Shown piece after piece: positions 1 to 64,000 of a stretch of DNA of 64,000 nt. This stretch comes from Thermotoga sp. KOL6 (lineage in GTDB: Bacteria > Thermotogota > Thermotogae > Thermotogales > Thermotogaceae), in NCBI RefSeq assembly GCF_002866025.1, contig NZ_LNDE01000001.1:124001-188000 (forward strand), in the 5' to 3' direction. Position numbers and translations under genes: made by a program. Position 1 is the stretch's first letter. Every line of letters begins with the position of its first letter. Below the pieces are notes generated by a model. The model worked only from the letters and a program-made list of their open reading frames with translations, was not told the origin of the DNA and made no database searches.

Positions 1-5
1 GATGA

Positions 6-1703
<1,698 letters not shown>

Positions 1704-1707
<4 letters not shown>

Positions 1708-2273
1708 AATTGAAAATCGTTGTTCTTTCAGACACTCACGGTGAATTTTCAGCAACCAAAAGGGCACTTGAGCTTGCAGGAAAGTTCGATGAAATTTGGC
1801 ATCTTGGTGATGTTTTGTATCATGGACCTAGGAATCCTCTACCTGCTGATTACAATCCGAAAGAGTTGACATCACTCCTGAAGAGATACCGTGTTAGATA
1901 CATCCGTGGGAACTGTGATGCGGATGTAGATGTAAGATTCCTTGGTATTCCAGAGATGCCAAGGATAGGAATGGAGTTTCTCGAAGATGTAAAGGTACTT
2001 TTGTTGCACGGTGATCAGTTTGAGTACGAAGAAAGTGACACCGTGAAACTTGCCAAAACGTACAGATGTGACGTGATACTCTTCGGTCATACACACGTTC
2101 CCCTGATTGAAAGAAAAGAGGGGATACTCATACTGAATCCAGGATCTCCTTCATTACCCAAATCGAGTGTTGGTCCAACATTTGGTATTATCGATACAAA
2201 GAGCAAAAAATTTTATCTTTATTCGCTGGAAGGCACAATTTTGGAAGAGGTGAGTTTCGTTGACAGAAAGTGA
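1704..2273 (+). CDS. YfcE/MJ0936-type metallophosphoesterase
   Basis: A 189-residue calcineurin-like phosphodiesterase. The metal-binding motifs appear in order: SDTHG (residues 9-13), GDV, GNCD, LLHGD and GHTHVP, which is the complete set for a two-metal phosphodiesterase of the YfcE/VPS29-like family. Small members hydrolyse model phosphodiesters; the natural substrate is generally unknown. The ATG at 1704 overlaps the previous stop (ATGA), but AGGAGGG is only two bases upstream of it, so the TTG at 1710, spaced seven bases from that site, is an equally good start. The 3' end overlaps rnc by 14 bases. Confidence 0.88.
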
Positions 2274-2982
2274 GAGAAGGATAGTGAAAGAATTTCAAAA
2301 AAAATTGGGAATACATTTCAATGATGAAGAACTCCTCTTTCGTGCGTTATGCCATAGTTCCTATTCCAATGAACAAAAACAAGCTGGAAGAGAAAAAGTC
2401 GATTCGAATGAGAAATTAGAATTCTTAGGTGACGCAGTTTTGGAGTTGTTCGTTTGTGAAATATTATACCGGAAATATCCGGAATCGGAAGTGGGGGATT
2501 TGGCACGTGTGAAATCAGCTGTTGCAAGTGAAGAAGTGCTTGCAAGGGTTTCACGTCGATTGGGACTCGGTGAATATCTATTTCTAGGAAAAGGAGAAGA
2601 AAAAACAGGTGGAAGAAATCGAGACTCCATATTGGCTGATGCTTTTGAAGCTTTGCTGGCTGCAATTTATCTTGACCAAGGCTACCAGAAAATAAAGGAG
2701 TTTTTCGAAGATGAGTTCGAGTTTTACATCGATAAGATCATGAAAGGAGAGATGCTTTTCGACTACAAAACTGCTCTCCAAGAGCTCGTTCAAAAAGAAC
2801 ACAAGATACCACCAGATTACGTGTTGATAGGAACTGAGAAGGACGACAACGGAAAATTATTCATCGTTGAGGTTCGTATAAATGGTAAAACGCTAGCGAT
2901 AGGTAAAGGAAGAACGAAAAAAGAAGCAGAAAAAGAGGCAGCAAAATTGGCTTATGAGAAATTGGTGGCTGGAGAAACATGA
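2260..2982 (+). CDS. rnc: ribonuclease III
   Basis: A 240-residue double-strand-specific endoribonuclease that matures rRNA and cleaves structured mRNA. The signature [14 protein letters not shown] lies near residues 50-63 with the catalytic acidic residues, a second acidic site ([15 protein letters not shown]) near residues 125-139, and a double-stranded RNA binding domain from about residue 165 to the end ([12 protein letters not shown] ... [16 protein letters not shown]). The TTG start at 2260 has GAGGTG seven bases upstream; the gene begins inside the preceding one and its stop overlaps the next start, so translation is probably coupled. Confidence 0.96.
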
Positions 2983-3944
2983 AGATCATACCGATATTTC
3001 TTCCCTATGCAGGATGCAAAAGGAAATGTGTTTTTTGTGATCAAATCAAAGCGACGGGGCAAAAGAAGGTCCCGTCTTTTAGCGATATTGCTCAAACTAT
3101 TGCGGAGTACTCCAAGACATCCCAAGAATACGAAATAGGATTCTATGGTGGGACATTTACCGGTCTTTCAGAAGAAATGATGGAGAAGTATCTTAGATTC
3201 GTTAGAAAATTTCCAGTAGTGAAATCAATAAGGGTTTCTACACGTCCCGATGAAGTAAATGAACAGAAATTGATGATATTGAAGCGATATGGTGTAGAAA
3301 CGATAGAAATAGGTGTTCAATCGTTTGTGGATGAAATTCTGGATGCTTCAAAACGAGGCTATACTGCGAAAGAGGCAGAAAAAACCTGCAAGTTGATAAA
3401 AAAATATGGTTTCACCTTGAGTGTTCACTTGATGGTGGGACTTCCAAGAAGCAAAAAAGAACATGAAATTCTTTCAGCTTTGAGAACAGTGGAATGCGGT
3501 GCCGATTTGGTGCGGATACATCCTACCCTTGTCTTTGAAGGCACAGAACTTCATGAGATGATGGACAGAGGAGAATACAGTCCACTAGATTTGAGAGAGG
3601 CAGTGGATGTTTGTTCAGACCTTGTAAGTATTTTAGAAGGATGGGGGATTAAAGTGATCAGGGTAGGCTATTACGTTCCCGTAGAACTCAGAAAACATGT
3701 GATCGGGGGACCTTTCGACCCTTCTCTTGGTGATAAGGTCAGAAAAGCTGTCATTACAAAAATCGTTGAAAGAATGAAACCAAGGAGGATAGTAGCACCG
3801 AAAAGGTATTTTTCTTGGTTCGACAAAGAAATAGCAAGAACGAGGATAGAAACAGGAGAAACTATCTATTTTGATGATCTTTCCTACACCGATGCTCTTT
3901 TTCATATTGGAAAAGAGGTGGTGGAAAAATGCTTGAACAACTGA
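2979..3944 (+). CDS. radical SAM protein, Elp3-like
   Basis: A 321-residue radical SAM enzyme. The cluster-binding triad CxxxCxxC is at residues 13, 17 and 20, followed by the GFYGGTF glycine motif and the IEIGVQSF segment characteristic of the Elp3/HemN-like subgroup. The protein lacks the acetyltransferase domain of true Elp3, so its reaction is not known; members next to rnc are common in Firmicutes and Thermotogae and may modify RNA (inference). The ATG overlaps the rnc stop (ATGA). The last 16 bases overlap the first antiporter gene, linking the housekeeping operon to the Mrp genes. Confidence 0.85.
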
Positions 3945-4264
3945 GTTTGACGATAGTTTTAATAGGACTTTTAGGGATTTTCATCAATAAAGATCTCATA
4001 AAAAAGATCATATCGCTTGACATTATGGGAACAGGAGTAGTTAGTTTTTTTGTTGTCGCGTCGAGAAAACAAGGAAAGGAGGTCCCAATACCATTTCATG
4101 AAGGAACAACGGATCCCATACCACAAGCGTTGATAATCACCTCAATAGTGATAGGATTTGCAACAATATCGCTACTCGTTACGATAGCAAGTGTAATTTC
4201 CGCAAAATATTCTTCTCTTTCCTCCGACAAACTTGACAAAAATCAAGGGGGAGAGGAAACATGA
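3929..4264 (+). CDS. mrpC: Mrp-type antiporter subunit C (NuoK-like)
   Basis: A 111-residue membrane protein with three predicted helices. The segment DPIPQALIITSIVIGFA is the hallmark of MrpC/MnhC and resembles NuoK of complex I. It is the first gene of a seven-gene cluster of cation/proton antiporter subunits. The C-terminal tail is hydrophilic and charged. GAGGTGG lies nine bases before the ATG. The gene starts within the preceding radical SAM gene and its stop overlaps the start of mrpD (ATGA). Confidence 0.9.
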   Translation: MLEQLSLTIVLIGLLGIFINKDLIKKIISLDIMGTGVVSFFVVASRKQGKEVPIPFHEGTTDPIPQALIITSIVIGFATISLLVTIASVISAKYSSLSSDKLDKNQGGEET

Positions 4265-5628
4265 TTTTTCTTTACTACAATTTCTTTCTTATATCCCTTG
4301 GTATCGTCTGTCTTTCTCTCAAGAAAAAGGTTCCGAAATGGATTACATTTGTGAATCTTTCCTTTGTGCTCGGGATCATTTTATTCAACTACAGATTCGA
4401 TATCACGTTCACGGGAGAATTTGGCGTTCATCTTTTGTTAGATCAAACATCACGATATTTTCTTCTTCTCAGCGCATTAGTTTTTACGGCAGTTTTCATG
4501 AAAGGAATGAGTTCTACTCTCTCAGGACTTTCTTCAATTCTACTTGGAATTCTCAATCTCGCGTTTGTAAGTTACGATTTGTTCAACATCTATGTTGTCG
4601 TGGAGGCAGTGTCCCTTGTCACTTTTCTAATGATCGTGGAAGGAAAAAGGAAAATTCAATATTGGTCTGCCTTTAAATATCTTGTTATAGGGACAGTTGG
4701 AATGAATTTATTCCTTATCGGTGTGGCCATTCTGTACTCGGAGAACGGTACACTTTCCATCTCGGATATATCGCGAGTGTCTCCCCTCGCATCTTCTCTG
4801 ATTTTAGTGGGGCTTCTTTTGAGATCGGGTGTCTTTCTTTTTAGCATGTGGCTTCCTCAGGTTCATGCAGAATCAGAAACTGTGGTGTCCGCTCTTCTCT
4901 CCGGAGTTGTTGTAAAAAGTACAGTTTACGGACTTTTGAGGGTTCAAAATATTGTGAATTGGCAAGTGGTGAAAGATCTCGCTTTGTTTTCTGCTATATT
5001 TGGAGCTGTATTGGTTTTTCTATCGAAAGATTACAAGAGAATGCTTGCGTACAGTACACTCTCTCAGGTTGGAATCATTCTTGTTTCTCCCATCACTGCA
5101 CCTGTTTATGCTCTTGCGCATGGCATCTCAAAGGCATGGCTTTTTCTGCTGAAAGATGATCTTCCTGGAAGAGATGTAACTAAGTGGAAGAAGATAAGTT
5201 TCCAAGTGTGGTTTTTCCTTGCAATAGCTACCTTATCTATCATGGGACTACCAGGGTTTGCGGGTTTTGTGAAGATATTGGTTCTTGATCAACTCCAGAG
5301 TTGGGAGAAATTCGTCTTGGAGCTAGCTTTCATCGGCACTGCCGCTTCTTTCTGGAGACTTCTCCTTAAAACTCCTGATTTTTCGAAACAGAAATTCCTT
5401 GGATTCTACAACCTGGTGTTACTTGTTTCATCCGTGTTGGTTGGCATCAGTTATGCCGAATGGAACGAGTCTTTTGAAACAATCCTTTCGATGGGGATAG
5501 GTTTTCTGATACATCTCGGATTCAACAGGTACAAAATAGATAAATATCCGTTGGAAGATTTCGAAGCCATGATGGGAAGTTACTTTTTAGGAGTGGTGAT
5601 AGTATGTCTTTTGTCTCTGCAATTATAA
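4261..5628 (+). CDS. mrpD: Mrp-type antiporter subunit D (proton-translocating)
   Basis: A 455-residue polytopic membrane protein of the NuoM/NuoN/MrpD proton-conducting family, with about 13-14 predicted helices. Conserved features visible are the VVVEAVSLVTF segment with its buried Glu near residue 117, the WLPQVHAESETVVSALLSGVVVKS motif of the family near residues 197-220 and the SKDYKRMLAYSTLSQVG motif near residues 258-274. It is somewhat shorter than usual MrpD. It is the only antiporter-like large subunit in the cluster, so it must carry the proton path on its own. It overlaps mrpC by four bases and mrpE by 25. Confidence 0.9.
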   Translation: MIFLYYNFFLISLGIVCLSLKKKVPKWITFVNLSFVLGIILFNYRFDITFTGEFGVHLLLDQTSRYFLLLSALVFTAVFMKGMSSTLSGLSSILLGILNLAFVSYDLFNIYVVVEAVSLVTFLMIVEGKRKIQYWSAFKYLVIGTVGMNLFLIGVAILYSENGTLSISDISRVSPLASSLILVGLLLRSGVFLFSMWLPQVHAESETVVSALLSGVVVKSTVYGLLRVQNIVNWQVVKDLALFSAIFGAVLVFLSKDYKRMLAYSTLSQVGIILVSPITAPVYALAHGISKAWLFLLKDDLPGRDVTKWKKISFQVWFFLAIATLSIMGLPGFAGFVKILVLDQLQSWEKFVLELAFIGTAASFWRLLLKTPDFSKQKFLGFYNLVLLVSSVLVGISYAEWNESFETILSMGIGFLIHLGFNRYKIDKYPLEDFEAMMGSYFLGVVIVCLLSLQL

Positions 5629-5969
5629 CTGGTACGATCTTTTTCATTGTTCTGACCCAAAAAGTAACATTCTCAACGATTTTTCTGGGAGTCCTCGTTA
5701 GTCTTATCGCTTACATGTTCACAAAACCCGTTTATTTCGAACGGTTTCCTATCCTTGTACTCAAACTTTTCTTCCACATTCCCAAAGCGGTCTTGGAAGC
5801 CGTATCTGTTCTTGCATCACACAAAGCAAGAAAAGTTTTTGAAATGCGTGTAAAAGACGAATGGGAAGAACTCGAAAAGACCCTTACTATTACTCTTACT
5901 CCAAAAACCTTGGTTGTTGTTTCGGAGGAAGGGTACATGGTAGTTCACAGAATGGGGGAAGAAGAATGA
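5604..5969 (+). CDS. mrpE: Mrp-type antiporter subunit E
   Basis: A 121-residue membrane protein matching MrpE/MnhE in its N-terminal hydrophobic helices, the ARKVFEMRVKDEWEEL segment and the C-terminal TLTPKTLVVVSEEGYMVVHRM motif (the family has TLTPGT-like sequence here followed by a soluble tail). It is shorter than the usual 155-160 residues because one N-terminal helix and the loop before the motif are reduced. It starts inside mrpD and its stop overlaps mrpF (ATGA). Confidence 0.88.
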   Translation: MSFVSAIITGTIFFIVLTQKVTFSTIFLGVLVSLIAYMFTKPVYFERFPILVLKLFFHIPKAVLEAVSVLASHKARKVFEMRVKDEWEELEKTLTITLTPKTLVVVSEEGYMVVHRMGEEE

Positions 5970-6208
5970 AATGGTTGATAATACTCCCTATCGTATTGAG
6001 TGTTTTTCAGGTACTACTAGGGAAAAATCATTGGGAAAAGCTTCTTGGAATCTCTTCTCTTTCCACAAAAGCGGGAATTGTGATATACGCTTTGTCCTAC
6101 ATATTTCCTACTCTTTCCCAAGTGAGGGATGTTGCGATCTTCTACTTCCTTGCAGGAGGAAGTGGTGTTGTCTTCTTCTCTTACTTTTTGAGGAGGGAGA
6201 AAGAATGA
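5966..6208 (+). CDS. mrpF: Mrp-type antiporter subunit F
   Basis: An 80-residue membrane protein with three predicted helices, in the position and of the size of MrpF. The family is poorly conserved, so the call rests on length, topology and position between E and G; the segment STKAGIVIYALSYIFPTLSQVRDVAIFYF aligns in style with the MrpF central region. The ATG at 5966 overlaps the mrpE stop and the TGA overlaps the mrpG start, giving tight coupling. Confidence 0.78.
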   Translation: MKWLIILPIVLSVFQVLLGKNHWEKLLGISSLSTKAGIVIYALSYIFPTLSQVRDVAIFYFLAGGSGVVFFSYFLRREKE

Positions 6209-6441
6209 TCTACATTGGGATGACTCTGATGTGTATAGGAACACTCTTTGCGATTCTAAAAAAGGACTTTTATCTGAAAATACACTTTGTAGGTATCTCG
6301 GATACAATAGGTTCTATCTTCGTAGTCCTCAACTTCCCAGAGGATTTGTCCAGAACGATACTCATGATCATTCTTCTTCTCATCTGGGGACCGTTTATCT
6401 CACATGTGATAGCTCGTATGTACACGGAGGGATCTTCTTGA
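6205..6441 (+). CDS. mrpG: Mrp-type antiporter subunit G
   Basis: A 78-residue membrane protein with three predicted helices, matching the PhaG/MnhG/YufB family in its core (LKKDFYLKIHFVGISDTIG, then ILLLIWGPFISHVIARMY, the family having a GPISAHLIARAAY-like end). It lies in the canonical position after F. The ATG at 6205 overlaps the mrpF stop. Its own stop overlaps the TTG start of the next gene. Confidence 0.85.
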   Translation: MIYIGMTLMCIGTLFAILKKDFYLKIHFVGISDTIGSIFVVLNFPEDLSRTILMIILLLIWGPFISHVIARMYTEGSS

Positions 6442-7106
6442 TAGAACGAATTGTTTTTCTTCTAATGATATTGATATCTCTCTATACTGTTTTCACACCA
6501 ATAAAATTGAGTTCGGTTGTGGGGAGGACCGCCCTCAGTATTCTGGCGGTTCTCCTCTACGTGGTTCTTTCTGCACCAGACGTGGCAATAGCAGAAGCGT
6601 TACTTGGAGCTTTGCTAACAACGTTGGTTTATATCACCGCGCTCAAATCCAGAAGCGAGGTGAAAATAGGTTTTGTTCCCGTGAGATTGCTTTTTGAAAA
6701 GCTCGGCGATGCTTTCAGTGGTTTTGAATACGAGTTGTTGAAAAGTTTTTGTGAAAAGTACGACTATAAGATGGGATTCGTTGAATTCTCCTCTATAGAA
6801 GAATTACTGGATGCTTTGAATGAAGAAAAAATTGATATAGGTTGTGGAGGTATTTTCAGAGAGGATAACAAAGGGTATCTGAAGACTAAGATCTTTTACC
6901 TTGAAGACGGCAAACTGGATCTCTTAAGGTACGTTGAAAGAAAGTACAGAGGAGAAGATTTATCTCATATTTTTCAAAAAGATGGGAGTTATCACATCCT
7001 TTTCACCGACGATGAATTGAAAGTCAGGTTCAGAGAGTTTCTCAGGACAGAAAAAAATTTGGTTGAAAGGTTAAAAAAGAGGTATTTTGGGGAGGAAAAA
7101 TCGTGA
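6438..7106 (+). CDS. MbhD/MrpA-C-terminal-like membrane domain fused to a half solute-binding domain
   Basis: A 222-residue protein. Residues 1-72 form two or three helices with the VVLSAPDVAIAEALLGALLTTLVYITALK segment, the DUF4040 domain found in MrpA C termini and in MbhD of membrane-bound hydrogenases. From about residue 75 it continues as a soluble domain resembling lobe I of the type 3 solute-binding family: VKIGFVP, then FSGFEYELLKSFCEKYDYKM, then SIEELLDALNEEKIDIGCGGIF. Only about 145 residues of this part are present, so it is half a binding protein. Such a fusion is not part of any Mrp system I know. The TTG start at 6438 overlaps the mrpG stop, and no other start fits. Confidence 0.75.
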   Translation: MIERIVFLLMILISLYTVFTPIKLSSVVGRTALSILAVLLYVVLSAPDVAIAEALLGALLTTLVYITALKSRSEVKIGFVPVRLLFEKLGDAFSGFEYELLKSFCEKYDYKMGFVEFSSIEELLDALNEEKIDIGCGGIFREDNKGYLKTKIFYLEDGKLDLLRYVERKYRGEDLSHIFQKDGSYHILFTDDELKVRFREFLRTEKNLVERLKKRYFGEEKS

Positions 7107-7708
7107 AAAAGTGGATGTGGGCAATTTTCCTTCTTGTTTTCGGATTCCTTCTGATCTATAATGGTTCCTTTGAAAAAACTCCGGTAGAACTCAAGAAACT
7201 CATTGTAAAAAATCCGGTTACTCAGGTGTACCTTTTGAATAGGGTTTACGACACTATCTTTGAAGTGTTGGTGTTTTCTCTTGCTGTGCTAGGAGTCTCC
7301 CTTCACATGTCACATCTTCCCACACCAGACAAAGTAAAAAGCATCTCAGACGTCTCCATCAGAATATTTACGAGATTCATAGCTTTTTTTCTCTTTGTTG
7401 GATCACTCTACCTTGCTGTTGAAGGACACACAAGTCCCGGTGGAGGATTTTCAGCAGGAGTGGCAGGTGGAACTGCTCTTGCGTTGATCGCAATGATAGA
7501 AGATTTCGACTATTTTGAAAGAAAATTCGAAAAGACACGAGCATATCTTTTGGAAAAATTCATTATGATACTATTTCTCATTCTTACGAGTTTTATACTT
7601 CTCGGAGAAAACCTCATAGTTTTTGCGAACGTAGTTGTTTATTTGAAAGTGATGCTAGGCAGTTGGATAATAGTCTATTTTTTTATAAAACACAGAGGGT
7701 TACTCTGA
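7103..7708 (+). CDS. mrpB: MbhE-MrpB fusion, antiporter subunit B
   Basis: A 201-residue membrane protein. Residues 1-75 with RVYDTIFEVLVFSLAVLGV resemble the MbhE domain (normally the extreme C terminus of MrpA), and residues 85-200 are MrpB, with the diagnostic GHTSPGGGFSAGVAGGTALAL segment near residues 112-132. Together with the preceding gene it supplies the C-terminal part of MrpA, while the large NuoL-like part of MrpA is missing from the cluster. The ATG overlaps the preceding stop. The gene ends convergently, overlapping the prepilin-like gene by nine bases. Confidence 0.85.
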   Translation: MKKWMWAIFLLVFGFLLIYNGSFEKTPVELKKLIVKNPVTQVYLLNRVYDTIFEVLVFSLAVLGVSLHMSHLPTPDKVKSISDVSIRIFTRFIAFFLFVGSLYLAVEGHTSPGGGFSAGVAGGTALALIAMIEDFDYFERKFEKTRAYLLEKFIMILFLILTSFILLGENLIVFANVVVYLKVMLGSWIIVYFFIKHRGLL

Positions 7709-8146
7709 AACGCCAAGATCGTATGTGATATCACCTATAACTATAGAAAACACCTTACCATCCTGGGAAAAGTGAACTTCCTTTTCCGTTTCAAACAGAT
7801 AATTGTTACCCTCACCGCTTAACCCTATTCGAACAACCCTGTAAATCCCGTCTTTGAGAATCACGATGTAGGTGATTCTTCCTTTCTTTCCTCTGTGATT
7901 TACATTGTAACTAAAACTATCTTTTGAGATGAAAAGAGATGGAGAGTTCGATCTCTTTACTTTATACTCATGTTTCATGAAGTCTACGGCGTAAAATTCA
8001 TCGAGTGTCTTGTCGACATCCAATGTGAGACGAGCACGGGTTTCTGAAGCGAGAGCAACTGAGAGAAATCCGATCGCTATCACAATACAAAAACAAAAGA
8101 TCAATCCTAAAAGCTCTACTAGGACATAACCACCAAAAAGATGCAC
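7700..8146 (-). CDS. type IV prepilin-like protein starting inside the SRP RNA gene
   Basis: A 148-residue exported protein. Its N terminus reads VHLFGGYVLVELLGLIFCF: a very short leader ending in Gly-Gly, then an aromatic residue and Glu at position 5 of the predicted mature protein, then a hydrophobic helix. This is the class III (prepilin peptidase) signal. The rest is a soluble domain rich in beta strands without a family I recognise. The only in-frame starts that keep this signal are GTG at 8146 or GTG at 8149, and both lie within the 3' end of the SRP RNA gene. No clear Shine-Dalgarno site is present, only GGTGGG about five bases upstream. It ends convergently into mrpB. Confidence 0.65.
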   Translation of the reverse strand: MHLFGGYVLVELLGLIFCFCIVIAIGFLSVALASETRARLTLDVDKTLDEFYAVDFMKHEYKVKRSNSPSLFISKDSFSYNVNHRGKKGRITYIVILKDGIYRVVRIGLSGEGNNYLFETEKEVHFSQDGKVFSIVIGDITYDLGVSE

Positions 8147-8414
8147 CACGCACCCACCGTCGACTCTCCCGGACCGAGGCGTACGTGGTTGGAAAGCTCC
8201 GACCGGGCACCCCCACGGCACACGGAGGCACCTGCTTATGGCTGCTCCCTCCCGGGCCTGACCAGGTTCACAGGGCTCCGTTGCGTGGGACCCGATCTTC
8301 ATCGCTTCCAAACCACGCCGTTTCCCGACCCGAGAGGCCTCGGGTGGGAATTCGGCCCCGCGTATGGCGGATTTCGGGTACAGGGGACCGCCAACCCCCC
8401 GCCTAGCGTGGTGC
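8143..8414 (-). ncRNA. ffs: signal recognition particle RNA (large, with Alu domain)
   Basis: A 272-base GC-rich stretch in an AT-rich neighbourhood. On the minus strand the 5' end GCACCACGC pairs with the 3' end GCGTGGTGC, closing the molecule. The conserved apical domain IV (SRP54/Ffh binding site) is at 8229-8271, with GGTCAGGCCCGGGAGGGAGCAGCC-type core (AGG of the asymmetric loop and GGAG tetraloop region are visible). The length and the 5' GGCGGGGGGTTGG region indicate the Bacillus/archaeal-type RNA with an Alu domain rather than the short 4.5S form. A promoter with the expected start point lies directly upstream. The RNA assembles with Ffh to deliver nascent membrane proteins. Confidence 0.95.
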
Positions 8415-8420
8415 ATCTCT

Positions 8421-8449
8421 ATTTTATGACACTTCCCATGCCTTTTCAA
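8421..8449 (-). promoter_or_regulatory. promoter of the SRP RNA
   Basis: On the minus strand TTGAAA (8449-8444), a 17-base spacer and TAAAAT (8426-8421). The start would fall about 8414, exactly on the first paired base of the SRP RNA. It overlaps the last codons of none of the cupin coding region, lying directly beyond its stop region. Confidence 0.85.
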
Positions 8450-8451
8450 GT

Positions 8452-8721
8452 TCAAAAAAGATTGTAATGTTTCCTCACCGGTTCTAGAACCTTCCACCTA
8501 CATCTCAATCCTTTCGGAAAAGTGACGAGATCACCTTCTCCTATTACATACTTCTTGCCATCCTCTGTTGTCACTTCCACCTTTCCTTCGAGAATGTAAC
8601 ACGTTTCATTGGTGTCATAATACCAATCGAATTCGCTGACTTCTTTCTCCCATATAGGCCAGTTTTCCACTCCGAGCTCCCTGAGCTTCTCTGAAGTCGG
8701 CTTCTCTATCTTGACCTCCAT
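8452..8721 (-). CDS. small cupin protein
   Basis: An 89-residue single cupin barrel, highly like the structurally studied T. maritima cupin TM1112 as I remember it. The sequence contains EFDWYYDTNETCYILEGKVEV, the first cupin motif in which the usual two His are replaced (DTNETCYILEG), and the second motif GDLVTFPKGLRCRWKVLEPVRKHY. It belongs to the DUF861/EutQ-like cupins; the enzymatic role is unproven. The ATG at 8721 has GGAGGTG seven bases upstream, which rules out the ATG 33 bases earlier. Its end abuts the SRP RNA promoter. Confidence 0.9.
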   Translation of the reverse strand: MEVKIEKPTSEKLRELGVENWPIWEKEVSEFDWYYDTNETCYILEGKVEVTTEDGKKYVIGEGDLVTFPKGLRCRWKVLEPVRKHYNLF

Positions 8722-8854
8722 ACTTTTCACCTCCTCATTCGTTGAGTGTATCAATTTTCATTGTTTTTTTATTGAATACTCATTGAAAATTTCTTTGTTT
8801 TTCTTCCTAGTTTGACCGAAAAGAATAATGTTTTAGCTGTGGGAGGCGAATTTT

Positions 8855-9805
8855 ATGCGGAAATGGGGATTGGGGGCCATCGTGTTCTTTCTTCTTTGCT
8901 CTGTATCATTCTCCATCACCACATACAAATATAACAAAGAAACCGGGAGGTGGGAACAGAAAGTAAAGGAAGATGTCCTGATGTTCCCCAGTATTCCAGA
9001 AAACATGTCGAGTAACGTTGTAACTTTGGAGGATACCAAGCGGGGTCAATGGTATTACTACATGGAATACGAATTGGGGAGTGGGGAAGAGCTGTTCAGT
9101 TTTTGGGCAGGGCAGACTACCAACGTGGGAACAGTTATCGTTTGGAACGACGACGAATACCTGTACAACAAGCTTGAACTGGGAGGAGGATGGCTTCTGG
9201 AGGAGGCACACTTGAATATCTTGTCGGAAAAGCCGCAGGGAAATCAAGCTCCAGGGCAGTTTCCTTATAAGAAAGAATTCGAAACACCCACTGCTTCTTA
9301 CACATTTAAAATTCCCCTTTCAGATCTATTCAAAATTAGTTTAAAGAACACAAGAAAAGTAGAAAAGGTATATTACATACTTTTTCACGGAGTTGTTTCG
9401 AATGGTTCCAAGGAAGAAACCGCTTGGGCAGGAAGATGTTCAAATAGCGTATGGATCAAATTGAGTGCAACGAAAGTCAAGTGGTTGGTCAAAAAACCAG
9501 GAGTTTACGTGTCAAAAGTTCTGGAAGTTGAGGCGAGCAAAGACTTATCCATTTTTGTCAGTTTACCTAATCCTACGGGCGTGAACGAAGAAACATCTGT
9601 GGAATTGAAAATAGCAACTGGGGAAGAGATTCCAACAGAATGGTTTGACGAACTTGCGTTTACGGATGACGTCTTCTCGTTGTGGCAGAGGATCGATATT
9701 TCAAGGGATCTTCCCGCCGGAGATTACAAAAGTGTGGGTACCATAACCTTCACCATCAAAAACACAAAGTTGTATGTTGATATCTCACCGAAAAAAGGTG
9801 AGTAG
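8855..9805 (+). CDS. exported protein, first of three paralogues
   Basis: A 316-residue protein with a clear Sec signal peptide (residues 1-21, cleavage near SFS). The C-terminal two thirds resemble the two following proteins: a Cys followed by a Trp-containing strand (RCSNSVWIKLSATKVKWLVKKPGVYV), then an FSLWQRI segment and a closing TITFTIKN strand. The N-terminal part (residues 22-190) is an extra domain with many aromatic and glycine residues. The pattern suggests an immunoglobulin-like or pilin-subunit-like beta-sandwich. I do not recognise a named family. GGGAGGCG lies before the ATG. It is the first gene of a co-directional block ending at 15169. Confidence 0.75.
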   Translation: MRKWGLGAIVFFLLCSVSFSITTYKYNKETGRWEQKVKEDVLMFPSIPENMSSNVVTLEDTKRGQWYYYMEYELGSGEELFSFWAGQTTNVGTVIVWNDDEYLYNKLELGGGWLLEEAHLNILSEKPQGNQAPGQFPYKKEFETPTASYTFKIPLSDLFKISLKNTRKVEKVYYILFHGVVSNGSKEETAWAGRCSNSVWIKLSATKVKWLVKKPGVYVSKVLEVEASKDLSIFVSLPNPTGVNEETSVELKIATGEEIPTEWFDELAFTDDVFSLWQRIDISRDLPAGDYKSVGTITFTIKNTKLYVDISPKKGE

Positions 9806-9819
9806 AAGGAGGGGTTTGT

Positions 9820-10515
9820 ATGAGAAAGTTACTCTGGTTAGTTTTGATGGGTGTACTGTTTTCTTTTGTCTTGGCACAGAGTCCATTAGAAGTTTGGAAG
9901 TACGAAGATGGGGTGTACATCAGCCTTCCCGCAACGAACGATCTTGCTAGAGCGTTCAGTGCGTTTCCAGCAGACGGATCTTGCAACAAACATCAATGGG
10001 AGATTGAATTTACAACAGAGGTTCAAGTTGCACAGTGGCTCGAATGGAGTCTCAACGCGACAAAATGGACATGGTTTGTTAGGAAACCTGGCGACTATTA
10101 CGCGAATGCCATCGTTGGAACGGTTGCCAGCAACGGTGATGTTTTGATAACTTTCAGCGGTTTCGACGATCCGACGTACACAGGAACCTCGAGTGTGAAC
10201 CCGACAATCGAAGCTTACTACACCGTACTGACGGGAGACGCGACACCAGATCTTGACGACTGGGTAAGAGCTCCAGATGTCAACAATCTCTCCTATACCC
10301 TCGAAGACAGTCAAGAACTTCATAATGGTATGGAATTCCACTTGTGGAACAGAATAAAAGTGGTTAATTGTAACTCTGCTTCCACTTACAGAGACACGGG
10401 ATACATCTATCTCACGCTTCAAAACCAAAAACCGTGGATAGATGAAGAAGGAAATTACGTGGAGAATCTCGAGGACTTCGTAACTTCTGACAGATGGGAA
10501 CGCGGAGAATACTGA
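9820..10515 (+). CDS. exported protein, second paralogue
   Basis: A 231-residue protein with a signal peptide cleaved near LAQ (residue 20). It shares long near-identical blocks with the next gene: GSCNKHQWEI, KWTWFVRKPG, ITFSGFD, the LWNRI and CNSASTYRDTGYIYLTL segments, and the C-terminal NQKPWIDEEGNYVENLE. Two cysteines (in GSCNK and VVNCNS) are conserved in both, so a disulfide is plausible in the exported state. The closing strand before a conserved tail resembles that of self-assembling secreted subunits (inference). AGGAGGGG is well placed before the ATG. It is 14 bases after the first paralogue. Confidence 0.78.
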   Translation: MRKLLWLVLMGVLFSFVLAQSPLEVWKYEDGVYISLPATNDLARAFSAFPADGSCNKHQWEIEFTTEVQVAQWLEWSLNATKWTWFVRKPGDYYANAIVGTVASNGDVLITFSGFDDPTYTGTSSVNPTIEAYYTVLTGDATPDLDDWVRAPDVNNLSYTLEDSQELHNGMEFHLWNRIKVVNCNSASTYRDTGYIYLTLQNQKPWIDEEGNYVENLEDFVTSDRWERGEY

Positions 10516-10573
10516 TATGAGTTGACATGATCTAATGTGTGTTCAGTTACAAACAATTGAGGAGGGGATTGGT

Positions 10574-11221
10574 ATGAGAAAGTTTTTATTGATATTAATG
10601 GTTTTGATGATCAGTTCGTTATTCTTTGCTGAAGAGGTTGCAGTATATGCATATGAAGGCGACACCGGAAACGCTAGAGCTTTTATCAGTGATCCCATGA
10701 GTGGAAGCTGTAACAAACATCAATGGGAAATTCCTATGACGTTAGAAGTTCAAGTCGCCCAGTGGGTAAGATGGCAATTGACTGGTACAAAGTGGACCTG
10801 GTTTGTGAGAAAACCAGGAACTTATGTTGCGAACTGTATATCTGCCACTCTTCAAAGCAACAGCGATCTTGAAATCACCTTTAGCGGTTTTGATCACCTG
10901 AAGTACGCAACTGGTACGAGTGTTAATGACACTATACAAGTAGAATATGCTTTTGGACCTCAGCTACCGATACCAGAAGATATATGGACCCCTGCACCCG
11001 ATCTCAACAATGTGACCCTAAATGTTCCCGACAGCCAAACCCTGCACAACGGAGTTGTATACAAACTTTGGAACAGAATTCATGTCGTAAGATGTAACTC
11101 TGCCTCCACTTACAGGGATTCAGGATATATCTATCTTACTCTGAAGAATCAAAAACCATGGATAGATGAAGAAGGAAATTACGTAGAAAATCTTGAAAGT
11201 TACGTTGACAGTTCCAGATAA
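10574..11221 (+). CDS. exported protein, third paralogue
   Basis: A 215-residue protein with a signal peptide (MRKFLLILMVLMISSLFFA). It is the closest relative of the preceding protein across the whole mature region, with the same GSCNKHQWEI, KWTWFVRKPG, LWNRI, CNSASTYRDSGYIYLTLKN and NQKPWIDEEGNYVENLE blocks, so the pair arose by tandem duplication. It has one additional Cys (VANCISAT). The start at 10574 has GAGGAGGGG seven to eight bases upstream; the ATG-like position 39 bases earlier has none. A strong terminator follows. Confidence 0.78.
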   Translation: MRKFLLILMVLMISSLFFAEEVAVYAYEGDTGNARAFISDPMSGSCNKHQWEIPMTLEVQVAQWVRWQLTGTKWTWFVRKPGTYVANCISATLQSNSDLEITFSGFDHLKYATGTSVNDTIQVEYAFGPQLPIPEDIWTPAPDLNNVTLNVPDSQTLHNGVVYKLWNRIHVVRCNSASTYRDSGYIYLTLKNQKPWIDEEGNYVENLESYVDSSR

Positions 11222-11236
11222 GAAGAATCTTAAAAA

Positions 11237-11264
11237 AAAGACGGGGGTGTTCTCCCCCGTCTTT
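11237..11264 (+). terminator. intrinsic terminator inside the exported-protein operon
   Basis: Perfect 11-base stem AAAGACGGGGG / CCCCCGTCTTT with a six-base loop, followed by T-rich sequence. The next gene starts 20 bases later without an obvious promoter, so this looks like partial termination that lowers expression of the assembly genes relative to the three paralogues. Confidence 0.88.
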
Positions 11265-11283
11265 CATTTCTTTTGGGAGAGTG

Positions 11284-12912
11284 ATGGGGATGAGAAGGAT
11301 AAGTTTGATAATTTTGCTTTTAGCAGGAGTTTTTTTACTTGGTCAGGGTGTATCTGTGAGGATGGACCCAATTGTCGTTAGTAAAACGGTAAGTCCGGGC
11401 ACGAGCTTCAATTACGAAATTTTTCTGGAGAACGATAATGAATTCAATCCAGTAACTTTCAAGGCTTTCGTTATGGACGTTGTAGAGACAGCTGATGGGG
11501 CCTACGATGTGAGACAGCCAGGAAGTACAAATTATTCGATCGCTCGATGGGTGAAAGTAGAGCCAGACATCATTACCGTGCCTCCAAAGACAACGAAATC
11601 AGTTTTGGTCACTGTGAATATTCCGCGTGGGGTATCCGGGGGACTTTACGGTGCCGTTGTTTTCGAAATCCAACCTCCACAAGAGCAAACGCAAAGACCT
11701 GCAGAAGAGGGAGCTTACGGTGAGGTTGAGTTTAGATACAGGATGGCGAGCTTTTTGGAAGTTGTTCTTTCAGGAACAAGACACAGAGTAGAGGCCTTCC
11801 CTGCGTATTTCAAAGTGGAGAGATCGGACGATATACCTTCGATAAGAATGCAAATAGGAGACGGTGCGCTCGTTTTTACTCTCGGTGTGCTCAACAAAAG
11901 CAACGTTCATATCGTTACCAAGGGAACTCTCACCATAAAAACAAAGGATGGAAGAACTATCGCCAGGATGCCTTTAGGGGGAGGAAGGGGAGTGATTCTA
12001 CCCGAAGCAACCGTTGGGATGCGTACCATAACGAGAAGGTACTTTCCTCCTGGAGAATACATAGCAAGGGCTGTTGTGGACTACGGAGGAAGAAGACCGA
12101 TAGTGGCGGAAACTCCTTTCACAATCACCGAAGAGAAGATAGAAACAGAAGAAGAGAAAACCGAGTCCGCTCCTGTCATGTTGAGCATAGAACCAGCAGA
12201 TGTCGAGATCAAAGCAATCCCAGGTTCTTTCAGATCAGAAATAGTGAAAGTATCAAATTTAGGTAATGAGACGTTGAGTGTGAACGGAAAGGTATTACCT
12301 CTCAAATATGATCTCTACGGTGAATTATTGCCGGAAGAGGATAGAGGAAAAGCTCCCGAGTGGATCAGTCTCAGACCCTCTTCGTTCACTTTAAGACCTG
12401 GTCAATCGAGAAACGTACGTCTCTCTGTGAAAATTCCCAAGGATTTCACAGGAGCGTATTACGCGGACGTTCTTTTCCGAACAACGAAAGGACTCCAAAC
12501 CGAGGCAGGTGCAAATTTATTGATATTCGCTGGGAAAGAGGAAAACATCACCAAGAGTGCTAGCGCGAGCGTATCTTACGAGATAAAGGAAAACGGAATT
12601 TACGTGGACATTGTCTTTGAAAACACCGGTAACTACCATCTCAACCCTCAAATTGCGTTTGGTTTGAACAAGATCATTCCTCAACAAGTAACAGATGAGG
12701 GTCTCATCATTCCAGAAAAGACGGAAGTGCTGATTCAGGAAAATATATCTTCTACAAATCCTGTTTTGCCAGGAACTAAAAGAATTTTCAGTGTGTTCAT
12801 ACCCATGATTCTCGAAAAAGGAAAGTATGAACTGCTCGTAAGGTGTGACTACGGTTCCAACCCGATACTGATCAAGGAACCTTTCCAAATAGAAGGGGGG
12901 AATGGGGAATGA
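11284..12912 (+). CDS. exported two-part Ig-like protein (chaperone-like)
   Basis: A 542-residue exported protein with a signal peptide ending near LGQG. It has two similar halves, each with a predicted Ig-like fold: the first (about residues 25-270) has ARWVKVEPDIITVPPKTTKSVLV then PRGVSGGLYGAVVFEI, and the second (about 305-540) has PEWISLRPSSFTLRPGQSRNVRLSVKIPKDFTGAYYADVLF. This strand pattern, an edge strand rich in prolines then a hydrophobic strand ending in GxYxAxxxF, is the one of DUF916-like and of periplasmic chaperone-like domains. A Glu/Thr-rich linker (EEKIETEEEKTE) separates the halves. The start is uncertain: GTG 11281, ATG 11284 or ATG 11290. Its stop overlaps the secretin start. 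Confidence 0.7.
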   Translation: MGMRRISLIILLLAGVFLLGQGVSVRMDPIVVSKTVSPGTSFNYEIFLENDNEFNPVTFKAFVMDVVETADGAYDVRQPGSTNYSIARWVKVEPDIITVPPKTTKSVLVTVNIPRGVSGGLYGAVVFEIQPPQEQTQRPAEEGAYGEVEFRYRMASFLEVVLSGTRHRVEAFPAYFKVERSDDIPSIRMQIGDGALVFTLGVLNKSNVHIVTKGTLTIKTKDGRTIARMPLGGGRGVILPEATVGMRTITRRYFPPGEYIARAVVDYGGRRPIVAETPFTITEEKIETEEEKTESAPVMLSIEPADVEIKAIPGSFRSEIVKVSNLGNETLSVNGKVLPLKYDLYGELLPEEDRGKAPEWISLRPSSFTLRPGQSRNVRLSVKIPKDFTGAYYADVLFRTTKGLQTEAGANLLIFAGKEENITKSASASVSYEIKENGIYVDIVFENTGNYHLNPQIAFGLNKIIPQQVTDEGLIIPEKTEVLIQENISSTNPVLPGTKRIFSVFIPMILEKGKYELLVRCDYGSNPILIKEPFQIEGGNGE

Positions 12913-14072
12913 GAAAAGCATTCCTTATATTCACAATCGTGTTTACAATTTTAGCACTTGCTCAAGAAGAACCGCTCGTGACGAATATATTCCAAGACAC
13001 TTACATCTTAGACGCTTTGGCGGATATATCTGCCCAAACAGGTGTTCCCATAATAGCCGATACCACGGTGACGGGTTTTGTTACCATGGAATTGAATGAA
13101 GTTCCGCTTGAGCAAGCTTTGAGAATGATCCTCATGCCAGGTGGTTACGTCTTCAAAAAAATGGACGGTTTCTATCTTGTAGGATCTCCTGATCCTACGA
13201 ATCCTGCGTTCAGATACCTTGCGGAAACGAAAACGTACAAATTGAAGTATGTCACAACTGTGGATGTTGAGGATCTTCTTCCTCCCATCTACAAGAATTA
13301 CGTGAAATTCAATGAGAAGAACAACACTGTGTCTATTACCGCACCAGAAGAAATTATCAGAAGATTCGAGGAAGATTTGAAAAAAATAGACGTTCCAACT
13401 CCTCAGGTAAAAATCAGTGTGATAGTAACGGAAGTTTCGAAAGGTTACTCCAACGAACTGGGCCTCAGCAATTTGAACTATTCGTTCTCTGCCAACCAGC
13501 AATTCAACGAAAACTGGTCTACCGTGTTGGGGCTTGTAACCGGGTTACTGGATGTTCAAACGGATGTGTTCGGACAACTCCTCGCGCGGCTTAAGCTTCT
13601 TGAAGAAGACCAGAAAGCGAAGATCACTGCGGACCCTTGGATAGTTGTAAAAAGTGGTGAAAGTGCTTCTCTGTTTCTCGGTGAAAGACAAGTGGTCCTT
13701 TTAGAAACAGAGGGTGGAGGAAGCAGGATAGAGTCTATAGATGTTGGTGTAAGAGTGGACATACAACCTCGAGTAATGGATTCAAACGAGATCGAGCTGA
13801 CGTTTTCTCCACGTGTGAGTCATTTTGCTGGTGAAAAGTTGGGAACGTTCACAGTAAAACAAAACGAGCTCTCCACCACTTTGCTCTTAAAAAATGGCCA
13901 GACGGTCGTGATATCTGGTGCAACAATAGAAGATACCTCACAAACTAGCTCGGGTATCCCCATTTTGAACAAAATACCACTGATTCGATACCTTTTTGGA
14001 GGAACAACTAAGAAAGATTCAGAAAAAGAACTTTACATATTCATAAAAGCAGAGATTCAGGGAAGTGAATGA
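12909..14072 (+). CDS. short secretin (outer-membrane pore protein)
   Basis: A 387-residue secretin with a signal peptide (residues 1-19). An STN/N0-like domain (about 27-85, with ILDALADISAQTGVPIIAD and PLEQALRMIL), one NolW/N1-type domain (about 100-160, with KLKYVTTVDVEDLLPPI), and the secretin core (about 165-385) ending in the complete signature VISGATIEDTSQTSSGIPILNKIPLIRYLFGG. Secretins form multimeric gated outer-membrane channels for type II secretion, type IV pili or type III secretion. This one is half the normal size, and no ATPase or inner-membrane platform gene is adjacent. ATGA overlaps on both sides. Confidence 0.92.
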   Translation: MRKAFLIFTIVFTILALAQEEPLVTNIFQDTYILDALADISAQTGVPIIADTTVTGFVTMELNEVPLEQALRMILMPGGYVFKKMDGFYLVGSPDPTNPAFRYLAETKTYKLKYVTTVDVEDLLPPIYKNYVKFNEKNNTVSITAPEEIIRRFEEDLKKIDVPTPQVKISVIVTEVSKGYSNELGLSNLNYSFSANQQFNENWSTVLGLVTGLLDVQTDVFGQLLARLKLLEEDQKAKITADPWIVVKSGESASLFLGERQVVLLETEGGGSRIESIDVGVRVDIQPRVMDSNEIELTFSPRVSHFAGEKLGTFTVKQNELSTTLLLKNGQTVVISGATIEDTSQTSSGIPILNKIPLIRYLFGGTTKKDSEKELYIFIKAEIQGSE

Positions 14073-15169
14073 TCATGAAAGGAATGATCGTTCTCTTTTT
14101 AATACTCGCAACTATGGTAACAGGACAGATGGTCATGTATCAGCTCGTTGTTGCCGAAATGACCGACTCAAAGAGTCAGGATGTTATTTTGAAAGAATTG
14201 ACTCTATACACAGAGAAATTCAATGAAAAGACTTTCTCTTATACCAACAACTCTTTTGAGTTGAAACTTTTTCCATTTTCGTTGAAAATCAGTCTTCCCG
14301 AGATCAAGAAATACTACAGAACGCTGTTTAAACCCTGGATCATTACACTACTCGGAAGAAACTCAACGATGAGAATGGGGAGAGATGAGCTTTCGCCAAC
14401 ACAAGAAATAATCACCACTCAAGAGATCTTTCTTTCCCTTACACCAAAAAGAATCAACGACGAAGGAGATGTCTTTTCTGTGATACAGGTGAGACTCAAT
14501 GGAACTCAGTTGAACACCACACTATGGTTGTCGCAAGAAGATTTTCAACCGATCTTCTACGCAAATTTCAAATCTAACGAAGGAGAGAAAAAAGTTGTAG
14601 TTTTTTCCAGGGCTTTGGTTGTGAAATCACCCCCTGAGGAAAAAATCTTTGTCGCCGGAGATCTTTCAGGATTGGAAGAATTTCTTCCAAAACAAGAAGG
14701 AAGAGAGAAAAACAACATCACTCTTTCTTCCAAACCGGAGATCGAAATAGGTGTGTGGTTGAACAAAGATATCCACCTCTTTCTATCATCCTCCGAGGGT
14801 TTACTGTTAGAAAGCAAAATATTTGGAGAACCAATGAGAGCGGGTGTGATATTCTGGCGCTTTCAAAGATGGGGTGTTGGTTTTTCGGATTACTCGAAAA
14901 TTGGCAAACTTCTTCTCTCCTCAGGAGTTTATGCACTGTTCAACTATGAAAACTTTTCAGGTGCGTTTTTCTGGGGTAGGGGGGATCTGCTTCTTGAAAA
15001 TTTTTCAATATCCATGTCGTTCAAATCGCATTGGACGTTGAAAGAAATCAACAGTGAAATCGGATTGAGAGTAGGTTACAAGTTGTACTCTTGGTTGAAT
15101 ATTTTCGTTGGAGTAACGTACAACGTTCTTCAGAACACTGTATTCTTTGGGATAGAGTTAGAGTTTTAG
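14069..15169 (+). CDS. exported protein with outer-membrane-barrel-like C terminus
   Basis: A 366-residue protein starting with a signal sequence (MKGMIVLFLILATMVTGQ). The N-terminal half has no recognised domain. From about residue 220 it alternates short aromatic-rich strands and turns (GVIFWRFQRWGVGF, GVYALFNYENFSGAFFWGRGDL, SEIGLRVGYKLYSWLNIFVGVTYNVL) and ends in FFGIELEF with a terminal Phe, the pattern of outer-membrane beta-barrel proteins recognised by BamA. It is the last gene of the block, starts in the secretin stop (ATGATCATG) and ends convergently, overlapping the regulator by four bases. A role as partner of the secretin is inference. Confidence 0.68.
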   Translation: MIMKGMIVLFLILATMVTGQMVMYQLVVAEMTDSKSQDVILKELTLYTEKFNEKTFSYTNNSFELKLFPFSLKISLPEIKKYYRTLFKPWIITLLGRNSTMRMGRDELSPTQEIITTQEIFLSLTPKRINDEGDVFSVIQVRLNGTQLNTTLWLSQEDFQPIFYANFKSNEGEKKVVVFSRALVVKSPPEEKIFVAGDLSGLEEFLPKQEGREKNNITLSSKPEIEIGVWLNKDIHLFLSSSEGLLLESKIFGEPMRAGVIFWRFQRWGVGFSDYSKIGKLLLSSGVYALFNYENFSGAFFWGRGDLLLENFSISMSFKSHWTLKEINSEIGLRVGYKLYSWLNIFVGVTYNVLQNTVFFGIELEF

Positions 15170-16227
15170 CCGATCGTATATTGATCCTTCTCTATCCCCA
15201 TTTCTCCCAATACATTTTTTAAGCGACTTTCCAAGACTGGGCGCCGCTGTTTCGCACAGTGTGCTAAAACACGAATCGAGTCATTTGTAAAGGTTATTAT
15301 GTCTCCCTTTCGAAACAGCGGCGCCACTTTTTGCACCAGTTCTTTCATTGCTTCATTGATACTTCCTCTGAACTTCAGCTCCAATACCACAAAACCTTCT
15401 CCTCTTTTCCTAGTCTCAAGAAAAAGGATCTTCTCGAAAAAGTTGTTATCAACTATCAATGCTCTGTTTCCGTTCACCAAAGGATTTCCAGGAGTCTGTC
15501 TGGTTTTGACTAGGAGATCTTTGAATACAAACCTGGGTTTTATGCCTATCTCTCTCAGTCTCTTTGAAAGTCTATCGTATAATTTCTTAGCTCTGGAAAT
15601 TTGGCCGCTCTTTGCAAACGCTTCGATTGCTTTGTAGTACACCTCTTCATCGTATGGTTCTCTATTCAAATAGGTTTTGATAACCTCGAAAGCATCTTCG
15701 TAATTTTCTTTTGAAAGGTAGAGCTCGAAAAGACTTTTTAGAACGTTTGAGTACCAAGTTTCGTACATTTCTCTTGCTTCTTGAACCCATTCAGCGAATG
15801 CATCCTCGATCAAAAAGGGGCCTGTGTAAATTTCGTACATCTTCTTCAAAAGTTTCTCACCTTCCATAACAGAAGGGATGCTTTGAAAAGATCTATAATA
15901 TTCTTCGAACATATCGGCATCAATCGTCACTCGCTCGCTAGGACGAAAAACACACAAACTCCCTCTTATGTAAAGCTCTTCGGTTGATATTCCTGTTGTC
16001 CTTCGAATGAGATATAGCGTGGTGTTCAAGTTAGATCTGGCGAATGTTTCTTCCATTCCTTCCCAAAACAAGTCGTACAACTCTTCAACAGAAATTTCTT
16101 CGTTTCTTCTGAAAATTAAGTATCTGAACAAAGAAAAAGCTTTTTGCGATGGCCAATCTTTAGCATTGATGAATTCGTTTCCTTTGATGACTTTTGTTCC
16201 CCCAAATGTCTTTATGAGAATCTTCAC
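15166..16227 (-). CDS. SARP/BTAD-type transcriptional activator
   Basis: A 353-residue protein with an N-terminal winged-helix DNA-binding domain (about residues 1-95; AFSLFRYLIFRRNEEISVEELYDLFW and SNLNTTLYLIRRTTG), followed by the bacterial transcriptional activation domain (about 100-240; alpha-helical with DADMFEEYYRSF, GPFLIEDAFAEWVQEARE and EVYYKAIEAFAKSGQISRAKKLYDRLSKRLRE). The remaining 110 residues form an uncharacterised C-terminal domain that may bind a signal. Regulators of this class usually activate neighbouring genes; it diverges from the sugar-type transporter operon at 16545 and converges on the secretin operon. GTG start at 16227 with GGGGAG nearby. Confidence 0.85.
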   Translation of the reverse strand: MKILIKTFGGTKVIKGNEFINAKDWPSQKAFSLFRYLIFRRNEEISVEELYDLFWEGMEETFARSNLNTTLYLIRRTTGISTEELYIRGSLCVFRPSERVTIDADMFEEYYRSFQSIPSVMEGEKLLKKMYEIYTGPFLIEDAFAEWVQEAREMYETWYSNVLKSLFELYLSKENYEDAFEVIKTYLNREPYDEEVYYKAIEAFAKSGQISRAKKLYDRLSKRLREIGIKPRFVFKDLLVKTRQTPGNPLVNGNRALIVDNNFFEKILFLETRKRGEGFVVLELKFRGSINEAMKELVQKVAPLFRKGDIITFTNDSIRVLAHCAKQRRPVLESRLKNVLGEMGIEKDQYTIG

Positions 16228-16288
16228 ACTCCCCTCTCCCTATTTCTTCCATTTAAGTTTTTTTCAATTGTTTTTAAATCTTTTTGTT

Positions 16289-16294
16289 ATTATA
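16289..16294 (-). promoter_or_regulatory. extended -10 promoter of the SARP-type regulator
   Basis: On the minus strand TGC-TATAAT, an extended -10 element with no good -35. The start would be near 16282, giving a 5' leader of about 55 bases. Confidence 0.55.
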
Positions 16295-16395
16295 GCACAA
16301 TTTTCAGTAAAAGAGAAGTAAAAAAATAATAAAATGCAAAATAACCACTTAGATGATTATCGAAAATTTTTTTGTAAAGTTTCTCTTATAGTCTC

Positions 16396-16425
16396 TTGAC
16401 ATTTGCAACATTGATGTTATAAAAT
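16396..16425 (+). promoter_or_regulatory. promoter of the ugpB-type transporter operon
   Basis: TTGACA at 16396-16401, then TAAAAT at 16420-16425 (18-base spacer) or TATAAA at 16418 (16-base spacer). Start near 16432, so the leader is about 113 bases. The 16228-16544 stretch, 317 bases without a gene, holds this promoter, the divergent regulator promoter and the leader hairpin; I see no other gene there. Confidence 0.75.
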
Positions 16426-16460
16426 ATCGATGCTGAGACAAGGGGGAGAGCTCAAGAGAA

Positions 16461-16490
16461 GCAACCCTCTCAAGGGTTGCTTTTGTATTT
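16461..16490 (+). terminator. terminator-like hairpin in the leader of the transporter operon
   Basis: GCAACCCT / AGGGTTGC stem (16461-16468 with 16473-16480), four-base loop, followed by TTTTGTATTTTT. It sits between the promoter and the gene, so it probably attenuates transcription. A purine-rich GGGGGAGAG at 16443-16450 precedes it and could pair in part with CTCTC in the stem. Confidence 0.75.
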
Positions 16491-16544
16491 TTCGAAACTC
16501 CATAGTTGCTTTGTCGATTTCAAAATTTCAAGGGGGGTGTTGTT

Positions 16545-17855
16545 ATGAGGAAATTTCTCGTCTTCGTGATGATACTATTCGTAATTATCGCTGCAGCAAA
16601 GGTCAAGATCCAGTTCTGGCATGCTATGGGTGGATGGAGGATCGAACTTCTTCAAAGCATGGCAGAAGATTTTATGAAGACACATCCTAATATCGAGGTA
16701 GAAGTTCAGTACACAGGAAGCTATAGAGATACTTTGAACAAACTGATAGCGGCAGTGAAGGGTGGAACTCCTCCACACGTTGTTCAAATTTACGAAATAG
16801 GAACTCAGTTCATGATCGACAGTGGAATAGCCGTTCCCATTGAAGAACTCATTGAAAACGATCCTTCCTTCGATATTGGAAAATTCCTCCCACAAGTTCT
16901 CGATTATTACAGAGTGAATGGGAAGCTCTATTCTATGCCTTTCAATTCATCGAATCCAATCCTTTACTACAACAAGACGCTCTTCAAAGAGGCGGGTCTC
17001 GATCCAGATAAGCCACCGAGAACGTTCAAAGAACTTATAGAGTATTGTCGAAAACTCACTGTCAAAGACGAAAACGGGAATATAGTTCGAGCAGGTATAA
17101 CTTGGCCTCTTCATAGCTGGTTCTTTGAGCAATTTGTTGCTTTACAGAACGCACCACTCGTTGACAACAACAACGGAAGATCTGGTAGAGCAACAAGGGC
17201 TGTTTTCAATCACGAAGCTGCCCTAAGATTCTTGAAATTGTGGGATACTCTTACCAAGGAAGGACTCATGATCAACACCACAAAAGAAGACTGGACTGGA
17301 GCTAGACAACTTTTCATTTCTCAAAAGGTTGCTATGTTGATAAGCTCTACATCTGATGTGAAGCTAATGATGGATTCAGCAAAAGAGAATGGTTTTGAAC
17401 TAGGAACAGCGTTCCTTCCAAGACCTGAAGGTGTAGAACTTGGCGGAACACCAATCGGTGGTGGCAGTTTGTGGATAATTGGTGGTCATCCTGAAGAAGA
17501 AATCAAGGCCGCATGGGAATTCGTGAAGTGGATGGCGGAACCTGAACAGCAAATTCGCTGGCATCTTGGGACGGGTTACTTCCCCGTAAGGAAAGACGCT
17601 GTGGAAATGCTTCTGTATCGTGGTTATTATGCTGAATACCCGCACCATCTTACGGCGATGCTACAACTGCTCCTATCTGTGCAAACTCCGAACACGAGAG
17701 GAGCCATCATAGGACCATTCCCGGAAATAAGAGATATTATAGAAACTGCCATAGAAAGGATGATAAACGGAGAAATAACACCCGAGAAAGCTCTTGAATG
17801 GGCTGAAAAAGAGGCAACAAAGGCAATACAGGAATACAACGAACTCTACGAGTGA
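16545..17855 (+). CDS. ugpB: extracellular solute-binding protein, UgpB/MalE-type
   Basis: A 436-residue exported binding protein of family 1 (sugars, polyols or glycerol-3-phosphate). The signal peptide is residues 1-18 (ending AAAK). Characteristic segments are FWHAMGGWR, IEVEVQYTGSYRDTLNKLIAAVKGGTPPHVVQIYEIGTQFM and the later GGGSLWIIGGHPEE and AAWEFVKWMAEPEQQIRWHLGTGYFPVRKDA. The close similarity to UgpB-like proteins supports glycerol-3-phosphate or glycerophosphodiester uptake, but the ligand is not proven. The ATG at 16545 has GGGGGGTG five bases upstream. A hairpin at the stop separates it from the permease genes. Confidence 0.9.
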   Translation: MRKFLVFVMILFVIIAAAKVKIQFWHAMGGWRIELLQSMAEDFMKTHPNIEVEVQYTGSYRDTLNKLIAAVKGGTPPHVVQIYEIGTQFMIDSGIAVPIEELIENDPSFDIGKFLPQVLDYYRVNGKLYSMPFNSSNPILYYNKTLFKEAGLDPDKPPRTFKELIEYCRKLTVKDENGNIVRAGITWPLHSWFFEQFVALQNAPLVDNNNGRSGRATRAVFNHEAALRFLKLWDTLTKEGLMINTTKEDWTGARQLFISQKVAMLISSTSDVKLMMDSAKENGFELGTAFLPRPEGVELGGTPIGGGSLWIIGGHPEEEIKAAWEFVKWMAEPEQQIRWHLGTGYFPVRKDAVEMLLYRGYYAEYPHHLTAMLQLLLSVQTPNTRGAIIGPFPEIRDIIETAIERMINGEITPEKALEWAEKEATKAIQEYNELYE

Positions 17856-17870
17856 GGGGGAAGCCCCCTC
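17854..17870 (+). terminator. hairpin between binding-protein and permease genes
   Basis: GAGGGGG / CCCCCTC with an AAG loop directly over the stop codon of ugpB, followed by a pyrimidine run (CTCCTTTCTTCTT). Probably a partial terminator or stabiliser that raises binding-protein mRNA over permease mRNA. Confidence 0.65.
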
Positions 17871-17902
17871 GCTCCTTTCTTCTTCCAATGGGGGGATTGA
17901 AG

Positions 17903-18769
17903 TTGAAAAAGCTGCTGCCTTATTTACTCCTTTTACCTACTTTCCTCATCATATCTCTTTTCATCTATTGGCCTGCTGCTTATTCCTTGAGGTTGAGTTT
18001 TTACAGGATCACACCTCTTGGAAACAGAATGGTGTTTGTTGGTATTAAGAATTTTCAAAGATTGTTTCAAAACCCTGAATACATCAATTCTATAAGGGTC
18101 ACAGTTATCTATGTTTCTTCCTCTTTGATCGCGACCATCTTTCTTGCTTTCTTCATAGCTCTTCTTTTGAACATGAGCTTGCCGGGAAATAAAGTGTTTA
18201 GGGCTTTGATATTTACTCCTTATGCCATCTCTCCTGCAATAGCGGGTGTTCTTTGGTCTTTCCTGTTGAATCCCGTTGTGGGTCACGTAAATTATATCCT
18301 TTCCAAACTTTTTGGATTACAAATAGAATGGCTCACCACAAAACCTTACGCACTGATAGCGGTTATCGTTGCGACTGTCTGGAAAACTCTTCCTTTCGAC
18401 ATCATTTTTTATCTTGCAGGACTTCAAGATATTCCCCAAGAACTCTTGGAAGCTTCTATGGTAGAGGGAGCAAACTCTTGGATCAGAACCTGGAAAATAG
18501 TATTCCCACTGCTTTCACCGATTACTTTTTACCTTATAATCATGAATCTTGTAAGTTTTATGTTCTCCTCTTTTGCCATCATCGACGTAACAACGAAAGG
18601 TGGACCCGGGAATTCTACAACCACAATGATATACAGACTATATTTGGATGCGTTCGCCTTTCAGAAAACAGGACCAGCGGCTGCTCAGAGTGTTATTCTT
18701 TTCATTATAATGGCCGTCGTGACAATCTTTTACTTCAAATTCGGTGAGAGAAGAGTCCATTACCAATAA
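17903..18769 (+). CDS. ugpA: ABC transporter permease, UgpA/MalF-type
   Basis: A 288-residue permease with six predicted helices. The EAA motif that docks on the ATPase is visible as EASMVEGANSWIRTWKIVFPLLSP near residues 196-219. It forms a heterodimer with the next gene product. The TTG at 17903 is chosen because GGGGGG lies eight bases upstream; the alternatives are an ATG at 17888 that overlaps this purine run and gives an odd N terminus. No ATPase gene follows in this operon. Confidence 0.88.
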   Translation: MKKLLPYLLLLPTFLIISLFIYWPAAYSLRLSFYRITPLGNRMVFVGIKNFQRLFQNPEYINSIRVTVIYVSSSLIATIFLAFFIALLLNMSLPGNKVFRALIFTPYAISPAIAGVLWSFLLNPVVGHVNYILSKLFGLQIEWLTTKPYALIAVIVATVWKTLPFDIIFYLAGLQDIPQELLEASMVEGANSWIRTWKIVFPLLSPITFYLIIMNLVSFMFSSFAIIDVTTKGGPGNSTTTMIYRLYLDAFAFQKTGPAAAQSVILFIIMAVVTIFYFKFGERRVHYQ

Positions 18770-18784
18770 TGGAGGAGGTAGGGT

Positions 18785-19615
18785 ATGAAAAGAAAAAGAA
18801 GTCTTGTGATTTTCTACGAGGCGATACTCATACTGGTAACGATTGTTATGGCTTTACCCCTCTTTTTGGCTATAACGATCAGCTTACAAAAACCTGAGGT
18901 GGTTTTTTCATACCCTCCAAAATTCTTTCCTACAAGTTTTTACTGGAAAAACTATGTTGAGGCATTCAAATATGTACCACTTGCAAGGTTGCTCTTGAAC
19001 AGTTTGATAGTTGCAACCCTTATAACACTGGGAAAACTCGCGACTGGAACGCTTGCAGGATTCGCTTTTTCACACTTCAATTTTAAAGGTAAAAGAGTCA
19101 TGTTTGCAGCCTTGTTCGCGACTTTATTCTTACCAGCCGAAACCGTAATGATACTTCCCCTTTTCTTGATCATGAAATCTTTTGGATGGGTTAACACCTA
19201 TTGGGCCTTAACGGTTCCTTTCATGGCAAGTGCAACCAACACTTTCCTCATGAGGCAACACTTTCTCACGATACCAAAGGAACTTCAGGATGCTGCGTTA
19301 ATAGATGGTGCGAGCTACCTTCAGTTTTTCTGGAAGATACTCATACCACTTTCGAGACACATGTTGGCAGGAGCTTCCATCATAAACTTTGTGTACGCTT
19401 GGAACATGTATCTGTGGCCATTGATAGTGACTATGGAGGATAAGATGAAAACCGTCCAAGTTGGTGTAAAAATGCTTATGCAGTCAGAATCGGCAAACAA
19501 TTGGGGAGTGATAATGGCCGGTACGGTAGTCGCGTTGGCACCAACTGTTATTATGTTTCTCGCCCTGCAAAATTTGTTTGTCAGAAGTCTTGTCCGAAGC
19601 GGAATGAAAGGCTGA
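18785..19615 (+). CDS. ugpE: ABC transporter permease, UgpE/MalG-type
   Basis: A 276-residue permease with six predicted helices and the EAA loop AALIDGASYLQFFWKILIPLSRHM near residues 178-199, of the MalG/UgpE family. GGAGGAGG lies before the ATG. The last gene of the operon; it ends ten bases before the convergent fliD stop, with no terminator visible between them. The ATPase must come from elsewhere, as is common for carbohydrate transporters in this lineage. Confidence 0.88.
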   Translation: MKRKRSLVIFYEAILILVTIVMALPLFLAITISLQKPEVVFSYPPKFFPTSFYWKNYVEAFKYVPLARLLLNSLIVATLITLGKLATGTLAGFAFSHFNFKGKRVMFAALFATLFLPAETVMILPLFLIMKSFGWVNTYWALTVPFMASATNTFLMRQHFLTIPKELQDAALIDGASYLQFFWKILIPLSRHMLAGASIINFVYAWNMYLWPLIVTMEDKMKTVQVGVKMLMQSESANNWGVIMAGTVVALAPTVIMFLALQNLFVRSLVRSGMKG

Positions 19616-19624
19616 TCTTGCTTG

Positions 19625-21454
19625 TTATTGTTTGTTGTTTCCTTGAAGAGCCTGGGCGATCCAACTGCCCTGGGATTGAAGTTGTGCTATTACATCCTCC
19701 ATCGCCGAGAACTTTCTCCAAAGTTCCTGTTCTCTACGGGAAAGCCGTTCAATCCAGTCAGCTATCTGGGTGGCAAGAAATCTCTGTTCTCTTTCGATTC
19801 TCCCACTAATTCCAGCAATTTGATCTATTCCACCGTTAAATTTTATCAATTCCCATAAATAATCGTCGAGCTGTGTGGCGAATCCGTTATCTCCTCCAAA
19901 GAATTCCCAAACCTTTTCTGGGTCTTTCTCGATGATTTCTCTCAATTTTTCTTCGTCTACTTCCAATCTGCCTTTCATCATATTTTCATAACCCGTTCCT
20001 ATTTCCCCCGTTGATATACCGAGCTCCCATAGGTAATTTATATCTCCACTGACCTTGTAGGTGATGAAGCTTCTTAGTCTTCTGAAAACTCCTTCGAGAA
20101 AATCGTCTCCTTTCAAAACACCTTTCATTTTTTCTTCCTCTGACATCTCCTCTTCCGATTTGTCAGTAACGGGTTCTTCTGTCAATTTTTCGTTCAAATA
20201 ATCCATTATTTCGTTCCATTTATCCACAAACTCTCTTATCTTCTCAACGATAGCATCGGTATCTACTTTGACGTCCACTGTCACAGTTTCTGAAGACATC
20301 CCCGAAACATGAAAAGTCACACCGTTGTATACCACATCGTTCGTATCGGAGTAGACATCTACCCAATTTGTACCATCGGTGCTTATCTGAAGGTGAGCCT
20401 TCTGTCCTACATAGAGACTATGAGTCTCTATCCCTAAGAGAGAAAAGACACCCGTTCCGTCGGTATCTTCCAACGTAATCGCTTGGGGACCCGAAGTGTC
20501 TGCCGTTATAATCAATTTGTTCATGTGGTAGTCGTAACTTGCAATCACTCCTGCACTGCTGTTGTTTATCTTCTCGATTAAAGAAGAAAGTGTATCGTTC
20601 TGATCTACACTGATTTCTACGTTGTTTATTTTTACTATTCCATTTATAATAGTTTTCGACGTGTAGCTAGCAATTTGGGTGAGTGTTTTCGAAGTTGAAA
20701 GAGAGCTCACGGAAGCAGTACTAGTCAGAGAGTAAGTGCTTCCATCGTAGTTCACAACAGATTCATCAAGATGGAATACCTTTGTGAAATTACCGGAGAT
20801 ATCTACAATCGAGAAATTTTTATCCGATGTGACGCTTAGTTTTCCTGTACTTGCGTCGTAGCTTGCGTTCCCCACTATTCCTAAGGAAGAGAGAGCGTTG
20901 TTCAATTTGTTCACGATATCATCTATTGTATCAGTTGAAAGAATCTGTACATCGTTGTAACTTCCCGTCTCGTTGTTATATATCCTCACCGTCCCTTCCT
21001 GTGGAATGTGCATATAGTCGAGTTCTCCAAACGTTTTTGTGGAATCCGGTGGAGGGACGATCTCGTTCGATCCTAAAAGAGTGGTGTAAGTCGCTGCTTG
21101 CACGATCCTTATATGGTAAATTCCTGTAACGGCTGTGGGGGAAGGAGTTGCAGATAAAAGGTTTTCGTTCGAAGAAGTTGCCGTTTTCTGAACAATTGTA
21201 CTTTGAAGCTTGAAACTGTATACTAGATCCCTGAATTCTCCAAGTTTCGTCTTCAATTCTTCATACGCTTTTTGCATGAGTTCGTATTTCTCGTATTTCT
21301 CGGTAAGGCTTTGAAGAGGTTGACTTTCCGCCTCTAAGATGGCGTTTATGATGGACTGAGTATCGAGCCCACTAACGGCCCCCCCGACTTGAAATCCTCC
21401 GAGCTGGGAGTAATATCTCATATTTATGGTGCTCGCTATTTTGCTCAGATCCAT
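19625..21454 (-). CDS. fliD: flagellar hook-associated protein 2 (filament cap)
   Basis: A 609-residue FliD. The N terminus has FQVGGAVSGLDTQSIINAILEAESQPLQSLTEKYEKYE, the conserved FliD N-terminal coiled coil, and the C terminus (about residues 390-600) has the helical FliD_C region with DKWNEIMDYLNEKL and RLRSFITYKVSG. The middle is Ser/Thr-rich, forming the outer cap domains, and is the variable part of the family. The capping protein is exported by the flagellar type III apparatus and catalyses flagellin assembly. It follows flaG by four bases, in the usual flaG-fliD pair; no fliS follows. Confidence 0.92.
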   Translation of the reverse strand: MDLSKIASTINMRYYSQLGGFQVGGAVSGLDTQSIINAILEAESQPLQSLTEKYEKYELMQKAYEELKTKLGEFRDLVYSFKLQSTIVQKTATSSNENLLSATPSPTAVTGIYHIRIVQAATYTTLLGSNEIVPPPDSTKTFGELDYMHIPQEGTVRIYNNETGSYNDVQILSTDTIDDIVNKLNNALSSLGIVGNASYDASTGKLSVTSDKNFSIVDISGNFTKVFHLDESVVNYDGSTYSLTSTASVSSLSTSKTLTQIASYTSKTIINGIVKINNVEISVDQNDTLSSLIEKINNSSAGVIASYDYHMNKLIITADTSGPQAITLEDTDGTGVFSLLGIETHSLYVGQKAHLQISTDGTNWVDVYSDTNDVVYNGVTFHVSGMSSETVTVDVKVDTDAIVEKIREFVDKWNEIMDYLNEKLTEEPVTDKSEEEMSEEEKMKGVLKGDDFLEGVFRRLRSFITYKVSGDINYLWELGISTGEIGTGYENMMKGRLEVDEEKLREIIEKDPEKVWEFFGGDNGFATQLDDYLWELIKFNGGIDQIAGISGRIEREQRFLATQIADWIERLSRREQELWRKFSAMEDVIAQLQSQGSWIAQALQGNNKQ

Positions 21455-21458
21455 ATCA

Positions 21459-21809
21459 TCACACCCTTTCGTCCATTAAGATACCTAGGAGCTCGTTTAT
21501 ACTCTTTGCAAGCTTCACCATCACTTCTGGAGGGATCTGTCGAATGAGTTCTCCTGTTTCAGTATCCCGTATCTTCACGATCACCATATTTATCTCTTTG
21601 TCGTATTTGAATTCTGCCTCTCCTCTGAATATCTTCCTCAATCTTTCCATCTTTTTAGAAAACTCTTCGATCGCTTTTTGAACATCTTCTTCTTGCTGCT
21701 TTTTCATAGCAACAACAGGTGTTTTTTCATCGTTTACGTGTATCTCCCTTCTTGTTATTTCTCCATGAAATACCATGTTTCCTCTCCCATCCATGGGATC
21801 AATTTTCAT
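21459..21809 (-). CDS. flaG: FlaG family protein
   Basis: A 116-residue protein of the FlaG family, associated with flagellar filament length. The C-terminal domain (residues 50-116) contains FKYDKEINMVIVKIRDTETGELIRQIPPEVMVKLAKSINELLGILMDE, the diagnostic core IVKIxDxxTGEVIRQIPPE. The N terminus is a helical, charged coiled coil. The ATG at 21809 has GGAGGG seven bases upstream, so the GTG fifteen bases earlier is not used. It overlaps nothing; fliD starts four bases after its stop. Confidence 0.9.
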   Translation of the reverse strand: MKIDPMDGRGNMVFHGEITRREIHVNDEKTPVVAMKKQQEEDVQKAIEEFSKKMERLRKIFRGEAEFKYDKEINMVIVKIRDTETGELIRQIPPEVMVKLAKSINELLGILMDERV

Positions 21810-21877
21810 TTTGGATCCCTCCACAACTTACTTCTCCTGTCTTCCATACTTATATATCGATCATATTTTTGAAATTT

Positions 21878-22264
21878 TTAGATACCGATTATCACTGTTC
21901 TCTCAACCACTGTGTTTTCGTCCACTCTTATCTTTAGAATAACCTTTTTGTAAGTAACTTTCCCGTTTTTAATAGATACAGTTTCTTCCTGAACAGAATC
22001 CAGGCGGGGATAATTTCTCCCATTCCACTCTTTTCCCCAAAAGGCTGCATTAATATCTTGATAAATATCTTGAGGTATTTCGTTACCCACTCGAAACTCT
22101 GAGAGATAATCGTACGCAAAATTCAAAAGAAAAAAGGTCTTTGTTGCCTTCTCAGAAAGGGAAACATTTTTTGCTACTGTCAAAGCAGTTGTCATGATAA
22201 TCATGGCAATTACCGTTGCCATGATCAAACTCACGAGTGTCTCCACAACCAGACTTCCCCTCAT
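21878..22264 (-). CDS. pseudopilin-like protein, GspI/GspH-like
   Basis: A 128-residue protein with a class III signal: MRGS then LVVETLVSLIMATVIAMIIMTT, Glu at position 5 of the mature helix after cleavage following Gly-Ser or Gly. The soluble part is short and mixed alpha/beta. It resembles minor pseudopilins of type II secretion or type IV pilus systems. AGAGGTG lies about ten bases before the ATG at 22264, and the gene begins one base from the end of the previous one, so the three pilin genes are co-transcribed. Confidence 0.75.
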   Translation of the reverse strand: MRGSLVVETLVSLIMATVIAMIIMTTALTVAKNVSLSEKATKTFFLLNFAYDYLSEFRVGNEIPQDIYQDINAAFWGKEWNGRNYPRLDSVQEETVSIKNGKVTYKKVILKIRVDENTVVERTVIIGI

Positions 22265-22266
22265 TT

Positions 22267-24063
22267 TCAATACACCTCTCTCAGCAATAAAACTAAGCTT
22301 TCCTCTTCTGTCGCGGGAGTTCCCGCTGCTGCTATCCCTTTTAAAACTCTCCAATCATAAACGTAATTTTTCCGATAACCTGTTAAAATTTGAGGTTTTT
22401 CTTTTTCCCAATAGAAGGTTCCAATAGGTCCCCTGACGTTTTGCATGAGGGACCCAAAAATGGTGAGCTCTCCTTTGGGTTTAATTGTGTCATAACCTTC
22501 TACATAAAAACTTCCATCGAAGGCGTATATACTAGCGAAGATCTTCATGTTTTTTCTCTTCTTTTTCACAACAACGTTTTCCATCGCGACGAGATTGAGA
22601 AAGTCATCAGATTTGTGATTCTTCAAAAGTTCGGCGTACTCTTCAGTTTCCACGTTTCCGTTTTTGTCCAAAGGTCTTATAACCGTCTCATCGGCTATTT
22701 TTTCTTCGGAAGAACTGTTTATACCTTGAGACGCAGCTATGGTTTCTAAAACCTCTCTGAAATCGTTGTATATGATGTGATCCATCACATAAATGTTTTT
22801 CGCAACGATCGTGTATTTTCCTTCGACGAACATGGGTTTTCCCGAATTACTCATGTTCTTTATGTAAACATCGGTATCCGTTTTGAGAACGCCGTTGAAA
22901 TGTATATCGTAAGTTCCTTTATCCAAACCCAAAATTTCTCGAGCTTTTTGTCCAGTTACAACAAGATGATATTGATCACTGTTCGGTTTGGGTTTGATAT
23001 GAAACAATTCTCTGAGATTGCCTTCTTCAGAACTAACAAACTCCCAGTTTTGTCCATCGGAACTTCTATAGGTTTTGTAAATCTCTTTGTATTTAACTTT
23101 TATGAGGTAATCGTTATCACTCTGCCCCCTGGGAGTGTTGAATTCTATCACATAAACTGGTTCAAAATATTTTCTGTAATACCACCAAAAATACTGCCAT
23201 TCGTCAACCAACTCTCTTATTGTTGGCAGCTCTATACCCACATCTGAAGGGTAAACCACTGCTTCACTTGCGGGTTTCACTATCTCCCGAATTTTGGTTA
23301 AATAGTAGTTTTTTATTCTTTCCATGTTGTATTTCTCTATGTCTTCTTGTGTCAAATATTTAGGTGGAGGATTCTCATACCTGGGACCATTCCCTTCTTC
23401 TACGTCTATATCTTTGAATTCAACGCTTCCTTTGAAGAGAGGTTCCCCACTGACGTGTATCACATCGTTAGACCTGAAAGGACCATCGATGACGTCCTGC
23501 GTGATGAAGTGGATCTCCTCCCCGTTCCTTGTCTCTTTTTCGGTGAAATACACGTACTTGTTCAAGAAGTTCGAGGAGAGAAGAGCGTACTTATAGACAA
23601 CAGCTCTTCCAACTTGAGACCTTGCAACGAGGAGTGTGTAGTAAGAATTTTGAAAGGGTAGAGCAATAACTTCCGTTTTTGAGAGTTCGTACTTCGACAT
23701 TTCCTCTGAAAATCCTTCTTCCAAAGCAAGATCGTAATATTTATCTTCTTCCACCAATTCAAACATTTTCTTCCAAGCATCACCATCTGTCTGGGAAAAG
23801 ACTCTCTTTTTGAAATCCTCGAGCCACTGGACTTTCCCGTTTTTCCAATCAACATCGATTCCTAGAATACCTTCGAAATGGACTTTTAAAAAGGATATAC
23901 CCAAATTCAGAGCATTTGAAGCTCTGTAAGCTGCTTCGAGTCTTTGAGAAGTGTATTCTGCGTTCTTTTTATACTGCTGAAAATAAATGACCATCACCGT
24001 TGAAAAAACAGCTACTATCAACAACACAACGAGAGTCGTGATGAGTATGGAACCTTTCCTCAT
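22267..24063 (-). CDS. PilX/GspK-like large pilin-associated protein
   Basis: A 598-residue protein starting MRKGSILITTLVVLLIVAVFS: a class III leader of four residues, then the hydrophobic helix. The fifth mature residue is Thr, not Glu, which is typical of GspK/PilX-type minor pilins. The large soluble domain includes repeated beta-rich segments (HFITQDVIDGPFRSNDVIHVSG, LFGSL) reminiscent of PilX/PilW-associated proteins that lack clear catalytic motifs. GAGGTG lies six bases before ATG 24063; a GTG nine bases earlier is excluded for that reason. It lies between the GspJ- and GspI-like genes. Confidence 0.75.
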   Translation of the reverse strand: MRKGSILITTLVVLLIVAVFSTVMVIYFQQYKKNAEYTSQRLEAAYRASNALNLGISFLKVHFEGILGIDVDWKNGKVQWLEDFKKRVFSQTDGDAWKKMFELVEEDKYYDLALEEGFSEEMSKYELSKTEVIALPFQNSYYTLLVARSQVGRAVVYKYALLSSNFLNKYVYFTEKETRNGEEIHFITQDVIDGPFRSNDVIHVSGEPLFKGSVEFKDIDVEEGNGPRYENPPPKYLTQEDIEKYNMERIKNYYLTKIREIVKPASEAVVYPSDVGIELPTIRELVDEWQYFWWYYRKYFEPVYVIEFNTPRGQSDNDYLIKVKYKEIYKTYRSSDGQNWEFVSSEEGNLRELFHIKPKPNSDQYHLVVTGQKAREILGLDKGTYDIHFNGVLKTDTDVYIKNMSNSGKPMFVEGKYTIVAKNIYVMDHIIYNDFREVLETIAASQGINSSSEEKIADETVIRPLDKNGNVETEEYAELLKNHKSDDFLNLVAMENVVVKKKRKNMKIFASIYAFDGSFYVEGYDTIKPKGELTIFGSLMQNVRGPIGTFYWEKEKPQILTGYRKNYVYDWRVLKGIAAAGTPATEEESLVLLLREVY

Positions 24064-24073
24064 GGAAATCACC

Positions 24074-24550
24074 TCACTTTACGTTTGGCAGCGAAACGGA
24101 GACATAGAAAACTCTTTCGATATTGTTCTTTTTCTTCCCTATGAAAAACGAAACGGTACTAGAAGTCTGCGAGTAGAATGTACATGTGGAAATGTCAGTA
24201 GCGATCACTTTCTTCTCGTTTTCCTTCCAAATTTCTATTTTCGAATCCCTATAGATAATCGAGTATTTGTATTCTTTGGGGTAGTAGTTTTCATCTCCAA
24301 AAGGAACGTTTACAAAAAATTCAACTTTGTCTGGGTAGACGTTTATCTTTTCCACTCTCGGCCCCGCTTTTATGATCTCTTTTCTCAGTTCCATAGCAGT
24401 TTTCAGAAGATCATCTGAAAGTTCTACAACCGTTATGGATTGGGCGGTGGTGATCATAGCTCTTCCTAGAAGACCAATTGTAAAGAGAATCACTGTCAAA
24501 AGAATCGTCATCGTTATCAACATCTCCGTTATGGTGAATCCACTCTTCAC
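24074..24550 (-). CDS. pseudopilin-like protein, GspJ/PilW-like
   Basis: A 158-residue protein with the strongest prepilin signal in the window: MKSG followed by FTITEMLITMTILLTVILFTIGLLG, with Phe at +1 and Glu at +5. The mature domain (FRKEIIKAGPRVEKINVYPDKVEF) has the pattern of GspJ/PilW-type pseudopilins. GTG start at 24550 with GGAGGTG five bases upstream. It heads a run of five minus-strand genes ending in fliD at 19625. Confidence 0.82.
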   Translation of the reverse strand: MKSGFTITEMLITMTILLTVILFTIGLLGRAMITTAQSITVVELSDDLLKTAMELRKEIIKAGPRVEKINVYPDKVEFFVNVPFGDENYYPKEYKYSIIYRDSKIEIWKENEKKVIATDISTCTFYSQTSSTVSFFIGKKKNNIERVFYVSVSLPNVK

Positions 24551-24584
24551 AATTCCACCTCCAGTTTAATCATTAACAAAAAAA

Positions 24585-24603
24585 TGTGGCAAAAGTGTGG
24601 CAA
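24585..24603. repeat. direct repeat TGTGGCAA, 11-bp period
   Basis: TGTGGCAA occurs at 24585-24592 and 24596-24603, one helical turn apart, in the 84-base divergent region between the pseudopilin and ferritin genes. Just after it a possible -10 TAGAAT lies at 24608-24613. May be a regulator site. Confidence 0.45.
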
Positions 24604-24634
24604 GTGATAGAATCTATTAAGAGGAGGTGAAAAA

Positions 24635-25126
24635 ATGGTTATCTCGGAAAGGATCAGAAAAGCTCTCAACAATCAATTGAACAAGGAGATTTACTCATCT
24701 TATCTTTATCTTTCCATGGCAACCTACTTCGACGCGGAAGGTTTCAAAGGATTCGCTCACTGGATGAAAAAGCAGGCTCAGGAAGAGCTCAATCATGCTA
24801 TGAAATTTTACAGTTACATTTATGACAGGGGAGGCAGAGTGGAACTTGAAACCATAGAAAAACCTCCATCAAAATGGGAAGGTGTAGAAGAAGCTTTTAA
24901 AGCTGCTTTGGAACACGAAGAATTTGTTACAAGGTCTATTTACGACATTTTAGAACTTGCCATGGAAGAGAAAGATCACGCTACCGTGAGTTTTCTCAAA
25001 TGGTTTGTCGATGAACAAGTTGAGGAAGAAGAACAGGTAAGAGAGATTCTGGATCTCCTGAAAAAAGCAAGTGGCCATATTTCTTTGATATTCCAGCTCG
25101 ACAGATATCTTGGACAGAGAGAATGA
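24635..25126 (+). CDS. ftn: ferritin
   Basis: A 163-residue non-haem ferritin that stores iron as ferric oxide in a 24-mer. The ferroxidase Glu/His residues are recognisable: NKEIYSSYLYLSM (Glu 18 region), QAQEELNHAMKFYSYI (Glu-x-x-His), and HEEFVTRSIYDILELAMEEKDHATVSFLKWFVDEQVEEEE. Length fits FtnA-type ferritins. AGGAGGTG lies six bases before the ATG. A strong terminator overlaps the stop. Confidence 0.95.
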   Translation: MVISERIRKALNNQLNKEIYSSYLYLSMATYFDAEGFKGFAHWMKKQAQEELNHAMKFYSYIYDRGGRVELETIEKPPSKWEGVEEAFKAALEHEEFVTRSIYDILELAMEEKDHATVSFLKWFVDEQVEEEEQVREILDLLKKASGHISLIFQLDRYLGQRE

Positions 25127-25146
25127 GGGGCAAAAAGCCCCTCATT
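25122..25146 (+). terminator. intrinsic terminator of ferritin
   Basis: Ten-base stem AATGAGGGGC / GCCCCTCATT with an AAAAA loop, followed by CTTGTTC. The first base of the stem overlaps the ferritin stop codon. Confidence 0.85.
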
Positions 25147-25165
25147 CTTGTTCGGAGGTGAAAAT

Positions 25166-25819
25166 GTGATACTGGTATTGGGTGTATTCAAAATAGAAGT
25201 AGAACCTATGCTGGAAGAGATGGAAGTACTCGAGAAGGGAAGAATCTTGAAAAGATATTACCAAAGGGGAATTGTCGGTAGAAATGAGGTGGTTGTGAGC
25301 TACGGCTTCATTGGAAAGGTAGAAGCGGCTCTCGTCACGCAAGCTTTTTTAGACAAATTCAGCATAGACGCTGTTTTTCTGACAGGAAATGCAGGGGGGT
25401 TAGAGGGCACAAAAGTGGGAGATGTGGTGATAGGTGATGCTTACGTGGAGTACGACTTTGAAACAGCTCTTGGTGATAAAGGTATCGAGATTTTAGGGAA
25501 TGAGGAGCTAGAAGACAAAATTATTGCCTATTCGAACAGAGAGATTAAAACAGGTTTGATAGCTAGCGGTGATTCTTTTGTGACTACTGATGAAAGAGCA
25601 AAAGAGATAATGGAAAAAACAGGCGCGCTCTGTGTAGACATGGATTCTGCCGCTGTTGCAAAAGTGTGCCATGAAAACGAAAAAAAGTTCCTCGCGATAA
25701 AAACGATTGTAGATGTGTGTGGTAAAAACACCGAGGAAGAGTTCAAGAAGAATTATGAAAAATACGGCTTTCTTTCAAATCTTCTTCTCCTCGACGTTTT
25801 GAAGAAATGTGTGTTCTAA
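25166..25819 (+). CDS. MTA/SAH-nucleosidase-like nucleoside phosphorylase family protein
   Basis: A 217-residue protein of the PNP/UDP superfamily. Recognisable pieces are VFLTGNAGGLEGTKVGDVVIG (the glycine-rich substrate loop), the SGDSFVTTDERAKEI segment and the VDMDSAAVAKVCHENEKKFLAIKTIVDVCG motif with the conserved Met-Asp-Ser/Glu and catalytic Asp. It most likely cleaves an adenine nucleoside such as methylthioadenosine or S-adenosylhomocysteine, but futalosine hydrolase is also possible. GTG at 25166 follows GGAGGTG by eight bases. It ends by overlapping the convergent PTA/PTB gene by four bases. Confidence 0.78.
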   Translation: MILVLGVFKIEVEPMLEEMEVLEKGRILKRYYQRGIVGRNEVVVSYGFIGKVEAALVTQAFLDKFSIDAVFLTGNAGGLEGTKVGDVVIGDAYVEYDFETALGDKGIEILGNEELEDKIIAYSNREIKTGLIASGDSFVTTDERAKEIMEKTGALCVDMDSAAVAKVCHENEKKFLAIKTIVDVCGKNTEEEFKKNYEKYGFLSNLLLLDVLKKCVF

Positions 25820-26700
25820 GCAAACAAAGAAGAAAGAACGATCGAATAGTATTTGGTCTCCTCCGAATCTGCTCTTGAAGTAAGAACAACCGGAACTCTT
25901 CCACCGAGAATAGTAGATGCCGATCTGGCTTTCGCTAAGAACACAAGAGCTTTATAAAAAATGTTGGCAGCTTCTATATTCGGAAGAATCAATATGTCCG
26001 CTGTTCCCGCCACGGGACTTTCTATTCCTTTCTTCTGCGCCGCTTCTTTCGATACTACATTGTCCAAAGCGAAAGGACCATCGACAATACAGCCCTTTAT
26101 CTGTCCCCTTTGGTTCATTTTCGAAAGAACGGCCGCTTCCATAGTGATAGGCATTTTAGGATTCACCACTTCTATGGCCCCTACGATTGCTACTTTCGGG
26201 GTCTCTATTCCCAAAACCCTTGCTACACGAACACAGTGATCTATCATATCGATCTTTTGTTCAAGAGTTGGATTTATAACCATTCCAGGATCGGAAACAA
26301 TGAGCGGTCTTCCAAAATCCGGGACTTCCATTACACTCACCATGGAAATGGTTTTCCCCGTTCGAAGACCGTATTCCTCTTTCAAATAAATCTTCATAAG
26401 ATCACCCGTTTTTATCTTACCCTTCATCAGAAAATCACACTCACCCTCGGAAACAGCCTCCACAGCGAATTTTCCAGCGGTTTCTACTTTGCAGTCTACG
26501 ATGTTCGGATCGATCCATTCGGGAGTGAATTCTCTTACGATTTTCAAAATCTCTTCTTTTGGGCCAAAAAGAACGGGATCACAGACGTTTTCTTTCCATG
26601 CTTTGAAAACAGACTGGATCACATTCTCGTCGTTTGCTACCGCAACCGCGAGTCTTTTATTCCTCCCCCGTGCCTTTTCAACCAACCTTTCCAAAAACAT
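25816..26700 (-). CDS. pta: phosphate acetyl/butyryltransferase family enzyme
   Basis: A 294-residue enzyme of the PTA/PTB family, which transfers an acyl group between CoA and phosphate. Family segments are KIKTGDLMK, VSDPGMVINPTLEQKIDMIDHCVRVA, ILPNIEAANIFYKALVFLAKA and ILGGRVPVVLTSRADSEETKYYSI. Its length matches the short form rather than two-domain Pta. In T. maritima the ATP-yielding acetate pathway uses an enzyme of this kind, so acetyl-CoA is the likely substrate, but butyryl-CoA cannot be excluded. ATG at 26700. It lies twelve bases after the aminotransferase gene, on the same strand, and probably shares its message. Confidence 0.85.
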   Translation of the reverse strand: MFLERLVEKARGRNKRLAVAVANDENVIQSVFKAWKENVCDPVLFGPKEEILKIVREFTPEWIDPNIVDCKVETAGKFAVEAVSEGECDFLMKGKIKTGDLMKIYLKEEYGLRTGKTISMVSVMEVPDFGRPLIVSDPGMVINPTLEQKIDMIDHCVRVARVLGIETPKVAIVGAIEVVNPKMPITMEAAVLSKMNQRGQIKGCIVDGPFALDNVVSKEAAQKKGIESPVAGTADILILPNIEAANIFYKALVFLAKARSASTILGGRVPVVLTSRADSEETKYYSIVLSSLFA

Positions 26701-26712
26701 GCTACCATCCCC

Positions 26713-27948
26713 TCAGAAAATCTTCTTTGTTCTACCGTACTCAAGAACCACTTCCCTCAGTCTCTTCACACCTTCAACGATCTTTTCGTCGGGTGGGAGG
26801 CAGAAAGAGAGTCTCATAGAGGGACTGGGTTCATCGTACACTTTGAAAACTCTTCCAGGAACGTAGAAGATCTTCTTCTTTTTTGCATATTCGAACATCT
26901 CCCAGGTATCGAATCCTTCGGGAAGAGACAACCAAACGAAAAGCCCTCCTTCAGACTTAACCCATTTTGCTCCAGGAATGTCGGAGAAATTCTCTTCGAG
27001 GGCTTTGAGCATTACTTTCCTTTTCCTTCTGTAAATCTCTATAGTGGGTTTCAAATGTTCAAAAAGATCATATCTCTCAAGGTAACGAGCTGCAAGACGA
27101 TGAGTGATCGCTGGACTACACAGATCAGCCGACTGTTTCGCTTGAACGATTCTTTTGATGAATTCTTTATCCCCCACCACCATACCAATTCTGAGACCAG
27201 GTGCGAGAACTTTACTGAAAGTGTTCAGCATAACTACCCTTTCTGGACCACCAATTTTGAAAATGGGATCGATCGTTTCTCCTTCGTATCTGAGGGCACC
27301 GTAAGGATCGTCCTCTATGATAAAAAGATCGTACCTCTCCGCGATTTCAACGAGCGCTTTCCTTTTTTCTAAAGAGGTTGTAACACCAGCAGGATTATGG
27401 AAATTAGAAACAACATATATGAATTTAACTCGCTTGATCTTGCCTCTCCTGTCCAACTCAGAGAGTTTCTTCTCTAAAACATCGATATTCATACCATCGT
27501 CCTCAAGGGGTACAACTATGAAATGTGCAAGGTATTGTTTAAAGGCGTTGATCGCTCCGAGATACGCTGGATCATCCAACACACAGTAACTTTCATCATC
27601 TAGGAAAATCTTCCCTATGAGATCTAATGCTTGTTGTGAACCAACGGTGAAAACTATGTTGTCCTCATCCAATCCTGTAATTCCGTACATTCTCTCCAAG
27701 AGTTTCAGAATTTGATGTTTCAACAACGGATCTCCTTCTGTTGTAGAGTATTGAAGTGTATAATGATACTCCTTTTCTATGATTTCCTTTGCGATCTCTG
27801 CGAGTTCTTTTCTTGGGAAAGTTTCGGGATCCGGTACCCCCCCACCAAAAGAAATTGCCTCTTCATCTGACGCAAACTTCAAAATCTCTCTAATGATGGA
27901 GGATTTCATGTTCCTACCTATCTTGGAAATCTTATTCTCTAGATTCAC
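26713..27948 (-). CDS. PLP-dependent class I/II aminotransferase (LysN/2-aminoadipate type)
   Basis: A 411-residue fold-type I aminotransferase. The PLP-binding elements are visible: SQQALDLIGKIFLDD, FIEDDPYGALRYEG (Asp contacting the pyridine nitrogen), NTFSKVLAPGLRIGMVVG with the Schiff-base Lys in SK, and SEGGLFVWLSLPEG toward the C terminus. The closest match in style is the LysN/ArAT group that handles 2-aminoadipate and aromatic amino acids. GTG start at 27948 with GGGGGTG seven bases upstream. It is transcribed together with the PTA/PTB gene, consistent with peptide fermentation. Confidence 0.88.
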   Translation of the reverse strand: MNLENKISKIGRNMKSSIIREILKFASDEEAISFGGGVPDPETFPRKELAEIAKEIIEKEYHYTLQYSTTEGDPLLKHQILKLLERMYGITGLDEDNIVFTVGSQQALDLIGKIFLDDESYCVLDDPAYLGAINAFKQYLAHFIVVPLEDDGMNIDVLEKKLSELDRRGKIKRVKFIYVVSNFHNPAGVTTSLEKRKALVEIAERYDLFIIEDDPYGALRYEGETIDPIFKIGGPERVVMLNTFSKVLAPGLRIGMVVGDKEFIKRIVQAKQSADLCSPAITHRLAARYLERYDLFEHLKPTIEIYRRKRKVMLKALEENFSDIPGAKWVKSEGGLFVWLSLPEGFDTWEMFEYAKKKKIFYVPGRVFKVYDEPSPSMRLSFCLPPDEKIVEGVKRLREVVLEYGRTKKIF

Positions 27949-27981
27949 ACGGAAACACCCCCTGTTTTTGGCTCGTCATCG

Positions 27982-27998
27982 GAATTATACTATAATTC
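27982..27998. promoter_or_regulatory. back-to-back -10 elements in a perfect inverted repeat
   Basis: GAATTATA-C-TATAATTC (eight-base arms, one-base centre). Each arm supplies a TATAAT in opposite directions, at the aminotransferase (-) and at 28122 (+). A weak TTGGCT lies 17 bases before the plus-strand one (27968-27973). Confidence 0.6.
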
Positions 27999-28121
27999 AT
28001 TCAAAATACAGAATACTCGGTCGATGTTTCAAAATTTTTGCTCTTTGGACCTGTTCTCTATTCTTCTCCCTCTGCTTCAGTAATCTTCTTGGGACTCTGC
28101 AAATAGGTTTTGACGACAGTT

Positions 28122-28295
28122 ATGATTGTTGAGGGAACATTCATTTTCTACACTGCCGTAAGAGTTTTTCTAGAGGTGAAAAGATCTCGAAAAACATACG
28201 AAGAACAACTAAAAAATTTTGAAGAAATCCCAGTGAAAAAAAGAAAAAACAACGCATTTTTGGACATTCATACAATAGAAGGGACCCTCAGATGA
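28122..28295 (+). CDS. small membrane-anchored hypothetical protein
   Basis: A 57-residue product: a short N-terminal hydrophobic stretch (IVEGTFIFYTAVRVFLEV) followed by a charged region rich in Lys, Glu and Arg. No recognised family. No good ribosome binding site precedes ATG 28122; TTG at 28110 is an alternative. The coupling of its stop with the next gene (ATGA) and the divergent promoter speak for a real gene. Confidence is modest. Confidence 0.45.
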   Translation: MIVEGTFIFYTAVRVFLEVKRSRKTYEEQLKNFEEIPVKKRKNNAFLDIHTIEGTLR

Positions 28296-28480
28296 CTCTT
28301 TATGAATCGGTAAGGTTAGGAGACCTTTACTATTTCAAAATCCTCACAGAGAAATTCGTTGAGGAAAAATATGCAAAAAAGAGAATAAATCTTCCAAGGA
28401 AGGAGTTGATGAGAGTTTTCCACAAAGCTCTTAGAGAAATGAATAACAAGAAATTTAAGCAAGAGAAAAGTTTGAATTAA
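28292..28480 (+). CDS. small basic hypothetical protein
   Basis: A 62-residue protein, rich in Lys and Arg, mainly helical by composition (LYYFKILTEKFVEEKYAKKRINLPRKELMRVFHKALREMNNKKF). No recognised domain. It starts in the previous stop (ATGA), which argues for translational coupling, and ends just before the liv promoter. Confidence 0.5.
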   Translation: MTLYESVRLGDLYYFKILTEKFVEEKYAKKRINLPRKELMRVFHKALREMNNKKFKQEKSLN

Positions 28481-28496
28481 GATTCAAAAGGATTTC

Positions 28497-28525
28497 TTGA
28501 CTTAGACGAAGCAAAGCAATAGAAT
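28497..28525 (+). promoter_or_regulatory. promoter of the liv operon
   Basis: TTGACT (28497-28502), 17-base spacer, TAGAAT (28520-28525). Predicted start near 28532, 34 bases before livK. Confidence 0.8.
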
Positions 28526-28565
28526 ACTTTAAAAAGACCATATTCTATGAGGGGAGGGAAAGAGC

Positions 28566-29678
28566 ATGAAAAAGGTCATTTCGATGTTCCTGATTGTTTT
28601 GGTGGTTGCAAGTCTTTTCTCTGCCGTCAAAATCGGGGTTATTCTTCCTATGACAGGAGGTATTTCTGCGTTTGGAAGAATGGTTTGGGAAGGAATCCAG
28701 ATAGCTCATGAAGAAAAGCCGAGTGTCCTTGGTGAAAAAATTGAACTGGTTCTCCTCGACACAAGAAGCGAAAAGACGGAAGCTGCAAACGCAGCCGCGA
28801 GAGCTATAGACAAAGAAAAAGTGCTCGCAATAATTGGAGAAGTCGCAAGTGCACATTCTCTCGCTATAGCGCCACTCGCTGAGGAGAACAAAGTGCCCAT
28901 GATTTCACCTGCCTCCACAAATCCGCTTGTAACACAAGGAAGAAAATTTGTTTCTAGAGTCTGTTTCATCGATCCGTTCCAAGGAGCTGCAATGGCCGTC
29001 TTTGCATACAAGAATCTTGGCGTCAAAAGAGTCGTAGTGTTTACCGATGTCGAACAAGACTATAGTGTTGGTCTTACGAACTTCTTCATAAACAAATTCA
29101 CCGCTCTCGGTGGGCAAGTGAAAAGAGTATACTTCAAGAGTGGAGATCAAGATTTCTCAGCTCAACTTTCTGTTGCAATGGCTTTCAATCCAGATGCCAT
29201 TTATGTAACAGGTTACTATCCTGAGATAGCCTTGATCGCAAGGCAAGCAAGGCAACTTGGCTTTACTGGATACATACTTGCTGGTGATGGAGCGGATGCT
29301 CCAGAACTTATAGAAATCGGAGGAGAAGCTGTAGAAGGTCTTCTCTTCACTACTCATTATCATCCAAAAGCGGCGAGCAATCCTGTTGCTCAGAAATTCG
29401 TCGAGGTTTACAGAGAAAAATATGGCAAAGATCCTGCTGCTCTCAATGCGCTTGGATACGACGCTTACATGGTCCTCCTCGATGCAATAGAAAGAGCAGG
29501 GAGCTTTGATACGGAGAAAATAGCAGAGGAAATCAGGAAAACTAGAAATTTCGAAGGTGCAACCGGTATCATCAATATTGATGAGAATGGGAACGCTATC
29601 AAATCCGTCGTTGTGAATGTTGTAAAAAATGGAGCGTTCGATTTCGAAGCCGTTATAAACCCATCTGATATTGAGTGA
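28566..29678 (+). CDS. livK: branched-chain amino acid binding protein
   Basis: A 370-residue exported binding protein of the Leu/Ile/Val family (type I periplasmic binding fold). Signal peptide residues 1-19, then AVKIGVILPMTGGISAFGRMVWEGIQIAHEE, the family start. The central ligand-binding segments GEVASAHSLAIAPLAEENKVPMISPASTNPLV and YDAYMVLLDAIERAG are typical. GGGGAGGG lies before the ATG. It is the first gene of the transporter operon and is separated from the permease genes by a strong hairpin. Confidence 0.93.
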   Translation: MKKVISMFLIVLVVASLFSAVKIGVILPMTGGISAFGRMVWEGIQIAHEEKPSVLGEKIELVLLDTRSEKTEAANAAARAIDKEKVLAIIGEVASAHSLAIAPLAEENKVPMISPASTNPLVTQGRKFVSRVCFIDPFQGAAMAVFAYKNLGVKRVVVFTDVEQDYSVGLTNFFINKFTALGGQVKRVYFKSGDQDFSAQLSVAMAFNPDAIYVTGYYPEIALIARQARQLGFTGYILAGDGADAPELIEIGGEAVEGLLFTTHYHPKAASNPVAQKFVEVYREKYGKDPAALNALGYDAYMVLLDAIERAGSFDTEKIAEEIRKTRNFEGATGIINIDENGNAIKSVVVNVVKNGAFDFEAVINPSDIE

Positions 29679-29702
29679 ACTAAGGATTTGAACTTATATT
29701 AG

Positions 29703-29727
29703 GCGAGGCCCCGGTCTGGGGCTTCGC
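29703..29727 (+). terminator. hairpin between livK and livH
   Basis: Ten-base stem GCGAGGCCCC / GGGGCTTCGC (one G-T pair) with a GGTCT loop, followed by TTCGTTTAGTT. The downstream genes have no separate promoter, so this is probably a partial terminator keeping livK expression high. Confidence 0.7.
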
Positions 29728-29758
29728 TTCGTTTAGTTGAAGAAGGGAAGGTGAAAAG

Positions 29759-30658
29759 GTGGTATTCTTTCTTCAAAATCTTTTCAACGGGATAATGCTC
29801 GGTGGATTGTATGCATTGATCGCTATTGGATACACCATGGTCTACGGTATCTTGAGACTAATAAATTTTGCTCACGGTGACGTAATGATGATGGGAGTGT
29901 ATTTCGCTTTTTATGCGGCTACCCTTCTTTCGTTGAGTCCGTTTTTTTCCGCGATAGTAGCGATTCTCGGAGCAGCGTTGCTTGGCTTCTTAATTGATAG
30001 AATCGCGTACAAGCCTTTGAGAAACGCCCCCAGAATTTCTGCTTTGATAACTGCAATCGGTGTTTCTTTCTTCCTGGAAAGTCTCGCTGTGGTGATTTTC
30101 GGTGCCATACCGAAATCCTTCCTCAACGTTTTCAGAGACAGAACAATATTGAACAAGGTGTTGATTGTTGCTGGTGCTCGAATTCCTCTCCTCACCTTCC
30201 TTGTAATTTTTATCACCGCAGCCATATTGGTGATTTTGTTTTTCATCGTCTATAAAACGAAGATAGGAATGGCTATGAGGGCGATTTCGATGGACATTCC
30301 AACAACAGCGCTCATGGGTGTGAATGTGGATGCGGTTATCGGTTTCACCTTTGCACTCGGGTCAGCACTCGCAGCTGCGAGCGGAATCATGTGGGCGATG
30401 AGATTTCCTAATGTGCATCCTTACATGGGTTTCATGCCAGGACTCAAAGCCTTCATAGCGGCAGTTTTCGGTGGAATAGGTTCAATTCCTGGTGCTGTGC
30501 TCGGGGGTGTTTTACTTGGATTGATCGAAATTTTCCTTGCTGCATACTTTCCTTCTTTCATGGGATACAGAGACGCTTTTGCCTTCATTGTACTCATAAT
30601 AATACTCCTCGTCAAACCTTCTGGACTTCTCGGTAAAAAAATCACGGAGAAGGTGTGA
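29759..30658 (+). CDS. livH: branched-chain amino acid ABC permease
   Basis: A 299-residue permease with about eight helices, of the LivH family. It has the GGLYALIAIGYTMVYGILRLINFAHGD start and the GSIPGAVLGGVLLGLIE motif near the end. GTG start at 29759 follows GGAAGGTG. The stop overlaps the region before livM. Confidence 0.92.
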   Translation: MVFFLQNLFNGIMLGGLYALIAIGYTMVYGILRLINFAHGDVMMMGVYFAFYAATLLSLSPFFSAIVAILGAALLGFLIDRIAYKPLRNAPRISALITAIGVSFFLESLAVVIFGAIPKSFLNVFRDRTILNKVLIVAGARIPLLTFLVIFITAAILVILFFIVYKTKIGMAMRAISMDIPTTALMGVNVDAVIGFTFALGSALAAASGIMWAMRFPNVHPYMGFMPGLKAFIAAVFGGIGSIPGAVLGGVLLGLIEIFLAAYFPSFMGYRDAFAFIVLIIILLVKPSGLLGKKITEKV

Positions 30659-30663
30659 TAAAG

Positions 30664-31734
30664 ATGGAGAAGAGATTGTCAAAACGCGCAAGTCTCACTC
30701 TCACGATAATTTTCATCCTTTTCATGGTAATCCTTCTCTATCTTGCCAATGAATATATGGACAGTTACAAGCTCAGAGTGGTAAGACTCATTGCAATATA
30801 TGGAATCATGGCGGTGAGTTTGAACCTAATCAATGGAATCACGGGAATTTTCTCTCTTGGTCACGCGGGATTCATTTTGATAGGTGCATACACTGCCTCT
30901 CTGCTTACCCTTTCACCGGAACAAAAATCTATGTCTTTTATAATAGAACCTATTGTACCATGGCTTGCAAACGTGCACACTGATTTTCTGACGGCTACGA
31001 TCACAGGAGGAGTTGTGGCAGCCATTTTTGCATTCTTGATAGGATGGCCAGTGTTGAGACTTTCAGGAGATTATTTGGCAATAGCGTCTCTTGGATTCGC
31101 AGAAGTAATAAGAATTGTGGCATTGAACGCCATAAGTATCACCAACGGGCCTTTAGGCTTAAAAGGCATACCGGAATACTCGAATATCTGGTGGTGTTAT
31201 GGATGGTTGTTTGTCACCGTTTTGTTCGTTGCGAGTCTCGTAAACAGCAGCTATGGTAGGGCTTTGAAAGCTATAAGGGAAGATAGGATTGCCGCTGAGA
31301 TGATGGGGATAAACGTCTTCAAACATCAGCTCCTTTCCTTTGTCATCGGAGCATTTTTTGCGGGAGTTTCGGGATCACTGTATGCTCATTGGCTTACCAC
31401 AATAGATCCTAGAATAACAACACTTGGACCTATGCTCACTTTCTACGTTCTCATCATGATCGTTCTTGGAGGGCTGGGAAGCATTTCGGGATCACTTATA
31501 GGAGCTGCACTCTTTGCGATACTCTTTGAATGGCTAAGAGATTTGGAAGAACCTTTTACATTCTTCGGGATCCACGTCCCAGGTATAAAGGGAATGAGAA
31601 TTTTGGTGATATCTGCTATATTCATTCTTGTTATGATCTTTTGGCAAAGGGGAATAATGGGAAGAGAAGAATTGACATGGAACAACCTCTATAAATGGAT
31701 TTTCGCCCGCCGCAAAGGTGGTGATAAAGAATGA
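30664..31734 (+). CDS. livM: branched-chain amino acid ABC permease
   Basis: A 356-residue LivM-type permease. Family features: SLNLINGITGIFSLGHAGFILIGAYTASLL near residues 45-74 and GGLGSISGSLIGAALFAILFEWL near the C terminus. A charged N-terminal segment precedes the first helix. ATG at 30664 is chosen since AGGTG lies eight bases upstream; the GTG at 30655 that overlaps the livH stop is the alternative. Stop overlaps livG (ATGA). Confidence 0.92.
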   Translation: MEKRLSKRASLTLTIIFILFMVILLYLANEYMDSYKLRVVRLIAIYGIMAVSLNLINGITGIFSLGHAGFILIGAYTASLLTLSPEQKSMSFIIEPIVPWLANVHTDFLTATITGGVVAAIFAFLIGWPVLRLSGDYLAIASLGFAEVIRIVALNAISITNGPLGLKGIPEYSNIWWCYGWLFVTVLFVASLVNSSYGRALKAIREDRIAAEMMGINVFKHQLLSFVIGAFFAGVSGSLYAHWLTTIDPRITTLGPMLTFYVLIMIVLGGLGSISGSLIGAALFAILFEWLRDLEEPFTFFGIHVPGIKGMRILVISAIFILVMIFWQRGIMGREELTWNNLYKWIFARRKGGDKE

Positions 31735-32585
31735 CGATAACTGACCTTTCGAAGAGACCGCTTCTCGTATTGGATCACGTAACAATGCAGTTTGGAGGAC
31801 TCGTGGCAGTCGATGACTTCACAAACGAGATAAGAGAAGGGGAACTCGTTGGTCTCATAGGTCCGAACGGAGCAGGAAAGACCACAGTCTTCAACGTGAT
31901 AACGGGAATTTACAGTCCCACGAAAGGAAGAATAATCTTCGATGGAATAGACATAACCGGTTTGAAACCATATCAAATAACACATCTTGGAATAGCCAGA
32001 ACCTTTCAAAATATTAGATTGTTCTCTGATATGACAGTTTTAGAAAATGTACTTGTAGCTCAACACCATGTTCTCTCAAACCCTGATGCGGACAGAATAC
32101 TCATGAAGCATGAAAAGCCGAGAAAAGGAGAAGGCAGATTCTGGTTTTGGAAAGCGGTCATCAAGATAGGATACATGAAGAAAGAAAAAGAGATGTTAGA
32201 GAGAGCAAAAGATCTCTTGAAGAGGGTAGGGTTGGAAAAAGTAATGTTTGAAAAGGCTTCTTCTCTTCCGTACGGAGATCAAAGAAAATTGGAAATAGCC
32301 AGGGCCCTTGCCACAAATCCAAAATTGATTCTCTTGGATGAACCCGCTGCAGGTATGAACCCGAGAGAAACGGAAGATTTGATGGAGTTCATAAAACAAA
32401 TTAGAAAGGATTTCAACCTGACGGTGTTTCTGATAGAACACGATATGAAAGTAGTAATGGGTATCTGTGAGCGAATCATTGTGATGGACTATGGTAGGAT
32501 CATATCGGAAGGAACACCCAAAGACGTTCAAAATGATCCCAAGGTGATAGAGGCTTACCTTGGAAGGGAGTGGGAGAGTGTCTGA
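31731..32585 (+). CDS. livG: branched-chain amino acid ABC ATPase LivG
   Basis: A 284-residue ATPase. Walker A GPNGAGKTT, the signature is the variant LPYGDQRKLEIARAL expected of LivG, and Walker B is LILLDEPAAGMNP with the typical H-loop FLIEHDMKVVM. An insertion of about 30 residues precedes the signature. ATG overlaps the livM stop. It pairs with LivF. Confidence 0.94.
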   Translation: MTITDLSKRPLLVLDHVTMQFGGLVAVDDFTNEIREGELVGLIGPNGAGKTTVFNVITGIYSPTKGRIIFDGIDITGLKPYQITHLGIARTFQNIRLFSDMTVLENVLVAQHHVLSNPDADRILMKHEKPRKGEGRFWFWKAVIKIGYMKKEKEMLERAKDLLKRVGLEKVMFEKASSLPYGDQRKLEIARALATNPKLILLDEPAAGMNPRETEDLMEFIKQIRKDFNLTVFLIEHDMKVVMGICERIIVMDYGRIISEGTPKDVQNDPKVIEAYLGREWESV

Positions 32586-33297
32586 CCTCGTTCTCGAGGT
32601 AAAATCTTTGCACGTTTATTACGGAGCGATTCACGCTCTGAAGGGAATAAATTTGGAAGTCCCAAAGGGAAAGATAGTCACACTCATCGGTGCAAACGGT
32701 GCGGGAAAAACTACCACACTTTCTTCTATAGCAGGATTAGTTCGATCGCAGAGGGGAAAGATTTTCTTCAATGGTCAAGATATTACAAATAAACCACCGC
32801 ACGTGATAAACAAGCTCGGGATAGCTCTCGTTCCGGAAGGTAGAAGAATCTTTCCTGGGCTCACCGTTTATGAAAATTTGATGATGGGGGCATACACCAG
32901 AAAAGACAAAGAAGGAATAAAAAGAGATCTAGAATGGATATTTTCACTTTTTCCAAGGTTGAAAGAAAGACTGAAACAACTTGGAGGAACTCTTTCAGGC
33001 GGAGAACAACAGATGCTCGCCATAGGAAGGGCTTTGATGAGCAGGCCTCGTCTTCTCATGATGGACGAACCATCACTTGGTCTTGCTCCTATATTGGTTT
33101 CAGAAGTTTTTGAAGTGATCCAGAAGATAAATCAAGAGGGAACCACCATTCTCCTTGTGGAACAAAATGCCCTCGGTGCTCTTAAAATAGCTCACTATGG
33201 ATATGTGCTTGAGACGGGAAAGATTGTTCTTGAAGGAGAAGCGAAAGATCTTTTGAATAATGAAATGGTTAAAAGAGCATATTTGGGAGTTGCATAA
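32578..33297 (+). CDS. livF: branched-chain amino acid ABC ATPase LivF
   Basis: A 239-residue ATPase with Walker A GANGAGKTT, signature LSGGEQQMLAIGRAL and Walker B LLMMDEPSLGLAP, of standard LivF length. The GTG start at 32578 overlaps the end of livG by eight bases; GGGAG precedes it. It completes the transporter. Confidence 0.93.
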   Translation: MSDLVLEVKSLHVYYGAIHALKGINLEVPKGKIVTLIGANGAGKTTTLSSIAGLVRSQRGKIFFNGQDITNKPPHVINKLGIALVPEGRRIFPGLTVYENLMMGAYTRKDKEGIKRDLEWIFSLFPRLKERLKQLGGTLSGGEQQMLAIGRALMSRPRLLMMDEPSLGLAPILVSEVFEVIQKINQEGTTILLVEQNALGALKIAHYGYVLETGKIVLEGEAKDLLNNEMVKRAYLGVA

Positions 33298-33309
33298 GGG
33301 GGGAATTGT

Positions 33310-33957
33310 ATGTTGGTCAAAGACTTTATGACGAAAAATCCTATCACTATCGCACCCGAAACATCCTTTTCCGAAGCACTTAAACTCATGAAACAGAACA
33401 AGATAAAACGTCTCATCGTTATGAAAGATGAAAAAATAGTAGGGATAGTGACCGAAAAAGATCTTCTCTATGCTTCTCCATCCAAAGCCACCACTCTCAA
33501 CGTGTGGGAACTCCATTATCTTCTGTCCAAGCTGAAAATAGAAGAAATCATGACAAAGAACGTGATTACGGTAAACGAGAACACCCCCGTTGAAGACGCT
33601 GCAAGAATCATGGAGGAGAACGATATAAGTGGACTCCCAGTTCTTAACGATATGGGACATCTCGTGGGAATAATCACTCAAACCGATATATTCAAAGTCT
33701 TTGTAGAAATATTCGGTACAAAGAGAGAAGGAACGATCAGGTACACCATGGAAATGCCCGACAAACCAGGAGAGCTTCTCGAAGTTACAAAGAGAATTTA
33801 CGAAGCGGGCGGAAATATTATTTCAATTGCCACTCTCTTCGAAGAAGGTAAGGATTCTTATCTTGCAACACTCAGAGTTGAAAACATCGATCACGAAAAA
33901 TTCGTAAATTCGTTAGAGGAAACAGGTGCAAAGCTTCTTTATTTCCACACAAACTGA
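33310..33957 (+). CDS. CBS-pair plus ACT domain protein
   Basis: A 215-residue cytosolic protein: two CBS domains (residues 1-62 and 75-135, with MTKNPITIAPETSFSEALKLMKQ and MTKNVITVNENTPVEDAARIM) followed by an ACT domain (about 145-215, MPDKPGELLEVTKRIYEAGGNIISIATL). CBS pairs bind adenine nucleotides and ACT domains bind amino acids, so it is a candidate sensor of both, and its place after livF suggests it monitors branched-chain amino acid supply (inference). GGGGGG lies seven bases before the ATG. Confidence 0.85.
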   Translation: MLVKDFMTKNPITIAPETSFSEALKLMKQNKIKRLIVMKDEKIVGIVTEKDLLYASPSKATTLNVWELHYLLSKLKIEEIMTKNVITVNENTPVEDAARIMEENDISGLPVLNDMGHLVGIITQTDIFKVFVEIFGTKREGTIRYTMEMPDKPGELLEVTKRIYEAGGNIISIATLFEEGKDSYLATLRVENIDHEKFVNSLEETGAKLLYFHTN

Positions 33958-33990
33958 AGGTTTTCCTTCTAAAGAGGGGGGAAGTTGTGA

Positions 33991-33996
33991 TATAAT
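33991..33996 (+). promoter_or_regulatory. extended -10 promoter of the ccdA-like gene
   Basis: TGA-TATAAT, an extended -10 box, in the 76-base gap after the liv operon. Predicted start near 34003. Confidence 0.5.
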
Positions 33997-34033
33997 TATT
34001 TTAGACTTTTTTGGTCGAAAAAGGAGGAAACCC

Positions 34034-34684
34034 ATGAGTTTTGCCGTTGTAAAAGTGAGTTATTTGATGGCTTTGGGATACGGTCTGCTTGCTTTTTTTA
34101 GTCCTTGCGTATTACCACTGATTCCCGCCTTTCTGGGAGTTTTATTTGCCACAAAGGGCGATTTGATGAAGATCTTAGGATTTTTTGTTGGTATTTCTGC
34201 GCTTTTTTCCTTAATGGGGGTTGTTTTTGGAATTTTCGGGAATTTTGTACCCTCCTACGTACTGACTTGGATCTCTGGGACGGCTCTCTTGACATTCGGA
34301 TTACTTTATCTATTCGATGTCGAAATTGTGAAAATGAAAAGGGGTCCCAACGTTTGGAAATTCAAAGGCGGAGGATTCATAAATGGATTTCTTCTCGGGG
34401 GAAGTGTAGGACTAGTTTGGATTCCATGTTCTAGTCCCATTTTAGGAAGCATTCTTGCAATCGTAGCGAGTGGTAGAGAACCATTGAAGGGAGGAATTCT
34501 TCTTTTCTTGTACTCTCTCGGAATATCGATACCGTTCATTCTGACCGGGGGAGTTGTGAGAAAGCTTCTCAATCAAATGAGTTTCAAGAAACCAAAGTGG
34601 ATGAAATTCTTGAAAATCGTCGGTTCATTCTCTCTCATATTGGTAGGTATACTTGTCTTGACCGGCAAATTCATTACGTATTGA
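34034..34684 (+). CDS. ccdA: CcdA/DsbD-type transmembrane thiol transporter
   Basis: A 216-residue membrane protein with about six helices. The two membrane-embedded cysteines are in FFSPCVLPLIPAFLGV and WIPCSSPILGSIL, the pattern of CcdA, which carries electrons from cytosolic thioredoxin across the membrane. The next gene is a thioredoxin-like exported protein, its natural partner. ATG 34034 has AAGGAGG spaced seven bases upstream. The role may be in cytochrome c maturation or more generally in reducing exported disulfides; the lineage has few cytochromes, so the second is more likely. Confidence 0.88.
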   Translation: MSFAVVKVSYLMALGYGLLAFFSPCVLPLIPAFLGVLFATKGDLMKILGFFVGISALFSLMGVVFGIFGNFVPSYVLTWISGTALLTFGLLYLFDVEIVKMKRGPNVWKFKGGGFINGFLLGGSVGLVWIPCSSPILGSILAIVASGREPLKGGILLFLYSLGISIPFILTGGVVRKLLNQMSFKKPKWMKFLKIVGSFSLILVGILVLTGKFITY

Positions 34685-34698
34685 CAGGAGGAGGAATT

Positions 34699-35361
34699 AT
34701 GAGAAAAATCTTAATTTTTAGTTTGGTTCTTCTGAGTGTCCTATCTTCGGCTATCAGTCTCGATGAAGCTTACAAACTGGCAAATATAACGCACAGAAAG
34801 TTGGTAATCATGTTCTCGAGCCCAACTTGTTACTATTGTAATCTCTTCAAAAAAGAGGTATATCCCAAAGAAGACTTTCAAAAAATTTTGATACCGAATT
34901 TTGTTTTCGTTGAACTGTATGCTACAAACGAGAAATCGATCGTATTTGCAAAAGAAGTTTTGGGAGAAGATTCTGTCACATACAGAGAGCTTTTTCAGGG
35001 ATTTGGTGTGAGAGGAACTCCCACGTTCTTTTTCTTCGATGGAAAGAAAGGGCTCGGTTATCTTCCTGGATACGTGGAAAAGGATCTTTTCATAAAGATA
35101 CTGAAATATGTAGCCCAGGAGTTACAAGAAGATTTCGAAACATATATAAAGAAAGAGGATCCGTTCAAAGGTGTTCCGATGATAATCGAAATATCAAGAT
35201 CCGACGCAGATTTCGTTCTAGAGAAAGACGAAAACGCATTGAGGATAGAGAAGGTTCCCGAAGAAGTTGAACTTGACAAAATATACATAACAGAAGATCC
35301 ACAGGTAGCAGACGAATTGAAAAATAAAGGTGCAATAAGGGTTCTGTTGATTGTAGATTAA
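34699..35361 (+). CDS. exported thioredoxin-like protein
   Basis: A 220-residue protein with a signal peptide (MRKILIFSLVLLSVLSSA) and a thioredoxin fold with the redox motif CYYC in SSPTCYYCNLFKKEV near residues 40-54, and the cis-Pro segment GVRGTPTFFFFDG. The C-terminal 70 residues are an additional domain. It probably exchanges electrons with the CcdA-like protein encoded 15 bases upstream. AGGAGGAGG lies before the ATG. Confidence 0.85.
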   Translation: MRKILIFSLVLLSVLSSAISLDEAYKLANITHRKLVIMFSSPTCYYCNLFKKEVYPKEDFQKILIPNFVFVELYATNEKSIVFAKEVLGEDSVTYRELFQGFGVRGTPTFFFFDGKKGLGYLPGYVEKDLFIKILKYVAQELQEDFETYIKKEDPFKGVPMIIEISRSDADFVLEKDENALRIEKVPEEVELDKIYITEDPQVADELKNKGAIRVLLIVD

Positions 35362-36632
<1,271 letters not shown>

Positions 36633-36633
<1 letters not shown>

Positions 36634-36651
36634 GCGGGGAGGTTCCCCGCT
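36633..36651 (+). terminator. terminator between convergent icd and oppB
   Basis: Eight-base stem AGCGGGGA / TTCCCCGCT with a three-base loop, starting over the icd stop, then TCCTTT. It can serve icd, and less well the opposite strand. Confidence 0.8.
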
Positions 36652-36654
36652 CCT

Positions 36655-37662
36655 TTAATATCTAACTCTAGGATCTATGAGAGCGTTTATCACATCAACC
36701 AAGATGCTTATCACCACAACAATCAAAGCAAAGAACACGACCGTTCCTTGAATAGCTGGAAAATCCCTGTATCTGATCTTCATAACGAGATAGCTCCCCA
36801 ATCCAGGCCAAGAAAAGGTGGTTTCGGTGAGGACAGCTCCACCCAGAAGCAGAGCAAATTGAAGCCCCATCATCGTAAAAATAGGTACTAAAGCATTCTT
36901 TAGAGCGTATCTGAAAAGAACTACTCTCTCTTTCAAACCTCGAGCACGTGCAGCTTTAACAAAGTCCTGCCCTAGAGTTAGAACGGTGTTATTTCTCACC
37001 ATTCTAACAAACACACTCGATATAACTAAACCCAAAGTGAGACCAGGAAGAATCAAATGCTCGAGAATATCCTTCAAAGCTTTCCAATTGCCTGTGAAAA
37101 GAGAGTCTATCAAGAAAACACCGGTGATCACTTTCAAGTTAACAGTAGGAGATATTCTACCTCCCACAGGAAGCCATCTCAGAACTATTCCGAAAATATA
37201 CTGCATCATCAAACCAAACCAAAATACGGGAACAGCGTACATCACCATTGAAAACATGCGAGCACCTATATCTATTCCACTGTCCCTTTTGTAAGCAGCA
37301 AAACTACCCCAAAAAATTCCCACAAGAACAGCTATCACGAAAGAAAAAAGTGTCAATTCCAACGTCGCTGGAAATCTTTCTTTTATCTCATCCCAAACGG
37401 GTCTTCCAGTCAAAGTGGATTTCCCCAAATCTCCCTTCAGAAGATCTCCGATGTAATCGAAAAACTGAACAATTATGGGTTTGTCCAAACCGAGTTCGTG
37501 TCGCTTTTGTTCTATCACCTCTTTGGGAGCTTTACCACCCAATATAGCGAGTACAGGATCTCCTGGTATGATCCTGAGTACCAAAAAAATAAGAGCGAGC
37601 AAGATGAAAATCATCGGTATCGCGAGCACGATTCGTGTTATCACATAATTCTTCAGCGACAT
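36655..37662 (-). CDS. oppB: oligopeptide ABC permease OppB/DppB-type
   Basis: A 335-residue permease of the DppB/OppB family: N-terminal YVITRIVLAIPMIFILLALIFLVLRIIPGDP, then the EAA loop ARGLKERVVLFRYALKNALVPIFTMMG near residues 235-261 and the C-terminal VDVINALIDPRVRY. Six predicted helices. GGAGGTGCCAGG lies before the ATG. It is last in an operon of order C-D-F-A-B, separated from the binding protein gene by a hairpin. Confidence 0.92.
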   Translation of the reverse strand: MSLKNYVITRIVLAIPMIFILLALIFLVLRIIPGDPVLAILGGKAPKEVIEQKRHELGLDKPIIVQFFDYIGDLLKGDLGKSTLTGRPVWDEIKERFPATLELTLFSFVIAVLVGIFWGSFAAYKRDSGIDIGARMFSMVMYAVPVFWFGLMMQYIFGIVLRWLPVGGRISPTVNLKVITGVFLIDSLFTGNWKALKDILEHLILPGLTLGLVISSVFVRMVRNNTVLTLGQDFVKAARARGLKERVVLFRYALKNALVPIFTMMGLQFALLLGGAVLTETTFSWPGLGSYLVMKIRYRDFPAIQGTVVFFALIVVVISILVDVINALIDPRVRY

Positions 37663-37678
37663 CCTGGCACCTCCAAAA

Positions 37679-37701
37679 GCCGTCCCCCTTAAGGGGACGG
37701 C
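37679..37701 (-). terminator. hairpin between oppA and oppB
   Basis: Nine-base stem GCCGTCCCC / GGGGACGGC with a five-base loop, in the 45-base gap. No T-run of note on the minus strand, so it may be a stabiliser rather than a terminator. Confidence 0.6.
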
Positions 37702-37707
37702 GGGAAA

Positions 37708-39213
37708 TCATTCTTCCCAATAGAGAATGTAGTATCTAAAAATCTGCGTAGGTTCGAGCAGTATTCCCTTCACTTGTTTTTTAGCAGCACAGGTTGCAAC
37801 ACCCTGCCAAAGTGGAATGTACGGTACATCCTGGGCAAGAATCTCCTGAACTTTATAATAGATTTCTGCTCTCTTCTCTTGATCAGTGAGTTTTCTCGCC
37901 TCGATCATGAGTTTTTCCACCTCAGGATTCGCGTAAAAACTACCCAAAGATTTTGCCCCGCTTTCACTCAAAAATGGCCACACGTAATCATCTGGATCAA
38001 GATAGTCGGGATACCATCCCAATAAGAACAAACCCATCGTACCGTTTAAGAAATATTCAACATAGGTTGACCACTCAGCGTACTTCAAGTTCACTTTTAT
38101 GACACCTGTCTCTTCGAAGGCTTCTTTCAATACTTGAGCAACATCTGCTTCCGTTGTTCCATAGTGCGTTGGCGTGTACCACAAATCGATAACGAGAGGG
38201 TTGTTTTCATCGTAACCTACTTCTTTGAGAAGCGACTTTGCTTTTTGCAAATCTCTTTCTGGGAACACCGATTTGTGACCCCACATACCTTCAGGTATCA
38301 TGGAGTAGAGCGGTTTTGCAAGTCCTGCAAACACGTCTTCTACGATCACAGATCTGTTTACCGCATAAGCAAGGGCTTGTCGCACATTCGCGTTGTCAAA
38401 AGGTGGCTGGGTTACGTTTATTACCAAATATCTAATTTGTGGACTGTTTCCTTTGTAAACAACGATATCTTCACGCCCTTCAAGATCTATGATGTCCCTT
38501 GGGTCGAGATGCCTATAAGCGACATCTACTTCTCCCGTCTCAAGCGCCAATCTGAGCGTAGAAGCACTTTCATAGAAATTTATGACAATCCTTTTGGTTT
38601 TCGGTTTTTCTCCAAAATAGTTTGGATTCTCCTCTAAAACTATCCTTACGTCCCTGATCCATTCCTTGATCCTGTACGGCCCAGAAGCAGAAGGGATTCC
38701 TTCATAGAAAGAGTCCACGGGATAGACTTTGGGATTAACAGGATACGCAACGGTGTATCCAAGGACAGAAACGAAAGCAGAGAAAGGATATTTCAATGTA
38801 ACACGGAACGTATAATCGTCGACCACCTCTGTTTTTTCGATTATGTCCGAAAGCAAGAAAGCGGGATCTCCGTTGAGCCTGATAACCCTATCAAAGGAGT
38901 ACTTGAACACATGAGCATCGATGGGTGTTCCATCCTCAAACTTGGCGTCTTTCCTGAGGTAGAATGTGTAAACGGTACCTGTCTCGTTCACTTCCCATCT
39001 TTTTGCTAGAACAGGTTTCAAATTACTGGTGCCGATCTCGTAGTCGACAAGACCGACCATGACATTTTGGAGAATGTTCGAAGAGAAGTAATCGTAACAA
39101 TTTGCTGGATCCAGAGTTCTGATTTTATCCGTAGTTCCCACTACGATGACGTCTCTAGCTGCAAAAGACAGAGTTACCGCCAAGATCAGAAACAACCATA
39201 CAAACCTTTTCAT
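37708..39213 (-). CDS. oppA: oligopeptide/solute-binding protein, family 5
   Basis: A 501-residue exported binding protein of family 5. Signal peptide MKRFVWLFLILAVTLSFA, no lipobox, which fits a soluble or otherwise anchored protein in this lineage. Typical pieces: RDVIVVGTTDKIRTLDPANCYD at the mature start, AKRWEVNETGTVYTFYLRKDAKFEDGTPIDAHVFKYSFDRV, and ANVRQALAYAVNRSVIVEDVFAG. GGAGGT lies seven bases before ATG 39213. In this lineage family 5 proteins often bind oligosaccharides as well as peptides, so the ligand is uncertain. Confidence 0.92.
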   Translation of the reverse strand: MKRFVWLFLILAVTLSFAARDVIVVGTTDKIRTLDPANCYDYFSSNILQNVMVGLVDYEIGTSNLKPVLAKRWEVNETGTVYTFYLRKDAKFEDGTPIDAHVFKYSFDRVIRLNGDPAFLLSDIIEKTEVVDDYTFRVTLKYPFSAFVSVLGYTVAYPVNPKVYPVDSFYEGIPSASGPYRIKEWIRDVRIVLEENPNYFGEKPKTKRIVINFYESASTLRLALETGEVDVAYRHLDPRDIIDLEGREDIVVYKGNSPQIRYLVINVTQPPFDNANVRQALAYAVNRSVIVEDVFAGLAKPLYSMIPEGMWGHKSVFPERDLQKAKSLLKEVGYDENNPLVIDLWYTPTHYGTTEADVAQVLKEAFEETGVIKVNLKYAEWSTYVEYFLNGTMGLFLLGWYPDYLDPDDYVWPFLSESGAKSLGSFYANPEVEKLMIEARKLTDQEKRAEIYYKVQEILAQDVPYIPLWQGVATCAAKKQVKGILLEPTQIFRYYILYWEE

Positions 39214-39228
39214 ACCCACTACCTCCCT

Positions 39229-40206
39229 TCAGTTATAAAGGTGACATGCCACCTTATGGTTCTTTTCTAAAGTCCGGAGTTGCGGTTCTTCTTTCTCGCA
39301 GATATCCACCTTAAAGGGACATCTGGGATGAAATCTGCAGCCCGATGGTACCTCTATTGGATTGGGCGTTTCCCCTTCAGGTATGAACTTCTTCTTTTTT
39401 GTGAGTGTAGGTTCGGGAACAGCTGAGATCAACGCTTGTGTGTAAGGATGTTTAGGATTCAAGTAAATATCTTCAAAATCACCAATTTCCACAATTTTTC
39501 CTAGATACATGACCGCTATTTCGTCACATATGTACTTCGTAGTTGCAAGATCGTGTGTGATGAACAACATTGTAAGATTGAACTCTTTTCGAAGCTCCTG
39601 AAGTAGCTTCAGGAGTTGGGATCTTACGGAGACATCAAGCATGGCAACGGCTTCATCTGCAACCACGAATTGAGGCTTCAAAATCAAAGCTCGAGCTATA
39701 ACTACCCTTTGCCTCTGACCTCCAGAGAGCTCTTTTGGATATCTTCTATAGAAATCCTCAGCTGGTTCTAGATTAACTCTTCTCAACATTTCAAGAACCA
39801 TTTCTCTTCTGGAGGGTTTATCTCCTATTTTGTGTATTTCAAGAGCGTGTTCTATCGCCTTTCCTACTCTCATATAAGGATTCAAAGAAGCCATTGGATC
39901 TTGGAAAATAATTTGCATATCCTTCCTCAGTTTTCTCAATGCCTCTTTCGAAAGGTTTGTTATGTCTTTTCCACCGAATATGACACTACCGGATGTTGGC
40001 TCCTCGAGCCTTAATATCACTCTCCCAGTTGTTGTTTTCCCAGAACCAGATTCTCCAACGAGTCCTAGACTTTTTCCTCTCTCGATTTGAAAACTTATCC
40101 CATCAACAGCTTTCACGAACTTTTTTGGCTTTCTCAACATCACATCTACGAGTCCTTGTTTTACGGGAAAATATTTTTTCAAGTTTCTCACTTCAATTAA
40201 GGTCAT
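39229..40206 (-). CDS. oppF: oligopeptide ABC ATPase, OppF-type
   Basis: A 325-residue ATPase with Walker A GESGSGKTT, signature LSGGQRQRVVIARAL, Walker B (FVVADEAVAMLDVS, in which the usual Glu-Pro-x is Glu-Ala-Val) and the oligopeptide-binding C-terminal segment VPSGCRFHPRCPFKVDICEKEEPQL containing the conserved cysteine set of the family. ATG at 40206 has GGAGGAG six bases upstream. It overlaps the preceding oppD by 14 bases. Confidence 0.92.
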   Translation of the reverse strand: MTLIEVRNLKKYFPVKQGLVDVMLRKPKKFVKAVDGISFQIERGKSLGLVGESGSGKTTTGRVILRLEEPTSGSVIFGGKDITNLSKEALRKLRKDMQIIFQDPMASLNPYMRVGKAIEHALEIHKIGDKPSRREMVLEMLRRVNLEPAEDFYRRYPKELSGGQRQRVVIARALILKPQFVVADEAVAMLDVSVRSQLLKLLQELRKEFNLTMLFITHDLATTKYICDEIAVMYLGKIVEIGDFEDIYLNPKHPYTQALISAVPEPTLTKKKKFIPEGETPNPIEVPSGCRFHPRCPFKVDICEKEEPQLRTLEKNHKVACHLYN

Positions 40207-41164
40207 CGGGATCTCCTCCATAAAGCCAACATTTCACACGTGTACCGTCAACCACAAAATCAGGAGGAACCTTTTCCCAACAAATTTTCTTTGCTTTCTG
40301 ACATCTTGGAGCAAATCTACACCCTTTTGGTGGTCTTGAAAGATCCGGTGGAGAGCCGGGTATGTACTTTAGATCTCTGTCAGTAATGTTTGTGTTCGGT
40401 ATGGATTCTAAAAGTCCAACAGTGTAAGGATGAAGAGGCTCCATGAAAATTCTTTCCTTAGTTGCCAATTCTACCAAATGACCCGCATACATTACTCCCA
40501 CTCTATCTGCCGCTTCCGCTACTAGTCCCATATCGTGCGTTATCAAAACCATGGCAGTGTTGTGTTCTTTCGAAAGTTTTTCTAAAAGATTCATTATCTG
40601 CGCTTGAACTATTACGTCCAAAGAAGTCGTGGGTTCATCCGCTATAAGCACATCGGGATTCAACACAATAGACAAGGCTATCATCACTCTCTGCCTCATT
40701 CCCCCACTGAACTGAAATGGATAGTCTTTCAGCCTGTTCTTATTTATACCGACATCCTCTAAGGCTTTTGCTGCAAGTTCTCGAGCTTCTTCTCTGCTGA
40801 TATCAGATCGATGCGCGAGAATCATTTCTACGAAGTGATCTTCTACCTTTAGAATCGGGTTGAGGGAGGTCATAGGATCCTGGAAGATCATCGAAACTTT
40901 CGAACCTCTGATTTGACGCATTCTATCTTCTGAAAGCGAGAGAATATCTTTCCCGTCCACCTTTATGCTTCCTTCCACAATCGTCCCTTTTGGGAGAAGT
41001 CGCATGATGGAAAAGCCGAGGGTGGATTTTCCGCATCCAGATTCACCTACCAAACCAAGGGTTTCTCCCTTTTCCAAATAGAAAGATACATTTTCAACGG
41101 CTTTCACAAAACTATTTTCCGTTCTATACGTCACATTGACATCCTCAAGTTCCAATACTTTCAT
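40193..41164 (-). CDS. oppD: oligopeptide ABC ATPase, OppD-type
   Basis: A 323-residue ATPase with Walker A GESGCGKST, signature FSGGMRQRVMIALSI, Walker B DVLIADEPTTSLDV, and the C-terminal Cys-rich segment GCRFAPRCQKAKKICWEKVPP of the family that may hold an iron-sulfur cluster in some members. ATG at 41164 overlaps the oppC stop. Confidence 0.93.
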   Translation of the reverse strand: MKVLELEDVNVTYRTENSFVKAVENVSFYLEKGETLGLVGESGCGKSTLGFSIMRLLPKGTIVEGSIKVDGKDILSLSEDRMRQIRGSKVSMIFQDPMTSLNPILKVEDHFVEMILAHRSDISREEARELAAKALEDVGINKNRLKDYPFQFSGGMRQRVMIALSIVLNPDVLIADEPTTSLDVIVQAQIMNLLEKLSKEHNTAMVLITHDMGLVAEAADRVGVMYAGHLVELATKERIFMEPLHPYTVGLLESIPNTNITDRDLKYIPGSPPDLSRPPKGCRFAPRCQKAKKICWEKVPPDFVVDGTRVKCWLYGGDPDDLN

Positions 41165-42024
41165 TTACTTCTCTCCCCAACATTTGGATTGATGATTTCA
41201 CTCAATCCTTCGCTGAACATAGAAAATCCAAGAACGGCCGTTACGATGGCAAGGCCAGGGAAAAGAACTCCCCACCATGCTTTGCTCAATATGAATCTCT
41301 GACCGTTACTCAAGTCAAATCCCCAATCTGGGGTGGGAGGAGCTATTCCAAGTCCGAGAAAACTGAGCCCCGCCTCCGTCATGATTGCGTCTGCAAGATT
41401 CATGGATAGAACAACTACAACGGAAGGGAGCACGTTTGGAAGAACGTACTTCAGAAGTATCTCCCAATCTCTGGCTCCCAACGCCCTGGCAGCCTCCACG
41501 TAAAGTTCACTTTTCACACTTGCAACCTGATTCCTCACAACTTTGAAGTAAGTAGGAGCGTAAACAACCGCTATTGAAATCGCTATGTTCATTATCCCAG
41601 GCCCGAGAACAGCAGCAACTGCTATCGCAAGGATCAGGCCAGGGAAAGAATATACAGCGTCCATGATCAACGTCAGTACACGATCAAAAATTCCTCCAAT
41701 GTAGCCGGAGAAAAGACCAAGGGGTATTCCAACAGCAGATGCTATGAGAACAGCAAAGAATGCTACCATCAAAGCAATTCTAGAGCCGTATATAACTCTG
41801 CTGAGGATATCTCGCCCAAGATTATCTGTTCCAAACACATATTTCTCTGAGGGTGGTTGCAAAGATCTACCCACTCGAACGGTGGGATCGTAAGGTGCCA
41901 AGACAGGAGCGAAAATCGCCAGAAAAATGTAGAACATCAGAATTATCATTCCAATAAAGGTGAGAATACCGGTTCGGCGTTTAAACAATTTGAACATCGG
42001 TTTGAAGACTTTTTCAGAAATCAC
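41161..42024 (-). CDS. oppC: oligopeptide ABC permease OppC/DppC-type
   Basis: A 287-residue permease from the chosen start, GTG at 42024, with GGAG nine bases upstream. It has FGTDNLGRDILSRVIYGSRIALMVAF and ALGARDWEILLKYVLPNVLPSVVVVLSMNLADAIMTEAGLSFLGLGIAPPTPDWG, diagnostic of the DppC/OppC family. The open frame extends further upstream to 42141 with ATG codons at 42096 and 42141, but these give a non-family N terminus. It is the first gene of the operon. Confidence 0.88.
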   Translation of the reverse strand: MISEKVFKPMFKLFKRRTGILTFIGMIILMFYIFLAIFAPVLAPYDPTVRVGRSLQPPSEKYVFGTDNLGRDILSRVIYGSRIALMVAFFAVLIASAVGIPLGLFSGYIGGIFDRVLTLIMDAVYSFPGLILAIAVAAVLGPGIMNIAISIAVVYAPTYFKVVRNQVASVKSELYVEAARALGARDWEILLKYVLPNVLPSVVVVLSMNLADAIMTEAGLSFLGLGIAPPTPDWGFDLSNGQRFILSKAWWGVLFPGLAIVTAVLGFSMFSEGLSEIINPNVGERSK

Positions 42025-42211
42025 ACTGACCAACTCCGTGCATCTTTTTCCAATAATAATACCATACAAAAGCATAAGGTTCAAATTCCTAATCATCTCT
42101 GATCTGCATCTTAGGAAAAATTCCCAATTCTTTTGAAACATTATAGTGTGCTATGATAATTTTCAGTATCATTTCTTCAGTTTACGCATACCGTGTTAGA
42201 GAGGTGATTAA

Positions 42212-43270
42212 ATGAAAGTTGTTTCGCTCGTAGGAGCTAGACCTCAAATCATAAAGGAAGCAATACTTCACAAAAAATTCAAAGAAAGAGGTATAGAAGA
42301 AATTTTGGTTCATTCTGGTCAACATTACGATTACAACATGTCTGACGTGTTTTTTGAGATTCTTGAAATAAGAAAACCCACATACAATCTCAACGTTGGA
42401 TCTGGAACACATGGAGAAATGACTGGAAAGATCATGATAAGGTTTGAAAGAATTCTCACAATGGAAAAGCCTGATCTTGTTCTAGTTTATGGTGATACAA
42501 ACACAACACTTGCCGGTGCCATCGTTGCCGCGAAATTGAAAATTCCCGTTGCTCATGTAGAGGCTGGTATCAGACAACACCCAAAGAGCATGCCAGAAGA
42601 AATAAACAGAGTTGTTACAGATCATGTTTCTCAACTTCTTTTCTGTCCCAGTCGTCTCGCTGTTGAAAATTTGAAAAAGGAAGGTATAGAATCCGGTGTT
42701 TATTTCGTGGGAGATGTGATGTACGATCTCTTTCTGAAAATGGAGAATATGTTCAAGTATGAAACGTTCAAAAAGTTGAATCTAGAAGAAAACGGATTCA
42801 TTCTCGTTACTCTTCACAGAGATTTTAATGTGGATAATCCGAAGAAGCTGAAGAAAATCCTTCTTCAGTTGGAAAGGTTAACAAAAATTAAGAAAATCGT
42901 CTTTCCTATTCACCCCAGAACAAAGAAAAGAATAAAAGAGTTCGGATTTGAGAGATTTCTTGAAAGAATGGAGATAATAGATCCTGTGGATTATTTAAAC
43001 TTGATGGGGCTTTTAAAGAAATGCTGGAGAGTTATCACGGACAGTGGCGGATTACAAAAAGAAGCTTATTATGCGGGAAAAAAGGCAATTGTTGTTATGC
43101 CGGACACAGGTTGGAGAGAACTAATCGAACTAGGATGGAACAGATTGGCCAACGAGGAAAATCTTTTCGAAGTGACGATAGATGATTATGAAGTTGAATA
43201 TCCAACTGGTGTATACGGCGACGGAAACGCTTCCGAAAAGATTATTGATGTCATAGAAAAAAGTGTTTAG
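42212..43270 (+). CDS. wecB: UDP-N-acetylglucosamine 2-epimerase (non-hydrolysing)
   Basis: A 352-residue enzyme that interconverts UDP-GlcNAc and UDP-ManNAc for surface polysaccharides. The motifs GARPQIIKEA, HSGQHYDYNMSDVF, VYGDTNTTLAGAIVAAKLKIPVAHVEAGIR and VITDSGGLQKEAYYAGKKAIVVMPDTGWRELIE are all present and well conserved. AGAGAGGTGA lies before the ATG. It stands alone between the divergent opp operon and the convergent pgl gene; I see no neighbouring glycosyltransferase. Confidence 0.94.
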   Translation: MKVVSLVGARPQIIKEAILHKKFKERGIEEILVHSGQHYDYNMSDVFFEILEIRKPTYNLNVGSGTHGEMTGKIMIRFERILTMEKPDLVLVYGDTNTTLAGAIVAAKLKIPVAHVEAGIRQHPKSMPEEINRVVTDHVSQLLFCPSRLAVENLKKEGIESGVYFVGDVMYDLFLKMENMFKYETFKKLNLEENGFILVTLHRDFNVDNPKKLKKILLQLERLTKIKKIVFPIHPRTKKRIKEFGFERFLERMEIIDPVDYLNLMGLLKKCWRVITDSGGLQKEAYYAGKKAIVVMPDTGWRELIELGWNRLANEENLFEVTIDDYEVEYPTGVYGDGNASEKIIDVIEKSV

Positions 43271-43308
43271 TTAGAGAATCTTGAAATCGACTGCAATGTG
43301 TCAAACAA

Positions 43309-43974
43309 TCAACTGGCGTTGAGAAACCACACTGTTTTCAATTGACCTTTTACGAAACTTGCAGGAAACTTTTTGCCATTCAGTATATCTACCAGTCTTC
43401 TTCTTTTCTCTGATCCTCTTATGATGAAAAAGACGTACTGCGATGTGTTCAGTGGGGTGAAAGTCATGGTGATTCTGGGCACATTCGGATTCCCTTGCGC
43501 GGGCACAGGAACCACCCATTTATTTTTTCTACCCGTTTCCAAGTCAAAAATCGATGCGACATGTCCATCTGGTCCCATTCCCAGAATTGACATATCAAAT
43601 CGAAATGTAATTCGTTTTATTTCTTCCTCGTACCTTTTGCACGCTTTTTCAATAGGGAGAGATGTTTCGACAAAGTGAATGTTACTTTTGGGAATGTCTA
43701 TCCTTTTGAAGAACGATTCTTCTATGTTCCTAAAATTACTGTGTTCAGAGAGCAAAGGCACGTACCTTTCATCACTCAGAAAAAAGTGTATTTTTTCCCA
43801 AGGAAGATTCGATTCTCCGAGTTTTTCATAGACTGGTATGGGAGTATTCCCGCCTGCAAGAACCACGAATATTTTCTCTTTTTCTCTCAAAAGTTCTTTC
43901 ATCTTCCCTACAATTTTTTCTGTGACGAAATCCACGAAATTCTCTTCGAGAATGTATATTACGGTTTTCGCCAT
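43309..43974 (-). CDS. pgl: 6-phosphogluconolactonase
   Basis: A 221-residue enzyme of the SOL/DevB family, which hydrolyses 6-phosphogluconolactone in the oxidative pentose phosphate pathway. Conserved segments: [37 protein letters not shown] and [15 protein letters not shown]. It starts 16 bases before the zwf stop, so its translation is coupled to zwf. Confidence 0.93.
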
Positions 43975-45458
43975 TTTCTTCCATCCCTCTCTATCAATTC
44001 ATCGGCTGCCTTTGGCCCCCATGTCCCTGCAGGATAAATGTGCGGAGAAAAACGCTCTGGATTATTTTCCCATGTTTTCAATACGGGGTCCAAAAGTTTC
44101 CAGGATACTTCCAAATCATCTTTTCTCATAAAGAGCGTCGGATCCCCCAATATCACATCAAGAAGTAGTCTTTCGTAGGCTTCTGGTAACTTTACTCCAA
44201 AAAAATCTTCGTATTTGAAGTTCATGCTGAGCAATTGTGAGTACATTCCAGGACAAGGTCTCTTCACTTGAAATTCTAAAGCTATGCTCTCATCGGGTTG
44301 AATGGTAAACACGATTGCATTCGGTTCTATTTCTTCTGAAGGAACTTCGGGAAAGATAGAATGCGGGATTTTTTTGAAGATCACAGCCACTTCTGTTACT
44401 TTTTTGGGAAGCCTTTTTCCAGCCCTCAAGTAGAAAGGAACACCACTCCATCTCCAGTTGTCTATGAAAAGTTTCATAGCTACAAATGTTTCCACTGTGG
44501 AATCCTTTGCCACTCCTGATTCTTCTCTGTAAGCGGGTACAAATTTACCATTTACCGTTCCTCTTCCGTATTGTCCCCTAACTATCCACTCTTCGAGTTT
44601 TTCTAACGGAAATGGTCTTATCGATTTGAAAAGTTTCACACGTTCGTTTCGGAAACTTTCCCCATCAAAAGAGGCAGGAGGCTCCATGGCTACCAACGCC
44701 AGAATTTGAAGCATATGATTTTGAAAAATGTCCCTCAGAAGACCTGTGTTTTCAAAGTAACCTGCTCTGTGTTCCACTCCGATATCTTCCGCTATGGTGA
44801 TCTGAACGTGATCTATAAATTTGTTGTTCCAAACCTCTTCAAATATGAAATTTGCAAATCTAAACACCAATATGTTTTGAACGGTTTCTTTCCCGAGATA
44901 ATGGTCTATTCTGAATATTTGATGCTCTTTGAACGTTCTCTGTAGTGTTTCCTCGAGTTTTGTAGCGGAGTCCATGTCCTTCCCAAAAGGTTTTTCTACA
45001 ACGATACGCGCCCATTCATGATTTAAACCAACTTTTGAAATGTTTTCCAAAATGGGAATGTAAAGATCCGGCGGAACTGCAAGATAATAAATGACACTTT
45101 CCGCGTTCGTTTTTTTCTTCAATTCCATAACTTTTCTTTTCAGCGTTTTAAAACTGGTAAGATCAGAATAGTCTACTCTTGTGTAATGGCAGCGTTTGGA
45201 AAATTCTGGTTGAACCTCAAACCTTTCCCTGAAATTTTCCTCACTCATTTGAGTTCTGGCAGATCCGAGCAGGAAGAATTCATCGGGGAAAATTTCGGCT
45301 TCGAAGAGTCGATGCAGTGCAGGAACTAGTTTTCTCTTAGTCAAATCTCCAGAAGCTCCAAATATCACTATTCCAAATGGTCTCCTCACCTTTGGAAAAC
45401 ACTTCAATGTTCCTAAAGAATCCTTAGGACACTTTTTCAACCCTAAATTACACTTCAC
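43959..45458 (-). CDS. zwf: glucose-6-phosphate 1-dehydrogenase with Cys-rich N-terminal extension
   Basis: A 499-residue enzyme that oxidises glucose 6-phosphate to the lactone, producing NADPH or NADH. The coenzyme motif [12 protein letters not shown] is at about residues 37-48, the EKPFGKD segment follows, and the catalytic [13 protein letters not shown] with its His is present. Before the Rossmann fold the N terminus has about 30 extra residues with Cys at positions 3, 9 and 20 (by the GTG start). AAGGTGG lies a few bases before GTG 45458, so this start is reasonable. It forms an operon with pgl. Confidence 0.92.
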
Positions 45459-45482
45459 AACACCACCTTCTTTCATTTAGAG

Positions 45483-45529
45483 ATTTTACCACAGAAATAA
45501 GTTAAAACTTAGTAAAATCGTGTTAGAAT
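45483..45529. promoter_or_regulatory. divergent promoters of zwf and the PspC gene
   Basis: On the plus strand TTAAAA (45502-45507), 16 bases, then TGT-TAGAAT (45524-45529, extended -10). On the minus strand TGG-TAAAAT (45488-45483, extended -10) with start near 45476. Confidence 0.55.
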
Positions 45530-45553
45530 TGATCTGAGAAAGGGGGAATTGTT

Positions 45554-45940
45554 GTGAAACAACTCAAACGTTCCAAAAAGAACAGGATTATAGCGGGAGT
45601 TTGTGGAGGAATTGCTGAGTACTTCGATGTTGATCCTACCCTGGTAAGGCTTATTTGGGTTCTTCTTACCCTCGCTTGGGGGGCAGGAATCCTATTGTAC
45701 ATAATCGCTTGGATAATCATGCCAGAAGAAGAGAGCGATGAAGAACAGAGAAGGGAAACGGTGTTCCAAAACATGGAGGGTTTAAAAGTGCTCCTTGGGG
45801 GACTTCTCATTCTGTTGGGATTGATCTTGTTTGTTTCAGCTTTTTTTCCCATTCTATTCAGCATTTCGTGGAAGATTCTACTGGCGATTTCTCTGATAAT
45901 TTTTGGGGCTCTTCTTCTCTGGAGGAGGAATGAAAAATGA
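45554..45940 (+). CDS. PspC-domain membrane protein
   Basis: A 128-residue protein with an N-terminal PspC domain (about residues 1-62: KRSKKNRIIAGVCGGIAEYFDVDPTLVRLIWVLLTLAWGAGILLYIIAWIIMPEE), a charged linker and two more helices at the C terminus. PspC proteins take part in envelope stress sensing. GTG at 45554 follows GGGGG by seven bases. The stop overlaps the next gene (ATGA). Confidence 0.88.
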   Translation: MKQLKRSKKNRIIAGVCGGIAEYFDVDPTLVRLIWVLLTLAWGAGILLYIIAWIIMPEEESDEEQRRETVFQNMEGLKVLLGGLLILLGLILFVSAFFPILFSISWKILLAISLIIFGALLLWRRNEK

Positions 45941-46728
45941 GGATGATCTTCGGAATTTTTCTCATCCTGGTCGGTATCTTGTTTCTTTTGTCAGTGTTCT
46001 CAGATATAGCTGGTTTTTCCCTCTTCTTAAGGATAGTTCACAATTTCCAGCTTTTCTGGCCACTCATATTGATAGTGATAGGGGTATACATCATCTATCT
46101 TGGGGTAAAAAAGAGATGGATATACTTTTTGAGCGTTGGTGTGTTTGTTGCCTTTCTTTTGTTTCTTCTAGTTTGGCCAAACGAAGATGTGTCTTACAAA
46201 GAACAGATGACTTTCAATGGAATAGGATCTATTTCTTTCGAAGGAGGAATAATGAAAGTGTACATTCTCGAAGGGGAAAATTTCAAAGTTCATACCTCCG
46301 AAGGAATAGAGGTTAAAAAAAGCGGGTCGAAGCTCTTGATAAAAGACTCAACCTGGCGAAAATTCGCCTCGAAGCTTGTAAAATTAGAGTTACCTCCTGA
46401 TATATATGAAATATCTTTTGAAAATGGAGCTTTTACAGTGAACGGTGAATTGAATGAGAACCGCTTTTCTAGGATTCTAGTCAGAGATTGTGTCTTGAAC
46501 ATGAATTTCGAGTTTCTGAAAATGGACGTTCCACTCTATTTCAAAGCGGAAGATTGTGTTTTGGAATCGTCTTTAGAAGTGCCTGAAGGGACTTCCTACT
46601 TTGTGGAAAAGGGTGATGGCATTCTTTCAAAAACAGTAAGGGGAAAACTCCTCGAATCAAGTTTGGATCCAAAAATTCTCTTCGATTTCAGAGAAGGTGT
46701 TTTTCGAGTTCATCTCGAAGGGAGGTAA
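45937..46728 (+). CDS. LiaF-like membrane protein with C-terminal beta domain
   Basis: A 263-residue protein with four or five N-terminal helices (LiaI/LiaF-like toast-rack transmembrane segment, FQLFWPLILIVIGVYII) and a C-terminal soluble domain of about 160 residues with alternating short strands (VYILEGENFKVHTSEGIEVKKSGSKLLIKD, ISFENGAFTVNGEL) like the DUF4097/toast-rack fold. Paired with PspC, it is a candidate envelope stress module. ATG overlaps the previous stop. Confidence 0.72.
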   Translation: MRMIFGIFLILVGILFLLSVFSDIAGFSLFLRIVHNFQLFWPLILIVIGVYIIYLGVKKRWIYFLSVGVFVAFLLFLLVWPNEDVSYKEQMTFNGIGSISFEGGIMKVYILEGENFKVHTSEGIEVKKSGSKLLIKDSTWRKFASKLVKLELPPDIYEISFENGAFTVNGELNENRFSRILVRDCVLNMNFEFLKMDVPLYFKAEDCVLESSLEVPEGTSYFVEKGDGILSKTVRGKLLESSLDPKILFDFREGVFRVHLEGR

Positions 46729-46732
46729 CAGT

Positions 46733-47417
46733 CTGAAAGCATCAGCCATACGTCATGTAGAGATAGAAGATCTCGGCATAATGGAAGAAATCTTCAAGGA
46801 AAAAAAAGTGGGGTTTTGAATATCTCGATACACCCAAGGGAATGTACATTGAGAAGCCTTTGGAAGAGTATTCCCTAGTTGTTCTTCTCGGAGGGCCGAT
46901 GGGGGCGTATGAGGAGGAAAAGTACCCATTTCTAAAATACGAATTTCACTTGATTGAAGAAGTGTTGAAAAAAGGAATTCCATTTCTTGGAATTTGCCTA
47001 GGATCACAAATGTTGGCCAAAGTGCTAGGATCGAATGTTTACAAAGGAAAAAAGGGAGAAGAAATCGGGTGGTATTCAGTCGAAAAAGTTGGAGAGCATC
47101 GGTTTTTCAAAGATTTTCCAGAAAAGATTCTTGTATTCCAATGGCACGGCGATACCTTCGATCTGCCAAAAGATGCTATTAGAGTTTTCTCGTCAGAAAA
47201 ATACGAAAATCAGGGATTTGTTTACGAAAAAGCGGTGGGCTTACAGTTTCACATAGAAGTTGATTCTAAAACGATAAACCGTTGGGTAAAAGCCTACAAA
47301 GAAGAATTATCGACAAGGAGAATTGATCCCGAAAACCTGTTAAAAATCGCTAAACATGAAGAAAAAGACTCAAAAAAGATGTTGGAAGGTTTGATAAACA
47401 GAATGGTAGAAAGTTGA
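46733..47417 (+). pseudogene. class I glutamine amidotransferase family protein, frame disrupted at an A8 run
   Basis: The family protein is readable only by joining two frames. The first, from CTG at 46733 with GGGAGGT six bases upstream, encodes KASAIRHVEIEDLGIMEEIFKEKK and stops at TGA 46817. The second, from 46809, continues WGFEYLDTPKG and then the whole catalytic domain, ending at 47417: GGPMGAYEEEKYPFLKYEF, the nucleophile elbow GICLGSQML and the His-Glu pair in LQFHIEVD. The shift falls in eight A (46800-46807); one A fewer restores a single frame. The start codon is CTG, itself unusual. Options are pseudogene, sequencing error, or transcriptional slippage restoring some full protein. 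A shorter product from ATG 46842 (191 residues) could also be made. Confidence 0.8.
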
Positions 47418-47430
47418 GGAGGTGTCGGAG

Positions 47431-48153
47431 ATGACACCTCTTCGTGTAAACATTTTGGATTTGGATGGGGTGTATGAGGGACAAACCATCTTGAAATCGT
47501 TAGCATCTACCGTTGTTTCTGCGAAAATGAAGGGAGTTAGGTACATGCTGCTCCCAGAGAAACTGATAGAAATGGAGAAATTGATTTCTGGACTACACGG
47601 GATAATCTTTTTGGGAGATAGCGAATACCACCATTTTACCTATCTTTTCATCAAGAAACTCAAAGAACCTTTTGTTCTCCTAGTTTTCGATAATCATTTT
47701 GATGCGGCAGAAGGAGAAATCCTTGCATGTGACAACTGGATCAGAAAGGGTCTCAAATTGAAAAACTTGCGCAGAGTAATTGTGGTGGGGTGCCGAAGGG
47801 AGGAAAAAAAACACAGGGTATTGTTTGTAGAGGCAGATCCTTTGAAAATCAAAAAAGTAATAGGGAAATATCCTGTTTATCTTAGCATCGACAAAGACGT
47901 TTTGACTTTGGAAGTAACAAAATGGGGAAAAGGACAACTTCCTTTGGAAAGCTTTCTCGAAATAATTCTAAGCATCCCAAAGAGGAAAATTTTAGGAGTT
48001 GACATTTGTGGGGAACCAGATCCCACTGAAATATGGAAGATAAAAGAAAGTGAGAGGGTAAATCTTTCAATCCTTTCCGCCTTGCTTTTCGATGAGTCGA
48101 ATTACAAATCGAGCCGCAAACATTTGGAATGGGAGCCAGCTTACGTGACTTGA
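47431..48153 (+). CDS. arginase/ureohydrolase-fold protein
   Basis: A 240-residue protein with the metal-ligand pattern of the arginase superfamily: VFDNHFDAAEGE (Asp-x-His-x-Asp-like), LSIDKDVLTLEV (Ser-x-Asp-x-Asp) and GVDICGEPDP toward the C terminus. It is shorter than arginase or agmatinase (about 300) and lacks clear substrate loops, so its substrate is unknown. ATG 47431 follows GGAGGTG by six bases, ruling out the GTG nine bases earlier. Its last 87 bases overlap the convergent hydrolase gene. Confidence 0.65.
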   Translation: MTPLRVNILDLDGVYEGQTILKSLASTVVSAKMKGVRYMLLPEKLIEMEKLISGLHGIIFLGDSEYHHFTYLFIKKLKEPFVLLVFDNHFDAAEGEILACDNWIRKGLKLKNLRRVIVVGCRREEKKHRVLFVEADPLKIKKVIGKYPVYLSIDKDVLTLEVTKWGKGQLPLESFLEIILSIPKRKILGVDICGEPDPTEIWKIKESERVNLSILSALLFDESNYKSSRKHLEWEPAYVT

Positions 48154-49020
48154 GGGAATTCTTATTCTTTTGGGTTTGCCCAAATACTCCCATAGTATAT
48201 CTCTTGTACTCTTTGGAAGTGCTTTATCGAAGATCGCCTCCAGCAACACGAATTTGGAGGAATCGATGAATTTAGCGTAAGCGATTGGATCGAGCTTCAG
48301 AAGTGGGTGTATATCAGAAGCTAACATCTCTTGAACTGTAGAAAATTCCTTCAATTTTTCTAGATTCCTCTTGTACACGTTATAAAAATCATTTTCAACG
48401 TTCATTCCATGCTCCCTTCCTTTTCCTCTTCTAAGTTCTCTTCTCACAAAAGACAGAGTGGGCGATTTCCAAAATAACGTGGCAAAATCCCCACCACTCA
48501 TCATGAGCACCGTTTTCCTAAAGTCATCATTTAAAGCGTTGATCAGAACCGCTATCATTCCTCCCAGACAATATCCGAACAAGCAGTTTCTCTCGTGCCA
48601 CATGTTCTGCTTTTTGAGAAGTTTTATTAAACTCAGTAAATCAACAACGGCATGTTCCCAAAATCTTGTCATTTTCTCTAGGTTTGAAGAAAAATAATCC
48701 TTTCCACTGACAGAGCCGTGAGCAACGCGGGTGAAATTTCCAGGAAGAATCGGAAGAAACACTTCTATTCTATGCTTAGAAAGATAATGTGCCATTCGAA
48801 TAAGATAAATAACGTTTCTACTCCCAAGTCCTTGTAACAGCATGACAGAACCCTTTTTTTCTTTCCTGGGGGAAAAAACATAAACTTCCGCTGGATTCGT
48901 TCCTTTTTCGGCCCTTGGATAAGTTGATTCAAATTTCAAGAGAGAAATACGAGTCTTTTTCCCTCTGTGAACGTATCCCATCGAAAAATCGGAAGGAAGA
49001 TCAACGTATTCAAACACCAT
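48067..49020 (-). CDS. alpha/beta hydrolase with a Cys nucleophile position
   Basis: A 317-residue alpha/beta hydrolase. The oxyanion segment is VMLLQGLGSRNVIYLIRMAHYLSKHRIEVFLPILPGNFTR; the nucleophile elbow is FGYCLGGMIAVL, with Cys in place of Ser, as in dienelactone hydrolases and PHA synthases. The catalytic His is likely in SSHVSWLPFQMFAARF near the C terminus. The substrate is unknown. Starts are ambiguous: GTG 49026, ATG 49020 and GTG 49017 all lie within six bases of GAGGTG; I use ATG. It ends in an 87-base overlap with the arginase-fold gene and is coupled to the upstream hydrolase. Confidence 0.72.
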   Translation of the reverse strand: MVFEYVDLPSDFSMGYVHRGKKTRISLLKFESTYPRAEKGTNPAEVYVFSPRKEKKGSVMLLQGLGSRNVIYLIRMAHYLSKHRIEVFLPILPGNFTRVAHGSVSGKDYFSSNLEKMTRFWEHAVVDLLSLIKLLKKQNMWHERNCLFGYCLGGMIAVLINALNDDFRKTVLMMSGGDFATLFWKSPTLSFVRRELRRGKGREHGMNVENDFYNVYKRNLEKLKEFSTVQEMLASDIHPLLKLDPIAYAKFIDSSKFVLLEAIFDKALPKSTRDILWEYLGKPKRIRIPSSHVSWLPFQMFAARFVIRLIEKQGGKD

Positions 49021-49022
49021 TT

Positions 49023-49943
49023 TCACCTCTTCAGGAAAGAAATCGTTTCGTAGAGAAATCTTACTGTCAAGGAATCTTTTAGAACGAATTCGAAGCCGTG
49101 CTTTCCTTTGGGATGAAGGCAGAGCCGTGCTTTTACTTTGTTTTCTCTCAGTTTTTTGTACATTTTAACAGAAGAAATGTAGGGTACGACATCGTCTTTC
49201 ATTCCATGAACCAAGATGGTAGGAGGCGCCTTTTCACTCACCCACGTTACCGGTGAATAGAACACATAATCTTCCTTCTTCCTGATGGGTGTTCCTTTCA
49301 ACGTTGTTGTGACGGAAAATCTTGCAAACAGAGACGTTGTCTCCAAACTCCACAAGTCGAGAAGATCGCACGGAGCGTACCACGCTGCCACATGTCCGTC
49401 GAAGTCAGGGTACCTTTCCTTTGAAGATTTCATCGCATGAAGAAGTACCAAATGTCCTCCAGCGGAGAGTCCCATGAGGTTTAAAGTCCGAACCCTCAGT
49501 TTTTCTCTGTTTTGATTCAGAAAGAAAATGGCATCGTTTAAATCCTTGAGGATATCTTCTATGAAGTGAAAATATCCGTATCTGTAATCAAAAGTCGCAA
49601 CAGCAAAACCATTCGCATTCAAAAACCTGTACCATGAAACATTGTTGGGTTGCCTTCTATAACCAGAGATCCATCCTCCACCGTGTGCAAAAAGAACAAA
49701 TGGATAGCTTTCTCTTTTTACAGATGGATAGTAGATGTCCATTTTCAAACCAGTTTTGTACTCGAAAGTGAAAACCTTCCTTGTTACATTCCTTTTCAAC
49801 TTCACTGGAAGTCTGCCGAGAAACACATTTCTGACAAGAGGAAGGGAAAGTACGAGAAAGAAAAACAGCCCTAGGAGGGCGTTGAAGAAAAAGATTACTA
49901 CTGAGAACATAAAAAACGCTATCTTTAAAAGATTTTTCACCAT
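49023..49943 (-). CDS. membrane-anchored alpha/beta hydrolase (esterase/BD-FAE type)
   Basis: A 306-residue protein. An N-terminal transmembrane anchor (residues 4-35, very Phe-rich) is followed by an alpha/beta hydrolase domain with HGGGW oxyanion hole (VLFAHGGGWISGYRR), GLSAGGHLVL nucleophile elbow, Asp in HGMKDDVVPY and His in PKGKHGFEFV. This is the hormone-sensitive lipase/BD-FAE-like layout, acting on esters, probably at the outer face. ATG 49943 or GTG 49952 may be the start; no strong site is visible. The stop overlaps the start region of the next hydrolase. Confidence 0.82.
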   Translation of the reverse strand: MVKNLLKIAFFMFSVVIFFFNALLGLFFFLVLSLPLVRNVFLGRLPVKLKRNVTRKVFTFEYKTGLKMDIYYPSVKRESYPFVLFAHGGGWISGYRRQPNNVSWYRFLNANGFAVATFDYRYGYFHFIEDILKDLNDAIFFLNQNREKLRVRTLNLMGLSAGGHLVLLHAMKSSKERYPDFDGHVAAWYAPCDLLDLWSLETTSLFARFSVTTTLKGTPIRKKEDYVFYSPVTWVSEKAPPTILVHGMKDDVVPYISSVKMYKKLRENKVKARLCLHPKGKHGFEFVLKDSLTVRFLYETISFLKR

Positions 49944-49955
49944 TTCTCTCACTCT

Positions 49956-51296
49956 TCACGTTAAAATACTATGGACTACATAAAAGTATATCATTATCCC
50001 GCTAACATCGACTATCGTGGTGAGCAGCGGTCCAGCCATGAAAGCAGGATCTATCTTAAACACCCTAGCTACAAAGGGAAGGATTGCTCCCATTACATTT
50101 GCATACACTATCAATACTAACAAAGCGGTTGCAACGGCGAAATTCAAAAGTGAATCTGTGGATATCAAAAATGCTCTAAGGTAGAGAACGCCAGCCAAAA
50201 TTAGACCAAGAACACCACCTATCATCAACTCCCTGAAAAGCACCTTCCACCAATCTCTCCCTTTCACCTCGTTCAAGGTGATTCCTCTTATCATGAGGGC
50301 AGAAGCTTGCGCTCCCGTATTACCTGCAGAACCAATCATCGTCGGAATGAAAGCTGCTATTACAGGTATGGAAGCCAAAAAACTCTCATATCGGGATATG
50401 ATATTGCCGTTCACACTTTCAAGCAAGAGCAAAGCAACAAGCCAAGGTGATCTTTTCAATATCAATTTCCACCATGGAGTATGGAAATAAGAAGTGTAAG
50501 TAGCGCTCATGGAAGCCATCTTTTGTATATCTTCTGTCACCTCTTCTTCTATGACATCCACTATATCATCGAAAGTGATGACACCTATCAATCTCTCCTC
50601 ACTATCGACAACGGGTAAAATCATCAAGTCATACTTTTTCATCAATTCTGCTGCAAGTTCTTGATCGTCTGTTGCATGAACAAAAATAGGTTCTTTATCC
50701 ATGATTTCAGAGACCCTTTGACTGGGGTCAGCAATAATAAGATCACGAAGCTCAACAGTTCCTTTCAATTTCCTGGTCTTGTCTATCACCATGAGAGAGT
50801 AGATGTTTTCTTTCTCTTTTCCTTCTTTTCTAACTTTCTCTAGAGCCTTTTGAACTGACATGTCCTCGTATAGTTCCACATATTCTGTTGTTGCAAGTCT
50901 TGCTGCGGAGTCTTCAGGATAATTCAACACCATGAGGATATTTTCTCTTTCATTTGGAGGCAAATACGAAAGTAACTTTTTTACCACATTAGCCGGCATC
51001 TCTTCAAGAAGTTCCACTCGATCGTCGGGATCCATGGATTCAAAGATTTCTTTCAAGCGTTCCTCTCTGAAGAGTTTTATGAGTTCCATTTGATCATCCG
51101 GTTCAAGTTCACTGAAGACTTCAGCAGCTTTGTCTTTTGGAAGAAGTCTGAAAACAATTATCTTCAAATCGGGCGGGAGCTTTTCAATCATGTCTTTTAC
51201 ATCGGCAGGATCTTGTTGTTCCAAAACTCTCTTCAACGTTTTGAAATCTCCCTTTTCGATCAATTCTTGGAGATCGATCTCTACTTTGATCCTCAT
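49956..51296 (-). CDS. mgtE: magnesium transporter MgtE
   Basis: A 446-residue Mg2+ channel. The N domain (about residues 1-125) is rich in acidic helices (ADVKDMIEKLPPDLKIIVFRLLPKDKAAEVFSEL, DDRVELLEEMPANVVKKLLSYLPPNE), then a CBS pair (about 130-250), the connecting helix and five C-terminal helices (AFIPTMIGSAGNTGAQASALMIRG) carrying the pore motif. N and CBS domains bind Mg2+ and close the channel. ATG 51296 has GGAGGTG five bases upstream. The 80-base leader carries two small frames (see separate entry). Confidence 0.95.
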   Translation of the reverse strand: MRIKVEIDLQELIEKGDFKTLKRVLEQQDPADVKDMIEKLPPDLKIIVFRLLPKDKAAEVFSELEPDDQMELIKLFREERLKEIFESMDPDDRVELLEEMPANVVKKLLSYLPPNERENILMVLNYPEDSAARLATTEYVELYEDMSVQKALEKVRKEGKEKENIYSLMVIDKTRKLKGTVELRDLIIADPSQRVSEIMDKEPIFVHATDDQELAAELMKKYDLMILPVVDSEERLIGVITFDDIVDVIEEEVTEDIQKMASMSATYTSYFHTPWWKLILKRSPWLVALLLLESVNGNIISRYESFLASIPVIAAFIPTMIGSAGNTGAQASALMIRGITLNEVKGRDWWKVLFRELMIGGVLGLILAGVLYLRAFLISTDSLLNFAVATALLVLIVYANVMGAILPFVARVFKIDPAFMAGPLLTTIVDVSGIMIYFYVVHSILT

Positions 51297-51298
51297 CC

Positions 51299-51358
51299 TC
51301 ACACCTCCTCATTTTCGACTCTACGGAGGAAGACTAGTACTTTCCACTCAGGACTCAC
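51299..51358 (-). other. short open frames in the mgtE leader
   Basis: Two minus-strand frames lie between the mgtE promoter region and its ATG. GTG 51347 to TAG 51321 (nine codons: VESTSLPP and stop, as translated with Val for GTG) has AGGAGGTG eight bases upstream and ends in Pro-Pro. A second frame from GTG 51358 ends with TGA at 51301-51299, two bases before mgtE ATG. A possible extended -10 (TGT-TAGAAT) lies at 51389-51384. Whether either is translated cannot be told from the sequence. Confidence 0.3.
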
Positions 51359-51473
51359 CTCCTAAAATAGTTTTCGCAAATCAATTCTAACACTACAGAA
51401 TGGAGTTTACCAGTTAATAGAAAGAAATGGTTAATTTAAAAAAAGAGTATAATTTAGAATAGGAGGTGGGAGA

Positions 51474-52154
51474 ATGAAAGTCACGTTTCTCGGTCATGCG
51501 GCTGTGTTGATCGAAGATAAAAAGAACATCATCATTGATCCTTTCATAACTGGTAATCCTGTTGCCTCTCTGAAGCTGGAAGATCTTCCAAAAATAGATT
51601 ACATACTGGTAACCCATGGTCACGGAGATCATCTGGGTGATACCGTTGAAATCGCAAAGAAAAACGATGCAACGGTAATCTCCAATTACGAAATATGTCA
51701 GTACTTAAGCAAAAAGGGGTTAAAAACTCACGCTATGCACATAGGAGGCAGCTATTTGTTTGATTTTGGGAGAGTGAAGATGACCCCAGCCGTTCATGGC
51801 TCCAGCATAATTGAAGGAGAGAAGATAATCTATGGTGGAAACCCAGGAGGTTTTCTTGTAACCATCGATGACAAAAAAATATACCATGCTGGGGACACCG
51901 GTTTAACGAAAGAAATGGAACTTCTAACAAACGAAAATATTGACCTTGCTTTTCTTCCTATTGGTGGAAACTTCGTGATGGATGTTGAAGACGCTGTTTT
52001 AGCCGCTTCTATGATCAAGCCGAAAAAGGTGATTCCCATGCATTATGGTACTTGGGAGATCATCTTCGCAGATGTAGAACTGTTCAGGAAAAAAGTTGAG
52101 GATGAGGGAATAGAGTGTGTAATTTTGGAGCCCGGTGATTCGCTAGAGTTATGA
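51474..52154 (+). CDS. UlaG-like metallo-beta-lactamase-fold hydrolase
   Basis: A 226-residue metal-dependent hydrolase. The zinc-binding motifs are [11 protein letters not shown] (HxHxDH), the His in PAVHGSS, the Asp in YHAGDTGLT and the His in IPMHYGT. This is the short single-domain UPF0173/UlaG-like group, whose substrate is not known. GGAGGTGGGAGA precedes the ATG. A TATAAT lies at 51448-51453. Confidence 0.9.
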
Positions 52155-52166
52155 GGAGTTGGAAAA

Positions 52167-53642
52167 GTGTACGTGTATCTATTGCTTGCTATTTCCCTTA
52201 GTATGCTCACGACAGCTGCGGTCCTTTTCTTCCTTATGAAGAAGAAAATAGCTTTCTATACAAGACTTGAAAAGAGTTTTGACATCATTGTAGAAGGATT
52301 GTCAAAACTTGATCCTGAAGCTCCAGAAGAAGAATTTTTCCAAAATATCCTGGATATCGCAATGAAGGTGGTACCCGAAGCGAACAAAGGTAGTGTGTCA
52401 AGAATCACCGAAGAAGGAGATTGGATCTTCGTCGCTTCAAAAGGACATACGGTTGATCTTTTTGGGAGAAAGTTTCCTGCCCGCTACCTTTTTCGAGCGG
52501 GAAAGGAACCCGTCGAAGTGAATTTTCTTGAGTATGATAATGGATTTCTCCCCGATGAGATGTGGGATTTTTTTAAAAAAACACTCCGTGGTACGAGGAT
52601 GAGTCTCGTGGTGGGATTATTTGCAGGTGACGAATTTCTTGGAAACATCGCGCTCGACAGTCCTCGTGAGCATTTTTCTGATCTTTCAAAAAAGGTGCTC
52701 AAATCTCTGGGAAATTTGGCCAGTACCTATCTTTTATTGAAAAATACCTTGAAGAGGGAACAATATCTCCAAAGAGTATTGAAAACTATTTTCACACTCC
52801 TTCTTCTCTTCAGAAAACAAATTTCCATAGAAGATTTCTTGAATGAGGCACTCCAGAAAATCTTAGAATCCACTCACTATTTCGTTGGAGGTGCTGTCTT
52901 CAGGGAGAACGAAGTAATCTCATCCGTAGCTTTAGAAGAAATCCCGCAGATGATTCTCAAAAGTAAAGAAGGTACAGGGAAAATAGAAACTATAGAAGAA
53001 GGCGGTAAGTACTACGTGATCGTTCATCTGGAGGTAGAGGAACTTCCATCTTACTCGATTATCTTCACTTCCAAAACGAGTGTCGAGCCTTCTTTTTTGG
53101 GTGTGTTGAACACCTTTGCCGAAATAACAACTATTTACATTAAAGAACACCAACTCCATCAGAAATATCGGGAAATAGCCCTTCGAGACACTCTAACTGG
53201 AGCATACACACGTCACTACTTCAACGAATGGATCTACTCTCACATGGCATGGCTCAGGAGAAATCAGAAAACCTCCGTATTAGTCATCTTCGACTTAGAC
53301 GGCCTTAAGATGATAAATGATACTTACGGGCATCTCATGGGAGACAAGACTTTAAAAGAGTTCGTCAGAATTTTGAAAGAGACAGTTCGAGAGTCCGATC
53401 CCATCTTCAGATACGGTGGAGACGAATTCCTCCTCGTTCTCGTTGACTCAAAAAAAGAAAACACACCTTTTACTATCAATAGGCTGAGGAAAAATTTGAG
53501 AAAAATTAACCTTCCTTTCGAAGTAGACTTCTCCGTGGGATACGAGGAGATAGATGGCTTTATACCAATAGAGAAAGCATTGGCAAGAGCAGATGATCTT
53601 CTGTATAGAGATAAATTCAGGAAAAGGGGTGAAAACAAATGA
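52167..53642 (+). CDS. membrane GAF-like sensor diguanylate cyclase (GGDEF)
   Basis: A 491-residue protein. One N-terminal helix (residues 2-23) anchors it; two GAF-like regions follow (about 35-185 and 195-330); the GGDEF domain is about 335-485 with RDTLTGAYTRHYFNEW, FDLDGLKMINDTYGH and the active site RYGGDEF. An RESD inhibitory site (RxxD) lies five residues before it, so product inhibition by c-di-GMP is likely. It makes c-di-GMP from two GTP. No EAL domain. GTG start at 52167 follows GAGGAG. Its stop overlaps korA by four bases. Confidence 0.93.
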   Translation: MYVYLLLAISLSMLTTAAVLFFLMKKKIAFYTRLEKSFDIIVEGLSKLDPEAPEEEFFQNILDIAMKVVPEANKGSVSRITEEGDWIFVASKGHTVDLFGRKFPARYLFRAGKEPVEVNFLEYDNGFLPDEMWDFFKKTLRGTRMSLVVGLFAGDEFLGNIALDSPREHFSDLSKKVLKSLGNLASTYLLLKNTLKREQYLQRVLKTIFTLLLLFRKQISIEDFLNEALQKILESTHYFVGGAVFRENEVISSVALEEIPQMILKSKEGTGKIETIEEGGKYYVIVHLEVEELPSYSIIFTSKTSVEPSFLGVLNTFAEITTIYIKEHQLHQKYREIALRDTLTGAYTRHYFNEWIYSHMAWLRRNQKTSVLVIFDLDGLKMINDTYGHLMGDKTLKEFVRILKETVRESDPIFRYGGDEFLLVLVDSKKENTPFTINRLRKNLRKINLPFEVDFSVGYEEIDGFIPIEKALARADDLLYRDKFRKRGENK

Positions 53643-55315
53643 AAGACATCAGTATCGTCTTGAGTGGCGAAGCAGGCCAAGGAATACAGACCGTTGAATA
53701 TATACTCACCCGTGTCCTGAAAAACTCTGGTCTTCATGTGTTTGCCACCAAAGAATACATGTCACGTGTAAGGGGTGGAAACAATACCACGGAGATCCGT
53801 GTTTCCTCCAAAAGGGTACGCTCTTTCGTGGAACGAATTGATGTGCTCGTTCCTTTGGGAAAAAACGCAACAGAAAGATTGAAAGAACGAATCACCGAAA
53901 AGACATTAGTGGTGGGGGAAAGGCAATTCATCGAAGAGACGAATGGTGAAAAAATAGTTGTGCCGTTTCTGGAGATAGCAAAACAAGCCGGGAACAGACT
54001 ATACGTGAATTCAGCTGCCATAGGTTTCCTCTCTGGTTTACTCGGAGCTGACAAGAATGTCCTTGAGAATCAGATCAAAAAACAATTTGAAGAGAAAGGT
54101 GAAAAGATCGTCAAGGAAAATATTCAAGCTGCATTGGAAGGATACAAAAGAGGACAAGAACTTTCCCAGAGAATAGATATCATTGTTGAAAAAAATCCTG
54201 ATGTAAGAGAAGAGATTCTACTGAACGGTGCAGAAGCGGTGGGAATTGGTGCCATTGCGGGTGGTTGTAATTTCGTTTCGTCTTATCCTATGTCACCCTC
54301 TACTTCCGTTCTGGTGTTCTTAGCCCAGCATAAGAACAACTTTGGAATTGTGGTTGAACAAGCGGAAGACGAAATAGCTGCCATGAACATGGTTATCGGA
54401 TCATGGTACGCAGGAGCGCGCGGCCTTGTGACAACTTCCGGTGGAGGATTCGCTCTAATGGAAGAAGCACTGAGTCTTGCAGGAATGATCGAATCCCCTG
54501 TTGTTATACATCTTGCTCAAAGACCAGGACCTGCAACAGGCCTTCCCACGAGGACCGAACAAGGAGATTTGAACCTCGTACTTTACGCCGGCCATGGAGA
54601 TTTTCCAAGAATCATCTATACACCGGGTAATATAGAAGAAGCGTTTTACCTGACTCAGAGGGCGTTCAACATGGCAGATAAATATCAAGTGCCCGTTTTT
54701 GTTTTAACGGATCAGTATCTCGTCGATTCGTTTTACAATCTGCCCGAGTTCGATCTGAGTGGTGTGAAAATCGAGAAACACATCGTCAAAACTTCCAAAA
54801 ATTACGTAAGGTACGCCATCACCGAAGACGGTATTTCACCCCGCGGTGTCCCTGGATACGGTGAGGGCCTCGTAAGAGTGGACAGTGACGAACATGATGA
54901 ATTCGGTCATATTACAGAGGATTTTGATACTCGAGCGAGAATGGTAGAAAAGCGCCTGAGAAAAGGAGAAACTATCAAGAAAGACATCGTAGATCCGAAA
55001 CTGATAGGAGATGAAGATTATCGAACTTTGCTTATAGCTTGGGGATCAACATTAGAGGTTGTGAAAGAAGCAATAGAAGAAATGGAGGGAGTGGCTTTAC
55101 TTCACTTTTCACAGGTATGGCCCATCAACGAATCTATAAAGAGATATTTTGAAAGAGCGGAAAGGGTTGTGGCTATAGAGGGAAATGCAACGGGACAGTT
55201 CGCAAATCTCATTCAACAAATAACGGGCTTCAGAATAAAAGATAGAATTTTGAAATACAATGGCCTTCAATTCTCTGTGGAAGAATTGAGAAAGAAGATT
55301 TCGGAGGTGATATAA
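53639..55315 (+). CDS. korA: 2-oxoacid:ferredoxin oxidoreductase, gamma-alpha fusion subunit
   Basis: A 558-residue subunit. Residues 1-185 are the gamma domain ([41 protein letters not shown]), joined to the alpha domain (about 195-555: [76 protein letters not shown]). The order gamma-alpha in one chain is that of archaeal-type 2-oxoacid oxidoreductases. Together with the next gene it decarboxylates an oxoacid (2-oxoglutarate or branched chain) to acyl-CoA and reduced ferredoxin. ATG overlaps the GGDEF gene. Confidence 0.9.
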   Translation: [558 protein letters not shown]

Positions 55316-56164
55316 ATGAAGCTCACCGATTATATAAATCAAGAGATAGCATGGTGCCCGGGTTGTGGAAATTTTGGAATAAGAACCGCCCTCATGAAAA
55401 CTCTTGAGGAAATGAACGTAGATCCTCGTAATGTCGTCATAGTCTCCGGAATAGGACAGGCAGCGAAAATGCCTCAGTATATTGGTGTGAACATGTTCAA
55501 CGGACTCCATGGAAGGGCTCTCCCTGTGGCCACAGCTATAAAGACAGCGAATCCCAATCTTCTGGTTATCGCTGAAAGCGGAGACGGATGCATGTACGGT
55601 GAAGGCGGAAATCATTTTATTCACACCATTAGAAGAAACCCGGATATCGTAAACATAGTCCACAACAATCAAATTTACGGACTCACGAAAGGACAGGCGT
55701 CCCCCACAAGTCTAAAGGGTTTCAAAACGCCAGTCCAAGTTGACGGAGTGATCTTAGAACCTTTCAATCCCTTAGCAGTTGCTATTGCCCTTGACGCATC
55801 TTTCGTTGCGAGAACTTTCATAGGTGACATTGAGTTCACAAAGGAGATTTTGAAAGAAGCAATAAAACACAAAGGTTATGCACTTGTAGACATATTCCAA
55901 CCGTGCGTTACTTTCAACAAGCTGAACACGTATGAGTGGTATAAAGAGAACACTTATTACCTTAAGAATCATGATCCGACAGATAGAGAACTTGCGTTCA
56001 AGAGGGCAACGGAAACCGAGAAATTCCCGCTTGGAATATTTTATATCAACAAAAATAAAGAAACTTTCGAAGAAGCAGCAAGAAAAGGTAATAGAACACC
56101 TCTCTATGAATATGAGGTGGATTTCAACAAATTGAAAAAGGTGATCGAAAGTAAAAGATCATGA
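55316..56164 (+). CDS. korB: 2-oxoacid:ferredoxin oxidoreductase, beta subunit
   Basis: A 282-residue thiamine-diphosphate subunit. Cluster-type Cys in [10 protein letters not shown], the TPP motif [39 protein letters not shown], and a third Cys in [10 protein letters not shown] bind [4Fe-4S]. No ferredoxin-like delta domain is encoded nearby, so this is the two-subunit form. GGAGGTG lies six bases before the ATG. Confidence 0.93.
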
Positions 56165-57285
56165 AACTGGCGATCTATGTACACATCCCCTTTTGTAAGA
56201 GCAAGTGCCTATATTGCGATTTCTATTCGATTGTTTCCGACAGGTTTGAAGACTATCTTTTTGCTCTTCTCAAAGAGGTAGAACTTTATAAAAAAGTTTT
56301 GGAAGAGAGTGAAGTAGAGACCGTTTATTTTGGAGGGGGAACACCCTCTGTTGTTCCTCCTTCTTTTCTGTTGAAAGTTCTAGAATCCTTAGCTAGATTT
56401 TCCAAGAGATTCGCACCTTCAGAGGTCACAGTCGAAGTCAATCCCGAATCTATTGATCAGAAAAAGCTGAAAACTTACAAGAAAATTGGTATAAACAGAA
56501 TCAGCCTGGGAGTTCAATCGTGCGACGACGACGTTCTAAAAAAGATTGGAAGGCTTTACAACGAAAAAACTCTCAGAAAAAAAGCAGATATCGTACTTTC
56601 ATCCTTCGAAAATGTCAATTTCGATTTCATACTCGGTTTACCTGGTGAAACCGATAGAACGTTGGATAAAAACCTAAAGTTTCTGGAAAAATTCACCCCA
56701 CAACACACTTCTCTCTATTTTCTAGAAATTGACGAAGGCACAAGACTTTTCAACCTTCTCAAGAAGAAAATAGTCGTCCTACCTGATGAGGAAGAAGTGG
56801 AAAAAAGGCACGATATCTTCGTTGAATTTTTGAAAAGAAAAGAATTCAAAAGGTATGAAATTTCAAATTTTTCGAAACCAGGCATGGAATCACAACACAA
56901 CCTGTTCTATTGGAGAAATTGGAATTACCTTGGTCTTGGCGCCTCTGCCGGCGGACATATTGGAAAAGAGCGATATACAAATGTCTCCGATATCAAAAAA
57001 TACGCGGAAATGGTAAATAGAAAGATTTTTCCGCGAGAATATTACCATGTAAATTCGGAAAAGGAAGAAGCATTAGAAACAATTTTTATGGGATTGAGAA
57101 CGATAGAAGGGGTGGATTTAAAACGGGTGAAAATTCTACTTCCTTTGATTGAAAGGTTACAAGAGAAATACACTTGTTATGTGAAGGTGAAAAATGATAA
57201 AATTTTTTTGAGTGAAAGGGGAATGGACTACTCGAAAAAGATTTTCTCAGATCTCATCGAGTGGTACCAGGAGGGTGAGAAATGA
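56161..57285 (+). CDS. hemW: HemW-like radical SAM protein
   Basis: A 374-residue radical SAM protein. The cluster motif CxxxCxxC is at residues 12, 16 and 19 in [15 protein letters not shown], followed by [12 protein letters not shown] and [31 protein letters not shown]. This is HemW (the former HemN-like), thought to insert haem, not coproporphyrinogen oxidase, because the extra HemN residues are absent. ATG overlaps the korB stop; the stop overlaps the next start (ATGA). Confidence 0.88.
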
Positions 57286-57854
57286 CACATATTATACACA
57301 AAGGACTCGATTTTTTCGTAAAACCAACAAAAGTTTTCCTTAACCTCAATATGAAAGTTGGAAGTGCGAAACTACATCCTGAAGATTTGAAAGTCTTGAT
57401 GAAAAAAGTTCCCGTTTTCATGATGAGTTACTACGACGATAAAGCGTTTATGGAAAGAGAACTTGAAATTTCTTCAGCCGATTTTCCCAACGGAGTGATT
57501 TTCTTTTCGTATTACGAACCTGTACCTCCAGAGTTGAGCTGGGACATCGACAAAAAGCTTATTTTACAGCTTGCTAAATACTTTCATCTTTACGATTTGG
57601 TTTCTTCTATAAATTCACTCATAGATGAAACTGAAAGTTTCTCGATACACATAGGAACATATGAAGAATGGCTCGAAAAAACGATGGTCAAAGTGCCAAA
57701 TGAAAACACAGAAAATTTAAGGAATTTACTCTCAAAATTTTCTCTGTTGTACACAACCAAAATCCTTTGGAAGATGTTCAAGGGGAACTTTGAAGAGTTG
57801 AAAAAAAGGACTCATGAGGTTGCGTACAAGTTCTATGAGATCTCCGGTTTTTGA
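57282..57854 (+). CDS. hypothetical protein downstream of hemW
   Basis: A 190-residue protein without a motif I recognise. It has no signal peptide and is aromatic-rich (FFSYYEPVPPELSWDIDKKLILQLAKYFHLYDLV), suggesting a compact mixed alpha/beta domain. It is translationally coupled to hemW by ATGA, so it probably belongs to the korAB-hemW operon. Function unknown. Confidence 0.6.
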   Translation: MTHIIHKGLDFFVKPTKVFLNLNMKVGSAKLHPEDLKVLMKKVPVFMMSYYDDKAFMERELEISSADFPNGVIFFSYYEPVPPELSWDIDKKLILQLAKYFHLYDLVSSINSLIDETESFSIHIGTYEEWLEKTMVKVPNENTENLRNLLSKFSLLYTTKILWKMFKGNFEELKKRTHEVAYKFYEISGF

Positions 57855-57924
57855 TTCCCTCCTTTTTCGATCCTCAAATTTGGTTAACACTGACATTATA
57901 TTTTTTTACAAGAACATTTTTTAA

Positions 57925-57953
57925 TTGACACCATCTTATAATCAACGTAGAAT
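57925..57953 (+). promoter_or_regulatory. promoter of the alpha-glucan phosphorylase gene
   Basis: TTGACA (57925-57930), 17-base spacer, TAGAAT (57948-57953). Start near 57960, a 31-base leader. A near-consensus element in the 136-base gap. Confidence 0.9.
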
Positions 57954-57990
57954 ACTTGTGAAAGAAACCTCTCTGAGAGGAGGAGAAATT

Positions 57991-60462
57991 GTGTTGAAGA
58001 AATTGCCCGAGAACTTAAAGGAGATTGAAAAATTGGCCTACAATCTTTGGTGGAGTTGGTCTAGGCCAGCTCAGAGACTCTGGAGAAAGGTAAATCCTGA
58101 AGGTTGGGAAGAACATAGAAATCCCATTAAGATCCTGAAAGAAGTGTCCAAAGAGCGCCTTGAAGAGCTTTCAAAAGATGATGATTTCGTTGCTCTCTAC
58201 GAACTCACAATCGAGAGGTTCAAAAATTACATGGAAGAGAAAGATACTTGGTTCAGTGTCAATTACCCCGAATGGGACGAAAAAATAGTCTATATGTGCA
58301 TGGAATATGGGTTGACAAAAGCTCTTCCAATTTACTCAGGAGGATTGGGTATTCTCGCTGGTGATCACCTCAAGTCAGCAAGCGATCTCGGGCTTCCTTT
58401 AATTGCTGTAGGCCTCCTTTACAAACACGGTTATTTTACCCAACAAATTGATAAAGGCGGAAAGCAAATAGAGATTTTCCCAGAATACAACCCTGAAGAT
58501 CTTCCTATGAAGCCTTTGAGAGACGAAGAGGGAAGACAAATAATCGTGGAAATTCCTATTGACAACAGCATTGTGAAAGCAAGGGTGTTTGAAGTGGATG
58601 TTGGAAGAATAAAATTGTATCTGTTAGATCCAGATTTGGAGGAGAACGATGATAAGTATAGAAAAATATGTGACTATCTTTACAATCCAGAACCCGATGT
58701 AAGACTCTCCCAAGAAATTCTCCTAGGTGTTGGTGGTATGAAACTTTTGAAGAAATTGAAAATAAAGCCTGGCGTGATTCATCTGAACGAAGGGCATCCC
58801 GCTTTCTCTTCTTTCGAAAGAATAAAAGATTACATAGAAGAAGGATTCACTTTCACAGAAGCCCTCGAAATCGTTAGACAAACGACCGTGTTCACTACTC
58901 ATACTCCTGTTCCAGCAGGTCACGACAGATTTCCATACGAGTTCGTGGAAAGAAAATTCTCAAAGTTTTTCGAAGGATTCGCAGAAAAAGACCTTTTAAT
59001 GAATCTTGGAAGAGACGAAAGTGGAAATTTCAACATGACCTATCTGGCATTAAGAACCTCCTCGTTTATAAACGGTGTAAGTAAACTCCATGCAGACGTC
59101 TCTAGGAAAATGTTCAAAAACGTATGGCGAGGCGTACCAACCGAGGAAATTCCCATAGAAGGGATTACAAACGGTGTACACATGGGAACTTGGATTAGCC
59201 ATGAAATGAGAAAACTTTACGATAGATACCTTGGAAGAGTGTGGAGAAATCACACCGATCTTGAGGGAATATGGTACGGTATCGACAGGATACCAGATGA
59301 AGAACTTTGGGAAGCACATCTGAAAGCAAAAAGAAGATTTATAGACTACATAAAGGAATCCATTAAAAAGAGAAACGAAAGGCTGGGGATACAAGACCCC
59401 TTACCAGAAATCAACGAGAACGCACTCATTATAGGTTTCGCTAGAAGATTTGCAACTTACAAAAGAGCTGTGCTTCTCCTCACCGATCTAGAAAGGCTCA
59501 AAAACATATTGAGTGATCATGAAAGACCTGTTCACATAATTTTCGCAGGTAAAGCGCATCCAAAAGATGAAGCAGGAAAAGAGTTTCTGAAGCGAATCTA
59601 CGAGGTCTCTCAGATGCCAGAATTTAAAAATAGAATAATCGTTCTTGAGAATTACGATATAGGAATGGCTCGTTTAATGATAGCAGGTGTGGATGTATGG
59701 CTCAATAATCCTAGAAGACCAATGGAGGCAAGTGGAACGAGCGGAATGAAAGCCGCAGCGAATGGTGTGTTGAACGCGAGTGTATACGACGGATGGTGGG
59801 TAGAAGGTTACAACGGTAGAAACGGGTGGGTAATAGGGGATGAAACTGTCCTTCCAGAGACGGAAGCCGACGACCCAAAGGATGCAGAATCTTTGTACGA
59901 ACTTCTCGAAAATGAAATCATTCCCACGTACTATGGGAACAAAGAAAAATGGATCTTCATGATGAAAGAAAGTATAAAAAGTGTAGCACCCAAGTTTAGT
60001 ACTACTCGGATGTTGAAAGAATACACAGAGAAGTTCTACATAAAAGGTCTTGTGAACAAGGAATGGCTCGAAAGAAAAGAAAACGTCAAGAAAGTTGGCA
60101 ATTGGAAAGAGCGAATTCTTAAAAATTGGGACAAAATATCTATAGAAAGAATCGTGCTCGAGGATACTAAAAGTGTTGAGATAACAGTGAGACTGGGAGA
60201 TCTAACACCAGAGGATATTTTCGTAGAACTCTTAATAGGTAGAGGAGATGATATTGAGACATTAGAAATTTGGAAGGCGATTCAGGTCAGACGATACAGA
60301 AAAGAAGGAGACACCTATGTGTACGCTTACACTAACGGAGCACTTGGTCACCTAGGTTCTCCCGGATGGTTTTATGCTGTGAGGGTTGCTCCTTACCATC
60401 CGAAACTTCCCATCAAGTTTCTTCCAGAAATACCCGTCGTATGGAAGAAAATACTCGGTTGA
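57991..60462 (+). CDS. glgP: alpha-glucan phosphorylase
   Basis: An 823-residue phosphorylase that releases glucose 1-phosphate from glycogen or maltodextrin. It is of the short bacterial/archaeal type (GPH family 35): LPENLKEIEKLAYNLWWSW at the N terminus, LPIYSGGLGILAGDHLKSASDLGLPLIAVGLLYKHGYFTQ, and the PLP region ARRFATYKRAVLL and EASGTSGMKAAANGVLNAS with the catalytic-site residues. GTG 57991 is chosen because GGAGGAG lies seven bases upstream; TTG 57994 is also possible. Codons before that lie in the promoter region. Confidence 0.96.
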   Translation: MLKKLPENLKEIEKLAYNLWWSWSRPAQRLWRKVNPEGWEEHRNPIKILKEVSKERLEELSKDDDFVALYELTIERFKNYMEEKDTWFSVNYPEWDEKIVYMCMEYGLTKALPIYSGGLGILAGDHLKSASDLGLPLIAVGLLYKHGYFTQQIDKGGKQIEIFPEYNPEDLPMKPLRDEEGRQIIVEIPIDNSIVKARVFEVDVGRIKLYLLDPDLEENDDKYRKICDYLYNPEPDVRLSQEILLGVGGMKLLKKLKIKPGVIHLNEGHPAFSSFERIKDYIEEGFTFTEALEIVRQTTVFTTHTPVPAGHDRFPYEFVERKFSKFFEGFAEKDLLMNLGRDESGNFNMTYLALRTSSFINGVSKLHADVSRKMFKNVWRGVPTEEIPIEGITNGVHMGTWISHEMRKLYDRYLGRVWRNHTDLEGIWYGIDRIPDEELWEAHLKAKRRFIDYIKESIKKRNERLGIQDPLPEINENALIIGFARRFATYKRAVLLLTDLERLKNILSDHERPVHIIFAGKAHPKDEAGKEFLKRIYEVSQMPEFKNRIIVLENYDIGMARLMIAGVDVWLNNPRRPMEASGTSGMKAAANGVLNASVYDGWWVEGYNGRNGWVIGDETVLPETEADDPKDAESLYELLENEIIPTYYGNKEKWIFMMKESIKSVAPKFSTTRMLKEYTEKFYIKGLVNKEWLERKENVKKVGNWKERILKNWDKISIERIVLEDTKSVEITVRLGDLTPEDIFVELLIGRGDDIETLEIWKAIQVRRYRKEGDTYVYAYTNGALGHLGSPGWFYAVRVAPYHPKLPIKFLPEIPVVWKKILG

Positions 60463-60479
60463 GGGGGCTGCAGCCCCTT
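60462..60479. terminator. bidirectional terminator between glgP and the SDR gene
   Basis: Stem AGGGGGC / GCCCCTT with a TGCA loop over the glgP stop, then TTGTTTCT on the plus strand; the minus strand has CAAGGGG before the stem. Nine bases later the convergent SDR gene ends. Confidence 0.75.
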
Positions 60480-60487
60480 GTTTCTAT

Positions 60488-61201
60488 TCACAAAGGAAAT
60501 TTTGAAATACCACCGTCTACAACGATAGTTTGTCCCGTAAGGTACGAGGCTCTCTCAGAACAAAGAAATGTTACAACACTCGATATCTCTTCCGGCCTTG
60601 CCATTCTTCCCATAGGGATCTGCTTTTCAACTTGTTTTTTCTTTTCCTCGGTTAACAGTTCTTTTACTCTTTCTGTTTCCGTCCATCCTGGTGCCACACA
60701 GTTTACCGTTACATTGTAAGGTGCTACTTCGAAAGAGAGAGTTTTTAAAAATCCTGTTAAGGCCAATCTGGCAGAATTCGATGTATAAAGATTCTCCAGA
60801 GGAGACACTACAGAAAACGAAGTGATAGCGATTATTCGTCCCCATCTTCTTTTTTTCATTCCAGGAAGATAGTTCTTCACCACCTTAATCATGTTCAGGA
60901 ATAAACCTTCCACAGCTTCTTTGAAATCTTCCACCGTGAGATCATCCAACAAGCCTGGTTTGGGGCCACCCATGTTCAAAATCAATATGTCCGCCTCTTT
61001 CACACTCGAAAAAAGCTTCTCAACATCCTTTTTCAAATCGCAAACAACGTAATTGTGACCTGTCATTTTCAATCTTTCTTCATTTCTTGCACAAACTGTC
61101 ACTAAAGCTCCTTCCTCCCGCAACGCATTTGCTACAGCTTTTCCAATACCCTTGCTAGCTGCAAGAACCAATGCTCTTTTACCCTTGATGCCTAGTTCCA
61201 A
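60488..61201 (-). CDS. short-chain dehydrogenase, FabG-like, with altered active site
   Basis: A 237-residue SDR with a Rossmann motif (AASKGIGKAVANAL), an NNAG-equivalent LNMGGPKPG, the Ser of the catalytic ITSFSVVSP, and the PGWTETERVKELL loop. The normal YxxxK is missing: the aligned place reads YTSNSARLALTG. The C-terminal GQTIVVDGG motif is present. It may thus not be a normal reductase. TTG 61201 follows GGGGTGGGG. It overlaps the HD-GYP gene by 23 bases and is its operon partner. Confidence 0.85.
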   Translation of the reverse strand: MELGIKGKRALVLAASKGIGKAVANALREEGALVTVCARNEERLKMTGHNYVVCDLKKDVEKLFSSVKEADILILNMGGPKPGLLDDLTVEDFKEAVEGLFLNMIKVVKNYLPGMKKRRWGRIIAITSFSVVSPLENLYTSNSARLALTGFLKTLSFEVAPYNVTVNCVAPGWTETERVKELLTEEKKKQVEKQIPMGRMARPEEISSVVTFLCSERASYLTGQTIVVDGGISKFPL

Positions 61202-63044
61202 GATCCCCACCCCTTTCCAGAAATTCAACGAATCTTCTGACGATTTCAGGATCAAACTGTTTTCCAGCTTTATCTAAGAGTTCCTGAATGGATTCTTTTA
61301 CGGTTCTTCCTCTTTTGTAAGGTCTGTCACTTCTCATCGCCTGATAGGAGTCAGCTACACACAGTATTCTGGCTTCAAATTCAATTTCTTCTCCCTTCAA
61401 TCCATCCGGATAACCTTTCCCATCCCATCGTTCATGATGATGTCTTATCCAAAGTGCAACATCCTCAAATCCTTCTATTTCCTTGACTAACTCATATCCT
61501 TTCACAGGATGAATCTTTATAACATCGAACTCTCGAGCATCTAACTTCCCTGTTTTGTTCAATATGGCTTGTGGTACGTATATTTTACCTATATCATGAA
61601 GAAGTCCGGCCCAATAGAGTTTTTCAAGTTTTTCTCCGCTCAATCCAAACATCTTACCTATTTCTACCGCGTAGCGTGCAACTTCCTCCGAATGACCGCG
61701 TGTGTAGTAATCGTAGTATTCTAGAGCCTTCACCCATGTTCTGACGATATCTCTGTGAAGTTCCCTTTCTTTTTTTACAAGCTTTTTAAAGGCGTAAATA
61801 GCAGAAATAATTGTAAAAAGTGATTTCACCGTTTTTCTCTCTTCAATGGACAGTTCGCCTTCTATTTTAACTCGTCCATACTTCTCGTTACCATAAGCAA
61901 TGTCAAAGGTTTCTCCATCCGCCTCTCCAACAACAACATTTTCAAGTTCTATCTTCACACCTTTAACTTCTAACAGCTCTTCCATCATAAGAAAAAGTTT
62001 TTGAGCAAAAATATTTGGATCTTTAACGAAAACAAGCTTTGAAAGTTCTCTTATTGAATTTCTGAATCTCTCGCTAAGTTCTTTCAGTTCCAAGTACAGC
62101 TTCTCTATCTCCTCCTGACTCGCAGATATCTCTTCATAGAGTGCTTCTATCTCTTGATTTTGAGCCCTTAATTCCTCGTTCGCCAACTCTAATTGTTCCG
62201 TCCTTTCCGCAACTTTTCTTCGAAGCAAGTAAACAAAAGAAAGAACCACACCCAACGCAATAGTGAAAAACGCTCCACTGTAAAGAACAAATTTGGTCAC
62301 CCAAGATGGAATCACCAGAGCAACGGGTACGTAGTTTCCCAAGATTTCTTGTTTTTCTTTCTCTGATATCTTTGACAGACCAGAGTTAATAAGATCCAAA
62401 ACGGATTTCTTTTCCTTCAAAGTAGCAACGTAAAGATAATTCGTTCCTAGATGAAGGGAGGTGAATCCGGAAGAGATGTTTTCTTTGGCCAAGTAGTAAC
62501 GTGCCACCAAATCGTCTCCTAAAAACACAGAAATTCTTCCTTCTTTGAGCGCTTTCATGATAGAAGAATAATCTTTGAAGAATTCGAATCTCACATTGGG
62601 ATTTTTTTCTTTCAGAATCCCAACCATACCTTCGCCTTTCAAGACACCAACAATATAGGAGGAAAGATCATCAAAATTTTTTATAGGAAGGTCTTTCTTG
62701 AAAAATACACAAGATTTCATCTCGAAAATCGGTTTGGAGAAGGAAAAAATTTTTTCACGTTCCGGTGTTTTAAAGATTTGATCAACGGCGTCAACGCGTC
62801 CATCCACAACCATTTGTTGCGCCGTTTGCCATTCTACGGGGACAAGCTCGATTTTTATTCCTGTTTTCTTCGAAAAGAGTTTCCAAAAGTCGACAGATAT
62901 ACCGACCAATTCTCCTTTTTCGTTGTAAAAGGAAAAAGGAGCATAATCTTTGTCCAAGGATATCCGAAGAGACTGAGAAAAGACAAAGATTGGAAAAATA
63001 AGAAGAAAAGAAAGGATACCTCTGATTTTATCACTCCCCTCCAT
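61179..63044 (-). CDS. periplasmic-sensor HD-GYP phosphodiesterase
   Basis: A 621-residue protein. Residues 20-245 are a solute-binding (SBP type 3) domain (LRISLDKDYAPFSFYNEKGELVGISVDFWKLFSKKTGIKIELVPV), followed by a transmembrane helix near 255-275, a coiled coil to about 345, and a C-terminal HD-GYP domain (about 425-600) with HSEEVARYAVEIGKMF, LLHDIGKIYVPQAIL and HHERWDGKGYPDGL. It should hydrolyse c-di-GMP in response to an amino-acid-like ligand outside. Its ATG 63044 has no Shine-Dalgarno site, while GGAGGGG lies inside the frame nine bases before an ATC codon (see findings). Confidence 0.88.
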   Translation of the reverse strand: MEGSDKIRGILSFLLIFPIFVFSQSLRISLDKDYAPFSFYNEKGELVGISVDFWKLFSKKTGIKIELVPVEWQTAQQMVVDGRVDAVDQIFKTPEREKIFSFSKPIFEMKSCVFFKKDLPIKNFDDLSSYIVGVLKGEGMVGILKEKNPNVRFEFFKDYSSIMKALKEGRISVFLGDDLVARYYLAKENISSGFTSLHLGTNYLYVATLKEKKSVLDLINSGLSKISEKEKQEILGNYVPVALVIPSWVTKFVLYSGAFFTIALGVVLSFVYLLRRKVAERTEQLELANEELRAQNQEIEALYEEISASQEEIEKLYLELKELSERFRNSIRELSKLVFVKDPNIFAQKLFLMMEELLEVKGVKIELENVVVGEADGETFDIAYGNEKYGRVKIEGELSIEERKTVKSLFTIISAIYAFKKLVKKERELHRDIVRTWVKALEYYDYYTRGHSEEVARYAVEIGKMFGLSGEKLEKLYWAGLLHDIGKIYVPQAILNKTGKLDAREFDVIKIHPVKGYELVKEIEGFEDVALWIRHHHERWDGKGYPDGLKGEEIEFEARILCVADSYQAMRSDRPYKRGRTVKESIQELLDKAGKQFDPEIVRRFVEFLERGGDLGTRHQG

Positions 63045-63065
63045 CCAATGCTAAATTTTAACATC

Positions 63066-63656
63066 CTAGTGAGGAGTCTTCAAAATTTTGATCTGTTTCC
63101 CCTTTCTTCTTATGTACCCCTCCTCCTCAAGTTCTCGAAAGACTCTGGACAAAGCAGGCCGGGCACATCCAAATATCTTGGAGAGTTCTTCTATACTGAC
63201 AGGAAGAATCACCTCTTTTTCGTCATTCGCGTGGTGCAGAAGATATTCTATGACTTTTTCTTTCAAAGTCTTCGTGGTGAGAAAGAAAAGTTTTTCTGAA
63301 ATTATTTTGAAGTGTTCGGACACATCTTCGAGAAAGAACAGAAGAAGTTCTTCGTCGGACATGAGAAGTTCTAGAAATTTCTTTTTGGTTACGATAAGAA
63401 TTTTCACATCGTTTTCTGCAACGATGTTCACTGGAAACCTTGGATTTTTAGAAAAAATGAGGCCAGATGCTACTATTTGAACGGGTTTTATTATATCAAT
63501 CTCTAAAACTTTTCCACTTTCCGAAACGTGTTCCGTTTTCAAAGAACCCTCAATCAAAATCATGACATCATTTATCGGGTCTCCTTGATGTACTATCATC
63601 TGGCCTTTTCTGTAGGAAAAAATTTTTCCGTTTCTAAACAGTTTGTCTACGACCAT
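63066..63656 (-). CDS. Crp/Fnr-family regulator next to hcp
   Basis: A 196-residue transcription factor: a cyclic-nucleotide-binding beta-roll (about residues 10-120; GQMIVHQGDPINDVMILIEGSLK), a dimerisation helix and a winged helix-turn-helix (about 150-192; SIEELSKIFGCARPALSRVFRELEEEGYIRRKGKQIKIL). In anaerobes a regulator in this position is HcpR-like and responds to nitrosative stress; this is inference. ATG 63656 has GGGGTG six bases upstream. It lies divergent to hcp and probably autoregulates. Confidence 0.88.
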   Translation of the reverse strand: MVVDKLFRNGKIFSYRKGQMIVHQGDPINDVMILIEGSLKTEHVSESGKVLEIDIIKPVQIVASGLIFSKNPRFPVNIVAENDVKILIVTKKKFLELLMSDEELLLFFLEDVSEHFKIISEKLFFLTTKTLKEKVIEYLLHHANDEKEVILPVSIEELSKIFGCARPALSRVFRELEEEGYIRRKGKQIKILKTPH

Positions 63657-63666
63657 TCTGATCACC

Positions 63667-63684
63667 CCGTAACAATTGTTACGG
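63667..63684. promoter_or_regulatory. 18-bp perfect palindrome, candidate operator of the hcp regulator
   Basis: CCGTAACAATTGTTACGG. Its centre is about 42 bases before the hcp start predicted from TATACT at 63706-63711, the class II activator position, and it sits just upstream of the regulator's own ATG. Divergent TATAAT (63709-63704, minus) with TTGTTA 16 bases ahead overlaps the hcp -10. Confidence 0.72.
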
Positions 63685-63746
63685 ACATGATTATTCTAAC
63701 CTAATTATACTCTAAGTGAAAGACTTAACAAAAGGAGGTACAAAGC

Positions 63747-64000
63747 ATGCAAATGTTCTGTTACCAGTGTTCTCAAGCCGCCAAGGGTGTTGGTTGTACG
63801 GAGTACGGTGTGTGCGGGAAAAGCCCCACACTTGCCAGACTACAAGATAACTTGATATTCGCCATAAAAGGAATTGCCGCTTACTACTACCATGCAAGAG
63901 AACTTGGTTACGATGATACAGAAATAGCAGGATTCCTTGATGAAGCTCTTTACAGCACATTGACCAACGTGAACTTCGATGCCCAAGACTTTGTAGAGTA
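63747..64000 (+). CDS. hcp: hydroxylamine reductase (hybrid-cluster protein), 5' part
   Basis: First 84 residues of Hcp, cut by the window end. The N-terminal [4Fe-4S] motif is visible with Cys 5, 8, 17 and 23 ([21 protein letters not shown]), and the following [20 protein letters not shown] is the family's standard next segment. The enzyme reduces hydroxylamine or NO and protects against nitrosative stress. AAGGAGGT lies before the ATG. Not annotatable further within the window. Confidence 0.9.

Follow-up and report, generated by a model that had tools for sequence, protein, structure and literature searches.

What does a secretin do in an operon that encodes small exported proteins and has no ATPase, inner-membrane platform or usher linked to it? 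The question is raised by six co-directional open reading frames, all of them exported-looking, at positions 8855-15169 of a 64,000-nucleotide stretch of the Thermotoga sp. KOL6 genome, here called the window. Among diderm clades, Thermotogae alone have been described as having no recognised system for protein secretion, and secretion systems adapted to the toga have been speculated upon (PMC4793230). Here we follow up an earlier note, made from the sequence alone, that claimed these six genes as a self-contained set of subunits, chaperone, pore and barrel partner. All six are present (Table 1), and the best explanation that we can offer, one that we consider as likely to fail as to hold, is an ATPase-independent chaperone-secretin pathway for surface proteins.

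Table 1. The operon and its convergent neighbour, in positions of the window
Feature	Position	Strand	Description
P1 (TM1113-like)	8855..9805	+	316 aa, exported; N-terminal head of ~200 aa and C-terminal subunit domain homologous to P2/P3
P2 (TM1114-like)	9820..10515	+	231 aa, exported subunit
P3 (TM1115-like)	10574..11221	+	215 aa, exported subunit; fold predicted to be pilin-like; 10574 is the better start
Hairpin, terminator-like, intra-operonic	11237..11264	+	11-bp stem between the subunit genes and the assembly genes
IG (TM1116-like)	11281..12912	+	~543 aa, exported; tandemly duplicated two-Ig-domain WxLIP-like unit; candidate periplasmic chaperone
SEC (TM1117-like)	12909..14072	+	387 aa, short secretin with N0 (STN), N1 (Secretin_N) and secretin domains
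BB (TM1118-like)	14069..15169	+	366 aa; degenerate secretin-like N-terminal part and predicted C-terminal 12-strand outer-membrane barrel
BTAD-domain (SARP-like) regulator	15166..16227	-	PF03704; convergent with BB; probable regulator

By synteny the six genes correspond to TM1113-TM1118 of T. maritima and the BTAD-domain gene to TM1119, because the cupin upstream of the operon is the TM1112 orthologue (PDB 1o5u/1lkn, E 2e-55) and TM1117 is among the pilQ candidates listed for Thermotoga (PMC5637354). Overlaps of 4 bp join IG to SEC and SEC to BB. A BTAD homologue is found within seven genes of the IG operon in 22 of 55 Thermotogota loci, in several families; standing so often beside the operon, it is likely to be its regulator, as inferred from position. 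We found no published description of the operon in the open-access literature (subscription papers and preprints were not covered), and a search by TM locus numbers returned matches that were almost all unrelated.

SEC is a secretin, as the earlier note had claimed (PF00263, E 9.5e-39), with a Secretin_N match above cut-off (8e-8), an STN match below it (7e-4) and neither further N-domains nor an S-domain. Its current annotation is PilQ. This suggests a first rival explanation, in which SEC is a second PilQ for type IV pili (T4P), competence or a reduced type II secretion system (T2SS), with the motor supplied in trans and the neighbouring genes incidental or pilus accessories. In favour of this rival are the listing of TM1117 among pilQ candidates and the best NCBIfam match, which is PilQ, though far under the curated cut-off (TIGR02515, 121 of 284 bits; TIGR02517 for GspD, 109 of 351 bits). 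The genome also encodes homologues of PilB (C4:54213), PilT (C1:333034) and PilC (C3:51793-52761), all outside the operon, and the earlier claim that ATPase and platform are missing thus holds for the operon only. Unlinked components were checked through family searches alone; ushers (PF00577) were above cut-off in 0 of 103 Thermotogota genomes.

Against the second-PilQ rival, every Thermotoga genome has a long PilQ alongside the short secretin, and in KOL6 the long secretin frame (C3:45143) lies about 6 kb from PilC. Genomes without IG retain the long PilQ. In an unrooted tree of Thermotogota secretins the short (~365-400 aa) and long proteins form separate groups, and the short ones split further into branch A (window-type) and branch B; the lone 'short' row within the long group, L006, is a contig-edge fragment. 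Furthermore, the short secretin is linked to IG in both phyla discussed below, and no prepilin-like N-termini are seen in P1-P3 when the sequences are read by eye. SEC is not part of a T2SS or T4P cluster; had it belonged with a complete T2SS cluster elsewhere, this would have counted against the earlier note. We therefore regard a second PilQ as unlikely and suggest that the PilQ or competence-secretin annotation of TM1117-type genes is probably wrong.

We also considered a domesticated filamentous-phage exporter with a pIV-like secretin. The short secretin is of pIV size and matches pIV in the PDB (7ofh, E 1.9e-16). This origin was rejected and is all but ruled out: no phage genes are adjacent, pIV ranks below GspD and PilQ among the matches, and the operon, with its exported pilin-like subunits, is conserved in two phyla.

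The Ig-like protein was expected to have two domains. It is indeed Ig-like, but the two-domain unit is duplicated: its halves are homologous (hhalign E 2.7e-23; reversed control 0.14), domain 1 matching domain 3 (E 5e-17) and domain 2 matching domain 4 (E 8e-13), so that IG is a tandem duplication with four Ig-like domains in total. The best PDB match of the IG profile is EfmWxLIP1 (9i1y, 9i25; E 1.2e-11), with the PGBD and the last part of the second domain aligned. Among 35 IG members scanned against Pfam, 20 match WxLIP_PGBD (E up to 0.01) and fn3_5 is also matched, while the PapD family is absent. Thus, the chaperone role proposed earlier is refined to that of a double WxLIP-like protein rather than a PapD-like one. 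The IG C-terminus is hydrophilic (...FQIEGGNGE) and, as read by eye, without an evident transmembrane helix. For WxLIP, AlphaFold2 predicts a strand inserted into WxL (PMC10599100). That IG is a periplasmic chaperone acting by strand donation is inferred from this homology, without data on a complex; it could possibly instead be a surface or peptidoglycan linker, as is WxLIP.

The three exported proteins upstream are related, as the earlier note had stated. P2 and P3 are paralogues and share the peptides GSCNKHQWEI and KWTWFVRKPG, and in P1 only the C-terminal ~125 residues are related to them (hhalign E 3e-28; reversed control 0.08). These are the only three strong copies of the subunit domain in the genome, and the match of B-type subunits to P2/P3 is weaker (E 1.4e-7; reversed controls about 0.1). 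An AlphaFold2 monomer model of P3 (pLDDT 83) retrieves mostly chaperone-usher pilins from the PDB by Foldseek (CfaB, FimG, FimF, FimA, CsuA/B), together with TasA. The scores are weak, the best at E 1.5e-3 and none under E 1e-3, with probabilities of ~1 and TM-scores of 0.3-0.5. Profile-level PDB searches with subunit alignments gave no match, and Pfam yielded no significant family for ten subunits, nor for three P1-like proteins from the second phylum described below. The evidence for a pilin-like fold of P3 is thus only moderate and rests on a predicted model with low TM-scores and no sequence-level match. The partners do not belong to the WxL family, and the WxL domain (PF13731) was above cut-off in 0 of 103 Thermotogota genomes. 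In the second phylum, P1-like proteins keep only the subunit domain and carry a different N-terminal head. From this domain architecture we infer that the head is exchangeable between lineages and that P1 is a candidate adhesin or tip subunit.

The barrel-like C terminus claimed for the last protein is supported by structure prediction. An AlphaFold2 monomer model of BB places 12 strands at the C-terminus (pLDDT about 80-93); the last 150 residues are KdgM-like (Foldseek, KdgM porin, TMt 0.63), and the model also matches the secretins ExeD and PulD (E 3-5e-4). Most BB relatives begin with secretin N0-N1 domains (hhalign to short secretins E 6e-36; reversed controls about 0.4). In most families BB is thus shown by homology to be a fusion of secretin N-domains to a barrel, the barrel itself being predicted by model. 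In the BB of the window N0-N1 has been lost, and residues ~20-190 remain secretin-like, if weakly (hhalign to SEC E 4e-7). Of the operon's products, BB and P1 evolve fastest, with within-genus identities of 49-56% and 59-61%, respectively, compared to 80-83% for SEC and 82-86% for P2, which is what would be expected if both were surface-exposed, as we infer.

The strong terminator noted earlier is real; its place is within the operon, and what most relatives retain is a hairpin. Just 5′ of IG, 11 of the 13 A-type loci tested form a stable stem (-19 to -25 kcal/mol). Since the stem sequences differ between loci while the stems remain stable, at a constant position, it is the pairing and not the sequence that is conserved. 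Such a hairpin is consistent with abundant subunits and scarce assembly proteins, a ratio that is inferred here.

The arrangement is widespread in Thermotogota. SEC is the next gene after IG in 48 of 55 IG-bearing loci, and the profile-recognised order IG-SEC-BB is found in 41 of them, the commonest gap being -4 bp; at five more (L066, L067, L068, L076 and L077) the place of BB is taken by a protein of 283-360 aa. Many of the 55 loci were picked for their short secretin; among 17 later picked by IG alone, SEC adjoins IG in 13. IG is present in 43 of the 45 genomes for which a short secretin is listed; the remaining two are fragmented and 71-81% complete. Subunit number and type vary among loci; the IG-SEC pair is constant.

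A single-protein secretin scan of genome contigs returned only three loci and pointed to a second phylum, through a match in a metagenome-assembled genome (MAG) labelled 'Clostridia bacterium DTU084'. In the phylum of this MAG, 53 of 249 sampled genomes contain IG homologues, some at E 6e-139. Retrieval mostly favoured loci where IG matched best; of the 22 IG loci, 12 show the order subunit-subunit-IG-SEC. At one locus, L118, identity to the window proteins is 57% for P2, 41% for IG and 39% for SEC. Omp85/BamA was present in 20 of 20 genomes tested, and we therefore treat these organisms as diderms. Immediately downstream of SEC, ten loci have a gene for an exported protein of 233-310 aa with no homology to BB by hhalign; at L130 and L132 this gene encodes a 520-530 aa protein with secretin-N-like similarity. 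BB is thus replaced by other proteins in this phylum, and the constant core consists of the subunits, IG and SEC. By eye only, the 233-310 aa protein has a FadL/PorV-like look.

Because gene order is conserved in two phyla, a chance arrangement is excluded. Had the genes been linked in this genome only, the earlier note would have been refuted; they are linked in many other genomes of both groups, so that their conservation is broader than it had supposed. The operon, its cross-phylum conservation, the homologies and domain architectures of its products, the conserved hairpin and the lack of a linked motor or usher are all shown, by computation. The same distribution bears on a further rival, that the Thermotogota sheath (toga) is built in part from the subunits and exported by the operon. 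The operon is widespread in Thermotogota, and the speculation on toga-adapted secretion cited above would fit. However, the IG profile is missing from 40 of 103 Thermotogota genomes (about 40%), and the operon occurs in another diderm phylum, which makes this rival very unlikely.

The assignment of roles made in the earlier note, namely subunits, chaperone, pore and barrel partner, remains the best-supported reading and is experimentally untested. In the pathway that we propose, P1-P3 would cross the inner membrane via their signal peptides and the double WxLIP-like IG would bind and stabilise the pilin-like subunits in the periplasm, probably by donating the strand that completes their beta-sandwich, as predicted for WxLIP and WxL and inferred here by homology. 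IG-loaded subunits would be delivered to the short secretin, which would form a ring in the outer membrane, and be passed or polymerised through it; the secretin would need no ATPase because folding and strand exchange would drive the step. BB, or the unrelated protein of the second phylum, may act in the outer membrane as a gate, an anchor or a partner in assembly. P1 with its exchangeable head would be displayed as an adhesin and P2/P3 would form the shaft or base of what is likely, and not shown, to be a polymeric fibre. The hairpin after the subunit genes would hold expression of the assembly genes lower. Strand donation, donor-strand transfer, export of the subunits via the secretin, formation of a fibre and the part played by BB are inferences without experimental data. 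Against this pathway, the N-terminal motif of P1 resembles that of P2/P3, which is unexpected for a pure tip subunit; the P3 fold scores are weak and the subunits have no profile-level PDB match; and some loci (L075, L078, L079, L133, L135 and L136) carry IG without a secretin.

The strongest rival is a possible T2SS-like exporter of single folded surface proteins without polymerisation, in which P1-P3 bind carbohydrate or the cell wall, either secreted or anchored at the surface, and IG is a tether. IG is indeed nearer to WxLIP, which has been proposed to tether WxL, than to any PapD chaperone, and the subunits vary around a constant IG-SEC pair. On the other hand, IG has no evident C-terminal transmembrane helix, unlike WxLIP; the subunits are paralogous, single-domain and pilin-like, more as polymer subunits would be; and P1 has the subunit domain too. 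A bolder form of the chaperone-secretin pathway, towards which we lean slightly less than away, is that donor-strand subunits, supplied by a duplicated WxLIP-type chaperone, are built into adhesive fibres of diderms through a motorless secretin with the help of an outer-membrane partner, WxL/WxLIP and chaperone-usher systems being expressions of one strand-donation principle.

Present both among T. maritima relatives and in another diderm phylum, the operon stands as a concrete candidate lineage-specific secretion system. If the proposed mechanism is true, a secretin works without ATPase or inner-membrane platform on subunits held by a chaperone, and the WxL surface clusters of Gram-positive bacteria are connected with fibre assembly in diderms.

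Known systems each share some of these parts. The GspD and PilQ secretins of T2SS and T4P have the secretin, N0 and N1 domains; SEC differs in its small size, its lack of further N-domains and S-domain, the absence of a linked ATPase or platform and its own branch in the tree. TasA and the archaeal thread fibres are donor-strand-complemented and form without an usher, and TasA is among the P3 fold matches, but homology to P3 is not shown and neither system is known to have a secretin or a WxLIP-like chaperone. The WxL-WxLIP (DUF916-DUF3324) clusters of Gram-positive surfaces have a protein homologous to IG and small, exported, beta-rich partners, whereas in the window operon the hosts are diderm, the WxLIP-like unit is duplicated and without an evident C-terminal transmembrane helix, the partners are not WxL, and a secretin and a barrel are added. 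The operon is thus related to these clusters through IG without being a member, as it has neither the WxL domain nor the helix. Closest in apparent working is the chaperone-usher pathway of type 1, CFA/I and archaic Csu pili, with an Ig-like periplasmic protein, exported subunits (here with a weakly supported pilin-like fold predicted for P3), a two-domain subunit with a variable head, an outer-membrane pore gene in the operon, no ATPase, and a hairpin that possibly sets the ratio of subunits to assembly proteins; the variable head joined to a subunit domain in P1 is, by analogy, the architecture of two-domain adhesins. In the window operon, however, the pore is a secretin and not an usher, IG is duplicated and WxLIP-like rather than PapD, and donor-strand exchange is not shown. 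By analogy the operon would work like a chaperone-usher system; with no usher and no PapD it is not a member. Its individual parts belong to known superfamilies, and since every known system tested is without a defining part, we rate the system as a whole as categorically new.

The exported subunit P2 is 57 % identical between the window and locus L118 of the second phylum, a diderm phylum that includes the MAG 'Clostridia bacterium DTU084' (G103), exceeding the WxLIP-like Ig protein IG (41 %) and the short secretin SEC (39 %). This ranking suggests either strong constraint on the subunit or horizontal transfer.

In loci L118-L128 of that phylum, the gene following the secretin encodes an exported protein of 233-310 aa. 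Most carry a 'GMG...NPAxFG' motif of FadL/PorV-like appearance, judged by eye only; a Pfam search of these proteins returned no match. Conceivably, they represent an alternative outer-membrane partner.

Within Thermotogota, one Thermotoga genome (G092) holds a second, B-type copy of the system close to a contig end (L035). It comprises two small subunits, IG (477 aa), SEC (380 aa), an STN-barrel protein (435 aa) and then a further exported protein (239 aa). In the second loci of family f10 (L075, L078, L079), a secretin-N/barrel protein directly follows IG without a separate secretin, and several small genes lie upstream in opposite orientation. The short secretin of L072 is broken into two frames (232 + 122 aa), possibly a pseudogene or a sequencing error.

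The window also contains an SRP RNA overlapping three listed ORFs, whose overlapping stretches are therefore not protein-coding. Elsewhere in the genome, a lipoprotein-like ORF of 193 aa, unlinked to the operon, matches the subunit profile only marginally (E 0.07); its C-terminus (...TVTITVNNVRLWITW) is similar to that of the subunits.

Positions of the features discussed
Feature	Sequence	Position	Strand	Match
Large bacterial SRP RNA	window	8146-8411	-	RF01854, 195.8 bits
Overlapping ORF	window	7700-8497	-	
Overlapping ORF	window	8141-8467	+	
Overlapping ORF	window	8185-8406	+	
P2 and P3 genes	window	9820-11221	+	
P2 counterpart	L118	7891-8610		
Lipoprotein-like ORF (L105)	G000:C3	146299-146598		

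The DTU084 MAG also encodes two single-unit WxLIP-like proteins of ~270-280 aa (L099, L100), each adjoining a small exported protein of ~160 aa; such pairs may be a minimal or ancestral form.
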